Notes under the pieces: generated by a model
Told to the model about the DNA's origin: nothing
Seen by the model: only the letters and a program-made list of their open reading frames with translations
Databases searched by the model: none
In this document: piece after piece, positions 1-64,000 of the stretch
How positions within the stretch are numbered: the stretch's first letter is position 1
How the letters are laid out: each line of letters opens with the position of its first letter
Assembly (NCBI RefSeq): GCF_910592395.1
Contig: NC_088315.1
Span: forward strand, 15,171,808 to 15,235,807
Source: Lineus longissimus
Lineage: Eukaryota; Nemertea; Pilidiophora; Heteronemertea; Lineidae
Direction of reading: 5' to 3'
Length of the DNA: 64,000 nucleotides
Made by a program: the position numbers and the translations under genes

Positions 1-7
1 GTTTTTA

Positions 8-2233
8 TTGTCATTGGTACCATTTTTTATATGGCGTACCCCTCCGACGGCATCCTTTGTCTCACCACAAAGGAATGCGTCTGGTGGCGGGAAACGGGCC
101 GCGAAGACGCCTAAACCCTCTTCCGGTTCCGTTTCCGGGCATATAACCCGGAGGTCTAGCAAACCTCCCGCCACCACCCCTTCCGTCAGCCGAGTTCCGG
201 TTCCGGCCGCGGCTGCGAAGGATGCGGGATCTGACATTATTAATGTCTGTGGTCCCAAGGGAGACTTACATCCAATAAGTCTCCAAGGGTTTAATATACC
301 CCGGACCTCAGGGAACCTTCCGGTTCCTCTGTCGTCCGCTCCCCCGAGTACAAGCCCTTTGTACCCGCGGGAGCACCCTGCTTCCGGTCCGCCGATTGCA
401 GTTCCGGTTACTGACGCGGGTTCCCGTTTTTCAGTAACCGAAGACTCTACTGGGGGTTTTTCTCAGTCTTTACTGCGAAATAACCCCAGTCCTCACGGAC
501 ACAGTAGAGTAGGGCCGGACCTTATAACGCCACCTCCGAAACGCCATGCGTCTTCGGTAACAGCGTTTCCGCCCTCCGTACCTCCTTCTAAAAGGGCTTC
601 CGGTAGCTCCATACCGGCGAAGGAGTTACGGGCATTTCCGGTTTCGGACTTCGTCCTACCGGAAATGCAGGCACCTTCCTACGTTGGCCAACCTCTTGGG
701 TGGAACCAACCGGAAGTGCCACCCCCTCCTCGTAGCAGAGGCGTCGTTCCCATGGAACGAGCTACGCAGAGAGGACATCTGAACTCTGGTTCAGAATATG
801 GGCATCTTCCGCTTCCGGAACACCCATTCGCCCGTACATACGGCTTCCAGGGTTCGCTTATGCGCTCACCCTCGCCTCAACCGCCCGTCGTTGAGAGAAG
901 CCGCACGTCGGGTCCGGAACCCGAGTCGGGACAGCAACTGTCCCAGCTCATCCAGATGGTAGCAGGTCTTACTGATAGACTCAGCCATCTGGAGCAGGGT
1001 TCCGGTTCCTCTGGTGCGCCTGGTCCCATCGGATACCCACCATCCGACTCCTCTATTTTAGAGGAATTTTCTGAGAACGAGAGTTCTCAGCCAGGCTACC
1101 GCTCCCCCAATCAGGAGGAGCTGTCACCAGAGGAGGCCAGTATCTTGTCGGATATGAGGACACTCAGATCCTTGATCAGAGCGTACCTCCCGCAGGATCT
1201 GTGCCCTACCCCGCCGGAACTGCCAGCCTTGTCAACACCGACCTTTTCACTCTGGGGACAGGAAGTGGATCCCAATCCACAGGTTTCTCAAGGCTCCACT
1301 CGGGCACTTGAATTCCTTCCTCCCTCCCCGTCGGTGGTAGCAGTCTCTGAACTTTTGGAGCGTACAATCAGAGACTCACAAGGCGCCCACCAACGTACTT
1401 CCATCCCTGTCCTTCCGGCAGTCGGACCGGAAGCTTGGTGTAAACCAGGGAAGTTGTTCACGGCACAACTTCCTCCCGTTAGGCAGTACCGCGCTGACTA
1501 TTATCGAGTCAGCTCGGCCGGCTGTCCAGCTGCAGCATCGACTTCCATATTAAAGGACGATGTACAGCTGGACCAACTCGTGCCTAGGGTGACCTCCTCC
1601 TCGGCTTACCGAGACCTTAGAGCACAAGAGGGTCTGGCCAAAAACACGTTAGCGGTGCTCTCCTACGCAGAGCACACTAACCTGGCCCTAGCCAGATCCC
1701 TAAACGATAATGAGTCACTATCTGATGACACAAAATCACTTGTGACATCCTTGTCACATTCGATTAGAAACGCTATTGCTCTGTCCGCCAAGACCGCAGC
1801 AAATAGCGTCCTACTCCGTAGAGACGCCGCACTGGGCTCTCTCAATGTCATCAGATCCCTCCAGCTGGAAGGGGCCTTAAGAACCGCTCCTATGGACGGT
1901 TCTTTCCTGTTCGCAGATTCTGTACAAGAGGCGGCTCAAGCACAGAAAGATTGGGACAAATTATATGCCCCCACTGCGACACAGAGGGCCAAGACCTCTC
2001 TACCTAACGCTAGAAAGATAGAGAGGCCCCAGCAGGCATCGGGTTCAATCCCGTACGCCAGGCAGGTCCTGCCTAGGCCTACCCCGCCTAGTCAGCCTGC
2101 TCCTGCTGGATCCTTCCGACGGGAAGCGGAGGGTCGCCGGACTGGAAAGAGGAAAAATACTTCCTCTAACCAGGGTGGATCCGGTCCGACTAAGCACTCC
2201 TTTCGCCCAAGGGGTGCTGGCCGGAAGAGGTGA
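8..2233 (+). CDS. DIRS-like element ORF1 (gag-like), 5' truncated by window edge
   Basis: An open frame of about 741 codons runs in from the window edge, so the true start lies upstream; the first in-frame ATG is only about 248 codons in. The N-terminal half is rich in Pro and Ser and looks disordered. A helical region follows (about residues 440-640), and the tail is basic with Gly, Ser and Arg. It directly precedes a reverse transcriptase/RNase H and a tyrosine recombinase in other frames, which is the gene order of DIRS-type elements, where the first ORF is gag-like. I recognise no conserved domain within it. The gag assignment rests on position and composition. Confidence 0.7.
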   Translation: MSLVPFFIWRTPPTASFVSPQRNASGGGKRAAKTPKPSSGSVSGHITRRSSKPPATTPSVSRVPVPAAAAKDAGSDIINVCGPKGDLHPISLQGFNIPRTSGNLPVPLSSAPPSTSPLYPREHPASGPPIAVPVTDAGSRFSVTEDSTGGFSQSLLRNNPSPHGHSRVGPDLITPPPKRHASSVTAFPPSVPPSKRASGSSIPAKELRAFPVSDFVLPEMQAPSYVGQPLGWNQPEVPPPPRSRGVVPMERATQRGHLNSGSEYGHLPLPEHPFARTYGFQGSLMRSPSPQPPVVERSRTSGPEPESGQQLSQLIQMVAGLTDRLSHLEQGSGSSGAPGPIGYPPSDSSILEEFSENESSQPGYRSPNQEELSPEEASILSDMRTLRSLIRAYLPQDLCPTPPELPALSTPTFSLWGQEVDPNPQVSQGSTRALEFLPPSPSVVAVSELLERTIRDSQGAHQRTSIPVLPAVGPEAWCKPGKLFTAQLPPVRQYRADYYRVSSAGCPAAASTSILKDDVQLDQLVPRVTSSSAYRDLRAQEGLAKNTLAVLSYAEHTNLALARSLNDNESLSDDTKSLVTSLSHSIRNAIALSAKTAANSVLLRRDAALGSLNVIRSLQLEGALRTAPMDGSFLFADSVQEAAQAQKDWDKLYAPTATQRAKTSLPNARKIERPQQASGSIPYARQVLPRPTPPSQPAPAGSFRREAEGRRTGKRKNTSSNQGGSGPTKHSFRPRGAGRKR

Positions 2234-2394
2234 CTCCCCCCTCCTTTCTCCTCCCGGACGCAAAAAGGAGCCGACTCCGGTAGTCGGGGGCCGTCTGCAA
2301 AAATTTGCAGACATTTGGGACGATTGGTGCCCAAAGGGGTCCCCAGTCCCAAACATGTTGAGGTACGGAGTGAAACTAGATTTCAACCGTACCC

Positions 2395-2700
2395 CCCCCC
2401 CCCCCCCCGACTACCATATATCCAACCCCAGTTCAGCCACCGAAGGACCCAGTCAAGGCCTCTGCCCTCCAAGCAGAGGTCGCGACATTACTGGAGAAGC
2501 AAGCTATCCAGGTCCTTCAAGATCCATGCTCCCCCGGCTTTTACAGCCACGTTTTCTTGGTTCCCAAGAAAGCAGGGACATGGAGGCTGATCATAGACCT
2601 TTCCAGGTTAAACACCTTCTTGAATGTTCCTCATTTCAAGATGGAAACCACCAGGTCTATAGCAACGGCGATACAGCGATACAGCCCAACGATCCGCAGG
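2395..2700 (+). pseudogene. DIRS reverse transcriptase, N-terminal (fingers) part, broken
   Basis: After a run of C residues at 2,392-2,408 (a likely frameshift site) the third frame reads as the start of a DIRS-type RT. It has an alpha-helical segment ending in a conserved VPKK..GTWR motif, then an I-I-D-L-S-R-L-N motif at about 2,585-2,620. The similarity stops near 2,690, where the palm domain should follow. The catalytic Asp motifs (the F-x-D-L-K-D-A-Y and Y-x-D-D type segments) are absent. The next recognisable sequence, from about 2,708, belongs to the RT connection/thumb. This reads as an internal deletion of the catalytic core, so this RT cannot be active. Confidence 0.7.
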
Positions 2701-2704
2701 TTGG

Positions 2705-4066
2705 ATTATCAACGAAACAAAGTCAGAATTCATACCATCCCAAGACTTCGTTTACGTTGGAGTTCGGTTCCTTACGGCCATAGGGAAAATGCTGCCCCCC
2801 CTAGACAGGATAAAGAAAATTCTTCATCTCGTCGCAGAATTCAGAGGAAGGACTCAAGCTCCCGCAAGGCGATGCTTGAGCCTTTTGGGACTTCTGAATT
2901 CGGCAGCAGACCAAATCCCCCTTGGCCGTCTATATATGCGTCCCATCTAGATGTTTCTAATGTCTCTATGGAAACCCCACAGGGACCCATTAGACAAGTT
3001 GGTATTGATACCTCAATACCTACTCAAGAACGTCTGGAACTTCTGGGAGTCGGAGACTCGTCTCCAAAGCGGTGTAGATCTTGCTCCACCGCCCCCAGAA
3101 GTGTCCCTGTTCACAGATGCTTCCCTACTAGGGTGGGGAGCACATCTGAACAACGGGGACATGTCCATAAGGGGTCTATGGACAAGGGAGGAGACCATTC
3201 TTCCAATAAATATATTGGAAATGAAGGCTGTCCTTCTTGCCGTGAGGGCTCTTTCCCTTCGCCTGAAGAATCGGAGAGTAACCCTGTTCTCCGACAATTC
3301 TACAGTAGTAGCATATGTCAGGAGACAGGGAGGCACAAAGTCCGGCATTCTTTGCCAGCTAACTTGGGAGCTTTACCATCTTTGTGCCGACCTTGGAGTA
3401 TCGATATGTGCCAGACACATACCGGGCAATCGCAACATCCTTGCCGACGCCCTGTCCCGTCAGAACAAGCTAGTTCAGACAGAGTGGACACTCCATCAGG
3501 AGATTGTAGACGACCTTTGTCGCCTTTGGCAATCTCCGAAGGTAGATCTGTTCGCCACCAGGCTGAACAATCGCCTTCCCATCTATTACTCTCCACTTCC
3601 GGACGAAGAGGCCCTGGAAGTCGACAGCCTTACAGCCTCTTGGGTCGGGCTGAACGCATATACGTTTCCACCCCTCCCTCTCATCCAACCAGTCCTGAAC
3701 AAGATCTTGACCAGCCACCCGGTGAGAATAACTCTCATCGCACCTTGCTGGCCAAATCAGGCCTGGTTCCCAGCCTTGCTGGAGCTCCTGATAGACCACC
3801 CCAGGAGTCTTCCTACTTGGAAGCACCTCCTGTGGCACCCCCTGGGGAGATGCTACCACCAGAACCCTGGATTTTTCAAGTTTCATGCCTGGAACTTATC
3901 CAGTTGCATCTCCACCAGAGAGGCTTTTCGGACATCGCTGTCAAGCGCATGTCCGCACCTCAAAGGGGGTCTACCCTTGATGTGTATCAAGGAAAGTGGT
4001 CTACCTTCACTTCCTGGTGCAGGGAGAACGGAGTTAATCCGATCTCTCCCTCTATATACAGATTAG
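2705..4066 (+). pseudogene. DIRS RT thumb plus RNase H domain
   Basis: In one frame from about 2,705 the sequence shows the RT C-terminal region (a P-S-Q-x-F-V-Y-x-G-V-R-F motif, then a G-L-L-N-S type segment). A single TAG interrupts it at 2,948-2,950. The frame then stays open to 4,066. An RNase H domain follows with its acidic residues visible: S-L-F-T-D-A-S (about 3,105), L-E-M-K-A-V (about 3,215), F-S-D-N-S-T (about 3,288), and an H-I-P-G-N-x-N-x-x-A-D-A-L-S-R motif (about 3,415). The RNase H itself looks intact. The ORF end overlaps the recombinase in another frame, as is usual in DIRS elements. Confidence 0.8.
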
Positions 4067-4956
4067 TTGATTTCTTTATTGAATTATTCACGGAAAGACA
4101 ACTATCTGTCACGGCTATAAAAGGGTACAAGTCCGCCATCGCTTCTACCCTCCGTGTTTTAAGCACCTGGGATCTTCGTTGGGAGGACCAAATAACCCCT
4201 CTTTTCAGAGGAATGTTATTAGAGCGTCCTAGACCGGTTCACAACACCCCTAAATGGGACCTTTCTGTTGTCCTTAAGGTGCTCATGAGGCATCCTTTTG
4301 AACCCATGTCTATTTCATCCATGAAATATCTGACACTCAAAACGGTCTTTCTAGTAGCCTTGGCTACCGCCCAACGGAGATCAGAGCTCCATGCACTTTC
4401 TTTTAAGAAGCTGGCTTTTAGAGAGGGAGGGGAGGTTATCCTGGCTTTCATACCAGGATTTCTGGCGAAGAACCAGGGACCGGCCGCCTCTCGGCCCCCG
4501 GTTACTATTCCCTCTCTGTCAGGAACGATCTCTTATGATCTACCTGACAGAACTTTATGTCCCGTCAGGGCCCTAAAGTTCTACATAAATAGGACAAAAC
4601 CTCCCGGTATCCGCCAGGGGAGAGAGCGTTTGTTTTTGTCCTATAAGGAGGGAAATAAACGAGAGATAGCGGCCGCCACTATTTCAAGGTGGATTGTGGA
4701 GACTATTCGTCTTTCCTACAACACCTTGAAGACTTCCTCTGATCTTCGTGCGCTAGCTAACATCTCAGCGCACGAAGTTAGAGCACTAGCCACCTCCTGG
4801 GCTAACTACCGAGGAGTTGCTCTTCAAGAAGTCGTTTCCGCTGCATGTTGGAGTAATCACTCCACATTCTCTCGTTTCTACCTACGAGACGTTTCTTCCC
4901 TCGTAGATGGCATGCACACAATCGGCCCGATTGTGTCTGCGGGGCATGTTGTTTGA
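3840..4956 (+). CDS. DIRS-like tyrosine recombinase
   Basis: The C-terminal part of the 2,557-4,956 open frame is a tyrosine recombinase; the frame's N-terminal part is a fusion of RT remnants and RNase H shadow. It has an N-terminal SAM-like DNA-binding segment (about 3,890-4,180) and a catalytic domain with the first Arg in A-Q-R-R-S-E (about 4,370). It also has an H-x-x-R box in A-H-E-V-R-A-L (about 4,770-4,785) and the nucleophilic Tyr in F-S-R-F-Y-L-R-D (about 4,880). All key residues of the R..HxxR..Y set are present and no stop interrupts the domain. The enzyme would integrate a circular cDNA without target duplication. The defective RT makes this copy non-autonomous. Confidence 0.85.
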
Positions 4957-5420
4957 TCCTGGCTAGATCAAAAAAAGGGGGGGAAGCCCGATTGAAGAGT
5001 CAAACGCGCATCTTGCGCCATTTTTGATATGCCCTATCTTCAACAATCCAGGCAACCCCTTGTAGACTAAAAAGGACGCAATTTCTTATTGTTGTTTAGC
5101 AATAACTCATTCTACACCCTTCAACATGCCTTACTTGCTCTAAGCTCTGTTGCCGGAAAGAAGATGGTTTTATTACGCAATTCTAGCGCTTTCCGGAGAA
5201 TGGGTCTATTACTCTCTATAATATGATTGTAATATCGAGATCAAAATACCGGTCCTCCGGTTCTCCCCATTTCTTTCCCCTGGCGGTCCTCCTTAGCTAA
5301 TATGCCGGTGGTGCCTCCTGGATGGAACAACAGCTCAGCCTTAGGTAAGTCCTCGTTTCCCACCTCCAATAGGTTGCTGGGATTCGATGCAAAAGTGTTC
5401 CATAGGTAAGTTTGAATGAC
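4957..5420 (+). other. DIRS 3' non-coding region
   Basis: No coding sequence is supported here. It follows the recombinase stop and contains an A/G-rich tract (about 4,971-4,986) and short palindromic stretches. It leads into the inverted-repeat cluster, where the right-hand terminal and internal complementary sequences of a DIRS element would be expected. Confidence 0.4.
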
Positions 5421-5752
5421 ACAAAATGCCCATTTCCTTACAAGAAATGGCCATTTTGTTAGTTCATACTTACCTATGGAACACGGCCCTCCCGCCGTCC
5501 CCACAAACGGGACATACTCTTTATTAACGCTCAAGAGTAAAGACTAAATATGGCGGCATGAGATCGGCGCGATCTCGCGGGATCGGTCAGGGCGCCGCCT
5601 GGCGGCCGAGCTGTTAACTCAGTTCTCCCTTTAGAAAATTAAAGGGATACTCTTGTGTTTGAGCCCAAATGGAGTAACATGCAAAAGTGTTCCATAGGTA
5701 AGTATGAACTAACAAAATGGCCATTTCTTGTAAGGAAATGGGCATTTTCATT
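5389..5752. repeat. Inverted-repeat cluster at the DIRS 3' end (54-bp perfect arms)
   Basis: The 54 bases at 5,431-5,484 reappear as an exact reverse complement at 5,687-5,740. A third, diverged arm at 5,389-5,430 forms a local palindrome with the first. Each arm carries the motif GTTCCATAGGTAAGT, which includes a strong 5' splice-donor consensus (AG/GTAAGT). DIRS elements end in inverted terminal repeats plus an internal complementary region; this cluster is a plausible right end but the left end is outside the window. Confidence 0.65.
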
Positions 5753-5759
5753 GCATAGA

Positions 5760-6916
5760 GATTTGACGGACTGATTTGGAAATTCATTCCAACCATGCAA
5801 CTGTTTCAGAAATGAGAAAAAGCTCCTGGGGATGACATGCATTCAATTATTATTTCACCACAAATAGCTGCTTCTTCCAGCAGATATGAGACAGCTACCG
5901 GGGCGGGGACTATTTCTTTATGGGGCCTTATTGTTCAGCGTCTCCAAGGAAGTCTATTTTTAGAGTCCAATGGGGGGGGGGGGTTGGGAGGGGGGGCCTT
6001 CCCCCCCAATGTACTGGCTATATATGTCAGAAGGACGAGGGTTTGGGGGGCTTCCCCATGTCAAACAGTTGTGTGAGTTCACTAGAGATTGCTCTTTACA
6101 TATTAAATGGATGTGAACAATCAAATTGTGCTGAAAAGTGAAATAATCCTCACACTTCGTCCAACATCTAATCATCTGTACTAGAACAGAGCAGTATAGG
6201 CCTATATGCATATGTACCATTATCTACACTTGCCAAGCCTACTGCATAGATACCATAGCCAGGAATGTGATTTTATGACCGGAGTTAAAAAAAACATGAC
6301 AACTTAATTTGATGGAACATAAACATAGCCTTGGAGTTGAATCTGACCCCAAAAGGTAGAGGTGAGCTGTCAGGTTGGGATATTGTGGCATCCATCACAA
6401 TTACTGTGGATGCGAAATCAAGCAGACTGTGAGTGGCATATCTGCTGCAAGCAGGTCAGACTCTAATTAGGACACGCTCAATATAGCCATAAACTATTTC
6501 CGGGTGAGATATTCATGCTGGGAGATGGAATTGGATGCAGTTAGAACATGCGGCTAATTAAGATGAAAGGGATCTCTTTGGTCTTTTTTAAATCAGCATC
6601 CCGAGACTGAGAGTATTCAACCTTTTTCTCACCTTTTGCTTTCTAGTGAATATATATCATGTATTTTGATAAATTATGCTGTTCACTTTCATCTTAATGC
6701 ATCAAATTAAACTTTGAACTCACCAATTCTGATATCTGGTGTCCTCTGAGGTCAGACACTTTACTGCTGCATAAATCTCTATTATTCCTCTTGTGCTTGA
6801 ATTATAGGCATATTCGTTAATCCACTATTAATCACTGTTTAAGTTTTTGAAAATAATCCACAGCATCACAATCCTAGTTCGTACCATATCACATCCTGTA
6901 CATGTACCATATAATG
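5760..6916. other. Non-coding stretch, nothing recognised
   Basis: AT-rich, with a G homopolymer-rich patch at about 5,971-5,996. The short ORFs here have no recognisable features. Confidence 0.5.
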
Positions 6917-7572
6917 TTATTAAGAATCAGAGTCATAATCCGTGTCCTCTAATATATTGCATGCATCAACTAGATTTGATTCTGTAGGTAAAGGGAGGCA
7001 ATCAGTTCCATCATCATTGTCATTATCGTCAAAGAAATCAGCAAAATCAGCATACACTTCACCAGAACATTCTTCGTCAGATGACGAGTCGCTATAATTC
7101 TCCTCATCATCACAATTGTCATTATTTGGAGATTGTCCAGCTACAGCAACATGTATCGTAGGGACAGGCCTACGGTCTTTACATTTAGGACAATGACCAT
7201 TGTTATTGTGTGGATTGTCACACTGCCCTTTGCATTTGCAGCTATTGTTGCATTGTTTACACGCCTTAGAACCGTTTTTGCAGCCTTTCCCATCCATGGA
7301 GCATCCTGTTGAACAGGAACATTTGTTACCAGGAGATGATCTTTTCTTCCTCAATTCTTTCCTCTTTTGTTCCACATTTTTATCCCAAATGATGGCTGTG
7401 ATATTGTCTTTCTTTGACCATCCATAATCTTCAACATCTATGTGACGTTCAGAGATCCCTGACATGTCCAGCGCCAATTTGGCTATGTATGTTCCTCGAG
7501 AACAATGCAATTTCAGGGCAGTATCAGAAGGAAGAATGTTCTGGTGCAACTTAGCAGAGCCATGGTGACTGA
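6917..7572 (-). pseudogene. C-terminal exon of the DUF6589/PIN-like gene (Cys-cluster tail)
   Basis: A frame of about 209 codons reads leftward from 7,549, and remains open back to a candidate splice acceptor near 7,572. It has a segment that ends with W-S-K-K-D and I-I-W-D-K motifs. A dense Cys cluster follows (about residues 75-130, with CSCSTGC and CKQC type spacing), then a very acidic Asp/Glu/Ser-rich tail. From general familiarity, multidomain invertebrate proteins with a DUF6589-like core and a PIN-like nuclease often end in such a W-D and Cys-cluster tail. The rest of that protein lies on the same strand at 44.5-50.1 kb, on the far side of the giant LTR element. I therefore read this as its displaced C-terminus. 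Confidence 0.6.
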
Positions 7573-7600
7573 AATAGCATACACGTCTTGTCAGTTCAGC

Positions 7601-7604
7601 CCAG
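7601..7604. repeat. Target-site duplication (left), CCAG
   Basis: CCAG lies immediately left of the TGTAAC start of the left LTR. The same CCAG lies immediately right of the other LTR at 44,509-44,512. A 4-bp duplication fits a Ty3/Gypsy-type integrase. Confidence 0.75.
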
Positions 7605-8056
7605 TGTAACGTACAGGCGTGAACCGCCCCGAGCCGTCACGTTTGGAGGGGGAAATGTCCACGGCCTCCCAGAGGTCAGATGCTCGACCGTCTGTCCTAG
7701 AGATCCTTCCCCTATATATGTTTATGGCAAGGTCATCCGACCACGAAGATAATAACGCTTTTTTGGACTTACCCTTGATCTTTATTTTGGAAGATGTACA
7801 AAACTCGAGAGGTCTTCTTAAACGGCGTTGGTATGTTTTCCCTTTTTAGCCCTGATGTTCTTCCTGGCCTAGCTCTCTCTCCCAGATGGGCGCCCTGTGG
7901 TCTGGTTTATATTTTGGCCCTATAAGGGCCAGCCAATGATAGCCGGTCACATGATGTTTCTAGTTTTGGGAGGCTCGCGGCAGGATGCCCGAATTCCACG
8001 AACAACCCACCAGGTTAACTATAGTTACCCCGGCGGACTATAAGGGAACCAGTACA
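7605..8056 (-). repeat. Left LTR (3' LTR of the giant minus-strand element), 452 bp
   Basis: It begins TGTAACGTACAGG and ends CCAGTACA, so it has TG..CA ends. It is about 95-97% identical by eye to 44,054-44,508 in the same orientation. Differences are scattered substitutions and a few small indels, including a degraded TATA region near 7,903-7,914. Just inside it, 8,057-8,069 reads on the minus strand as GTAGCTGTGGGGA, a weak polypurine tract abutting the LTR. Confidence 0.85.
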
Positions 8057-8627
8057 TCCCCACAGCTACATAAAAACATTGTCCCAATGTTAAAGAGAAA
8101 AATTCAACCGGCAGGTAATTAATCAATTGGCTGGTCCATGGGCAATACCGATGTATGCTAATTTTTGTATAATGTACATTTTAAGAGGTATTTACCGAAT
8201 CGTCATGGCTTTGTTTGACCAAACGTTCCCAGACTTGCAGGACCTCCATCTGTTTATTGTTACATATATTTATAATTTACTTAGGAATGTTGTTGAATGA
8301 CCAGAGAGAGAACAATTTCAATATAACCCGGAATTAAATTTTTGCATCAGGGCAGCATAGTATCCACAACCGATTCGTTCCAATAGGCCAATAACTTTCC
8401 AGCAAAACCGCTGCAAAACTTGCCCACCTCATATCTCACCACCAATCACAGTTTGGTGAGCTATAAAACACAAAAGTTCCTCAAAAAATAAGCCAGGGCC
8501 GACATGCTCACAAAGGGAGTCATGTCTAGTAGTCTGACTCTGGTTTTTTTAAATTGTACTAGCTCAGTCACCTGTCAATGGAAGGAACGTCATAAATCTT
8601 CTGCCGCCCTGCTACCTGAAGTTGTGG
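8057..8627. other. Non-coding internal region next to the 3' LTR
   Basis: No ORF of note. It separates the LTR from the plus-strand TATA box. Confidence 0.4.
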
Positions 8628-8635
8628 TATAAAAA
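8628..8635 (+). promoter_or_regulatory. TATA box of the antisense (plus-strand) gene
   Basis: TATAAAAA at 8,628-8,635 is followed about 30 bases later by the expected start region (about 8,658-8,668). An uninterrupted stretch then reaches a strong splice donor, CAAG/GTAAGT, at 8,746/8,747. Promoter, short leader exon and donor point to the plus strand, opposite to gag-pol. Confidence 0.5.
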
Positions 8636-8659
8636 CCGGTTCTTCCGAGAGCATGCAGA

Positions 8660-8746
8660 TACCCAGGGAACTTTCAGCCGACAAGATCACAACGGAGACT
8701 ATCAATTTCCAATCCCATTTTAATTTACCGATCTTGTCCTTTCAAG
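8660..8746 (+). other. Putative leader exon 1 of the antisense gene
   Basis: Lies between the TATA-directed start region and the donor CAAG/GTAAGT. It has no useful ORF, so it would be 5' untranslated. The next acceptor matching it is at 10,419/10,420. Inferred from signals only. Confidence 0.4.
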
Positions 8747-8973
8747 GTAAGTTACTTAACACTTCCCTACTCATATTTCGACTATTCTTCCGATTTAAAA
8801 TACTCGATTTATAGAAGACCTCCCTAAAATACCTTTTTTATACAATTTATATACAATTTTTTTATGAACATTCATGCATTAACTGAAAAGTTTTATCTTA
8901 ACTTCTATGCCGCGTGCATCACTTTGCAATTTCCATTACCTCTCCATTCAAATATAATCTGAAGTGAATCAGG

Positions 8974-9977
8974 AACGTACTTTCCTGCCTGTCCGTAAGG
9001 TTGTACTAAAATAAATATGTAAATATGTCCAAGTTTTACGATCCTGTAGCAGGAGGTCTGCTACTTACTCTGCCTGTGGATTGCACCTTATTTGTTTGCC
9101 TTCCTTTTGTTTTTGTTCAAAAAGGACAAAACGCTTCAATTAAACGCTCCCCTCGACTAAATCTAAGAGTCATGGCCCCATGACTAATTTGATGATAAAG
9201 ACAGAGTGTGGGACAATTGTTTTCTTTTTTGCCTGGCACCACGACGCTGGGAGTGAAATTTCAGTCGATAACGTCATGATGGCAGGATAACCTTGAGTAC
9301 CATCACTAACCAGCTGCGGGTCTGTTTTAGTTAGGTTTTTTTTTCTGGATCGCAACGATGACTAGACAAATGGGAAAATAATTTTGACTAATTACAGCTG
9401 GTTGTCTGGTTTGTTTATGTTCGACCACAAGTTATCAATGTAAACAATTGGTTCGAACAACAACCATAAGTGACCACGGTTAAGATTTCAAGTCGAGAAG
9501 CCCATTTCACGGTGTTTTGACTGTTGGAACCTTCAACGTTGTTACAATATGAAATATGGAAGAACAAAAATTATTCGCTGAACATATTAATCTTTACGAA
9601 AAATCGTATTTGTTACCATAATGAATCGTTTTCTCCACCTGAAAAAACAGTAACCGTTTGTGGAGGAACACAATATAAAATTCATACACTAACCGTACCC
9701 ATCATAAAGCTGGAATCACGACAACCAACATTCATAACACCAGTTGCACAATTTGTGTTTAATACGAAAAAGGATGGTAATTAATAGCCTAGGTTCCATT
9801 CGCCCTATTGTTGATTTGTTAATATAAACTATATTAACGCTAACCTTATTGATAACCGTGGCATGCCATATTCTAACTAGGTACTAACCCAAGAGTGTAA
9901 CGAATTGATGCCGCATGTCTAATGAGCACGTCAGAATGATGTTGTAAAACCGCCCATCAGAAATAGGTAAGAGATGC
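8974..9977 (+). repeat. Segment shared with 59,640-59,715 and 62,240-63,178
   Basis: 9,081-9,977 matches 62,240-63,178 closely in the same orientation, and 8,974-9,040 matches 59,647-59,712. The similarity ends abruptly at 9,977/63,178. In the 63-kb copy it is joined directly to the RING-gene region. It is an intron-like, AT-rich internal part of the giant element family without supported coding sequence. Confidence 0.7.
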
Positions 9978-10419
9978 TGACGTTTGCTAAGTGAAGATGT
10001 TAAACAACTAATTACCCATTAATAGTTGAGTTATGAGCATAGTAATGTAGCGTTATCTTGGCATGGCATGATACACTGGTTAAGGTAGACTTGTTATAGC
10101 TGTTGGCGAAGGTGTACCTGTAGGAATCTGACGTAGAGCCGGAACCAGCCTATATACAACTGTTTAGGGTGTGAATTATGTTAAACATCACGGTACCTGG
10201 GAAATAGGAGGCGGACGTGGTGACTTCAACTTCTCATGTGAATCATGAGGTTATTATTTGTTTTTTAAATTAGTGAAATGGTGATAACTATTTATGAAGG
10301 AATAATGCATTTAATGAAACAAGAACAATAAAAATTGAAGAATAGGTAACTTAATATTGTTTATGGACGACCTTTCCCCTTTTTTTTAGAGAATTGTAAT
10401 GTTTGGCCTTGTGTTTCAG

Positions 10420-10918
10420 GTCAAACTTGAGCCATGGGACGCTGCTGTATTGCCGCCTAGCCTAAAGTGGCTAAGTACAGCAGCGGTGGTTACAACCCAC
10501 CTATACAGTCTGGCGGAAGTCGCTTGTGGCATGTGCCCAGCCGCATGTCACCGCTCAAAGAAGGAGTGTCGGGCGAACCGCCGGGTCATGGAGCGGATGA
10601 CACGGGCCGTAGAGGTACACAGACACCTCTGGAACGACGCCCCCTACGCTCCTACTGCACTCGTGCGGATGTTCGCCGAACACCCTAGGCGCGGGGGTGC
10701 AATACCAACAATGAAAAAGGAGGGGCAGCTTCCAGACCTATATGAGGCGGTGGATAGCCGCCTATCGTTGTGCGGGGTGCCTGGACGTTAGGCCTCACGT
10801 GCTCAACCTGCACGGAAATACAGGCGCCCGCAAGGACTGGCCGGGGGGGAACAGATCTTTGAACAGGATCATCACGAGCTACCCCCGAGGCCGTTTTTCC
10901 CAGGTCCCAAAGATTTAG
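10420..10918 (+). CDS. Antisense gene exon 2: Cys-rich, zinc-finger-like, function unknown
   Basis: An acceptor (TGTTTCAG/GTC) and donor (TTTAG/GTAGGT) bound this exon, and both sites are retained in the copy at 61,495-61,994. One frame encodes a Cys-rich segment (A-C-G-M-C-P-A-A-C and K-E-C-R-A-N-R-R motifs) and ends in a stop at about 10,789. An overlapping second frame starts near 10,744 and encodes a C-A-G-C-L-D-V-R-P..N-L-H-G motif, likely part of a zinc-binding unit. The same frame change is present in the copies at 53.7 kb and 61.7 kb. I do not recognise the family. Confidence 0.5.
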
Positions 10919-11494
10919 GTAGGTTTGGCCATTAACTGTTGAATTTATTGCAATACACTCGGACACATGGAATAACTTTACCTATGAATGGAGAGATACT
11001 AGTTATTGGTACTTCAAATTAATGCACCGGTTATCCAGGTAATGAGGCTGGTATTTATATTCATTTATGCCAACGAGGCGAAAATGTTAATATACATTAT
11101 GATTGACGTTAACGATGTTCCAGCCGCGCACCATGCGGTGCTACCGCGGTTAACTTAGGTACTACTGATAAAATGTAGGTTTGGTGGGTCAAGTCCGTTT
11201 TACGCCACGATTTTAGCTAAGCTACATATACTAGTTAAACAATATATTGGTTTGTCATTACACTTACGGAATGGGTAACCCTCGGTACGCTGAGGTGTAA
11301 CTCTGTTTGATTTTGACAAGTAATTACAGGCGAGACAGTCGTCATTCTAGGAAACACAGATTACCAACATTTTTTAAGGTGTTGTTTGAATTCTTAGTGT
11401 TCTAAAGTTGGGTGACATTTTTATATGATAAACAGTTATTTGTTTTTGAAACCCATATGCAAAAATATTGTTTATGTCTTTATTCTTTTTATAG

Positions 11495-12291
11495 GTCGTC
11501 GATTCGGGGCAGAGGAATACGCAGGACTCCGCCAGGAGGCGCGGTCCCGGGCGGCGTCGTTTTGCGTCGCCGTACCGTGGTACCGTGTCTACCGATCTGA
11601 GGCACTGAAGTACGCGGAACTCTGTGAGGAGGCGCGGTCTCGGGAGGCGACGCTTTGCGTCGCACTACCGCGGTGCCGTGACCTTGACATGAGGGGTCAC
11701 CTACTTGCGGCACGCGGGAGACCGCCAAGTCACATCCCCGACGGCTAACAAGGAAGCCAGCCCCCAAAGGTCCGAACCACAGCCGGGGTGTTCACGGAAC
11801 TATCGGGAGCCCAACGTTGCTTCCTCCAGTGAAGAGAAGTTGGACGACTTTGTCCCGTTGGGTCCTCCCGAAGGAGAGCTCCTGGAACCCCCGAGCGAAA
11901 CCATGTGGTGGTTCGATATCACCGGACGCGTGCGACGCCATCTCACAGATGCGATGTGGGGGGTGGACAGAACCTTTCTCCACGGAGTTTCGTTGGAGTT
12001 TACGGAGAGTCCGTACACCCCCTACCTCTACATGATGCCCTGTGAGTCGAAGCCACGGCTAAAAATCAGGATGGTTCGGACCGATAAAGTCGAGAAGAGG
12101 TTCCGCCCAACCATATGGGAAGAAGACCTACAAGTCATGGTTGGTGTGGAGATTGAGGACGTCACCGCCGCGGACGCCTTCACTCCCGAGGCGACCGTGA
12201 GGCTTATGCCAGTGGCAGAGGTTCTAACCGATCTGAACCACAGCGATGACGATCATGAGACGGCCATGGACGCGTCTTAATTTTAACTAAG
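11495..12291 (+). CDS. Antisense gene exon 3: unknown protein with duplicated N-terminal segment
   Basis: It begins after a clear acceptor (TTTTTATAG/GTCGTC), conserved at 60,919. The first frame (11,495-11,748) holds two imperfect copies of a segment of about 35 residues (A-E-x-Y-A-x-L-x-x-E-A-R-S-R-x-A and a C-V-A-x-P motif). A second frame (11,705-12,280) carries the conserved part, with W-W-F-D-I-T-G-R-V-R-R-H-L and Y-T-P-Y-L-Y-M-M motifs, then an acidic C-terminus ending in a stop at 12,280. A donor-like AAG/GTAACT lies at 12,291. Related copies sit at 60,112-60,919, 58,081-58,860 and 56,108-56,730. The family is unknown to me. Confidence 0.55.
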
Positions 12292-12894
12292 GTAACTGAC
12301 TTTTATTGAGTACTTCGGCTGAATGCCTGACGTCCTCTATTTTGCCTATCATTATTTGATAACACCAGCTAAGTTGATACGCCTATAATACGTTTGAGTA
12401 ATAGTTGTACCGAGAGATACCATTGAGACCACTTCGTAACTCATGATACCAACATGCAGCGCATGTCCTTTAATTGAGGTGTAGATTGTCTCAGTTAAAC
12501 TACCTGTAGTTATTGTTTTTATTTTTATAACGCTCATTATTATCTTCCCCATTTCTGAGCAACCCGTAAGTTATATCGATAGTGTCGTTATACGGACACT
12601 AACACCGAAACTTTTGTTACACGTTACACGAAGCAAAAACCAGAAAAAAACCAAGTTGAGGGAACCACTACTATACTGTGGACGAGACTTTCAACCAGTC
12701 TTAAATCATATGAAAGATTACATGCTATGTACACATATAGTTCATCTGATGTTTGCAAGGGACCGTCACCTTCGACTATCTAACCATACAATCGTACTCA
12801 GACCGGACAATGTCAAATGGGGTAGGCGTATATTTTTCACTAAGCTATTTCCAGCCCATTTGTCAATTTAACATTATCTGATAATTTCTTTCAG

Positions 12895-12971
12895 ACTATG
12901 GCCTCTCCAATCATTATGCCTCTTCTCGCTTGTTCCCTGACGATGCAACTCGACACACCAGCTAACGAGAG
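12895..12971 (+). other. Putative exon 4 of the antisense gene
   Basis: 77 bases between TTTCTTTCAG and GAGAG/GTAATG. One frame starts with ATG and encodes a short hydrophobic stretch that could be a signal peptide. Supported by splice signals only; this segment is missing in the copy at 57.8 kb. Confidence 0.3.
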
Positions 12972-13386
12972 GTAATGGGCATCAAGGCATGAGGGAGAAT
13001 ACTTGACAAGTCATTCTGGCCAATTGAAGAGTTTACATTTGCAGCATTAAAAAATGGAAGATCTTGTGTTGCATACCCACAAGTCTTCGGAACAGCGTCT
13101 TATCTTATTGACTATATACACACTCTTTAAATTCAAACACACACATAAGGATCAATAATTTTTTATCCAAAAATCCAAGTTTGAAATTCACCGTACCTTA
13201 AGGGTAACGGGAACGTCACGACCTTAGCCATTCAAATTGACTATGTACAACACACAGTTATATATAAGTTTCTTTAAATAATACATTTTTACCGGGAAGG
13301 TATCCTTGGCCCTCATACAAAGTGAGCCTTCCATCAACCTGTACTACCTTTATCATTTGTCTTGACTCATTGTTTTTTGTTTTCAG

Positions 13387-13431
13387 CATTCCTCTTCATG
13401 TGTGGTGCATTGATCTATCGCGGAATTACAG
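13387..13431 (+). other. Putative 45-bp exon 5 of the antisense gene
   Basis: Bounded by GTTTTCAG and TTACAG/GTAATC. The exon and both splice sites are preserved in reverse orientation at about 57,716-57,761. Conservation of both sites across diverged copies is the main support. It is in frame with the putative signal-peptide frame of exon 4. Confidence 0.4.
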
Positions 13432-16400
13432 GTAATCCCGTTGCACCTCGTTTGCATGATGTTTATGCCCCTGTCTGGATGGAGGCCAATATTATTCTCG
13501 GATGCACACTGCGTAACCCTATAGTTACCGAAGAAAGCTGATGCCCAAGGCAACAATATATTGACAAAACCAAACCACGCATGGGTACCTTAAGTACCAG
13601 TGTTACTATTTGTACCTCTACAGGCTTAAGTTTTAAACATATTTTCGCGTATGCAACAGACGTGATACCGACAAAGGATGAAGTGAAATGTAGAATTGGA
13701 CTATAATTATTTGACAAGTCGTCCAGTAACCCCAAGAAGTGATGCAGGACAAGCCCAAGGAGTTCAGACTTGGCCTCCTGGTGCTTGACATTTGTTTCAG
13801 CATTACTGTGATTATGGTTCCCGATCCAGTAAGATCGGGAACCATATTGTTTCTGGTCATGGTGTCTGTGTGTGTGTGTGTGCGTGCGTGTGTGTGCGTG
13901 TGTGTGTGTGTGTGTGTGTCCGTCCGTCACACCTTCATATCTTATCTCCCTCAACAGCTACAGCTCTGGAAACATGTCGTACCCCCAGGTTTGTCAACCC
14001 TGCCAATCCAATGAGCTAATCATTTTCATCCTGGGATGCCTGGATCATGATGTAATTGACATATCAGACTTGATATTTTGTCCGTCACGCTTTTTTCCAG
14101 ATGGCATAACTCGGCCATTTTGAGGTGTACAGCAATGGAAATGAGTTCTACCCCTAGGTTTTCCAACCTTTGGAATCGAATGGGCAACTCACATTTGATA
14201 TAGGATGGTGGGGTCATGGTGATATTGATATCTCAAATTTGATATTTTGCAATATTTTGATGCTAGGATAGTTTGGCAACATGCAACAAAACCTAGGTCA
14301 TCTGTGTTCATTGTAGGGTTTCAATGAAGTCAAAATGTTCAATTACAGGTGTCAGGTTGTCGAGATATCATGAGATTTTGATATATGAACTTTGATATTT
14401 TGAAATATCTTGGTCCATGGTATAGTGAGAGTCACGGAAACTTCACCTACATATGTTATTAAGGTTGCTCATTTCAATTATGCAATGACCTTGAAGGTTA
14501 AAGGTCAAGGTCAAGGTCAAACTCAAAATTTTTGTTACTGAATATAACTACGTGGGAACCATATGACATTCACAATGTCTTCTTGTTAGCATTGCGTCCA
14601 CTGCATGATTTCTTCCTGTGAAAACGAGGACAGTCTTGCCAAGGCTTCGGAAACATGTATGGGTGCCTTTTCTGATTTCAGCATAAGGCCAGGCAATGAA
14701 ACCAACCAACTACCAGCTTCTGACCCGTTTATACAATAACATTGTTATTTGTGTAATTTTACCGATAATTTATGCAATTTTGACTAATGGAGCATGTGAC
14801 ATTTATGATGATATACAGGATTTACTGAACATTTAATTGCTTATTATGACCTTTTCAGCATTGACCTTACAGGAAGATCGTTGTGACAGACTACATCAAC
14901 CCTTGGTTCGCACTTTATATCGTGCTGAGCAATATTATTGATTCATGGTTTTTCTTACTTTCAGTACTGTGGTTGAGTATTTGATGATATAATTGTTCGT
15001 TGACGCATTAATTGATTATTTGCTTAAGCTTTTACATATATGGCTTCATTATGGTTCTACTCACACTTCTCTGATATTTTGGAACCGTTACATCGTGATA
15101 TGATTTGATTTGGGCCACCTGTTATCATGACATCTTTTTGTTAACCCAGGAACAACCTCTGGGTGAACCACTACTTCTTTTCCTAGAAGTAACTCCGCTT
15201 TAGGAGTCACTCATCTTATGCGCCGTCAATCCCGGAACTACATCGGGGTAACAACATTTGAATTACTGCTTATATTTTGTCAATCCAGGAACTGCATCTG
15301 GATAAACAACATGTTCGCGACATCAGTCATGCTGGTTGAACCAGAAACTTGAATGACCTCATGCATTTATTCAATGCGGATTTTTTATAATCCACTATTC
15401 TATGCGGATTTTTTTTATAATCCACTATATTCTTAGGTACTTTGCCTATGACACAATTAATAACATATTATCCTCACTATCACAATCCAGCGTGGCCCTT
15501 GCCAACCCATACCAAACCTTATAATTTGTTTACAATGCAGTAAGTCATTTCTAAATTCTGGAATATACGTACATTGCTCAGTTGGACAGTCTGATGCAAC
15601 GCACCGACGCCCTACCTTAAAGATACAAAATGAGTTGTTTACCTATGCGTTCCAACCTTGTTATAAAATGAACCATATACCTGTCCGTTTTTTACGAGGC
15701 TACTTAGCATATTTTGCTTGTTTACATTGTGATCAGGCCCAGCCGTTGATCATAGGAGTCAGTGAAGGTGTTAATTTGATTTGTTTGCTTTTTACCGCCG
15801 AGCAAGACACTTGTTCCGCAACAGCACAGAGGTTAAGTCTCCTCTTGTCGTTAACATAGATAGTATATTGGAGATTAATTGAAGTATGACATGGTGAGTC
15901 TGAGGTGTTATCTTATTGACGCCATTCAACAGTCAGTGGCCTTTAGATCTTTAAACGCAGGCTATTACCTCCATTGTGTCCTTTGGTTAAGTGTGGTGCG
16001 AGGAACTGTGTCCTTCTTACCTCGCCGGTACATCCAGAACATCAGCCTGAACGTCTTCTGACTGAATATCCGGGCCCGATTACGTAGGAGCGCAGGGCTA
16101 TAATAAGCCGAACTATGTGGCACACTTTTGGCAGGTTACCCGCACGTTTCGGACCATAAGGTAGGAGGGGTATACGTTTTATATCGCGATCTTGACTCTC
16201 CTGACTTTCTTGTTAAATGTATCAAGGTTAATGATCTAGTTTTATTTGTTAATCTGATGGCAAGTAAAAAAAAATGTGTTTTTTTTTGTAATTGGTTAGG
16301 ATAAGGTTACCACCTTAGCTCAGACAATGCATAAATTTTACGGAGATTAGATGTGCTATTCACATTCAGGAACAACCGCCGCTCGGAAGTGATAGACTAG

Positions 16401-16660
16401 TCCATTTATATACTATAATTTGACTCCCATGCTCATGTCGGTGGAGCCTAATGTTTTTCTGACGATATGCCTTTTACCTTTAACACATGTTCTGGACTCA
16501 ATACATTTTTATGCCTGTTGGTCAATTGGTGCCAATGCTGAATAGGGTTCACATTGTGGGTGCCAATGCTAACGACATGGAGGTTCTTTTTTTGTTTGAG
16601 TACTGTCCGTTCCCAGACGAACGGGTTTTTTAGAATTGTTTTTCTGCGCACCTTTATGGT
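13432..16660. other. Long non-coding stretch in the giant element
   Basis: Contains a TG microsatellite (13,866-13,918), short AAGGTC repeats (about 14,490-14,520), further acceptor-like sites (for example CTCAACAG at 13,957) and AT-rich sequence. No ORF here is convincing. 13,432-13,560 has a reverse copy at 57,590-57,715. Confidence 0.5.
13866..13918. repeat. TG dinucleotide microsatellite
   Basis: A nearly pure TG tract with a few C and CG interruptions. It creates spurious Val-Cys ORFs on both strands. Confidence 0.9.
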
Positions 16661-16666
16661 GAGTGC

Positions 16667-17430
16667 TTAATCAACATCGTTGATATTTCCAAAATGAGGC
16701 ATGAAACCGGAGGCACCCTCTTTTTCGAGTTGACGAAGATATTTTTTATATGCAGGTGGGGGTAAGGGGTTGGCTTGAAGAATGCTTAAGCGATTAGCCT
16801 CAAGAGCAAGGGATTCCTCGTCGGGTTCAGGAGGAACTCCTACAATTGGTGGAATATAGAGGGTAAATGAGGTGCGCCGGGTGCGGAACAGAATTGTCGC
16901 ACATGTTTGACAGCGCCAGTTACGCACGTAAAAATCGTCAGTGTAGCGACCGACGCAATGCAGGTGATAGGGGGTGTTGCAACATGGAGCAAACATCACG
17001 ACAAAGTTCGGGCCAGTCACTGCAATTCCCCACTGGAATTTAGAATAGCAAATTTTACAGATTTTATGCTCAAAATAGCGGGCATACTGGTGCTCTAAAG
17101 TACGATGTGCATTCCGAATTATGAGGGCAAGTGGTCGCGCCCGTGTGGTGGTTGGGGGTGATCTGTGCCACACAGTAGCCATAAAATAATCATCGAGAGT
17201 TAATTCAGTGACACGCCCTTGCTTCATTATGAATGTCTTAACATAGTTTACAACAACTGCCCCCGGAGGAAGGATCTGCTGTACCCTAATCAGGAGGCGC
17301 GCAGCGTTCTTGAGGGTAAGCTTTGTGTCAACATACATAGCAACAAAATTTTGGTGGGGGGGCTTTAAAACGAAACGCCAAAAGCTGTAAGGTTCCGTAG
17401 ACGCCTGAAGTACCCCTCGTAAATGGAGTG
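16667..17430 (-). pseudogene. RING/PHD-like zinc protein, C-terminal part
   Basis: About 255 codons read leftward. The N-terminal half is hydrophobic and helical. The central region has a cross-brace zinc pattern: C-K-I-C, then A-P-C-C-N-T-P-Y-H-L-H-C, then C-Q-T-C. That spacing resembles RING-H2 or PHD domains, which are typical of E3 ubiquitin ligases or histone readers. A Pro-rich, charged tail follows. The first residues continue a protein whose N-terminus is at 32,940-33,210. The 63-kb copy joins the two without a break. The MULE and the LINE have separated the halves. Ligase activity is inference. Confidence 0.65.
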
Positions 17431-17438
17431 CCAACAGT
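17431..17438. repeat. MULE target-site duplication (left), CCAACAGT
   Basis: The same 8 bases follow the element at 28,980-28,987. The unoccupied copy at 63,252-63,259 has them once. Confidence 0.85.
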
Positions 17439-17451
17439 GAGTGTTACTTTA

Positions 17452-17886
17452 GTGCGAGTTGCGAGTTGCGAGTTACAAAATGCGAGTTGCGAGTTACAAT
17501 GTGCGAGTTGCGAGTTAAAAAATGCGGGTTGCGAGTTACAAAATGCGAGTTGCGAGTTACAAAGTGCGAGTTGCGATTTACAAAGTGCGAGTTGCGAGTT
17601 ACAAAGTGCGAGTTGCGAGTTACAAAGTGCGAGTTGCGAGTTACAAAGTGCGAGTTGCGAGTTACAAAGTGCGAGTTGCGAGTTAAAAAATGCGAGTTGC
17701 GAGTTAAAAAATGCGAGTTGCGAGTTAAAAAATGCGAGTTGCGAGTTACAAAATGCGAGTTGCGAGTTACAAAGTGCGAGTTGCGAGTTAAAAAATGCGA
17801 GTTGCGAGTTAAAAAATGCGAGTTGCGAGTTAAAAAATGCGAGTTGCGAGTTACAAAATGCGAGTTGCGAGTTACAAAGTGCGATT
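17452..17886 (+). repeat. Left 21-bp tandem array (MULE terminal repeat)
   Basis: About 20 copies of a 21-base unit: TGCGAGTTGCGAGTTA plus a five-base spacer of three main types (CAAAG, CAAAA, AAAAA). Because 21 is a multiple of three and the unit has no stop in several frames, it creates long artificial ORFs on both strands. Confidence 0.95.
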
Positions 17887-18091
17887 GATGGTAGTGATTA
17901 AGCTTATTGAGCCCGTCAGTCTGCGGTGCCGCTCGCTGCTGTTCCCTTCCCCTCTGTAACTTCTGAACGACACAATATTTTGGGTTGAAATTTGGTCTGC
18001 TGATAGAGGGCGGGCCAAAGGTGTGTCGCGTCGAAAAATCGGCCGAGCTTGATTCTCGAGTTGGCCACCAGGGGGCCAAAACCAAAAACAC

Positions 18092-19465
18092 TTAAAGTGT
18101 TAGAACTCGCTTAATATTCGTCAGATCGTGTTTGATTCTCGACTTTAGAGGTCCAAATTCATAGACCCCCCGCAGTGCTTACATACTAAGTGGATGGCCC
18201 CATAGTCAGAACATGTCTGATTGTGACCATTTCGTGTTTGAACATCCCTATGCTGACACAGTTTCAAGGTAGACTGCCCAGAGAGGTTTCAAACTACACA
18301 TTTTTCAATAAACACCCCAACAGCGACGGGGGACATTCATTGCTATGCTTGTTGATTACTGAATGACGTTCTTCAGGGATCACTTTCCGTGTCCTCAGTG
18401 ATGGGGCGCTTGGAGAGGGAAGGGAGTACTTTTGCTATCGATTTAACTTCCCCAATGATAGGAAAGATCTCCTTTTTGGATAGATCTTTGAATATAATAA
18501 TATAAGTATCTCAGCTGAAAAAGGGACAATTTATTCAAGTGGGACCAGCAAATGGCAGGCTGCACATTGGTTTGTTTTGTCCACCAAAGATCACAGAGGA
18601 ACACCTTGCATGAAATTGAGCAAAAAACTTAAGAGTACAAATTCATATCAGTATAAATTTGATTTTTTTCTACAATGAATCGACATGGCAATAATGTTAC
18701 AACAGTAGATTAAGAGGGCTTGTCGACAATTATAGGCTTTATTGCAGAAGATCAATTTTTCAAACGAACAGTAATTTTGCATTTTATAATTGGTCCTTTA
18801 CAAAGTTAGGCCAAACCTTTTTATAAGTTCTGTACACATTTGCTGACAGGTCTGTAAGTAACAGAAAGGCTAGCAAGACGAGAAAAAAAGCAATAACAAT
18901 GATAATAAAACCCAGAACCCTATATGTGCCCAGTCCATCGCACCAGTATATCAGCAGGTATGATTGATCCAGTATTAAAGACCAATCAAACAATAAATCA
19001 ATAAAAATGATACTCTGGCACAAGGGGCGGTTCACAAGGTAGAAGTTTCATGAAATGGTACAATTATTATGATATATAATGTGAAATGCACAATCCAATG
19101 CACCAGACATTATGCCTGATCAATCTTAGAATAATCAGTATATAAATCAAGGAATAAAAGGACGGTCCGGTGCATCAAAATGAATGATGCACGAAAGGGA
19201 GGAGACACTCCTGCAGACGATTCTGGACTAACTCCCATATGTTGGGTTTATATTATATACCTTGCGGGTTGTCCACACCTGTTACCGTGTGCAATACAGC
19301 CCATGCTTCATATTAAGCAACAATCATATATATTTCAAAAAAATGTTCTGAAAACCTTGCATCAGCATTGGCAATATTGCTTACTGCAAACCTGAACCTA
19401 AACCTTTCAGCAAGCCAACGATTAATCCAAGTCATAAGATGACCAATGCAAAGAGGCATTCACAG
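18092..19465. other. MULE left internal region, mostly non-coding
   Basis: No supported gene. A minus-strand frame at 19,035-18,784 (83 codons) encodes a strongly hydrophobic C-terminal segment (about residues 40-62) and could be a small membrane-protein exon. Nothing else supports it. Confidence 0.35.
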
Positions 19466-19470
19466 AATGT

Positions 19471-20355
19471 AAAACCAGTCATTTTTCCCAAGTCGTTCGG
19501 GTGCTAGCCTTAAAGCTACTTGGCGGATTCGAACAAATTAAGTTTTTTATCAATGTGGAGAGAAGTGTTTGAAAATTAAAATTAGAAAAATACCAAACTT
19601 CGTAATAATCTGACCGGTATATTTCTAGTAGAGTATTTTAGTTTGTGTATCATCGAAAATGTAATTACTACTTACTTTGTTATAGATATAGGCCCCTATT
19701 GTTTAAATAACTTCGAAACTCCTTCTCGAAAGTTAAAGGGAAACTCCCTCTCGAAAGTTGAAGGAATAACAAAATTACTGTAAAACCAGTCTTGTCCAAG
19801 TCGTTCAGGGTGCCAGCCTCAAAGCTACTTGGCGGATTCCAACAAAGTAAGTTTTTATCAATGTAGAGAGACGTGTTTGAAAATTAAAATTAGAAAAATA
19901 CCAAACTTTGTAATGATTTGACTGGTAGAGTATTTTAGTTTGTGTATCATCGAAAAGATTTGTTATAGATATACGTTGTATTGTTCAAATAACTTCGAAA
20001 ATTCCTTCTCAAAAGTTGAAGGAAGCTCCCGCTCGAAAGTTGAAGGAGTAACAAAATTACTGTAAAACCAGTCATGTCCAAGTCGTTCAGGGTGCTAGCT
20101 TCAAAACTACTTGGCGGATTCGAACAAAGTAAGTTTTTTATCAATGTGGAGAGAAGTATTTGAAAATTAAAATTAGAAAAATACCAAACTTTGTAATTAT
20201 CTGACTAGTATATTTTTCTGGTAGAGTATTTTAGTGTGTGTATTATCGAAAATGAAGTTACTACTTCCTTTGTTATAGCAATGCTTATAGATATATTGTT
20301 CAAATTACTTCGTAACTCCCCGGGGAAACTTCTTCTCGAAAATTAAAGGAGTAAC
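19471..20355 (+). repeat. Three tandem copies of a repeat of about 290 bp
   Basis: Copies start at about 19,471, 19,782 and 20,064 with the shared phrase AAAACCAGTC. Each carries the same downstream blocks (CAAGTCGTTC, CTTGGCGGATTC, GAAAATTAAAATTAG). The spacing is about 311 and 282 bp, with small indels between copies. Confidence 0.9.
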
Positions 20356-21001
20356 AAAATCATTTTGCATCCTATAATGAAACAACATGCGGTCGACATA
20401 AAAAGTGAAATTACCTATTGTGTAATAAGTGACATGACATGCAAGTTATAATACAATTTAATTTAAAAAGTATGCTGTATGAGGATCGAACAAAACAAGT
20501 GTTCCTTCTCTTTTGCAGTATGGTAGAACCCACCGAATACTTTACTTATCCCAGATTCACCTTGAATCCAAGGAGGAGATCAGAACAGCAGATCCTGGAA
20601 ACTGTCCCTAGATCAGTAGATAATAGAAATACGGTACCCAAAAGTGGGTTATCAGGGCAGACATAAACTGTGTCATATAAAAACCATCTTTCTTTCCCCA
20701 GTTTTCAATCACCGTTGTCTATAATATGCACAAGAAATGTCCTAATTTTGTTTTTTTGATGGTGATTTCATCCCTATCTTGCTTTGGTATGAAATACATC
20801 AGACGAGTTGCATTCATGTTGAAGTTATGTTGAGTTATGCGCAACAAAATGATATACGTGCATGTATCAAAAGTTAGTAATGTGAAAATGAGCTAAGTGC
20901 ATCATATCGACAATAACCTAAATGTTATGCTAAATGCTATTTTGATGGCAGACCGTCACTGTTTTGTCTAAGGACAAACTGATCAATTATCCATGTGAAC
21001 A
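20356..21001. other. MULE 3' flank of the transposase gene
   Basis: AT-rich. An acceptor-like TTTTGCAG at about 20,518 precedes a short plus-strand frame, but I see no product to assign. Confidence 0.35.
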
Positions 21002-23090
21002 TTATATATTTATGCCAAAGTTTTTCAACACATTTTTGTTGCCCTCTGTTAAATGGTGTTTCACTTCATTGTGAATTATTATTTCATTCAGTTCTGCGTA
21101 CGGTTTTTCAATCCGCACACAATTCATATTGAGGTGGAAGTAGGCTGCAGATGACTTTGGGGCAACACATTCTTCACCACCACTTGCCACATATCTCCTC
21201 TTGAGGTGCGTTTTCAAAATGACATCATCTGGTTTCTTCTTGTACTTCATGGCAAATGTTTTCTTGCAACCATAGCATGAATTCAGGTTCGGAATGGGTG
21301 TTGAGAAGCATACCGAGAGAGGCTGGTCATAGCTTTTCTTCGCACATGTAGGAGGAGCACTTACTTTCCTTTTCTTTGCTTCAGGTGGCCGATGGCTTCC
21401 TTTCTTTGGGATGTAAATGGCCAACTCTCGACCATATTCTGCGACTCTTTTCTTGTCTTTTTGGAATCTTTCGGCATTCTTCTGGTTCACAGACCTTCCT
21501 CTTCCTCCCTTGTAGCCACCATCTTGAAAGCTGTTGATCTCTGCTTCCTGCCGAATGGCGTCAATGACGTCTTGCCGGGCGGCCTCTAAAAGGGACATCT
21601 TTGGTTTTGCACTACTCATCTTGGAGTGCCCAACCTCGGCCAGGTTGGACACAGGGGCGTCACTCTGTTTAAAGGCTCTGAATATGTGGCTTCGCCTCTG
21701 ATACCACCAGTTGTACCAACTCTTCAGATCGCTGTACTTCTCTTTGAATTGTTGCATCCTTTCACATGCGGAGTCGAACTCAGGAATGGTGTATGCAGTA
21801 AGCATAGCATGTGCCATATCAATGAACTGTGCACAATGCTCTGACGATACTTTCTTTGCATGTCGCTGCACGCTTTGTTTGAAATGAAACTCACAGGAGA
21901 CTGTCCTACGAATTGCATCTTGACCAAAAACATCGCTGATGCTCCTCCAATTTGCATGATTTTCATCCGCTACGAACCCAGATGGATTAAATTTTACACT
22001 CTTCCCAGCTGCCTCAGACAGCATCTGATTGAGGACTTGCCAGAACGTAGTCAGATTGGTGGTGTCTTCCTTCTCTGCATCTGAAACTGCCAGCCGCACA
22101 ACCCTCCTTAAGACCGGATGGTATACCCACAGCGTAATGGTGATATAACCTCGACAGTGATCATGTTTTCCATCAACATATGCGTACTCCTCTGCCAATA
22201 TTCCATCATTGTCCCTGTCCATAGAGAGACATAGTTCTGCCATCTGAGAACTTGACTTGAACACAAAGGAATGTTCACCATTTAAGGCTCTGTTGTTGAT
22301 CTTAAATATGAAAAAACGGTCTTTCTCGTCACATTTCTGTTTAAAGTCTGCAAGGGCTTCGAAATTCTCTCCATATGGGGAAAGAGTTTTCTTCAGTCGT
22401 TCTTTTGCGTTGTGCAGCCGCTTCATGTCCGTGTACTTATCAGCCACATCCTCCAAATCCTCCCATTTGAAAGCTTCTGATGATAATATCTGCATCATCT
22501 TCCCACTCACAATATTACTAGGCCTGATCCCTGGATTCTGCTGAATATCCAGCTTAAGCGATTCGACCGAAATTTTCGGCTTCTTTGCTGCGCATGTATG
22601 GTCGCCGATATGCATAACAACAACATGGTCTTTGAAGTATTCCCATACTTCGGTGGCGTTGCAGTCAATTTTATTCACTGGCATACTGCAAGTGCGACAC
22701 ACAAAAGTTCCATTTTCCTTTATAAATTGTCGTCTGTTTTGACATCCGTACATCTTAGTGTACATACAGTCGTTGTTCCTGCACACTGGGGAACCCCTGC
22801 AGTGTGCAATCCGCCGCGTCCCTTTGAATCCGACTCTTGAGCTTTTGCAGTATCGCTCCCATGGTCTCCCATCTCTTGCAACTTTCATCATGTCCTCCTT
22901 TTTTTCACAAGGGATTTGGTAAATTTGAAGACATTGAAGAATTTGATATCGAATGGTAGCCTGTCTACCTTCTTTGCTTGGCACTTAGCCCAGTGCTTTA
23001 CATCATACTTGGTGTTCTTGAATGTTTTCTTCTTTGAGGAGCTGACAAAGCAATCTGTAACCATACCATTTGACTGCACCAAAACCCCAT
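21002..23090 (-). CDS. MULE transposase (last exon of the kinase-protease-transposase gene)
   Basis: The 660-codon frame (22,984-21,002) shows a Cys/His zinc-binding N-terminus of the WRKY/GCM or FLYWCH type (about residues 46-75), then the MULE catalytic core. The core has D271 in A-Y-V-D-G-K, D340 in V-A-D-E-N-H-A-N-W, the C-x2-H signature at C364/H367, and E450 in N-L-A-E-V-G-H-S-K-M. A Lys-rich Cys-containing tail follows. The exon probably begins at 23,090 after TTTTTTTCAG. A second frame covers 23,085-22,905 and joins the catalytic frame only if one base changes in the T tract near 22,897-22,904. This is probably the enzyme that moves the element. Confidence 0.85.
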
Positions 23091-23591
23091 CTGAAAAAAA
23101 ATATGAAAGAAGCTATTTGATCATCAAACCCAAGTGTTTCATAAGCACTAATTAACCTTAGCAAATTCTGTGTTGCCTCATGTTGTTCCAGGAAAAAAAC
23201 ATGTCCCATGTCGTCGTTAGCGTTCTAGTTTGCTGGTGTCTTTTACAGGAGGACAACATCGTGTGCCAGGTCGCTGCGTTACCAAAAAATAAGCGGGCAA
23301 TCATGTCCAAGGTAGCTTCGGCCGAGCAATTTTGTTTCAGGTTGCCGGCACAAGGGTATATATTAACATTTCTTAAATTGATAGAGAGGTGGCATGATAA
23401 TGCCCTTCGGGACAGAGGGCAAATATCCAGGGGTATCAATTAAAATGTTAATTGTTAATGTTTATTTCTGTTGCCACCATCTGGCAGTCCCCAGAGCTTT
23501 TTATTTATCAAAATTTACTGGATGCAAAAGTTGAAATCTCCATCATTTTTTTAAATAACATGCACTGCCTGAGACATTCAAAATATAGTAC

Positions 23592-23690
23592 CTGAAAGTC
23601 CATTTTGAAGTCCATTTTCTAAACTTGATGACAGCTGGACATCCTGCTCGTCATGTTTTTGAATGCTCTCACCTCCCATAGAGTTGGACC
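23592..23690 (-). CDS. Short linker exon of the MULE gene
   Basis: 99 bases bounded by TTTACAG and TTTCAG/GTACTA. It is open in the frame that phase-matches the exons on both sides and is rich in Ser, Gly, Gln and Asp, so it is a likely disordered linker. Confidence 0.6.
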
Positions 23691-23694
23691 CTGT

Positions 23695-23915
23695 AAATAC
23701 AAAATTAGAGATAAAGCTCAAAATGATGTTGTATTTGGGGTAAGGGCATTCTCAGTGCATGCCCCTCGAATGTGGAACTCACTGAGCAACTATGACCTGA
23801 GGAAAGAAACTTCCGGAAGACACTTGAGAACTCTCCTCTCCAAGAACATTTTGAACATTGTTTTCGTTGGAAAGGCGATATATAAGCTGATTTCATTCAT
23901 TCATTCAATCATGGA
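23695..23915 (+). pseudogene. 3' end of a CR1/L2-like LINE, in an intron of the MULE gene
   Basis: A plus-strand frame carries the R-A-F-S-V-x-A-P-x-x-W-N-S-L motif near the C-terminus of many non-LTR reverse transcriptases. The piece ends in a short TTCA repeat at about 23,894-23,909, typical of CR1/L2 3' tails. Only the last about 220 bases remain. Confidence 0.7.
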
Positions 23916-24314
23916 TCTATAAACGCGTTATTCAATACATAATGCCTCTTGATGATGCTACTCAAGACACCTAATCGCGGCCTCATATCATTTCTCCTTT
24001 GGTCTGTATAAAAAGTGAGAAACAGCTGAGCTCGAAACGAACGACTGGTGACTTCTGGCAAAACGAAGTCAGTCCTCCTTTTTAAAAGGGGGATTGCATG
24101 GTCACAATGAACTGGCATTCAAGATCTCAAACTATGCACGTGGTCCATGGACCATCGGGATGGACTATAATTTCTCTGGGACATTGCATTGAGGGAAAAT
24201 ACCTGTATACACAAAGAAGCCAAAATGCATCTATAGTGCGCTACGATTGAACAAGATGACTCCAAACCTTGACGATAGGGAACCTAATATACAATAAGAA
24301 TAACATCATCTTAC

Positions 24315-24386
24315 CTGTATCATCACCACCACCACCACCACCAAGTGATCCCTCTTCTCTATCTTCGCTTTCTCTGTGACCAGTAA
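24315..24386 (-). CDS. Short Gly-rich linker exon of the MULE gene
   Basis: 72 bases between GCTTTCAG and ATACAG/GTAAGA. The phase-compatible frame encodes an acidic and Gly-rich linker. A CCA repeat on the plus strand corresponds to the Gly run. Confidence 0.6.
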
Positions 24387-24641
24387 CTGAAAGCAATGAT
24401 TACTGTTTTAGATTTTGCCTTTAAATTCAATATGAATTAAGTCATGCCAGTCGTAGCCTATACCCCCCCCCCCCTGCCCCGTTCCTTCGGGTCTGTATTG
24501 GAGGCTGTCACGTCAATCCCAAGTCTAGCACATCATTGTGTGACCAGTAGCTAACTAGCGGCATGTTATGTTACTGTAAGCATCCTACAGCTAGGCGATA
24601 GGACCCAGGTATTCAGTTATCAAATCACCTTAAATACTCAC

Positions 24642-25267
24642 CGTGTTCTGCCAAAATAACTGCGTCCACTTGAAACAAATCGATCTGCTGTCCATTATCA
24701 AGATCGTTTTGAGAGGTTCCGGACAAGCTTTCCTATTGATCCAAATACTGTAAGACATGCGCTACCGTCTGGGTCACATTGTCCATTTGCATCGCAGGCA
24801 TGGCTGTCAAAAACACACCATGTCCCATTCCGTCCTTGCAAGAGCGCATTAGATTTATCACCAACTCTCAGCACGTATGAGCAATCAGAAGTTGGCTGCA
24901 ATGAGTCATTTAGTATTTCATGCATATCAAATCCGAATTTTGCCCCAGTTAACACATCAATTTTTGCTTCAATGTGCTGTCCATCGACTATGCAAGACTG
25001 GTTGACAGGAATCTCATCTATATCTACTGTCATTACTGCCCTTAGTTCTGGCCATCCTAGTCCTCTCAGTGCTTTTTCATGTGCCTGGTTCCCCTGAATA
25101 AGTATTTCGTGAATTGTTGATTTAGTCCACTCATCGGGTGCTTCGAGAAGAGCAAACACTATCGCCATCACACACATGGAACTGCACTGTGAACCAGTAA
25201 ACTGGTCATAAGACATGTTATCAGAGGCCTGGTGAAAGTCTCCCATAACGACATATTCCCAATCGAC
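24642..25267 (-). CDS. C76-like cysteine protease exon of the MULE gene
   Basis: The exon starts after CTCTTTTCAG and ends at CACG/GTGAGT. It encodes a compact cysteine protease fold with G-S-Q-C-S-S-M (catalytic Cys, about 25,180), several strands, and F-D-S-H-A-C-D-A-N-G (catalytic His, about 24,795). This arrangement resembles the herpesvirus-tegument C76 deubiquitinase-like domains found in many invertebrate mobile elements. It may remove ubiquitin; that is inference from the fold. The protease frame stops at about 24,698. A one-base shift near 24,720-24,735 would continue into the splice donor and match the next exon. A break there is the simplest reading. Confidence 0.65.
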
Positions 25268-25652
25268 CTGAAAAGAGATAAAATTTAAAAGACTAATGAC
25301 AAAAAAGCGACTTAAAACCCTTTCGGTACGTGCGCTGCGGTGACCTGGTCATGAATTTGTAACCCGAATTTCTGTCATATATATAGCCCACCGGTGACGA
25401 AACGTGCTCCGCTATAAACGGACAACGGACGACGACGACGGACGCCACGTCATTGTATAAGCTCGCCTTGAGAGGTGAGCTAAGAACTAGACTATTTATC
25501 TGTTGACTGAGCTGTAGGCCAAGTAAGGGAGTTTAGGGCTAATATTTTTGTCAGAACTCCCAACAATTAACAAACTTTAGTCATTTCTCTCTTTGTAGGG
25601 CTGCCTCTAACGTTCTATCAACCCAAAAAAGCAAAAGAAATAATTTACTTAC
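25268..25652. other. Intron of the MULE gene
   Basis: Sits between the donor TTG/GTAAGT of the 25,653-25,710 exon and the acceptor CTCTTTTCAG of the protease exon, both on the minus strand. No coding content. Confidence 0.5.
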
Positions 25653-25710
25653 CAATGTCAAGTTATTGGCATTGTCAGAATTGGGTTCTGTTGGCACGAT
25701 AGAGGACTTT
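25653..25710 (-). CDS. Short exon between kinase and protease
   Basis: 58 bases between GCTTTCAG and TTG/GTAAGT. It joins the protease exon in phase (both borders at codon boundaries). It is out of phase by one base with the preceding 122-bp exon, the one unmatched junction in the gene. Confidence 0.5.
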
Positions 25711-26264
25711 CTGAAAGCATAACGGATCTTGGTTATGTTCATGAAATGTACAAGTAGCCATAGGAAATATGCATTGTTGTGATGGACTGCGTTTGGATTC
25801 GTGGGGGGGGGGGGGGGCGGGGGAAATATGTTAAATTCTGTAAAAATTAACATGTTTGTCTGTTGATCAATTAAGATGGCCACTTCGTCAGTTAATTTGG
25901 TACCGAAGAAGTTATTGTTTATATTCAATGGAAGACTCCCGATGTCGCTGGTAATGAACCAATTTACAACCAATAATAAATGGTAGCGGATGAATCTATT
26001 TTCTGATGGACGGGAATCTTCAAGTCGAACCCGGATAACACATCAATAAATATTTCACATGTAACATACGAATACATATTTATATGTTATCCGCTCTTCT
26101 TCATATCTATTTAATGAAAGATGTCACATCCTGGCAAACATGAAATAATGGAACTCATTTGACACAATGTTTGATGGCCATTTAAACTGCATTTCAAGGG
26201 TCCATTAAACTTTCTTTTGGGCTTCATCAGGGATTGAAATAGTTATATTAGTTTTATTAGTTAC

Positions 26265-26386
26265 CTATCATCCGCCCTGGTTGAGGTCTGTTTACATCAC
26301 AATGAGTCCCAGCTGTTTCTGACCTTCTTTCGAGGTAACTGGGCCCTGGTTGCTCAGCATGATGACTTCCTAAATTTCCTTGATGC
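26265..26386 (-). CDS. Exon after the kinase exon
   Basis: 122 bases between TATTTCAG and GATAG/GTAACT. Joined to the kinase exon at the donor AAG/GTAAGG (26,501), the frame stays open through the whole exon and encodes a polar, Gly/Pro/Arg-containing linker. Confidence 0.6.
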
Positions 26387-26500
26387 CTGAAATAGATATG
26401 TATGTGTCTTTATAATGTTATTCTCCATACTCAATGTCCAGTCGTACCACAAATTATATTGAATTTTACCCGAGATGTTTACGGGATGAAAATGCCTTAC

Positions 26501-27555
26501 CTTGTGTTCTGAACCATCTGAATTATATCCTGAACAAGCGGCCGTGCTGCTGGGCTTTGTAGTGTGCACATCCTGTATATTTTCCTTATACTGCTCCAGT
26601 CTGTATTTTGGAGGTTCGCATACTTCATCGATGGTGAGGGCCGTTGTCCTTTCTCAAGCTTATTTATGATGTGTTGCTTAAATTGCTCAGTTGGGTCAGC
26701 CCTAACATCTTTTGCTTTCGGCAAAGCCTCGAATTCTTCGCGAAACGGGAATGGGAGACCTGGGTTAAGAATGCCGAATATGGTCATGCCGAGTGCCCAA
26801 ATGTCGATTTTGAAGAGATCAGCCGATGTTGCAGATTTCAGCATTAGACTTGGCACTATTGCCTCTGGAGCAAGGTACGGATTCGTACCTCTTTCAACAG
26901 TGCGTGTGTTCGCATTTGCAAGTGTTCGAGTCTGAATTAAGTCTGACCGACTCTCTCCAAAATCGGTCAATTTGCATGTTATTGGTCGATCTTTAAAGAC
27001 ACGCGCGAACCCAGGGTCATCCGCTCGAACATGAGCATAGTTTTGGTTCGAAACTAGAATATTATGGGGCTTCAAATCCCGATGGGCCACTCCCTTTCCA
27101 TGGAGATAACCGAGGCCTTGCACAATGTCGTCCAAAGTATTGGGAAGGAATTCGAAGAAGAACGACGCGTCATCTAATTTGTTCAGAAAATTCAGATACT
27201 CTTTGAGGTTATAGAATTCCCTATCAATACCGAAAGGACGAAAACTGAAACATTCGAAGTCCAGCATTATGGAAGGCGGATCAAGGCACACTAATCTGAA
27301 ATTGGCAATGTGAGGACTACGAAGTCCATGAAGAAGTCGTGCCTCCTTTGCCATGTTCCGCATGGAATAATCATCCTCTTCATGTGATACTTTAACAGCC
27401 ACAGTTTCATTAGAATGACAACACTTCAAGACTTTCCCAAAGCCGCCACTGCCTATCTCCTCCTTTCCTTTGAGATCATGGTACCGAAAGCGTGGTATCC
27501 CAGCAAACAAAGGCTCGTGTTTATTTGATATCCCGATTGATGGAAGTTTGAACAT
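26501..27555 (-). CDS. Protein kinase exon carried by the MULE
   Basis: A complete eukaryotic protein kinase domain. Numbered from the GTG at 27,564 it shows G-S-G-G-F-G (38-43), V-A-V-K-V (Lys58), the helix-C Glu (about 74), H-R-D-L-K-P-H-N (161-168), D-F-G (201-203) and an A-P-E motif (about 240). All catalytic residues are present, so it could be active, probably on Ser/Thr. ATG at 27,555 is the better start. The exon ends at a donor (AAG/GTAAGG) and splices in phase to 26,386. No host kinase family is obvious. Its presence inside a MULE, upstream of protease and transposase exons on the same strand, is unusual. Confidence 0.8.
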
Positions 27556-27599
27556 TTTGTACACATAAAATGACAGGATTCAAAGCTGGAAACACCAAA

Positions 27600-28620
27600 C
27601 GCCAAATAAAACAACGTGAGAAGCCAGAAAGGATCATGGGTGCTATCCTGAAGCTTCAGCTGATGTATATCCAGTTGCAAAGATCATGGTCCTTGAAACA
27701 TGTGTCAGTGGTCCATCTCATCAACCTTATCACCAGCCACTTGGCGAGCCCTAATTTTTCTCAGCTGGGTGACTGTTTATGATTTGATACACAGTGTGCA
27801 TTTATAAGCTGGTGTATACAGTTTCAGTGATGTTGGTGAAGCTCCATGTCTTATAGACATCATACATGTTGACTGTTTCTGATTTTTGCAGGGTCTTGAG
27901 AATTTAAGTTGGAAAGTTTTAGCAAAATAACCAAAAACTGGAGGCTAGATTGTTCAGTCTAACTAATATAAGGGCAGCTAGCTGGACATCATTGACATTA
28001 GAAAGGAATATACCCGATAACTAGAATTAACCCATTACCGTTATTAGTTGGCCTTGGCCTTTGACTTTGCTATCACAATATGCCTCTATATAGGCCTAGT
28101 GCCTTGTCAAAGTGAGATTACGGACGGGTCTGTCAGTCATATCAGTCATGTCAGTTGATCATTGACAACCACATTTTATATTGTTATAAAAAGAAACCTG
28201 TTTTGTAAATGTATGATTGTTTTGTTACTAAAAGTAGGCCCATTAATTAAAAATTGGAGCCCTGTGGGCTAAGGCCCATTACGAGCAAATTTGACCCTAG
28301 TAATCTGCAGCAATGAAAACTCATTCGATATACGCCTATACCATGCCCATGGACCTTTATAGTATAAAGGTCCATGGCCTAACAGTTCAAAGGTCCATGG
28401 CCTAACAGTTCATTGATAGCGTTGATTGGGTTAATTTAAAAATGGACCAACATCCTGTAGTACACAGTGATGTTTACTATTGTTTGTGCAGGACTGATAC
28501 TAAGTAATGCCACATGTGATGTAAAAGGATTCTTGAACTTTCACCACAGGAGGTCAACCCAGAGCCATAACTGATAAAGACATCCATACTTGATTATGTT
28601 CAGGAGGCGGAACCTGGAGT
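27600..28620. other. MULE right internal region (promoter side of the gene)
   Basis: No supported coding sequence. It holds a short local duplication of GGTCCATGGCCTAACAGTTCA at about 28,370-28,412. The promoter of the minus-strand gene should lie here, but I see no clear TATA box. Confidence 0.4.
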
Positions 28621-28624
28621 TGCT

Positions 28625-28965
28625 TTGTAACTCGCAACTCGCACTTTGTAACTCGCAACTCGCACTTTGTAACTCGCAACTCGCATTTTTTAACTCGCAA
28701 CTCGCACTTTGTAACTCGCAACTCGCATTTTTTAACTCGCAACTCGCACTTTATAACTCGCAACTCGCATTTTTTAACTCGCAACTCGCACTTTGTAACT
28801 CGCAACTCGCATTTTGTAACTCGCAACTCGCACTTTGTAACTCGCAACTCGCATTTTTTAACTCGCAACTCGCACTTTGTAACTCGCAACTCGCATTTTT
28901 TAACTCGCAACTCGCACTTTGTAACTCGCAACTCGCACTTTGTAACTCGCAACTCGCAACTCGCA
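28625..28965 (-). repeat. Right 21-bp tandem array (MULE terminal repeat, inverted)
   Basis: About 16 copies of the same 21-bp unit as 17,452-17,886 but in reverse orientation. The outermost units share the extra half-unit (three TGCGAGT steps in a row) with the left array. The order of spacer variants differs between arrays, so only the outer end is a strict inverted repeat. Confidence 0.95.
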
Positions 28966-28979
28966 TAAAAGAAACCCTC

Positions 28980-28987
28980 CCAACAGT
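28980..28987. repeat. MULE target-site duplication (right), CCAACAGT
   Basis: Identical to 17,431-17,438. Confidence 0.85.
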
Positions 28988-29247
28988 TGGCCTTGTAGTG
29001 AATATGAATATTTGAATATGAATATTTATTCGACCAACAAAATTTACAAGGTGCATTAATGAAATACATAATATTGATTGTGGTCGGGAGCAGAACAAGA
29101 CCAGATTGGCCGCTTAATGCCTGCTCCCTTATGAATTACATGTAGTACAATGTTAATTATTATATACAGGATTTACAATTTAATTTACAAGACAGTTCTA
29201 TTTTACAGTGAAGGAGTGAGTAATAACAGTTATAAGACGAAAAAAGT

Positions 29248-32200
29248 TTAACGAATGTCGCAAACATAGCAGTTGCGAATTTGGCACTTTTTATCATAGG
29301 AACCCAAAATTTCATTTTTGTAGTATGTTGAAAAGGATTTTAAGCTAAAATTTGAGTGGAGTTTGTTTAGAGTTTGTTTTGAGAGAGAATTATATAATTT
29401 AGTTAAACTGTATCGTGGTGTCATTTTGGCATATTCTTGTCTTACATTTGGTATTTTAAATTTATCATTAATTCTTGTGGGATAGTTATGAACATCACTG
29501 TTAAATGAGAAAAAATTGTGCATGAAGTACACTGGTAAATCCTTTTTTAAAAATCTATAGAGAAATTTTATTTCAATTAATTTGTGTAAGTCCGGTAGTT
29601 TGAGTAGTTTCAGCTTTATGAATAAAGGGTCAGTGTGACTAATAGGATGACTGAGAGTAATGGCACGAATAGCTTTCTTTTGTAATTTTAAAATTTCGTT
29701 GTGATCATAGCCCCAAGATAATATTTGATAGTTGAGATGAGCAGAGATAAGAGAGTGGTAAATCGTTATTAGAATTTTCTGTGGAATGAAATGTTTTAAG
29801 TAATTGATAATGCCGGTTGCCCTTGATATTTTTTTTGAAATATGATTTATATGTGAAGTCCAAGTAAGATCCTTATTTATAAGTAATCCAAGGAAGTTAA
29901 ACGATTCAACACATTCGAGTTTCGTGCCTTCAATTTGTAAATCTAGGATGCCATTACAAATTTTGTGTGTTCGTTCAAAGATCATAAATTTAGTTTTTGA
30001 GATATTTAAAGATAATTTATTTGCTTTTAACCAGTTTGCTATGTTTAATAGCTCGGTGTTTAATATGTGGTTTACCTTAGTAGAGAAAGAATGTAATTCG
30101 CTAAGTGAAGTTGTATCGTCCGCAAACATTATAAAATTGAAGAATTTACTTGCTTTGTTTAGATCATTGATGTAAATGGTAAAAAGGAGAGGCCCTAAGA
30201 TCGACCCTTGGGGTACACCCGTTTTAATGACAGCATGGTCGGAGGTGTAACCAGAGAAATCAACATATTGACGTCTGTTGGATATATAAGTTTTCATGAG
30301 ATTTAGAGCAGAGTCAGTAAGACCGTAAAGGCTAAGTTTATGTAATAAGATATTATGATCCAATGTATCGAAAGCCTTGGACAGATCCATAAATATGGCA
30401 ATTGATTTCTTGTTGTTATCGAAGGTTTTAGTTATTCTATCAATTAACTCTGCTGCGGCGAGGTCTGATGAGTATTTTTTTCGGAAACCATATTGACTTT
30501 CAAAGATTATTTTGTTGTCGACGAGATATTTAGTGAGTTGATCATGTATGATTCTTTCATAGATTTTTGAGATTGATGGAAGAAGGGATATTGGCCGGTA
30601 GTTGTTAAATGAATCTTTTTCCCCTTTTTTAAATAACGGAATAACTTTTGCTATTTTAAGATTGTCTGGGAAAATGCCTGATTCAAGAGAGCGGTTTACT
30701 AAAGCTGAGACAATGTCAAGAATTTCAAATTTGCACATTTTTAAGAGTTTAGTGGATATACCATCCCAGCCACTGCTAGGTTTCGGATTTAGATTGTCAA
30801 TTACTTTAGCAATATCCATTCGGTTTATTTTCGTAAATTGAAAGGTCTTATCTCTTTGATTATCAAGGTAATGTTTGAAATCAGTGGTGATAGGCTTTAT
30901 GTTTTTTGAAAGTTTAGGACCGATATTTACAAAGAAGTCATTAAAACCATTGGCTATAACTGTTTTATCGGTTGTTTGTACATTATTTACACTGAACGAA
31001 CTTGGTATTTGTTCACCCTTATTGTTTGATTTTTTCTTTATGATCGAGTTTATATTTGACCAGGTTTTTCTGCTGTCATTCGCACATTTGTTGAATTGCT
31101 CAGTGTAGTATGACCTTTTTGCTCCATGAATGAGTCGTCTTAGAATCTTATTATAATTTCTGAGTTGATTATGTCTTGTTTCATAGAGTTGACAGTTTCT
31201 TGGAGTTCCTTTAAGTTTTTTGTAGAGTTTGTCCCTTTTCGTAATTGATTTGACAAGAGCGCTTGTAATCCAGGGTTCCTTTTTATGTCTATGTTTATCA
31301 AACTTAACAGATATCAGTGGAAAGTGTTTCTCTTTGCACTTGGTAATTATGGTATGAAATTTATTGAAGCTATCATTTATGCTCAGCGTTGACCAAGTTG
31401 GATCATGATGGAGATTTGCTAGGGTTACACTTAGAGTTCTTTTAAAATTCATAATATTTTCAGTGTTGAATTTTCTGAATTGAATGTGTTTAGGATTGTT
31501 AGTTTCATTGCAAATCTTCCGGTCATCTTTTATTTCCAGGAAGTAAGGTTGATGGTCTGAAAAACGATGGTTTAATATACCAGTTGATAGTGTTGTGAAT
31601 GTCTTTGAGAATCGACATAGGAAGTTGTCAATGAGAGTTGCACTATGTGGGGTTATTCGCGTCGGTCGGGTTATTGTTGGATAGATTGATAGTGTGAATA
31701 AGTTGTCGATGTAATCATTGATCGCCTTTTTTTCTTTGATTTTCAATAGATCAATGTTATAATCTCCTGCTAAATAGCATTCGCTATTCATGTTTTTGAA
31801 ATTTACCATCAGCTCGCTGAATTCATTTATAAATTGAAAATAGTTTTCGTTTTTGTGCTGTGGCAACCTGTAGATGTTTCCTAGGATTATTCTACTTTGG
31901 TTAGTTGACTTCCCTTTGATTTCAATAAATATATTTTCCCATGAGGTATGAGTTGGTAAGTTTGAAAGTATATTAAAATCATAGCCCTCTTTGATATAAA
32001 TTGTAAGGCCTCCATGAGCGGAGCAGGTTATTTGTTGGTGGACAGCAGTATAACCAGGGATTTTATAAAGGGAATCAGCAAGGGATTTGTTTTTGATCCA
32101 GGTTTCTTGGAGGCAGATAGCGGTGTATTCAAAATTTTCCTTTTTTAAGCGTTCCAAATATAGTAGAATTTCATTAAATTTTGCGTTAAGACTTTGACAG

Positions 32201-32343
32201 TTCATGCTCAAGAATACAAGACTTTTTTGGGTATTAATTTTTAGAAGGTCATCATCTGAGATATAAGGGGAGTCTTTTAGATTTATTAAAGGTTCCTGTG
32301 TGTTGTCTTCTGGGTCTATAAGAAAGTCAAGGAGAGATGTCAT
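29248..32343 (-). CDS. LINE ORF2: endonuclease and reverse transcriptase
   Basis: An intact frame of 1,031 codons. The apurinic-like endonuclease domain shows Asn48 in M-N-C-Q-S, Glu80 in Q-E-T-W, D194/N196 in G-D-Y-N, and S-D-H at 262-264. The reverse transcriptase has F-M-D-L-S-K-A-F-D (Asp653), P-Q-G-S (711-714) and A-D-D (741-743). A C-terminal region with Cys residues ends the protein (C-x5-C-x2-C). The domain order and tail fit the CR1/L2/Jockey group; the exact clade is not decidable here. No stop or frameshift is present, so this copy is recent and may be active if an ORF1 is not needed. Confidence 0.92.
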   Translation of the reverse strand: MTSLLDFLIDPEDNTQEPLINLKDSPYISDDDLLKINTQKSLVFLSMNCQSLNAKFNEILLYLERLKKENFEYTAICLQETWIKNKSLADSLYKIPGYTAVHQQITCSAHGGLTIYIKEGYDFNILSNLPTHTSWENIFIEIKGKSTNQSRIILGNIYRLPQHKNENYFQFINEFSELMVNFKNMNSECYLAGDYNIDLLKIKEKKAINDYIDNLFTLSIYPTITRPTRITPHSATLIDNFLCRFSKTFTTLSTGILNHRFSDHQPYFLEIKDDRKICNETNNPKHIQFRKFNTENIMNFKRTLSVTLANLHHDPTWSTLSINDSFNKFHTIITKCKEKHFPLISVKFDKHRHKKEPWITSALVKSITKRDKLYKKLKGTPRNCQLYETRHNQLRNYNKILRRLIHGAKRSYYTEQFNKCANDSRKTWSNINSIIKKKSNNKGEQIPSSFSVNNVQTTDKTVIANGFNDFFVNIGPKLSKNIKPITTDFKHYLDNQRDKTFQFTKINRMDIAKVIDNLNPKPSSGWDGISTKLLKMCKFEILDIVSALVNRSLESGIFPDNLKIAKVIPLFKKGEKDSFNNYRPISLLPSISKIYERIIHDQLTKYLVDNKIIFESQYGFRKKYSSDLAAAELIDRITKTFDNNKKSIAIFMDLSKAFDTLDHNILLHKLSLYGLTDSALNLMKTYISNRRQYVDFSGYTSDHAVIKTGVPQGSILGPLLFTIYINDLNKASKFFNFIMFADDTTSLSELHSFSTKVNHILNTELLNIANWLKANKLSLNISKTKFMIFERTHKICNGILDLQIEGTKLECVESFNFLGLLINKDLTWTSHINHISKKISRATGIINYLKHFIPQKILITIYHSLISAHLNYQILSWGYDHNEILKLQKKAIRAITLSHPISHTDPLFIKLKLLKLPDLHKLIEIKFLYRFLKKDLPVYFMHNFFSFNSDVHNYPTRINDKFKIPNVRQEYAKMTPRYSLTKLYNSLSKQTLNKLHSNFSLKSFSTYYKNEILGSYDKKCQIRNCYVCDIR

Positions 32344-32780
32344 TAAGAGAGAACAAGTAGGTGTGGAGTGAACTGCCTAGAAAAGAAACAATGTATACGA
32401 TTGTGTCAGTCATAAAATGACATAGTGGAGATGAAATAACAATATGTAAATTTATCCTGTACATGTATATGGGCAAAGGAAACAGAATTAAAAGTGCTGA
32501 AAGGTTGGTTAACAATTGTGGAAAATAATGACGTGATAAATATTTACAGTTAAGATTTAAGTGATAGATAAACATCAGTTGCTCGAAGAAGATGAGCCAG
32601 AAAAGGTATATCAAACTCATTGCGATTTGGTGAGATGAGGCTAGTAAGCAATATGGCAATAAAATAAAAGTTCTGTACCTGTCACGTATTACGATCAAAA
32701 GCGTAAAGTCCGAATTATCTAGGTTCATATTTTTTAGAGTCCAATCTAAGAGAGCGAGTAGCTGAGTACAAGTATCATGA

Positions 32781-32930
32781 CATATTGGTTTAGAAAAGTC
32801 CACCGGAACTATGAACCAGAGTTAGAAATGGCTCGCAGTTTTTCACTGTCTTTTTCACAAGAGATCATTACGCTTGAAAGTTCGAAGAACATATTGGTTC
32901 AGAAGAGTCCATCGGAACTATGAGCTATGA
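32781..32930 (-). repeat. 109-bp tandem repeat in the LINE 5' region
   Basis: CATATTGGTT followed by GTCCA.CGGAACTATGA occurs at about 32,781 and again at about 32,890. LINE 5' ends with tandem monomers often act as promoters; here that is inference. A minus-strand frame at 32,803-32,327 is low in features and I do not call it ORF1. Confidence 0.7.
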
Positions 32931-32939
32931 GCTATCATG

Positions 32940-33211
32940 CAGGGCGAGGGCCGGCAACCAAAGGTCACCGAGGGAATATAGGGGAAGGTTTGAATGTGGG
33001 TGTTCCAAAAGGTATAGGATAAGGTGAGTAATTGCAAGAGGTGCCCAGGTATCTGCCCACTTCCAATTATTTATGGACCTGATAGCCTCCATGTCGGGCA
33101 TTCCTGGCATTAGTTTTTTTCGGAGGTACAGACTGCTGTATGCCAGCCTGTACACCTGGAAAATACTGAGAAGGGGAATGTATACCCTATCTCGCCTATC
33201 CTGCCTTCGCT
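32940..33211 (-). pseudogene. RING/PHD-like protein, N-terminal part
   Basis: Begins with an ATG just after an acceptor-like ACTTGTAG (33,214). It starts with a Lys/Arg-rich stretch, then helical segments. The LINE cuts it at about 32,936. The second copy (63,526-63,200) reads through this point and across the MULE site in one frame, which shows how the two halves were joined. Confidence 0.65.
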
Positions 33212-33331
33212 TCATGGCTACAAGTAAAAGAATAGGGAGACATGGTGAATACTTATAAAGAATCATACCTTATTGTTGCTAAAGACCCACAAGCCAGAGT
33301 CGAGGTATAACGGGGGGCAACGTTTAGATAT

Positions 33332-33526
33332 TTATTTTTCCGGCCTCTCAGAGGTGACACCTCCTAGGATGGCAGTTGGCCAACGGCGCCAACTAAGAGA
33401 GCGAAACATGTACTTGCAGCCCACGCCCCTGTCGACTATGGCCTGAAAGTACTTTGACGGATGACACAATTTCACAATTTCTGCCTGTTCCAAAGGTGGA
33501 ATTCGTAGTGGGTCGCTGGTAGTCAT
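33332..33526 (-). CDS. Small conserved ORF of the giant element
   Basis: 64 codons starting at an ATG, with no recognised domain. The copy at about 63,860-63,670 keeps the N-terminal residues but has a TAG at codon 22. It lies between the next ORF (34,108-33,641) and the RING gene, and could be an upstream exon of the RING gene. Confidence 0.4.
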   Translation of the reverse strand: MTTSDPLRIPPLEQAEIVKLCHPSKYFQAIVDRGVGCKYMFRSLSWRRWPTAILGGVTSERPEK

Positions 33527-33640
33527 TTTGCTGAATCTACAATGAAAATGAAAAAGATGAAAAGGTGCTCTTATTCTAGAGGAGAGTTTGTTGTCTGCTC
33601 AAGTCGTTAGCAACCCACCATCCTCTGACAAGTGGTCATC

Positions 33641-34108
33641 CTAGACATTATTTTGTCGCTGCCTGTTATCTTTGTTGGTGAAAACTTCACGGGTAAATGT
33701 GCTGGCATCTATCATTATTGCGTTGATGGCACAGGCAGGCCCGAGTGCATCATTACTTTGGCAAAAGAATACCAAATATTTATTGTCGATTTTATGATAG
33801 AGCCTCACTGTGCTCGTTGAATCAATTAGTTTACGGATTTTCCACCTAGTCCAACTGAGATCAACCATTGTAGGCAGTCTACATTCTTTGCCACACTCCC
33901 ATTGCAAAAAGAGGCGCAGCGCACCGCAGGTTTTTTCGAAAGAAATATGAACATCTTTTATAGTTCGAATCTGTTCGAAAGTAAGAGACGACGTACTGGG
34001 AATTTCTAAGAATTCCGTTTGGTTACCAGCTGATAGTTCAATTAACAGGCAATCTGTCGAGTAATTAAGCCAATAAGTTATGGCATCTTTGAGTCTCTTG
34101 GCCAACAT
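33641..34108 (-). CDS. ORF of unknown function downstream of the envelope-like gene
   Basis: 155 codons with two Cys-containing patches and alternating strands. I do not recognise it. It follows the envelope-like gene by about 30 bases on the same strand. The second copy runs off the window at 64,000, so conservation cannot be judged. Confidence 0.35.
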   Translation of the reverse strand: MLAKRLKDAITYWLNYSTDCLLIELSAGNQTEFLEIPSTSSLTFEQIRTIKDVHISFEKTCGALRLFLQWECGKECRLPTMVDLSWTRWKIRKLIDSTSTVRLYHKIDNKYLVFFCQSNDALGPACAINAIMIDASTFTREVFTNKDNRQRQNNV

Positions 34109-34137
34109 AAGAAGGAGGATACACCCTGTAATTGTGA

Positions 34138-35766
34138 CTAGTGTGTAACATCATTTCCCTCAGCTGCGAGGTTCTTTTTAGCCGTTAGATTCAAAATTTC
34201 CTGAGCATTAGAATTAGGCGTAAACGTGGCAATAGTGAATAAACGAGGTGCTGTCATCCCACTGCCACGACATAATAAGACAGTAACTGCAACAGCTGCA
34301 TACACTGATAATACTGCCGTCACAATTTGGAGAGATAAGCCGGACCCAAACCATGAGCCATCCAGTTTCCCGTAAGCCGCTTCTGTCTGTCTGGCCAAAA
34401 AGTCAGCTTGTGAGGCATAGATTTTTGTTTGATTTCTAGCTGAAGATATGACGGTGCTCAACTTCATTTGGAACGTGTTATCCTTTGTGGCAATGCTGTT
34501 CCAATCCTGTTCATGTAAATCAATATTAGGTATTTGCACAGGAATTGGTGCTTCCGTAATAGAATGTCCCGAATACGATGATAAATCGACCTCGGGGTAT
34601 ATCGCTTTTAAAACTGGAAGGTTAATTGGGTGTAAATATGTTATACTCTCAGCTTTGTCTTTGCAATTGGTGAGTGATGCCGGAATAAGCCACGTGGCGG
34701 CACTAATCTGACACTGGCAGGGGATTCTTACTATGCAAAAGGAGCAGGACTTTATACTTTGTACATTCCTATTTCCACATTTCTGACTCCAACTGGATTC
34801 TGATCCAGAGATAAGTACCAAGCTTGGTGACAACTGAATAGCACCATCTACTAGTCCGCCAGCATCATATCGTACATCACACAACTCCAAGGCCCTCTGG
34901 ATGTCATTATAGAACAGGGCCGACGTACATGTCGGTATTGCCCTTGATCGCAGAGCTACCGTTGTTTTGCATGTATAGATAACATCGTTATGTTCACAGC
35001 CAGACAGAATATCATCCTCAAACTCGTTGATAAACTCACCATCAATGGAAACACCAAGGAAGCGTGGCAAGCCTACGACCTTAGAGGTCGCACGACTGCT
35101 TGAGTTTAAAGGAACCGGTAGGCTCAAAACTCTATAAAGGTCAATCATCGACTGGGATGACAGCATGTTAATTTTTACTGCTATAAAGATATACTTGTTG
35201 TCACGAGTGAACACCACATTTTGGGTTTGGTAATAAAACTCTGGATTGGGGTGTGCGACACGAAAGGTAGGATACTTTTCTGCCAGTAATACAGCAGTTT
35301 CCTTTAGGACTGCTTCCAACGCGTTCGGAGGAACATAAACTTGCGGAAGATAACCCCTTAATAACGTTTGTGATGCCAACGTCCATTCAAACATTTGCGA
35401 TTCCAACTCTGTTAAATAGGACAAGCAAGAGATTGCCTCTGTCATGATTGTGGCCAAGGTTACAACAGCCAACTGGGTATCATTTACCGCATTTATTAGA
35501 CTGTTGACGGTATTCTGCACCTGTTCAATATAACGGTGGTTGTTTTTCACCCCTTGCATGGTATTTGTGATTCTGTCATTGGCTAATTCCATCATACTAC
35601 TGAAGGATCCGGAAAACTTAGTAATGGCTTGACTATTTTTGGCTATTTGTGCAGACATGCTCTGAGCATGAGCCTTTATTTTGCGCACATCTGAACTAGT
35701 TGCTAAGCCAAATATAGAGCTCTCAATCTCGCCAATAGGTGCGAGGATTGCATCACGTTTGCTCCT
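34138..35766 (-). pseudogene. Envelope-like glycoprotein of the giant element, main part
   Basis: Resembles the F-type fusion proteins of insect and other invertebrate Gypsy elements and baculoviruses, by arrangement. A basic cleavage-type motif R-S-K-R lies at 35,755-35,766, followed by a Gly/Ile-containing segment and a long heptad-rich helical region (about 35,690-35,400). A Cys-rich ectodomain comes next. A hydrophobic membrane anchor sits near the C-terminus (about 34,350-34,260), followed by a cytoplasmic tail. The frame runs open from 35,766 to 34,138, but upstream it meets a stop near 35,860. It is not continuous with the signal-peptide part at 36,602, so this copy is broken. Confidence 0.65.
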
Positions 35767-36128
35767 TGGGTACCCAACTTGAATGGAATTAGGTCCTGTG
35801 CTGGGCAGAGACCTGTATTCATCCGCGACCGGAAGTGTGGCACAGTCACATAGAGCTTATCAAAATGTGAAGTTGTGGTAAATACATGGCTGGGATAGAC
35901 CAAAGTGGAATTAATTCTCAATCTGTGGTTGATTCTAAATCTACAGAGTCAGGCCATCACAGAAATATGCTTTTTGATAATATATTTAAGAAAATGTGGT
36001 CTCACTGGTCAGTTTAGAACTTGTACTTTGACAGGGCCATATCAATGCACCAGTGACGTTTTGACGGATATGGTGTACGGAAATCTTTTTTTCTCAGGCA
36101 ATCGGTATTGGAATGTTTTTAAACTTTA

Positions 36129-36602
36129 TTATGCTATTGGCAAAGGGTTCTTCTTGACATGTATAAAATTTTGTGCAGATTGATTGGTCCAAGGTGTACT
36201 TTTTTTACCAAAACATATGCACAACAATGTACATGTAATGTACACAAGTTTTAATAGAGGACTCTGGCCTGCTTGTTTTGTCCACTTTTTTATTCGTTCA
36301 ACAAGTTCTCGCCGTCTGAAGTACAAGTCACGGCCCAAGGTACTGATACGATAACAGAGGGTTGTTTTCTTGGTACACTGATTAAAGTGTAGATTGGGGT
36401 CTATATTGCTGACATTAGGAATCGGAACCGCAAATGTATGTAACCAGTAAGTTTTCCGCACGTTTACTCTTCCCAACTTAGAAAATGCTACCCCGAAGGC
36501 GGTGCGTAACACTACGTCCTCCTCTATTTCTATTCTATCAGAAATTATTACTGATACCTCCAGACAAAGGAGACACCCTAATAGGCAGAAAAGAGTACCC
36601 AT
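36129..36602 (-). pseudogene. Envelope-like gene, N-terminal part with signal peptide
   Basis: An ATG at 36,602, about 107 bases after the pol stop, starts a hydrophobic signal-peptide-like stretch of about 20 residues. A short ectodomain with paired Cys residues follows. The similarity to the envelope N-terminus at 53,124 is in layout (signal peptide, a G-V-x-F-x-x-L-G type segment). The frame is separated from the rest of the envelope by frame changes between about 36,260 and 35,870. Confidence 0.5.
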
Positions 36603-36708
36603 ACCTGTTATCTGTGGATTGAAGATATTTATCAGTTGGTTTTGATGAGTGCAGTTGGATCTGGAATAATAAGAAGAACAGTAATACATAATATACAAGC
36701 CTCAATGT

Positions 36709-39700
36709 CTACCTTTTCCGGGATTTCCGCTTTGTTTTTTGTTGCAGCTTAGCTAGAAACTCTGTGGCAGGCTCAGGGGGCACCAGGTCATCGGTTTTAA
36801 CCCATGAGTCGTGACGAGGGCCATAGTTAAGCCATCTGACAAGAAATTCTGATTCCTTGTTTCGACGTCTGTGCTTGAGTACCTTTTCAATCTCAAACAC
36901 CTCGTCAGTGATTTCCTTATCATTTTGTGATTCTGGCGCTTCCAAGTTTACAGGTATAACGGTATCATCAGGAATTTCTTTTCGTTGTTGTCCGTTATTG
37001 TTACTATGTTCATTCTGATTGATAGCTTCACCTGTTGCAACTACGTTGTCTTGAAGTGGTTCACATGCATCTGTTGGTAGAAAATTATCTGGAATTGGCT
37101 CGCCCTCACAAGGTGCTTCAGGAACCTGTAATGCTAATCTATCATCATAATAAAAACGTTTCAACCTGTCACAATGGATTGGCGTCGGCAAATTGCGATT
37201 CTGTGCCGACCTTAACTTGAAGGTTTTTGGTGAGGTTTCTGCAACGATCATAAATGGTCCTGCCCACAGATTGCTCAAACAAAGGCTTAGCCCTTTAGTT
37301 CGTTTTGGCTTTGGTGTGAGGACCCATGCCAAATCACCTGGTTTCCAATTTGGTTCTACTGCTGTCCTATCAAAACGCTGCTTCATCTGGGCTCTAGTGA
37401 TTTTTAATTGTTTATTAGCTAACATTTGGGCCGTATCTAGAGCCTGTACAATATTTTTTATATGTTCATCCACTGGAGGGTCCTTCTCATCCTCTTGTAT
37501 AGGATGCAACGATAAGTCTAGACATGTCTTTGGCAATCGACCAATCAAGAAATATGGTGAATAGCCCGTGCTTTCACACACGCTTGAATTAAACGCCCAA
37601 GAAATTGGTTGCAAGTACACTGGCCAGTCAGTGTTTTCCTTGTTGCAATATTTTGCCAATGCTTCAGCTAACCAGCGGTTAACTCTTTCAGCCAGACCTT
37701 GTGTTCTGGGATGATAGGCAGCGCCGCAGAGCTTGGTAATGTTACAGAGTTTACAGAGATGCCTCATTTGCTTGCTCATGAAATATGAGGCCTGGTCACT
37801 AAGGATTTTATCAGGCGGGCCATTTCTGCAGACTACCTCTTCAAATATCTTTGTTCCTAACTCTGTGGAGGTAGTACTCCGAATAGGTACTAGTATTGTA
37901 AATTTGGAAAATGCGTCTACCAAGACTAAGATATGTTGAAATCCTTCCTTTGATTTTACCAATGGGCCTTTACAATCCATGACCATGAGCTGGAAGGGGT
38001 GTGATGCCACAATAGGGAGGAGTGGAGCTTTTGCATGTTTAGTATCGAATCTTTTGCACTGACATGCCATGCACGTCTTGATCCAATACCTGATGTCTTT
38101 CCGCGTTGTGGGCCAATGGTATTTCCATTGTAACCGTTGCGTAGTCTTCCGAACGCCAAAATGTCCTCCCATTGGACTATCATGAGACCATTCCAGCACT
38201 TGGTTGATTAGTGTGGTTGGTATTGCTGTAAGATACAGTGTTTTAGGAGTTTTTATTGTTGAGTCCGACTTTTCCGGAAATAATACGACCCGTTTTAATA
38301 AGTTATTATCAAGAACATATTTTTCGGCCTGGTTTTGTATGTAAGTAGCTGCTACCTTATCATCAGGGAGTGTTTCATCTGTAAAATATGTGATGATAGG
38401 CCCCAACTCTTTATCTTCTCTTTGGAAGTGTTCCAAGGCTGTCAATGTTACCGGATAGGTAGGTCTAGTAGTTGGAACTATGATCGCTGCAATGCTGTTT
38501 TCTTCCTCCTCCGGGATAAGCCTACTCAAAAAATCTGCTACTGGGATGGACTTTCCATCGGCATACGTAAGCTGAAAACTATATTGTTGAATAGCTAGAC
38601 TCATGCGCATTAATCGAGGACTCTCGGTCCGTTTTTTCATTAAGTACACAAGTGCTTGGTGGTAAGTTTTGACCCGAAAGGTTGTATAACTTAGATACAT
38701 TTCGAAGGCCTTTAATCCCTGGCATAACGCAAGTAATTCGAGTTCTGTGATTGGATAACGTTGCTGAGTCCTTGTTAATGTCTTACTGTAATATGATATT
38801 GGATGTACATGGCCGTCTTTTTCCTGTGATAGGACTGCCCCTACAGCGTAGGTTGAAGCATCCGTTTCAAGTATGAAGGGTAATTTATCATCCGGATGAG
38901 GTAAAAAGATTGGTTCTGACGTCAATGCTTTCTTCAATGTTTCGACCGCTTCTACACATTCCGGCGTGAAGGTGAATGGTTCGTCTTGTCTTAGTAGCTT
39001 TACCAAGGGAGCAGCAATATGACTGAATCTATATATGAACTTCCTGTAGTAACTGGCAGCTCCTAGAAATCGTTTGATTTCTTTCTGGGATTTTGGTTGG
39101 GCCATCTTCCCTATTGCCTCTGTTTTCTTAGGGTCAGGTTTGGTGCCTTCCCCGGAGATAATATGGCCAAGGAATTTGATCTCTTTTTTACAGATACTAC
39201 ACTTTGCTGGATGCATTCGTAAATTTGCTTGCCGTAGCCTGGAAAAAACGAGTTTCAAATTTTGCAGGTGATCATCGAAATCTTTGCCCCAGATAAGAAT
39301 ATCATCAAGGTAAACTAAGCATTTCGTTTTAACCAGTCCTGACAAGACAATACTCATGATTCTGCAGAATGTAGATGGAGCATTAGATAACCCGAATGGA
39401 AGGACGCGCCAAATATATTGCGACGATTCGGACACCACCGATGATAAGCGTTGGGCATTTTTTGTCATGGATACTTGATAATATCCAGAATCACTATTAC
39501 CAGGTTCCAAGACCCCTTGGTCAACCAATTTTTGAACTTCTTCATCTAAAATTGTTCGTCGATTTGGTGCAAGTCGATATGGCTTCTGAGCCACCGGTTT
39601 CGTGCCAATGAATTTCATATCATGTGAGCCTACGGTACAAACCCCAAGATCAGATATACTCATTGCAAAAAGGTCCTCGTTTGCTTTTATGAAGCTGGTT

Positions 39701-40656
39701 AACTCCTGGCGTTGGTCTTCTGTTACATCCGCTGTTGACAAATCTATAACATCCATTGGTGACTTCCCTGGTAGAGCAGGAACAACATCTTTGTGTGGAA
39801 GGAAATGCTGAGGTGCTGATAGTAAGTCATCGCCCTCTGTTACTACATTCATGTTGGAGACTTCCGGTATCGGGACTAGGTAAGCAACCAATGTTCCAGC
39901 AGGTATGATGGTCTTTGTTTTATTCAAATTCAACATTTTGATGGGAACTTTTTGTTTCTCTACAGTAACGAGACTAGCTGCCACACATACCTTATGTTGG
40001 ATGTATATGTTTGGTGGTTCCTGTACCATTCTGTCAGTGCCCTCAGGTAATGCATTTGTAGTATCAATGGTCAGGAATGATTCTGAAATTGGTTGAAGAC
40101 AACAATCTTTTTTGAGGAAAACAGGGGTGGATTCATCCAAAGAGATTGAGCCTAATAATGGCACTGATTTAATTCCAGGAATAAGAAGTTGGCCTGATCC
40201 AAAGTTTAGAGAGACGTCATAGGCATTCAAAAAATCCCTGCCAAGTATGATTTGTTGCACAGTGGCCTTATGAGGGATGATATAGAATACCTGTTCTAGT
40301 GTTGAATCAGCTAGTTGCATTGGTATAGTAATCGTACCTTTCAGCTTAATCTTTTCCCCGTTAACTGCAGCAGTCTGAGTATAAAGTCCTTTACTGATAG
40401 GGGAAGACTTCAACTTGGGGTCACGCATTACCAAGGTTTCATTTATGATTGAGATTGCTGCTCCGGAATCTACTAGTATTTGATACTGATTTGTTCCTAT
40501 TTGTGCTTCGATTATTGAAGCAACCGAAGCGAGTACTGTTGGTGTGTTCGCGAAGCCATTTGTATCCGCCAAGGAGGTTTCCTTCTGAGTACTGTGTAGG
40601 TTGGTTTCTGAAATCGGTTTTGCTGCAGTTATATTATTTTTACAAGTCTTTACCAT
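36709..40656 (-). pseudogene. Gypsy pol: protease, RT, RNase H, integrase, chromodomain
   Basis: A frame of 1,315 codons. The protease has D-S-G-A at 63-66. The reverse transcriptase has P-F-G-L-S-N-A-P and Y-L-D-D (449-452), followed by RNase H (E-T-D-A-S about 550). The integrase has an HHCC finger, D-D-E core residues (M-D-C-K, S-D-Q-A, A-E-R-V-N) and a GPF-like region. A C-terminal chromodomain covers about residues 1,235-1,290. The RT jumps from G-V-L-E-P-G-N-S straight to G-Y-Y-Q-V at residue 388 (about 39,490). The 50-60 residues holding the motif-A catalytic Asp are missing. The deletion keeps the frame, so the ORF looks whole but the enzyme cannot work. Chromodomain Gypsy elements are known to use such domains for chromatin targeting. 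Confidence 0.9.
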
Positions 40657-41718
40657 TTTTTGCCGTTTTAGGGGTATGTAAAAGTTGGCCTAACCTAGGT
40701 ATGTCGTTGGCATTCTGAGAAGGTTTTTCTAGGACTAATTTGTTGCCTTGCTTTTTGTTGTTATCTGAGGCTGAACTCTGTGGAAGATCAGGCTGAAGGT
40801 CAGCCAGTTGTTTGGTAGCATTGCCTGATGTTTTTGTTATCGTTGGTATGTTGTTTGCGTCCATTTCTGAGTAACTTGGTGCTACCTGTGCACTGTTCGG
40901 TATGTGTTTCCTGGGAGGAATAGGTGGAGGTGTAGTGTCTAGGCACCTGAGAACGGTATTGTTTTTAGTGTTAGTTGTTAAGTTCTGTACTTTGGGTGGT
41001 ACTGATACCGGTGGGCTATCCCTTATTTGGTGAGAGAAACTGTCGGATACTGTTTCTTGGCAGAGCTTGGGTTGTACATTCTGATCTTCCTTGAGGTTTT
41101 GAGTTACCAGAATGTTGTTTTCTGTAACGTAATCGTTAGAATGTGCTTCCTTTTGGGGAAGTGTGGTTGGCGTATAGATGTCTGCATATACCTTTACCTG
41201 TTCAATAGAGGTATCAGTCTTGCCAGTATTTTGTATTATACCTGTAGTATCGTTTTCTCCATGCCCCCTATGTAGAATTCCTACCTTTTGCTTTGCGCCT
41301 AATATTGGTGTTTCTGTACGTTCTGTGGAAATATTGCCTGTAGATTTTAAGCTTAGTGTTGTATCTGGAACTTGGTTATTGCCAAGGTCTTCTACTTTTT
41401 GGTCTATTTTTTGTTAGTGACTTTGAAAGAGAGTTTTGGTGTACTTCGGACATCAGTGTCCGTTTCACGTCGTGGTAGTGATGGTGGAGATTTAGTGATC
41501 TCAAACTCTTTGTTTTGCAAGGTTACTATTGAATTTACTAGCTTGATAACAGCTTGAAAATTACCCTGGTTATAAGTTTTTTCTTGGAGCATTTTAGACA
41601 ATTCTTCCAGTTTTTTGAGTATTGCACGATACTCCCCTGTTTGCATCTGATCTTTTAGAAACTTAATTCTCGTCGCTTTTTCTACCAATACCATGAACTT
41701 TTCAACAATTCGTAGCAA
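40657..41718 (-). other. Gag-pol linker region with fragmented frames
   Basis: Minus-strand frames at 41,718-41,404 and 40,864-40,640 are rich in Lys, Gln, Asn and Ser and have no recognised domain. They may be the disordered gag-pol junction, broken by frameshifts. Confidence 0.4.
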
Positions 41719-41900
41719 ATCTGCATCCTCTTCAATGGATGCCTCTGTTCCCTTATGTGGGTGCTTAAAATTTATGGATGCTACTTTTGGTTCATCGTTG
41801 CCGCCTATTGCACCTTGAGTGATACTAGTCCTGTCTTTATGAGCTGATTTATTAACGGATCCACGCCCCTTAATATTGTGTTGTGCATGGACCCTACTAC

Positions 41901-43646
41901 CTAGTTTAAAGGCTGATTGTTGGTTCTATCCTGGTTAGGCCGAAAACCGGCAACAGCATCCTGTTGATTAGAATTAAACCTACGAGGCCTACTGTCAATA
42001 TTCCACCTATTATTTCTCGGCTGCCAACTTCCACGCTGTGGTCTAGACCTAGAATAACATTCTCTCGTACTATGACCAAAACGGTTACAATTCGAACAAC
42101 GTGGTTCCTCGGGGATGTTACGCTCACATGTAGATTCATGATGATTTCCACCACAACAATTACATATTATCTGCCCTTGCAGACTTCTTGGTGTCCTAAA
42201 TGAGGATGAGTGGCCAATAGAAGATTTGATACCATCTAATTCTTTCTGGATATTCTTCATCATTCTTTCAAGTTTGTTGTCCGTGTCCTCTTTGGGACTT
42301 ACCGCTGATGGCCTCAATTGATCTATAGCAGCCACAATAGCTGCAGCAGCTGGAGCTGGTGAAGGATCTAATTGTTCTGTTGCTTCATAAAGCCTGGCTG
42401 TTACACATGCCTGGTCATAGGATGCGGGAGCTGAACGTAATACAAACCCTCGAATTGCCGGTCGTAACCCTCTCAAAAAATAACTCAACTTTTCCTCGTC
42501 AGTTACGCTTAGACACATACAGTTGTCCAATATGTCTTGGACATAGGCATCCACAGTTTCAGTAGGACCCATTTGGCGAGACATCAGATTGTTCAGCTTG
42601 ACAAATCGAAATTTCATATTTTCAAAATGATCCAAGAACGCTTTTGCTAGTGTATCCCAGTCTGCACGGGAAGTTGGGGGAAGATTAAGTAACCACTGCC
42701 ACGCCGGGCCACGAAGGAACAAGGAAAAAACAGCCGGTTTATCTTCAGTACGAATGCCTTTTGTTTGTGTGTATAGGGAAAACCTTGTTAACCAGTCTTT
42801 GCATGATTGGGAGTTTGACAAACCCCGCCAAGTTTCTAATTTAACCTCAGGTAATCTCACTTGTGTGACGTTCATTGCTGTGGTTGGAATCATATCTTCA
42901 AAACCCTTTTTAATAGTGTCCCAGACACGAGTGGAGTGATCAAGTTTGTCGCTTTGCGACATTTTGGAGGAAGGAGCTGGTGTTGAATGGGAAATTGGAC
43001 TGGATATGCCTTTGTCACTGGCTTGTTGCAATAAGAATGGATTTGTTGGAGTCGTCAGTTCTTCACTTGTGGGAGCTGAAGGTTGTTGAATTTTAGGTAC
43101 AACCGGAGATTGTGACATAAGGTCAGTATCGGGAGTGTTTTTGTTTGACTCAAATTTGATATTTGGTACGTTGCATTCGTTATGGCTTGTGTCGTTTTTG
43201 GATTTGAGACGGCGCTCTTCCTGGTCGCACAGATCTTGGCCCCAGTCTAAAGTGTTTTGGTTTGGAGACTTAGAAGTAGGCTGAGATTTAAAGTTTGAAT
43301 CGTTATCTTGCTGTGGTGCAAACGGTTGTCTAGCTCTCGTAGGATCAAAAGTGTTGTCAATGGACCAGGCAACCGACTTACATGGTTTGGTGTATTCTGT
43401 AAAACCGGAGGGTGCCCTTTGGCTACCATTAATCAAGGTATCCAGTTCACGTTGCTGGTTCTGGTTTGACTCTAAGGCCTCGTCTAAGGATTTATTGGCA
43501 TTTTCTAATAGTTTTTTTAATGATTCGGGAAAATCCAATTCATCAGACTGAGCAGATTCATGGTCACACTCCAGGGCGTCACTAGATTCCTGAGGGGGAA
43601 TATCACCACCTGACCGCAGAAAATGACGCTTCCTAAAGCCTGGCAT
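41901..43646 (-). CDS. Gypsy gag polyprotein
   Basis: 581 codons with a disordered N-terminal half rich in Ser, Pro, Gln and Asn, then a capsid-like helical domain (about residues 255-400, including a W-x-x-W/W-L-L segment typical of Gypsy gag). Two zinc knuckles follow, at about residues 495-530: C-N-C-C-G-G-N-H-H (a variant) and C-S-N-C-N-R-F-G-H-S-T-R-E-C (canonical C-x2-C-x4-H-x4-C). The tail is Arg/Asn-rich. It starts about 400 bases inside the 5' LTR. The frame appears intact. Confidence 0.88.
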   Translation of the reverse strand: MPGFRKRHFLRSGGDIPPQESSDALECDHESAQSDELDFPESLKKLLENANKSLDEALESNQNQQRELDTLINGSQRAPSGFTEYTKPCKSVAWSIDNTFDPTRARQPFAPQQDNDSNFKSQPTSKSPNQNTLDWGQDLCDQEERRLKSKNDTSHNECNVPNIKFESNKNTPDTDLMSQSPVVPKIQQPSAPTSEELTTPTNPFLLQQASDKGISSPISHSTPAPSSKMSQSDKLDHSTRVWDTIKKGFEDMIPTTAMNVTQVRLPEVKLETWRGLSNSQSCKDWLTRFSLYTQTKGIRTEDKPAVFSLFLRGPAWQWLLNLPPTSRADWDTLAKAFLDHFENMKFRFVKLNNLMSRQMGPTETVDAYVQDILDNCMCLSVTDEEKLSYFLRGLRPAIRGFVLRSAPASYDQACVTARLYEATEQLDPSPAPAAAAIVAAIDQLRPSAVSPKEDTDNKLERMMKNIQKELDGIKSSIGHSSSFRTPRSLQGQIICNCCGGNHHESTCERNIPEEPRCSNCNRFGHSTRECYSRSRPQRGSWQPRNNRWNIDSRPRRFNSNQQDAVAGFRPNQDRTNNQPLN

Positions 43647-43649
43647 GAA

Positions 43650-44043
43650 AACTGCGTGACCGACGTGGGATGATAAAAGTTTTACAGGTAGCTAAGTCTG
43701 AATTTGAGCATGACGATAGGTCTGTACCCGTTGTGTTTGTTAACCTCCACCGAAGGAACGCCTAATACCATGTGTTTAGCAAGAATTTACAGGTGGTAGA
43801 ACACCAGCAACCATCATTAATAAACGTATTAGAGCATTTAGGCATAAGGCTACTGCATAAAGACACTTACAGCAACACCTACCACAATTATGCATATTTT
43901 ACGAGATAGTACGAAATCGGATGGGGCATACAATATACGGGGCCGAAAATCGGAACATACGAAATATGGGGCGAAAATTGGAATATACAAATATGGGGTC
44001 GAAAATTGGAGAGAGAACGAAAGGGAATAATCTCTGAGAGACG
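43650..44043 (-). other. 5' leader of the giant element
   Basis: Non-coding region between the primer-binding site and gag ATG. It contains short imperfect tandem repeats of an AAAATCGGAA/AAAATTGGA type phrase at about 43,945-44,012. Confidence 0.5.
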
Positions 44044-44053
44044 TCTGCTACCA
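44044..44053 (-). promoter_or_regulatory. Primer-binding site for initiator tRNA-Met
   Basis: Minus strand reads TGGTAGCAGA, abutting the LTR end with no spacer. It is complementary to the 3' end of eukaryotic initiator tRNA-Met (established sequence ending in TCTGCTACCA). Confidence 0.8.
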
Positions 44054-44508
44054 TGTAACGTACAGGCGTGAACCGCCCCGAGCCGTCACGTTTGGAGGGG
44101 GAAATGTCCACGGCCTCCCAGAGGTCAGATGCTCGACCGTCTGTCTCTAGAGATCCTTCCCCTATATATGTTTATGGCAAGGTCATCCGACCACGAAGAT
44201 AATAACGCAATTCTTTGGACTTACCCTTGATCTTTATTTTGGAAGATGTACAAAACTCGAGAGGTCTTCTTAAACGGCCTAAGTATGTTTTCCCTTTTTA
44301 GCCCTGATGTTCTTCCTGGTCTAGCTCTCTCTCCCAGATGGGCGCCCTGTGGTCTGGTTTATATATAGGCCCTATAAGGGCCAGCCAATGATAGCCGGTC
44401 ACATGATGTTTCTAGTTCTGGGAGGCTCGCGGCAGGATGCCCGAATTCCACGAACAATCCACCAGGTTAAATATAGTTACCCCGGCGGACTATAAGGGAA
44501 CCAGTACA
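44054..44508 (-). repeat. Right LTR (5' LTR of the giant element), 455 bp
   Basis: TG..CA ends, same orientation as 7,605-8,056. On the minus strand it has a TATA box at 44,358-44,369 (CCTATATATAAA) and, about 125 bases downstream, a polyadenylation signal AATAAA at 44,233-44,238. That is the expected U3-R order. Confidence 0.88.
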
Positions 44509-44513
44509 CCAGT

Positions 44514-44735
44514 CTGCCTCCTTCGTAAGAATCCTATATTTTCTGAAATAAAGTGTGTCATTCTGGGTCTTTTTTGGTCATTATCAGAGGATCATCAGTT
44601 GAAGAAATGAACTCGGCATATTTCATATAGGAGTCGAGCAATTTGCCTGTCTGAATGTTGTAGAAGGAGCTGAGGTAGTCAGAACCACCCAACAAGTAAA
44701 TGGCAAGGAGGCATATCCCAGATATTCATTGATTG
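44514..44735 (-). pseudogene. PIN/XPG-like domain, terminal part cut by the LTR
   Basis: In a frame shifted from the ORF ending at 44,750, the sequence shows a G-G-S-D-Y-L-S-S-F-Y type segment, matching the motif that follows the nuclease core in XPG/PIN-like proteins. Two stops occur near the LTR border. It continues the nuclease domain and ends at the LTR insertion. Confidence 0.55.
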
Positions 44736-44749
44736 CACTCTTGATTAAA

Positions 44750-45505
44750 TCATGGTAGATGATTCAACTGAGTGACTGCCTCATTTATGTGAACGTAGTC
44801 ACTGTTCCGTCTTTCTATGACAATAGTTTTTCCACCCAACCGTCCACTATCTAAAAGAGCAATTGCATACATCCAAATATCCGTGTCAGTTGCTTGGATT
44901 ATGAAATGCGAACATTGTGAACGATGCACACGATACCAAATCGCAGAATCGGCTTCACCCATATTATTGGATCGTGCTAGATCATGCCCAACCTGTCCTT
45001 CCTTCACAACAACTGGGTCCCTCCCTTCAGCATCCAAAATGAAACATTCATCATTTTGAAGAGAACCTTTTGCTTTGGTGACGAAGTACTGAGAAAGGAA
45101 GTGAATCAGTTTTTTCTTGTATTCTGCATCCTGCAGGGCCTTGGCATACTGTGAACCATGGAAAACATGTTCATTACTGTCCACAGGGCATTTGGAGAAG
45201 TCAGTAGTCCTGTCTGATTTCATGTTCTTCAGCTTTTCCTTTCTTTCGTCATGCAATGTGTCTCTCAAAGGAGGCAAATACTCTGGCTTATCAATAACAA
45301 CAGTTACTACACTCGCCATTTGTTTGTAGCCTTTCACAATGATGTTTGACCAGTAATATTCTGCCAGCTGTTCATAGGTTCTAATGCTGGGATCAACAGG
45401 TTTGTGTAGGTAGATTAGGAAGTCAATCACTATTTCAGATTTGTGCATTCCTATTTCAAAAGGCAGTTCCTTGGTAAACATTGTTTTCATCTCTGTCTTC
45501 TCCAA
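44750..45505 (-). pseudogene. PIN/XPG-like nuclease domain of the DUF6589-type gene
   Basis: 251 codons, with a helical N-terminal half followed by a segment ending in A-T-D-T-D-I-W-M-Y-A. Asp pairs in that context are typical of PIN/XPG-like nucleases that use metal ions. A frame change at about 45,500 separates it from the preceding piece. Confidence 0.55.
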
Positions 45506-46136
45506 GTGGTTTTTTCAGTTTGCTCTTGTTTCGGCTTCTCATCATGCCATCCTCATCGCGAATGGCCAATGGGTACTCTATGACCTGCTCAATGTATTGC
45601 CCTCCCTTCTGAAGTTGTGAATATGCTCCTTTCAACAACTTTGTAATCTTCTTCAGCTTTGATGTCTGGGCACGCTGTGTCACTTTCTTCTTTGAAAAGG
45701 TCCTGAATTTCCTCCGCCTGTCTTTTTTACGTTCTTCCGTTGGTGGTTTTAACATGTTTTGCCTAACATAAGATCTCATTCGCTGGTTGCCTTCACTTGA
45801 AATGCCCAGGAGGTCTCTTTTAACATCCAAGTCCACTTCTTTTGGTTTTTCTGAGAAAATGTTTATAAGCTTGGACCGGGAGTTACTGAAAGGACAGGCC
45901 TTTCTAACTAAGGGCTGTATCTGCCTTGTGTAGCCTTTCCAAGACGATCCCATTTCATTGACATAATATTCCCTTTTCCTGTGGAAACGGAATACATGCT
46001 CTCCAAGTTTCGTAATGATGTAGTCTAGGAACGCCATGTAATAAGACTGCTCAACCACTCGATGCTCGGACGCCCTAGCTGTGATATCCTTTAGTTTCCT
46101 ATTTATGATTTGTTCATGCCCCTCATCTAGTGCCAC
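45456..46136 (-). pseudogene. DUF6589-type gene, middle part
   Basis: 226 codons starting in an M-A-L-D-E-G-H-E-Q motif, which resembles the conserved A-L-D-x-x-H-E segment of invertebrate DUF6589-like proteins. It is followed by a helical, basic region. Stops at about 46,140-46,185 separate it from the preceding piece. Confidence 0.55.
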
Positions 46137-46186
46137 TATGGCCTTGCCAGATGACTAAGTGTCCACTGTCCTTCAACGAATTGATG

Positions 46187-46972
46187 CTATATGTCTGGTG
46201 GCAGCAACAGAACATCTGCAATTGTCTGGCATACTAGTTCCTCGTATTTATTGTGAGAATACGAAAAAAAGAGCTCTCCAAGGACGGGTAAGCAAGCATT
46301 TCTTAGGTGGAAATTTCCTGAGCGTATAGCAAAGAAATAACCTATGTAGGCATTCAAGAAATAGAGGCATTGGGCCCAGAAACAGGTGTTTTCATTCTCC
46401 TTGTTCTCGTCCTCCATTTGATTCTTTATCCAACTTGTGACATCTTGGTCAGAGCATCTAGCAACTGCTTCTCGCCAGAGGGCACCAAAGAGTCCTGCCA
46501 GAAGGTTGTGGATGTCCTTCCACTGATACAAATCAGTCATGTGCTTGCATGCTTTAGCTATATCCTGCAAGCCTCCATCCCAGAGCATATCTCGCAAGGT
46601 TTCTGCAGCTAACTTGAGAAGATGCCAATCGCCAGGGACTGGGATTATCCACCTATACAATTCAGGATCTTTCTTCTTAAGATTCTTGACGATAGCGTAA
46701 GTCTGCTGATCCCCACCAACGACAACTTGCTTTGGGTACCCCACATCACCTATTCTCAGATCCCCCTTAAGGTCAGCGAGGTAATCAGCAACATCAGACA
46801 CAGTGGCAGACATAGCCTCTTTGACAGTACAATACACAACATTGTCTGGTTTAGAGTGTGTCCAGTTAGGCATGGTATTCTGCAGTGATCTTAGGAGAGG
46901 TCCTTCTGACGCGAGGTCCCGAGCTGCATCTTCCAAGCCGCACAGGAAATCTGCATAAGCAGATCTTTCTTC
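46187..46972 (-). pseudogene. DUF6589-like core
   Basis: A frame of 249 codons, plus a few codons up to the MITE border, has a V-V-G-G-D-Q-Q-T-Y motif and a P-G-D-W-H-L-L-K motif. These are characteristic of DUF6589-like proteins of invertebrates and fungi, whose activity is unknown to me. The frame reads on directly across the MITE target duplication into the piece at 47,908-48,296, so the MITE split one exon. Confidence 0.65.
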
Positions 46973-47918
46973 AAGGAGGATACCGCGGTGACGTCATATC
47001 ACGTGATCACATCCCATATTAGTGATCGCTATGGCCAATCAGATTCAGTCTACTGACAGCACCAGCACTGAACACATCTCCACGTCCCACTGTCTGGTGC
47101 GCTCCTGTACACAAAAACATCAATAGACATGAAATATTGCAATACCTGGTATGGATTCTTCCTGTGTAAAATAAAATTTACAGAGCAGATTAACTTCCAC
47201 GAATAAAAAAGACGTTTGGCATGGCCAAAGTGCGGAAATAATGTCTCCGCTAAAATACACTACGAAATACACTAGGCAATGCACTACGCGTTACACGGTA
47301 GAGATGCAGTTGAGTTTGTTATTGTTTTGACTTAGAAGCCCGCCCATATCATAATATATTCATGAAGTATGAACTCATTTCTGTCCCATACAACTCTAAG
47401 AACAGTCAATTTCTCCTTTAATCATCACCAAAACCGCGATATCCGCAGGAAGATTTCGTTCTAGTGTCCGAAAATGCATGATCTTACAGGGGCGCTAACT
47501 CGACAGATAGAGGGGATCTATGGGGATCTATGCGAGTTTTAGGTCCTACATGTCTCGAACTTGTAAAATCTGTAAACATGCCTCAAAATCCCATTATGAT
47601 AATGAAGAGATTGCCCCATATCTGGGAGACTGTTTTGAAACCATCGCTTATTTTGGAAGATCGGTGCCCGGCTATTTGGCTTTAAAAACCCTATTTTTCC
47701 CCATCAAAACAGCACTTTTCATTATTCAAATGATAACTTGTTGTCTGAAGACTTATTTCATAGCAGAAAAGTACTAATCACTCTGATTTGATGCGAAAAA
47801 TCTAACTTTGTTTGATGACTTGATTTTCCCTTGGCCGTGGATCGAGTTTGTTTACAATATGCAGCGCCATCTTGGAAAAGCCGTGACGTCACCGCGGTAT
47901 CCTCCTTGATCTTTCTTC
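46962..47918. mobile_element. MITE-like element, 935 bp, with 24-bp terminal inverted repeats
   Basis: Perfect inverted repeats at 46,973-46,996 and 47,884-47,907 (AAGGAGGATACC...GTGACGTCA). They are flanked by an 11-bp direct repeat GATCTTTCTTC at 46,962-46,972 and 47,908-47,918. No transposase is encoded. The family is not identified; the long target duplication is compatible with Mutator-like elements. Confidence 0.85.
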
Positions 47919-48296
47919 TTCCTTTTGGTCAAAGAAATGATTTTCCTCCAATGTTTCCCTTGTCAATATTTCATTTGCACCAACTGTTGTTGCAGGTGTC
48001 TCAGTGATGTCAGCCACCCTCTGAGGCTCCACCTGGTGACTGGTTTGTCCTGTCAGCAAGTTAAACATTCGTCCAATCACTTCACCACCATATTTAAATG
48101 TGTTGGCAAATTTTCTCTTGAAGTTCAGGTTGTCGAATGTTACACGCCAAAATGACTTCGGGTTCAGTTCATCTACACATCTGCGTTTTGCGGACCATTT
48201 TCCTGCGTCCTTTCTAATCTTATTTATTCCACAAGTCAATCCAAACATGTTAAAGAAGTTAAAACCTTTGTCCCTTAAACCATATGCATATGCCAC
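47908..48296 (-). pseudogene. DUF6589-type gene, segment upstream of the MITE
   Basis: Contains an F-D-N-L-N-F-K-R-K motif (about 48,130) that resembles the D-N-x-x-F segment of this protein family. A frame change at about 48,290 joins it to the frame ending at 48,275. Confidence 0.55.
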
Positions 48297-49345
48297 ATTT
48301 CCAAGGATCGTAGTAAATTGGATTGTTTATTCCTGAAGTTACACATAATGGCAATTATTGTCTGAAGTTTTAGGCTTTTCCTTTGACTTTCAATGGAAAG
48401 TGCAGGAGCATCTGACATGCCAAGAACTGAAGACAGAAACTCTACCAATGGATTGTGCAAGTAACCTTCCATGAGACGTGTCTGTCCATCCTCACTAGAA
48501 TCATTCTCTGTATTTTCGAAGATATCTCTTAGGTCAAAATCTTTTTCAACATTTGTGAACATTTTCACTTGCGTGTCTATCATCTTTTGGAGGTTGGTCA
48601 CGGATATTGCAGCTGACTTGATATCAGCAATCGATTCATTCAAAGATTGATTGTCCTTCATCAGTGAGTAAATTTCAGAAATCCCCATTTCTGAATATAC
48701 TTTTTTGTTGTATAGCAGAGTCCCACTTCGACGGGACTTTGTGACATTGGATCCAATCTCGTCATCCTTCTTGACTTGATGACTAAGATAGTTCTCAAAT
48801 CTTGAGACCCATTCATCAATATAGTCACTCTTCAGTTTTGATTTGAAGTTATGGACAATATCTTTCCTCATTATATGTCCTTTTGTCTTTTTGACATTCA
48901 TTCCTGCTGCAGTGCATTGTGCCATCGCCTGTGTCATTGGATTAGAGGATTTCAAGTCCGTGCTTAACTTGCTTGCCTGAGTTCGTTGGGAATAACATTT
49001 TTCGTTACAAACTTTGCAAATAAAGTCAAGTTCTTTCAGTGGTGGAATGCAAACTTCTGTTAACTCCGCATAAAATTTCAGATCGTCTATGAGCATGTTT
49101 TCAAGGGGAAAATTCCACTCATGTGCAGAGGTACAGTTGCATATGGCACACTTCCTATTTTTGCTTATGTTATACATTTCCATATAGTGACGTTTGCACA
49201 CATAGTCAGAGTCTTTCAGGACTAGCAGAAAATTTTCCCTGGTAGCTGCCAAATATGAATTCCATTGTTTTATCCCAAGTCCTTGTTTCCAGGAATCAAA
49301 TGAATAAAACTTTGTGACAGTTTTGATTGGTTTGACATGACTCAT
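48275..49345 (-). pseudogene. DUF6589-type gene, N-terminal Cys-rich and helical region
   Basis: 356 codons with several C-x2-C pairs (C-A-I-C-N-C, I-C-K-V-C-N-E-K-C) suggesting treble-clef or zinc-ribbon binding, then a long charged helical region. Confidence 0.6.
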
Positions 49346-50123
49346 ATTCGCAGAGTTTACAGTGTTTATTTGTGGTTCTGGTGTGCATTTTAATCCATCT
49401 TGGCTCCTTTAAATTTTCATCAGTGGCATTGTTATATGCATCTTGGTAACAGGCATTGCACAAACAGCTTTCTTTGTTAAGATTGAATATTTTATTTTCT
49501 TTGCTAAGGTATTTGTTAAAGGCCTGGGCTTTCTCGCCTGCATGACGCCGTCCTCTACTCATATCATGATGTACCAGGAAAGTAGGACCCTCCCCGAGGG
49601 TAATCCAGACAGAACACGGTGTACAATTATTACCATCAGTGTAGGGTGACTTTTGCTTTGAGGGTGGTTCATCCTTGTTACCATCTCCCTGTTCTGCACT
49701 ATGTCTCTTCCCTTTTAATGAACTTTCCTGACCTTTTGAACAACTATCATTCTGTCCTTGATTAGATGCTTGGCTGTCTGTCTTTTTGCTCTCCCACCGA
49801 CCCACCTGTCGCTGTAATACCCAAATTGCCAGCAAACCTTGTATTAATACGAGGTATTGATGACTTGCTGAATAGTTTGCATCGAATCGATCCGATATGA
49901 GAACAGTTAATAATCCAAGCATGATGAAGGGAGAAGCCATTTTGATAAATGTTCCTAAATTCGGGCATGTTACTCCTAATATATCCTGGGTATTATAGAA
50001 ACGTATTTGCCTGGCAGTATTAAATACGGGTGATTGAAATAACGGGTAGGAAGCAAATATTTGATTATTTCCTTCGAATAAATCCGAAATGAAAATTGCC
50101 GAATTGTTAAATAGATAACTCAA
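49296..50123 (-). pseudogene. DUF6589-type gene, N-terminus with zinc-binding Cys/His cluster
   Basis: The part from about 49,780 to 49,296 has C-L-C-N-A-C and C-K-L-C pairs and overlaps the next frame. The first about 110 codons (50,123-49,795) are hydrophobic with no Cys pattern and may not belong to the gene. The junction to the next frame is a single frame change at about 49,330. Confidence 0.45.
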
Positions 50124-52003
50124 TCCATTTGATAATTACAAGGGCAGGTGGGCCTAATGTATGTGATGTGACTTGTTCGAATTTAGGCATTAATCCTATC
50201 GTTAATCCTGAAATTGCCCCGTTATAATCCATGATTGACTGGATAGAAACAACCCCAAGCATGTTATCTGTTGGACAACCAACTAGCTACTAGCTCATGC
50301 TGACCACATGGGCTCCACCCACCAACCACCCTCTGATGATGGGTTAGGCCTAAAGATAAAATTTTCATAAATTTTATAAACCTAATCTAAGTGGGCATTT
50401 GGGATATATCATCAATTAGATTATATTACTACCGGTACTTCAAAGTTGAACCTCTACAATGAACTAACTTATGGTGAAAATTACCTGGCCATAGCAACCA
50501 CAACTGACACATGCATACTCGTGCAGTGTACATGGCATGTACGGAATGTACATTAAGGAAGTAGGTCATGTCCTTGATTTCTAACTCTGATTTGCCAAAT
50601 GAGCCCCAAGAAAGTACTGAACTATTATAGTTTCGAGCGATGGGGACCGCTTGCATATGAGAGAATGCATTATTATGTTCTAAAATTTGCATTGATACTG
50701 AGCTGATTGGCTGAGACTAGGCGAAGGCGACAGCTTTCTTCTGTTGATTGGCATTTATTAACCCTGACCCCCATGGCTATAACCAATAATATGGCAGAGA
50801 CCAGTTGAGATATGAAATCAGCAGTTGGGATGCCAGTAGTCAAGATATCAAGAGAGAGGCCTAGTGGATATTTCACCCTCAATACCCTTTAAGCCTCCCA
50901 GAACACGCCCAAAAAGGGCAGCCACACCCTTCAGGATTATTTAGGGTAATTAATCTGCCTACTGGAGCTCAATTGGATAATATGCTTGAGGATAAATATC
51001 ATAAACAGTCAGTGAGTAACCTATTCTTCCAATTTCAGCATGATTGAAACAGATGTGGGTAACTGTATGGTCACAGGGGGTACTTTTAGTGACACATAAT
51101 CATTTGGCTACTCCTTATCAGACAGGTAGTACATTGCAGTACCAATGCACTATCATTCATTGGTACCAAAACGAGGCTGAGTTTTAGAAACGAGGCTGAG
51201 TTTTAGCAGATAATGATATGAAATGGTGCAGATGGCTAACTGTTATGGCCGATGCTACTCTTTTAAAATCAATATCAACCGACCTAGATAAGGAGACATT
51301 AGACTTAGGTATCTCTGGTAATACAGGCATAGGTATTATTGGCGGTTGAGGATATACCTAAGCAGAAGATATAGACTATGCTAGGTCAACATCAAAATAG
51401 CTAAGGGCCTGTAAATTTATTCCATGCGAGAAATCTACCTGGTCAGTAGAATCTGTACAATGTTATTTATTTGCGGTTCTATATTGTGGGAGGTGCTGGT
51501 TAAACTGCAGTTAAAACCTACTTTTAGAAAGCAGTACCTACAAGACCTTGCCATTGCATGATAAACTCCAGTTCGATTCTACGTTAGAGAGAAGATACAA
51601 ATTAGGGGTGATAGGTACCACATAGTCCCTCAATGGTACTTCCTTATACAAGACCTCACATAATTCTATAGTGTGATGAGTGTCAGCAGCAAATATCGCT
51701 GCTAAGCATGTGGGGGAGGTAATGGGCCTATTAACAAAGCCTATTTTGCATCACAACTGTAGTCTCTTATCCTTATGACTACTAGAGTAGGTTCTTTGAA
51801 GACGACAGCTCAAGACGATGTTACTAATACGAGGTATATTCTAAGACTAAAGAAATGATGTGATACAGCTTGTCACCATGAGCTAGTGACCTGACCTAAA
51901 CTAAGGGCAATCGGCGTTCTACTTCATGTTGCTGGGTAGTTCCCACAACAACTTTATATTAAACGATTGGCGGGTATATGTATCAAATTGTGCTTCAGTC
52001 ATT
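50124..52003. other. Non-coding stretch, nothing recognised
   Basis: AT-rich sequence with a short duplication of GAGGCTGAGTTTTAG at about 51,173-51,204. No ORF has recognisable content. Confidence 0.5.
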
Positions 52004-52897
52004 TCAAAAAAAAAAACCACCACCTCCGCTGATGGCAAAATACGGATGTGTTGCCAATATCTGTGTGGCCATCCTCAGTGATCCATTGACTGCTTGAGGC
52101 AAGGTCTCTACTGCATAGAGATGGTAGGTGGAGTCCCTGGTTGCTACAGATATCCTAACGTTTATGAAAAGGTGAGTATTTGTATGATGGTAGACCACTT
52201 GCTGCAGCTGATAATATCTGGAAATGTTAGTCAAAGGAATTTCCAAGCCGTAATCAGGATAGTGTGCACGTAATTCTGCTTCAATTCCTTCTAACGAATT
52301 CAACAGTACGTCAGGAGTAATAATCTCCACCGGCAATCGTTGTTCGAGTAAAGCCTTCATTCCCTGTGTATGTGAAGCTATATGATCTTCCAGCTGAGCA
52401 AGTGACTCATCCAGGAAGATCTTATTCCGTAGGATCATGAGTAGGTGTGACGTGGGTGCCTCAACCTGCCGTTCAGTGCTATAAGTTTGCTGGCTGAAAA
52501 CTGCAAGGTCTCGTTTCGTCAGTGCAATTGCAGAAAATGCCCTGTCAAAAGAACTGTAAACCACTGTGGTCAGTGAAGAGAGTTCATGTTGAAAACTGAC
52601 AAGAGCTTTTTTATCATTCAACTGTGTCTTCTCAATACCGTTGATGTGCTTAGCCAACAACCTGGCCTGTCTGTCTGTAGCAAATCCAAAGACTGCGTGT
52701 CCAATTTCAAAAACAAAATCAAGACGTCCATGCTTTGATCGAGGAGTCTCATCCATCACCGGTATGTCTCTTGACAGCAGCTGAAACAAGCGGTGTTGGT
52801 GTCCTTCTATTCTATTAATGGCTTGGATCCTACTAGTCGATAGCGTGTCGGCGGTTTCACACAAAGCCTGACACAGCCAGGATGTTTCATTACACAT
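52004..52897 (-). pseudogene. Second envelope-like gene fragment (main part)
   Basis: 297 codons in the F-type envelope layout: a basic R-S-K-H segment (about 52,735), a G-x-F-x-F-x-x-G-H-A-V-F-G-F stretch, then heptad-rich helix and ectodomain. The basic site is not a perfect R-x-K-R. It ends abruptly in an A tract at 52,007-52,017 on the plus strand, and the membrane anchor is missing. Confidence 0.6.
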
Positions 52898-52911
52898 AGA
52901 TGATGCTCGAT

Positions 52912-53124
52912 TTAGGTCAAAATCTGAGGGGGAAAAGTTCGGAACGGCAAAGGTATGAGTCCATTGATCCCCGCCATTGACATGCTGCCAAGATTATAAA
53001 AGATCACCCCATTGTGCAATCTCACAGCATGTCCATTACTATCAATATTGTCAGAACTGACACCGAAAACTGTCAATAATCCAAAGAGGAGGAGTATCGT
53101 ACCTCTCCGTATGTAGAGAGCCAT
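52912..53124 (-). pseudogene. Second envelope-like gene, signal peptide part
   Basis: ATG at 53,124 followed by a basic residue pair and a hydrophobic run of about 17 residues, then a short ectodomain. It lies 137 bases after the chromodomain ORF on the same strand, as an envelope gene follows pol. A frame change near 52,905 separates it from the 52,004-52,897 piece. Confidence 0.6.
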
Positions 53125-53260
53125 GTTGATCGAAAGAAAAAATAGAGTTCTATTTTCAAAGGTCCAATTGACTCTATCTCCAATTTCTCATATTGGAACT
53201 ATATTCCACAACGTCTAATTGTCTCTAACAACACCGAGGCCGTATTGAATCAGTAATAGT

Positions 53261-53710
53261 CTATTTTCTTTTACGTCCTTTACCTTTCTGCAGGGCTTTA
53301 CGTTGTTTGTCCTGGAAATACCATTCAATAATTCGTTTCCGAACAATGTTTGTCTCTGGTTCCCAGGAATTTTTATAATTCCCAGCCCACTTGATCAGGT
53401 ACCATACAACAATTCCTTTCTTCCAGTGACTGAGTATTTTCTCCATGTGGATGACTTGATCCTCTGCATTGCGGCTCTTATTGCCATCCTGGATGTGATT
53501 TTTACCATCCTGGATCTGGTCGTGTCTGGCTTGCCTGGTTTTAGCTTGTTGGGATGTATCCTTTGGAACGCTAATATGATCCCGTTCATGGATCCGTTCC
53601 GCCCCCTCCGGCCAGTCCTTGTCGGCGCATGTGTCCCCGTGCAGGTTGACCACACGGGGCCTAACATCCAGACACCCCGCACAATGATAGGTGGCTACCA
53701 AACTCCTCAT
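53261..53710 (-). pseudogene. Chimera: antisense-gene Cys motif joined to a pol chromodomain
   Basis: 150 codons. The N-terminal 48 match the second-frame Cys motif of the antisense gene exon 2 (Y-H-C-A-G-C-L-D-V-R-P). Similarity to the other copies ends at about 53,575. After a repeat-like Asp/Gln/Lys linker, a chromodomain follows (about residues 85-135, with Y-L-I-K-W-A-G and S-W-E-P-E). The tail is basic. Confidence 0.65.
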
Positions 53711-53934
53711 GGGCGTTGTTCCAGAGGCATTTGCGTGCCTCTTCGCCCCGTTTCACCTGCTCCATGACTCGGCGGTTCGCCCGACACTCCTTTGAGCTGT
53801 GACATGCGGTTTGACACATGTCACTAGCTACGTCCGCCAGACGGTACAGGTGGCTGGTAACCACCGCTGCTGTACTTAGGCTCTTTCGGCTAGGCGGCAA
53901 CACAGCAGCTTCCCATGGCTCAAGTTTGACCTGA
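53661..53934 (-). pseudogene. Antisense-gene exon 2 copy (minus strand), first frame
   Basis: Starts at the conserved acceptor TTTCAG/GTC (53,934). It has the Cys-rich first frame, shortened by a deletion relative to the copies at 10.4 kb and 61.7 kb, and the same stop as those. Confidence 0.65.
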
Positions 53935-53951
53935 AACACAAGGCCAAACAT

Positions 53952-55610
53952 TACAATTCTCTAAAAAAATCATCCACAAACAGCCATAAGTTAGCTAATC
54001 TTAAGTTTTTATTGTTCTTGTTTCATTCTTGTTTAAATGCATCCTGAAAGAAACGATTACATTTACACATGTATACAGAATTATGAGTATATAAAGTAGA
54101 AGACAGCATTATGTAGGTCATCTTCTTGGCAGGCTGTATCCTTTAATGATTTAGTGGCAATGTTCATGGAATTGTCTTTTGTATGATGTTTCGTCCATCA
54201 GCTGATTCATCTGCTGTTCGTCTGACGGCAGGCATCGTAACCCCGATGGAGGGAGGCTGTACATGTGCTATTCCTTGCCAAAGGGTGCCCGTGAGGCTAG
54301 CTAAGGGAAGGAGTGCCTTACGTCTATGGTAGACGGGAGGGGACATAAATCAGAATATATCGGCCGATTAATTACTTGCGCCGCAAAGGCTTCCCGCGAA
54401 TGATGCGCCGCAACAATGCCCAGCTAAAAACACACCGCAAAAGAATGTGCCGTAAAAAATCTCGCCGCGTGACCCAATTTAAACCAATCAGGAGCCAAGG
54501 ACGGTTTGAATTTTGCGGCAGAGGTATTTTCGCGGGAGTCTTCTGCACGATTTGCGGGGGACTTATGCAAATTTCGCGGGAGACCTTCGCGGCGCACTTC
54601 TTTAACCAATCAGAGACATCGTAACTTCGTAAACCCGCCGGAAAATGTCTCTGATGTCTTCACAACTGTCATCCACCCTAGGGACCAAATTCATCAGACG
54701 TGTGTAACTTCTCCCTATTTGGTTATAGGGCCTATTCATATTATGTGAAGATTTACATGAATGACCTGAATCTGTCTATTCAGTAGTTAAACGCTGTTTT
54801 AAGCTGAACGCCCTTCATGAAGTTGGCCCCATTTGTCTAAGCTTGATTCCATCTACTATAAACCTACATTCTGGTACTCGCATATACTACTTGCTACATT
54901 TTCTTGTCATTCATCTCATTCCTTGCTATTAAATTCCGCCAGCGTAGCTATTCAGGCCGCCAGGCCTCTAGTTATTATTAGTTTAGGAACGTAACCAGTG
55001 TGTTGTCATATTTTTATTTAGCGATATGTCTGCATTTTGACTGCTTTGATCTCCGCCCCCCCCCCCCCCCCCCCAAGCGAAGCTCCCAGGCCGACAGGCC
55101 TGTAGTTTAGGTATCAAAATAAATAAATACCGAAGGAACGGATCTTCAAACCTGTAGAGTGTGCGTCACTGCAATTTTCTGTAATTCTAAATAATTGGGG
55201 TTTCCCAAGGTTATTGTGGTCTGGAAGTTCAAGCTCGAGATGTTATCTACGTTGTACCATCAGCTTACACCGGTTTTTTTATGATGTTTTAGAGAAAGCG
55301 TGGGCTATGTTAGCTCCATAAATTGCACTACGAACTATCTGACTATGGCAAGATGACCAGGTTTTGACATTGGCTTTTGGTTAAAACTAGGAATGGTTTG
55401 GAGATAGAAGTTGTTTGGCTAACGCTTACAGGTTTTACAATTTTGTCCGATAGTGGTTCCTTAAAGGGTAATTTGATTATGTACATGAAGTACCTGTAGT
55501 AGGCTGATGTCGTAGATAACGGTTTAATTTGTTATTTATACAAAGGAATTATATTACATAAGTGGAGTCATAGCGTAGAGGATGGGATTGTTTTACACTT
55601 TGGGATGACC
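53952..55610. other. Mixed non-coding region
   Basis: 53,952-54,030 is intron-like sequence matching the giant element next to exon 2. 54,370-54,630 is rich in GCCGC and GCGGG motifs but encodes nothing I recognise. A C tract lies at 55,054-55,073. Confidence 0.4.
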
Positions 55611-55630
55611 CCGTAACATCCCCCTCTGCC
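55611..55630 (-). promoter_or_regulatory. Possible polypurine tract and LTR start
   Basis: The minus strand reads GGCAGAGGGGGA/TGTTACGG at 55,630-55,611, the arrangement expected where a 3' LTR begins. I could not find the other LTR end. Confidence 0.35.
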
Positions 55631-56107
55631 GCTTATGTCCCAAACATTTTTTTTGTACTGATAGAAGTTAAAGGCGAAGCCTTAGATGTTGATCGGCGAA
55701 CTATATGGAAACAGCTGGGGGGGATGCCCGTTATCATCCTTTCGATGACCGCCGTTAGTGAGGTTGGTTCATCCGTATAGCAGTAGATTGGTCCCTGCAG
55801 GTAGATCAGTACTTGCTATGGCACTGGGCCTCCTGACTCGCAATGATTGACAAGGTCGCGCAGGACCCTAAGGTAGAGGTGAAGCAATCGACGATTGTGA
55901 CAGAGGGAAAGAAAGAATAATAAGTTTCGTACAACGTTGGAGGGAAAGTTGATTTTGTTACATGTCCAGTTCAAAGTGAATTACCCTGTGATGCGGTAAT
56001 AATATAATGTAAGAAATAATGGTTAAACTGAAGCAATTGGAATATTTATACACCTGCTTTTGACACTGTTATTTAAAATTTGCTTATGAACAATCCGGAA
56101 GGCTCTC

Positions 56108-56730
56108 CTAAAGTGGATATAAGTATACAATACAATTTAGGAAGCAAGGTGTCATGACTTGTAGGTCTTCTTCCCATATGGTTGGGCGGAACTTCTTCTC
56201 GACTTTGTCGGTCCGAACCATCCTGATTTTAAGCCGTGGCTTCGATTCACCGGCCATCATGTAGAGGTAGGGGGTGTATGGACTCTCCGTGAACTCCAAC
56301 GAAATTCCGTGGTGAGAAAGGTTCCGTCCACCCCCCACATGGCATCTGTAAGATGGCGTCGCACGAGTCCGGTGTTATCGAACCACCATATGGTTTCGCT
56401 CGGGGGTTCCAGGAGCCCTCCTTCGGGAGGTCCCAACGGACAACAGTTTGTTCCCGATCTGGAAATATGTCTGATATGCCGATAACTTCTTCTCGACTTT
56501 GTCGGTCCGAACCATCCTTATTCTAAGCCGTGGCTTCGATTCACCGGCCATCATGTAGAGATAGGGGGTGTGTGGACTCTCCGTGAACTCCAACGAAATT
56601 CCGTGGAGAAGAGTTTCGTCCACTCCCCACATGGCGTCTACAAGATGGCGTCGAACGCGTCCGGTGATATCGAACCACCATTTGGTTTCGCTCGGGGGTT
56701 CCAGGATCTCCTCTGCGAGTGGCCCCAACA
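56108..56730 (-). pseudogene. Antisense-gene exon 3 fragments, tandemly duplicated
   Basis: The conserved Y-T-P-Y-L-Y-M-M region occurs at about 56,285-56,150 and again at about 56,575-56,485. A shared block starting CAACAGTTTGTTCCCGATC is at 56,444 and 56,732, so the unit is about 290 bp. Frames are broken. Confidence 0.7.
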
Positions 56731-56739
56731 GACAACAGT

Positions 56740-56999
56740 TTGTTCCCGATCTGGAAATATGTCTGATATGCCGTCGCATCACCCAATACTGCCGTCAATT
56801 TTTGTATGTGCAATTTTACGGTGATGGTGCCTGAAATCGGTAGTTCTTCACTGGTTATTGCTTGAAGTTTCAGTTGTGATGGTTGTAATCGACACATGTT
56901 GAAATCTGGATTCCACCAATATAAAAGACTTGGATGCAATAAACCAACGCCGCTTCCTGTATTGAGGAGAGCCGAAAATTCTTGTCCTCCGGTACACAC
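56740..56999 (-). pseudogene. Gypsy-like retropepsin fragment
   Basis: A minus-strand frame starts in F-S-A-L-L-N-T-G-S-G-V and has flap-like and I-S-G-T-I-T-V segments, which is retropepsin architecture. The catalytic Asp is replaced by Asn (N-T-G instead of D-T-G). It is fused to the exon-3 fragment at about 56,770. Confidence 0.65.
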
Positions 57000-57580
57000 C
57001 GTAACAAAATTTGCTTTTTTTGTGCCTTGGGATTGTAATTTACGCCGTAGCTCTGCAGAATTTGTTAGATTTCTTCTTGTTTGGTCATATCGACACTTAA
57101 CACATTTTACTCACCATTTTTCTCAGTGGAATTGTCTGAGACAACTTTGATTGTCAAATCATCCAGAAATACTGATAGACGTTGATATACGTCTAAGTTT
57201 AGCTTATATTCATGATTCATGATATTTGGCTGAGTTACAACACTGGCTGCACACTTATGCCATTGACTTTCTCTAACCTGGGTCACGGCTACATTTTTCA
57301 TTTAACGACTTTCCCTTGACATTTCCTGCTGATCCACTCTCGATGGCTAAAAGAACATTTGAAACCTTTGCCATTTCAATTGTGGATTCATGTAGCCATT
57401 TCAATTGTGGATTCATGTAGCCAATATGAATTCTTATGAACCTCGACAGTGTGCCCAAGGTGGTTACGCACCTGATTTCAAACCAAGAATCTGAAATGAA
57501 AAATAAGTAACTAATTGTCAGTGACTATAATTCACCAAACAATATGACTACCCAATATTTGTGTTTGCACGTATGAATTG
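57000..57580. other. Retroelement-derived remnant without clear coding
   Basis: Short minus-strand frames upstream of the retropepsin. A tandem duplication of a phrase containing CCATTTCAATTGTGGATTC lies at about 57,371-57,420. Confidence 0.4.
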
Positions 57581-57584
57581 TGAT

Positions 57585-58860
57585 ATGCTTGTTGCCTTGG
57601 GCATCAGCTTCCTTCGGTAACTATATATTTACGCAATGTGCAGACAAGAATAATATTGGCCTCCATCCAGACATGGGAATAAACACCATGTAAAAGAGAT
57701 ACAATTGGATTACCTGTAATTCCGAGGTATATCAATGTCACCACACATGAAGAGGAATGCTGAAAACAAAAACAATGGGTCAAGACAAATAAAAAAAATA
57801 ATAACAGTTGTTGGAAGGCTCCCTCTACATGAGGGGCAAGGAGACCTTCCCAGTAGAAATTTATTATTCAAATCAACTTATATATGACTGTGTGTTGTAC
57901 ATAGTCAATTTTAACAAAAGCGGTCTCAATGGTATCTCTCGGTACAAATATTACTCAAACGTATTATAGGGGTATCGACTTAACTGGTGTTGTTAAATAA
58001 TGATGGCAAAATAGAGGACAACTCAGGAATTAAACAGAAGTACGCAACGGACATCAGTTACCTTAGGTAGAATTAAGACGTGTCCATGGCCTCGGACGGC
58101 ATCTTCACGTCCGTCTCATGGATCGTCATCACTGTGGCTCAGGTCGGCTAGCACCTCTGCCACTGGCATGAGCCTCACGGTCTCCTCGGGAGTAAAGGCG
58201 TCCGCGGCGGTGACGTCCTCACATTCCACACCAACCATGACCTGTAGGTCTCTTCTTCCCATATGGTTGTGCGGAACCTCTTCTCGACTTTGCCGGTCCC
58301 AACCATCCTAATTTTAAGCCGTGGCTTCGATTCACCGGGCATTATGTAGAGATAGGGGGTGTGTGGACTCTCCGTGAACTCCAACGAATCCGTGGAGAAG
58401 AGTTTCGTCCACTCCCCACATGGCGTCTACAAGATGGCGTCGAACGCGTCCGGTGATATCGAACCACCATATGGTTTCACTCGGGGGTTCCAGGATCTCC
58501 TCTGCGGGTGGCCCCATCAGGACAAATTTGTCCAAATTCTCTTCGGTTGATGAAGCAGAGCTGGGCCCCCGATACGTCCGTGAACATCCCAGGTGTGGTT
58601 CGAACTCTTGGGGGCTGGCTTCCTTTTCAGCCCTTGGGGGTATGATTTGGCGTTTCCTCGCGTGCTGCAAGTTGGTGACCACTTCTGTCAAGGTCACAGC
58701 ACCGCAGTAGTGCAACACACAGCGTTGTCTTCCAAAACCAAGCCTCCTCACAGATTTCTGCATACTCTAGTGCCACTGATTGGTAGACACGGTAGAACAG
58801 TACTGCGACGCAAAACAACGCCGCCCGGGACCGCGCCTCCTGGCAGAGCTCCGTGTATTC
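57585..58860 (-). pseudogene. Antisense-gene copy 3: exon 3, intron and exon 5
   Basis: Reverse copy of 11,560-13,560, lacking about 12,440-13,230. Exon 3 at 58,860-58,081 is recognisable (W-W-F-D-I-T-G-R-V-R-R-H-L). The 45-bp exon 5 with both splice sites lies at about 57,716-57,761. Small indels break the coding frame near 58,250 and 58,390. Confidence 0.75.
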
Positions 58861-58968
58861 CTCTGTCCCTAGTTGCCGGGCGTAGTTATAGAATGAAGCA
58901 ATATTTATAAGGGGAGCTCTGTTACCAGTTGTAATTAGTCGTCGAAATTTGCTATTGGTGTATTGTTC

Positions 58969-59155
58969 AACACCAGGTACAGTTCACTCAAGGCCAGAGG
59001 TAAACTCGGTCCTTCAGCTGGATCTTCAGTGGTGAGTATCCTATACCAGCCGATCATGGACGGTGTAATCATTTGTTCATGCCTGTACCGTCGTTGATGA
59101 CCTTCCCGAAAGTGGGGTCCCATAGGAATGTCTGGATATGAGAATAGGCAGTCTT
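58969..59155 (-). repeat. Direct repeat of about 186 bp, copy 1
   Basis: Nearly identical to 59,439-59,624. In both, a minus-strand frame encodes a short W-Y-R-I-L-T-T-E-D-P-containing peptide, so the unit may be a coding fragment of an element. Confidence 0.8.
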
Positions 59156-59438
59156 TAAATTTAATTTAATTTTAATATAAGTTTATTGAGCACCAATATA
59201 CAAGAGTACAGAACATAAACAATCGAAATACAAACAAAGGAAGGAACACAATGATGGAACTCAATAGGGACACCCAGAGGGATCATAGACCCATAATAGG
59301 GGTCCCCTAAAAATTAATACATATAATGATAAAAATCAATCAATATTGGACTTTAAAAAAAAACAGGCACAGAGAGATTTAAAATCTACAGTTAGCACAT
59401 CTGCAGCGCCCAACCCATGTGCACGCATTGTCCAGGTC
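59156..59438. mobile_element. Insert between the two 186-bp repeats
   Basis: About 280 bp, AT-rich, starting with a TTAATTT-rich tract. Because identical long sequence flanks it, it could be an element bounded by them or a duplication that captured it. Not identified. Confidence 0.3.
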
Positions 59439-59624
59439 AACACCAGGTACAGTTCACTCAAGGCCAGAGGTAAACTTGGTCCTTCAGCTGGATCTTCAGT
59501 GGTGAGTATCCTATACCAGCCGATCATGGACGGTGTAATCATTTGTTCATGCCTGTACCGTCGTTGATGACCTCGCCGAAAGTGGGGTCACATAGGAATG
59601 TCTGGATATGAGAATAGGCAGTCT
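59439..59624 (-). repeat. Direct repeat of about 186 bp, copy 2
   Basis: See 58,969-59,155. Confidence 0.8.
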
Positions 59625-60111
59625 TGACAAAGGTCCGTCTGGAAAAGTACTTTCCTGCCTGTCCGCAAGGTTGTAATTAAATAAATATGTAAATATATCC
59701 AAATTTTACGATCAAGTCCGTCGCCCAAATAGTTTCATGTCCTTTTCATACTTAGTTCATAAAAGACGCATGGACGTAAAATATATGGTTAATCGACGTT
59801 ATCAAGCGTTCCTCGGTTTGATTCCGATCTGCAACGTATAATTGAGTTGACTCCGATCGTTATGTGTACCGCTGCTCTCGATTCTGATGATTCCTTCCTC
59901 GTATATCTACACCTCAATTAAAAGGACATGCGCTGCATGTTGGTATCATGAATGACGAAGTGGTCTCAAGGGTATCGCTCGGTACAAATATTACTCAAAC
60001 GTATTATAGGCGTATCAACTTAACTTGTGTTATCAAATAAGGATAGGCAAAATGGAGGACGTCAGGCTTTCAGCCGAAGTACGCAATGAAAGTCAGTTAC
60101 CTCAGCTGAAA

Positions 60112-60919
60112 TTAAGACGTGTCCATGGCCTCAGACGGTATCTTCACGGCCGTCTCATGATCGTCATCGCTGTGGTTCAGGTCGGTTAGAATCTCTGCCA
60201 CCGGCATGAGCCTCACGGTCGCCTCGGGAGTAAAGGCGTCCGCGGCGGTGACGTCCTCAATCTCCACACCAACCATGACTTGTAGGTCTTCTTCCCATAT
60301 GGTTGTGCGGAACCTCTTCTCGACTTTATCTGTCCGAACCATCCTGATTTTTAGCCGTGGCTTCGATTCACCGGGCATCATGTAGAGGTAGGGGGTGTAT
60401 GGACTCTCCGTGAACTCCAACGAAATTCCGTGGAGAAAGGTTCCGTCCACCCCCCACATGGCATCTGTAAGATGGCGTCGCACGCGTCTGGTGATATCAA
60501 ACCACCATATGGTTTCGCTTGGGGGTTCCAGGAGCTCTCCTTCGGGAGAACCCAACGGGACAGAGTCGTCCAACTTCTCTTCAGTGGAGGAAGCAATGTT
60601 GGGCTCCCGATAGTTCCGTGAACACCCCGGCTGTGGTTCGAACCCTTGGGGGCTGGCTTCCTTTTTAGCCGTCGGGGGTGTGACTTGGCGGGTCTCCCGC
60701 GTGCCGCAAGTAGGTGACTCCTTCTGTCAAGGTCACGGCACCGCGGTAGTGCGACGCATAGCGTCGCCTCCCGAAACCGCGCCCCCTCACAGTGTTCCGC
60801 GTACTCTAGTGCCACTGATGGGTAGACACGGTACCACGGTACGGCGACGCAAAACGACGCCGCCCGGGACCGCGCCTCCTGGCGGAGTTCCGCGTATTCC
60901 TCTGCCCCGAATCGACGAC
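60112..60919 (-). CDS. Antisense-gene copy 2, exon 3
   Basis: Starts after the conserved acceptor TTTATAG/GTC. The conserved frame (60,573-60,112) matches the protein at 11,705-12,280 over its length with few changes and keeps the acidic C-terminus. The N-terminal duplicated segments are in the other frame, as in copy 1. Confidence 0.6.
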
Positions 60920-61494
60920 CTATAAAAAGAATAAAGACATAAACGATATTTTGCCTATAGGTTTCAAAAACAAATAACTGTTTTATCATATGAAAATATC
61001 ACCCAACTTTAGAACACTAAGAGTTCAAACAACACCTTGAAAAATGTTGGTAACCTGTGTTTCCTAGGATGACGACTGTCTCGCCTGTAATTACTTGTCA
61101 AATCAAACAGATTTACACCTCAGCTTACCGAGGGTTACCCATTCCGTAAGTGTAATGACAAACTAATATATTGTTCAACTAGTATATGTAGCTTAGCTAA
61201 AATCGTTGCTTAAAACGGACTTGACCCACCAAACCTACCTTTTATCAGTAGTACCTAAGTTAACCGCGGTAGCACCGGCTGGTGCGCGGCAGGAACATCG
61301 TTAACGTCAATCATAATGCATATTAACATTTTCGCCTCGTTGGCATAAATGAACATAAATACCAGCCTCATTACCTGGATAACCGGTGCATTAATTTAAA
61401 GTACCAATAACTAGTATCTCTCCATTCATAGGTAAAGTTATTCCATGTGTCCGAGGGTACTGCAATAAATTCAACAGGTAATGGCCAAACCTAC

Positions 61495-61994
61495 TTGAAT
61501 CGTTGGGACCTGGGAAAAGCAGCATCGGGGGTAGCTCGTGATGATCCTGTTCATAGATCTGTTCCGCCCCCAATGGCCAGTCCTTGCAGGCGCCTGTATT
61601 TCCGTGCAGGTTGAGCACGTGAGGCCTAACATCCAGGCACCCCGCACAACGATAGGCGGCTATCCACCGCCTCATTTAGGCCTGGAAGCTGCCTCCTTCT
61701 CATTGTTGGTATTGCACCCCCGCGCCTAGGGTGTTCGACTAACATCCGCACGAGTGCAGTAGGAGCGTAGGGGGCGTCAATCCAGAGGTGTTTGTGTGCC
61801 TCTACGCCCCGTGTCACCCGCTCCATGACTCGGCGGTTCGCCCGACACTCCTTCCTTGAGCTGTGACATGCAGCTGGGCACATGTCACAAGCGACGTCCG
61901 CCAGACGATGTAGGTGGGTTGTAACCACCGCTGCTGTACTTAGCCACTTAAGGCTAGGCGGCAGTACAGCAGCTTCCCATGGCTCAAGTTTGAC
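61495..61994 (-). CDS. Antisense-gene copy 2, exon 2
   Basis: Conserved acceptor and donor, and the same two overlapping frames as copy 1 with the stop of the first frame at the same place. The 575-bp intron between exons 2 and 3 is also conserved with copy 1. Confidence 0.6.
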
Positions 61995-63199
61995 CTGAAA
62001 CACAAGGCCAAGCATGACAATTTTCTGAAAAAAAAGAAAAAAAAGAAGGTCGTCCATAAACAATCTTAAGTTACCTATTCTTAAATTTTTATTGTTCTTG
62101 TTTCCTTAAATGCATTATTCCTTCATAAATAGTTATCACCATTTCACTATTTAAAAAACAAATATAACCTCATGATTCACATGAGAAGTTGACGTCACTT
62201 AGCTACCACGTCCGCCTCCTATTTCCCAGGTACCGTGATGATTGCACCTTATTTGTGTGCCTTCCTTTTGTTTTTGTTCAAAAACAACAAAACGCTTCAA
62301 TTAAACGCTCCCCTCGCCTAAATCTAAAAGTCATGGCCCCATGACTAATTTGATGATAAAGACAGAGTGTGTGACAATTTTGCTTTGCCTGGCACCACGA
62401 CGCTTGGAGTGAAATTTCAGTCGATAACGTCATGATGGCAGGGTAACCTTGAGTACGATTACTAACCAGCTTCGGGTTTGTTTTAGTTTTTTTTTTCTTG
62501 GATCGCAACGAGGACTAGATAAATGGGAAAATAATTTTGACGAATTACAACTGGTTGTCTGGTTTGTTTTTGTTCGACCACCAGTAATCAATGTGATTAG
62601 GGAGAAACAGATGACAACCATCCCACCTACGAGAATACCTTCAATGTAAACAATTGGTTCGAACAACAACCATAATTGACCACGGTTGAGATTTCAAGTC
62701 AAGAAGCCCATTTCACGGTGTTGTTGACTGTTGGAACCTTCAACGTTGTTACAATATGAAATATGCAAGAAAAAAAATTATTCGCTGAACATATTAATCT
62801 ATACGAAAAATCGTATTTGTTACCATGATGAATCGTTTCTCCATCTGAAAAAACAGTAACCGTTTGTGGAGGAACACAATATAAAATTCACACTAACCGT
62901 ACCCATCATAAAGCTGGAATCATAACAACCAACCAAAACACCAGTTGCTCAATTTGTGTTTAATACGAAAAAGGATGGTAATTAATAGCCTAGGTTCCAT
63001 TCGCCCTATTGTTGGTTTGTTGATATAAACCCTATATTAACGCTAACCTTATTGATAATCGTGGCATGCCATATTCTAACTAGGTACTAACCCAAGAGTG
63101 TAACGAATTGATGCCGCGCGTCTATTGAGCACGTCAGAGTGATGTTGTAAAACCGCCCATCAGAAATAGGTAAGAGATGTACATCTTAGGGTACGCCAA

Positions 63200-63555
63200 A
63201 ATATGTAAGGTTCCGTAGACGCCTGAAGGTCCCCTTGTAAATGGAGTGCCAACAGTTGGCCTTGTAGTAAGGTATCTTGCAGGGTGAGGGCCGGCAACCA
63301 AAGGTCACCGAGGGAATATAGGGGAAGGTTTGCATGTGGGTGTTCCAGAAGGTATAGGATAAGGTGGGTGATGGCAAGAGGTGCCCAGGTATCTACCCAC
63401 TTCCAATTATTTATGGACTCAATAGCCTCCATGTCGGGCATTTTTGGCATTAGTTTTTGTCGGAGGTACAGACTGCTGTATGCCAGCCTGTACACCTGAA
63501 AAATACTGAGAGGTGGAATGTATAGCCTATCTCGCCTATCCTGCCTTCGCTTCAT
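63200..63555 (-). pseudogene. Second copy of the RING-gene N-terminus (unoccupied site)
   Basis: One frame runs from the ATG at 63,555 across the points where the LINE (about 63,270-63,280) and the MULE (63,252-63,259) inserted in copy 1. It diverges at about 63,200, where this copy joins the 9,977-type sequence, so the zinc domain is missing here. Confidence 0.75.
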
Positions 63556-64000
63556 GGCTACAAGTAAAAGAATATGGAGGCGTGGTGAATAATTATAAAG
63601 AACTATACCTTATTGATGCTTAAGACCCACAAGCCAGAGTCGAGGTATAACGGGGGAGGCAAACGTTTAGATTTTAGCCGGCCTCTCAGAGTTGTCACCT
63701 CCATGGATGGCAGTTGGCCAACGGCGCCAACTAAGAGAGCGAAACATATACTTGCAGCCCACGCCCCTGTCGACTATGGCCTGAAAGTACTTTGACTAAT
63801 GACACAATTTCACAATTTCTGCCTGTTCCAATGGTGGAATTCGTAGTGGGTCGCTGGTAGTCATTTTGCTGAATCTACAATGAAAATGAAGAAGATGAAA
63901 AAGTGCTCTTATTCTGGAGGATAGTATGTTGTCTGCTCAAGTCGGTAGCAACCCACCATCCTCTGACAAGTGGTCATTTTAGACATTATTTTGTCGCTGC

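What the first reader, a model, noticed from the sequence alone, without database searches (positions are those of the whole stretch)
21002..27555. One spliced gene joining a kinase, a C76-like protease and a MULE transposase
Seven minus-strand exons with good GT/AG borders can be drawn: 27,555-26,501; 26,386-26,265; 25,710-25,653; 25,267-24,642; 24,386-24,315; 23,690-23,592; 23,090-21,002. Phases agree at five of six junctions, including protease to linkers to transposase. One junction is off by one base, and single-base breaks lie near 24,725 and 22,900. A phosphorylating and possibly deubiquitinating transposase polyprotein is not a type I know.
Basis: partly seen in the sequence, partly recalled or inferred. 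Interest (0 to 1): 0.9.

Follow-up and report, generated by a model that had tools for sequence, protein, structure and literature searches.

The report
Transposon with built-in kinase and deubiquitinase
An 11.5-kilobase jumping DNA element, most likely of the bootlace worm, carries a gene that likely makes one protein joining a predicted transposase to a predicted protein kinase and a predicted ubiquitin-removing protease, which would mean that the element edits its host's signals to help itself move.

Summary
Window 17439-28979 is an 11.5-kb Mutator-like DNA transposon with inverted 21-bp arrays at its ends and an 8-bp target duplication (9 bp in a sister copy). All seven exons lie inside it and were copied with it. 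Two sister copies (about 99% identical) lack them: there all six junctions agree in phase, and the complete one reads as a single 1,371-residue frame: kinase, tegument-like cysteine protease, DDE transposase. Eight proteins in the public collection join the same kinase to a transposase in one chain, five of them with a protease between. In this genome (most likely Lineus longissimus) the order kinase-protease-transposase recurs on one strand in divergent families; with the database fusions, two protease types and two transposase types occur in all four pairings. Kinase catalytic residues are invariant in the 25 proteins aligned. The protease profile matches the crystal structure of a Helitron deubiquitinase; the transposase model matches an IS256-type transposase best. 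No transcript or activity was tested. Seven paper searches for a kinase together with a transposase listed none that is transposon-encoded. Class: new variant of a known kind.

The parts
17439..28979 (.). Whole transposon, 11,541 bp
   Evidence: Copied as a unit to C6:11374800-11386529, 98.8% identical over 11.5 kb; ends located; terminal motif found 59 times in the genome, 0 times in the control
17431..17438 (.). Target-site duplication, left (CCAACAGT)
28980..28987 (.). Target-site duplication, right (CCAACAGT); the C6 copy has a perfect 9-bp duplication
17439..17884 (+). Left terminal repeat: tip, then a tandem 21-bp array (GCGAGTTGCGAG...)
28624..28979 (-). Right terminal repeat: inverted 21-bp array and tip
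26501..27555 (-). Exon 1: protein kinase. K55 27393-27391, HRD D160 27078-27076, DFG D198 26964-26962
   Evidence: Pkinase E 1.4e-34; residues; phase
26265..26386 (-). Exon 2: linker; carries a frame lesion in the window copy
   Evidence: not found in family 2
25653..25710 (-). Exon 3: linker
   Evidence: not found in family 2
24642..25267 (-). Exon 4: VTD/tegument-like cysteine protease. C28 25186-25184, D154 24808-24806, H156 24802-24800; frame lesion in the window copy
   Evidence: Herpes_teg_N in 8 of 8 sequences of this genome; PDB 8ADD E 2.2e-4; residues
24315..24386 (-). Exon 5: Gly/acid-rich linker
23592..23690 (-). Exon 6: linker
21002..23090 (-). Exon 7: DDE transposase with Cys/His-rich flanks. 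D237 22174-22172, D306 21967-21965, E416 21637-21635 (numbered from window 22882); frame lesion in the window copy

Best explanation
The stretch is the gene of an 11.5-kb Mutator-like DNA transposon, likely spliced from seven exons into one 1,371-residue protein that joins a predicted protein kinase, a predicted deubiquitinase of the viral-tegument-like (VTD) kind and a predicted DDE transposase. Shown: the element, its inverted 21-bp arrays, its 8-9-bp target duplications, near-identical copies, the open frame in the complete sister copy, and the same domain order in divergent families. Inferred: the transposase part would bind the terminal arrays and move the element by cut and paste, and the kinase and protease would ride into the transposition complex because they are in the same chain. 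The likely job of the protease is to strip ubiquitin from the transposase or its partners, so that the complex is not destroyed before strand transfer. The likely job of the kinase is to phosphorylate the transposase itself (the linkers look serine-rich by eye) or nearby host repair and chromatin proteins, and so to set when transposition proceeds. The window copy is itself broken in three exons, so it would now move only with protein from another copy.
Against: No transcript was examined, and no annotated fused protein of this species was among the 9 hits. In family 1 the kinase frame meets a stop codon right at the donor site of exon 1, so an unspliced message would make a complete kinase alone. 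Linker exons 2 and 3 were not found in family 2, and family 2's kinase-to-protease join was not reconstructed. At least 21 of the 97 kinase-search proteins scanned are kinase-protease proteins that end after the protease (18 by the strict motifs; 21 by looser ones), though that search only admits proteins up to about 616 residues. P0003 and P0011 have kinase and transposase but no protease; P0007's protease lacks the catalytic motifs; P0009 and the first C6-cluster copy lack the kinase. All four loci with the second transposase type have one to three stop codons in the matched transposase stretch, and the family 2 copy at C8 has stops and a frame shift there too. Kinase and transposase distances are not correlated over 8 sequences (r 0.13, p 0.32). 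Between the two sister copies the kinase shows 3 silent and 4 replacing changes, too few to show selection. No activity of any domain was tested.
Confidence: 0.8

Rival explanations
1. The element makes two or more proteins: a kinase-protease protein and a separate transposase, or a kinase alone, from different transcripts or by alternative splicing. The domains would then cooperate in trans.
For: Stop codon at the exon 1 donor in family 1; at least 21 of 97 scanned kinase relatives are 552-605-residue kinase-protease proteins; at C3:10.32 Mb kinase and protease share a 625-residue frame and the transposase lies about 5 kb further on.
Against: Six of six phases agree from kinase to transposase in two sister copies; 8 proteins elsewhere have kinase and transposase in one chain; in family 2 the kinase frame runs past its donor without a stop, and the protease and transposase exons keep the same phases.
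Confidence: 0.15
2. Host kinase and protease genes were picked up by chance by this one element, as in Pack-MULEs, and do nothing for it.
For: MULEs are known to capture other sequences as Pack-MULEs (PMC8277862, start of abstract in the listing).
Against: The same kinase comes first in several divergent families, with two protease types and two transposase types, and is fused in 8 database proteins; catalytic residues invariant in the 25 aligned; replacing changes held back.
Confidence: 0.03
3. It is a domesticated host gene that kept transposon remains.
For: The gene has seven exons, more than expected of a transposase gene (recalled expectation).
Against: Near-identical copies on other chromosomes with the same ends, and target duplications; the window copy is broken in three exons.
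Confidence: 0.02
4. The transposase belongs to another DDE superfamily than Mutator/IS256.
Against: The best ISCth4 row stands about 4 Z units above the best Hermes and RAG1 rows; 8-9-bp duplications and long terminal repeats fit MULEs (PMC6446971, passages).
Confidence: 0.06

Closest known systems
Mutator-like elements (MULEs), e.g. Phantom and the other animal clades
   Same: DDE transposase with an IS256-like core, 8-11-bp target duplications, long terminal repeats
   Different: Kinase, protease and peptidase each occur 0 times in the main text of the MULE survey PMC6446971 (term search)
MULEs and Ginger1 elements with Ulp1 or OTU protease domains
   Same: A transposase with a fused cysteine protease of the ubiquitin/SUMO kind (PMC2836005, passages)
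   Different: Protease is Ulp1 or OTU, not tegument-like; no kinase (term count 0)
Helitrons (Helentrons) with VTD deubiquitinases
   Same: Related VTD-type protease with Cys and D-x-H; 8ADD is a Helitron VTD (PMC9741609, passages)
   Different: Rolling-circle RepHel element; kinase, Mutator and MULE occur 0 times in the paper's main text
Tm1 Mutator/Foldback elements of root-knot nematodes
   Same: Composite terminal repeats built of short tandem units, mostly 9-bp duplications, Mutator-type transposase (PMC3169594, passages)
   Different: Repeat unit about 14 bp, not 21; kinase, protease and peptidase occur 0 times in the main text

Membership tests
Mutator-like element (MULE) | DDE transposase core of the IS256/MULE type | tested here: met
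Mutator-like element (MULE) | Match to Pfam MULE PF10551 | tested here: inconclusive
   2 of 14 aligned proteins, E 0.032 and 0.15, under the cut-off of 27.6 bits; none in the window protein
Mutator-like element (MULE) | Target duplication of 8-11 bp | tested here: met
   Window 8 bp, C6 copy 9 bp perfect, C8 family-2 copy 9 bp with one mismatch; C13 copy imperfect
Mutator-like element (MULE) | Place inside the MULE tree | not tested
   No tree with known MULE clades was built
VTD deubiquitinase / peptidase family C76 | Catalytic Cys and Asp-x-His | tested here: met
   C28, D154-S-H156, aligned to 8ADD
VTD deubiquitinase / peptidase family C76 | Sequence relation to VTD/tegument proteases | tested here: met
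   PF04843 in 8 of 8 sequences, best E 3.1e-4 but under the curated cut-off for the window sequence; profile to 8ADD E 2.2e-4 over positions 8-197. The 8 sequences form only about three distinct groups
VTD deubiquitinase / peptidase family C76 | Fold of the protease | tested here: inconclusive
   Single-sequence model failed, mean pLDDT 37.6
VTD deubiquitinase / peptidase family C76 | Cleaves ubiquitin | not testable with these tools
   Needs an enzyme assay
Eukaryotic protein kinase | Kinase domain with Lys, HRD Asp and DFG Asp | tested here: met
   PF00069 120 bits, cut-off 31.7; invariant in the 25 proteins of alignment A5; among all 97 scanned kinase hits, some of them partial, RD[LI]K in 94 and DFGE in 92
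Foldback-type element | Inverted terminal repeats made of tandem short units | tested here: met
   Inverted 21-bp arrays at both ends; 20-bp units in family 2
Helitron/Helentron | RepHel protein | tested here: not met
   No Rep or helicase family in the three coding parts scanned; the element has inverted ends and target duplications

The most novel reading that the evidence does not exclude
There is an old, animal-wide lineage of kinase-armed Mutator-like transposons. One kinase has stayed at the front while two protease types and two transposase types were exchanged behind it, and phosphorylation and deubiquitination are built into the transposition complex itself.
Probability: 0.6. Interest if true: 0.9.

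Novelty: new variant of a known kind. Interest (0 to 1): 0.82.

Why it matters
Transposons with a fused deubiquitinase or SUMO protease are known, and why they keep one is an open question (PMC2836005, PMC9741609, passages). A kinase in the same chain adds a second signalling enzyme and gives a direct test: compare transposition with kinase-dead and protease-dead versions. If the fusion works, it would be a DNA transposon that brings its own phosphorylation and ubiquitin editing to the site of transposition. The four domain combinations also give a natural series for asking which part is indispensable. Finally, members of this kinase family are named in databases as host kinases (ULK1-like, STY46), so annotated kinase counts of some animals may include transposon genes.

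Tried and rejected
Kinase/transposase co-inheritance: distance correlation over 8 sequences gave r 0.13, p 0.32, so parallel descent is not shown. Selection between sister copies: too few changes. Linker exons in family 2: tblastn of the kinase-side linker of family 1 gave only chance-level matches. Are the two protease types one family? Profile comparison 3.3% probability, E 0.013, and type B reaches PF04843 in 1 of 11 at E 0.18 and no solved structure below E 5.6: not shown, although both have Cys and D-x-H. Protease fold: single-sequence model unusable, not searched. Relatives in viral contigs: none confirmed for the fusion profile and none for the protease. In the fold comparison no IS256-type entry other than ISCth4 and no protease fold was listed; the list covers mainly model residues 176-456, so nothing is excluded by that. 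The second protein search scored only the 7,990 candidates sharing most words and did not list P0003 and P0007, which are rows of its own profile, so the list of fusions is incomplete. Papers: seven searches asked for a kinase together with a transposase; three gave no paper at all, and no title or abstract start in the other four describes a transposon-encoded kinase. Of the listed papers I looked at passages of PMC2836005, PMC3558436 and PMC4528696: kinase and transposase are unrelated mentions or kinase is absent; the other listed papers were not opened. The other three searches asked for MULE surveys, the host genome and the VTD paper. The library lacks most subscription journals and preprints. 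Host-gene capture by chance and domestication were considered and set aside (see rivals).
Full report
WHAT WAS CHECKED. The exons and their GT/AG borders are there. Exon 1 is a protein kinase (Pfam PF00069, E 1.4e-34), exon 4 resembles the herpesvirus tegument protease (PF04843, E 4.2e-4, under its cut-off), and the open part of exon 7 has no good Pfam match on its own.

IT IS A TRANSPOSON. The window lies in a 391-Mb genome of 30 contigs. The whole block is found again at C6:11374800-11386529, 98.8% identical over 11.5 kb, and most of it at C13. It begins at 17439 and ends at 28979. Both tips carry related motifs (GAGTGTTACTTT... and, inverted, GAGGGTTTCTTT...) followed by an inverted array of 21-bp units. 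Duplicated target bases flank it: 8 bp in the window, 9 bp without mismatch in the C6 copy; in the C13 copy they are imperfect. The end motif with up to 3 mismatches occurs 59 times in the genome (29 forward, 30 reverse) and 0 times read backwards. Several inverted pairs are only about 1 to 3.3 kb apart; three of these (C7, C10, C20) hold the first 78 residues of the kinase at 84-85% identity, as expected of non-autonomous derivatives.

ONE GENE. In the window copy, exons 2, 4 and 7 each carry a short frame lesion. Both sister copies lack them: the same exons join in phase at 6 of 6 junctions, and the C6 copy gives one frame of 1,371 residues. The C13 copy stops matching at window 21102 and lacks the last ~33 codons. 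In family 2 (C8:13570089-13589614; 19.5 kb, with a stretch of about 4.7 kb that its relatives lack; ends and duplications) the protease and transposase exons keep the same borders and phases, and the kinase frame runs past its donor without a stop. Its kinase-to-protease linker was not found, and its transposase is itself broken.

RELATIVES IN ONE CHAIN. A protein search with residues 412-1371 of the C6 protein gave 9 proteins; 4 of them (P0001, P0002, P0003, P0007) also begin with a kinase. A profile of those four gave 577 proteins, of which the best 120 were listed; four new ones (P0010-P0013) are again kinase plus transposase, and from E 6.6e-15 on the listed rows cover about a quarter of the query or less and are, where named, ordinary kinases. 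So 8 of the 13 proteins P0001-P0013 have both ends. Five of the 8 have a protease with Cys and D-x-H between them (P0001, P0002, P0010, P0012, P0013). P0003 and P0011 have none and P0007's has lost the motifs. How these database proteins were predicted is not shown. P0012 and P0013 carry a second transposase type, 17-18% identical to the window's in the alignment against 44-52% for the other eleven; P0013 has a SWIM zinc finger.

THE SAME ORDER IN THE GENOME. Kinase, protease and transposase stand in this order on one strand at C8:13.57 Mb, C15:9.33 Mb, C20:6.43 Mb (family 2), and C6:8.974 Mb (family 3), all with the window's transposase type. With the second transposase type they stand at C1:14.196-14.206 Mb, C14:10.299-10.289 Mb, C1:11.209-11.198 Mb (window-type protease) and C3:10.328-10.320 Mb (second protease type, in one 625-residue frame with the kinase); these four transposase stretches hold one to three stop codons each. 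With the database fusions all four pairings of protease and transposase type occur. Exceptions: the first C6-cluster copy has no kinase hit, and kinases at C11, C8:15.83 Mb and C13:8.16 Mb have no transposase listed nearby; only 29 of 109 candidates were scored, so that is not evidence of absence.

HOST. The protein search listed a Lineus longissimus kinase (P0129) on a contig of 16,850,461 bases, the length of C13 here, and the published L. longissimus genome is 391 Mb (abstract of PMC8593623 in the listing). The host is therefore most likely the bootlace worm. Named relatives of the kinase occur in a sea cucumber, a mussel, krill, a hydrozoan and corals.

MECHANISM. Shown: the mobile unit, the open frame, the recurring order, the conserved catalytic residues. 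Inferred: cut-and-paste movement by the transposase, with the end arrays as likely binding sites; protection of the complex from ubiquitin-driven destruction by the protease, as PMC9741609 suggests for Helitron VTDs; and phosphorylation of the transposase itself or of host repair or chromatin proteins by the kinase. That all these must act in one chain is the least certain step, because kinase-protease proteins that end after the protease are common elsewhere (at least 21 of 97 scanned).

NOVELTY. MULEs with Ulp1, Ginger1 with OTU or Ulp1, and Helitrons with VTD or OTU are in print (PMC2836005 and PMC9741609, passages). In the MULE survey PMC6446971, the giant-transposon review PMC6431247, PMC2836005, PMC9741609 and PMC3169594 the word kinase does not occur in the main text. 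Seven paper searches for kinase with transposase listed no transposon-encoded kinase; most listed papers were judged by title and abstract start only. The element is thus, as far as seen, a new variant of a known kind.

Noticed in passing
window 29248-32376 (-): A LINE-like open frame of over 1,000 residues with a reverse transcriptase domain (RVT_1 E 1.2e-32) lies about 270 bp beyond the right end of the transposon.
   Followed up: partly
window 19468-20360: Direct repeats of about 300 bp lie inside the transposon downstream of the transposase, also in two C6 copies; purpose unknown.
   Followed up: no
G000 C7:12885008-12887891, C10:12782404-12785596, C20:5379377-5382671: Short elements with the same ends in which only the first 78 residues of the kinase were matched: likely non-autonomous derivatives.
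   Followed up: partly
G000, e.g. C9:5314287, C13:10190254, C14:14599797: Protease relatives at 23-28% identity sit in long open frames, several of 2,000-3,000 residues, which may be Helitron proteins with VTD domains; the frames were not examined.
   Followed up: no
window 23632-23950: An intron of the gene seems to hold a 3' fragment of another LINE (judged by eye).
   Followed up: no
P0129, P0140: Members of this kinase family appear under host names in public annotation (ULK1-like in Lineus, STY46 in a sea cucumber).
   Followed up: partly
G000 C6:8981171-8986796: Two tandem transposase pieces, about 99% identical, in the family 3 locus.
   Followed up: no
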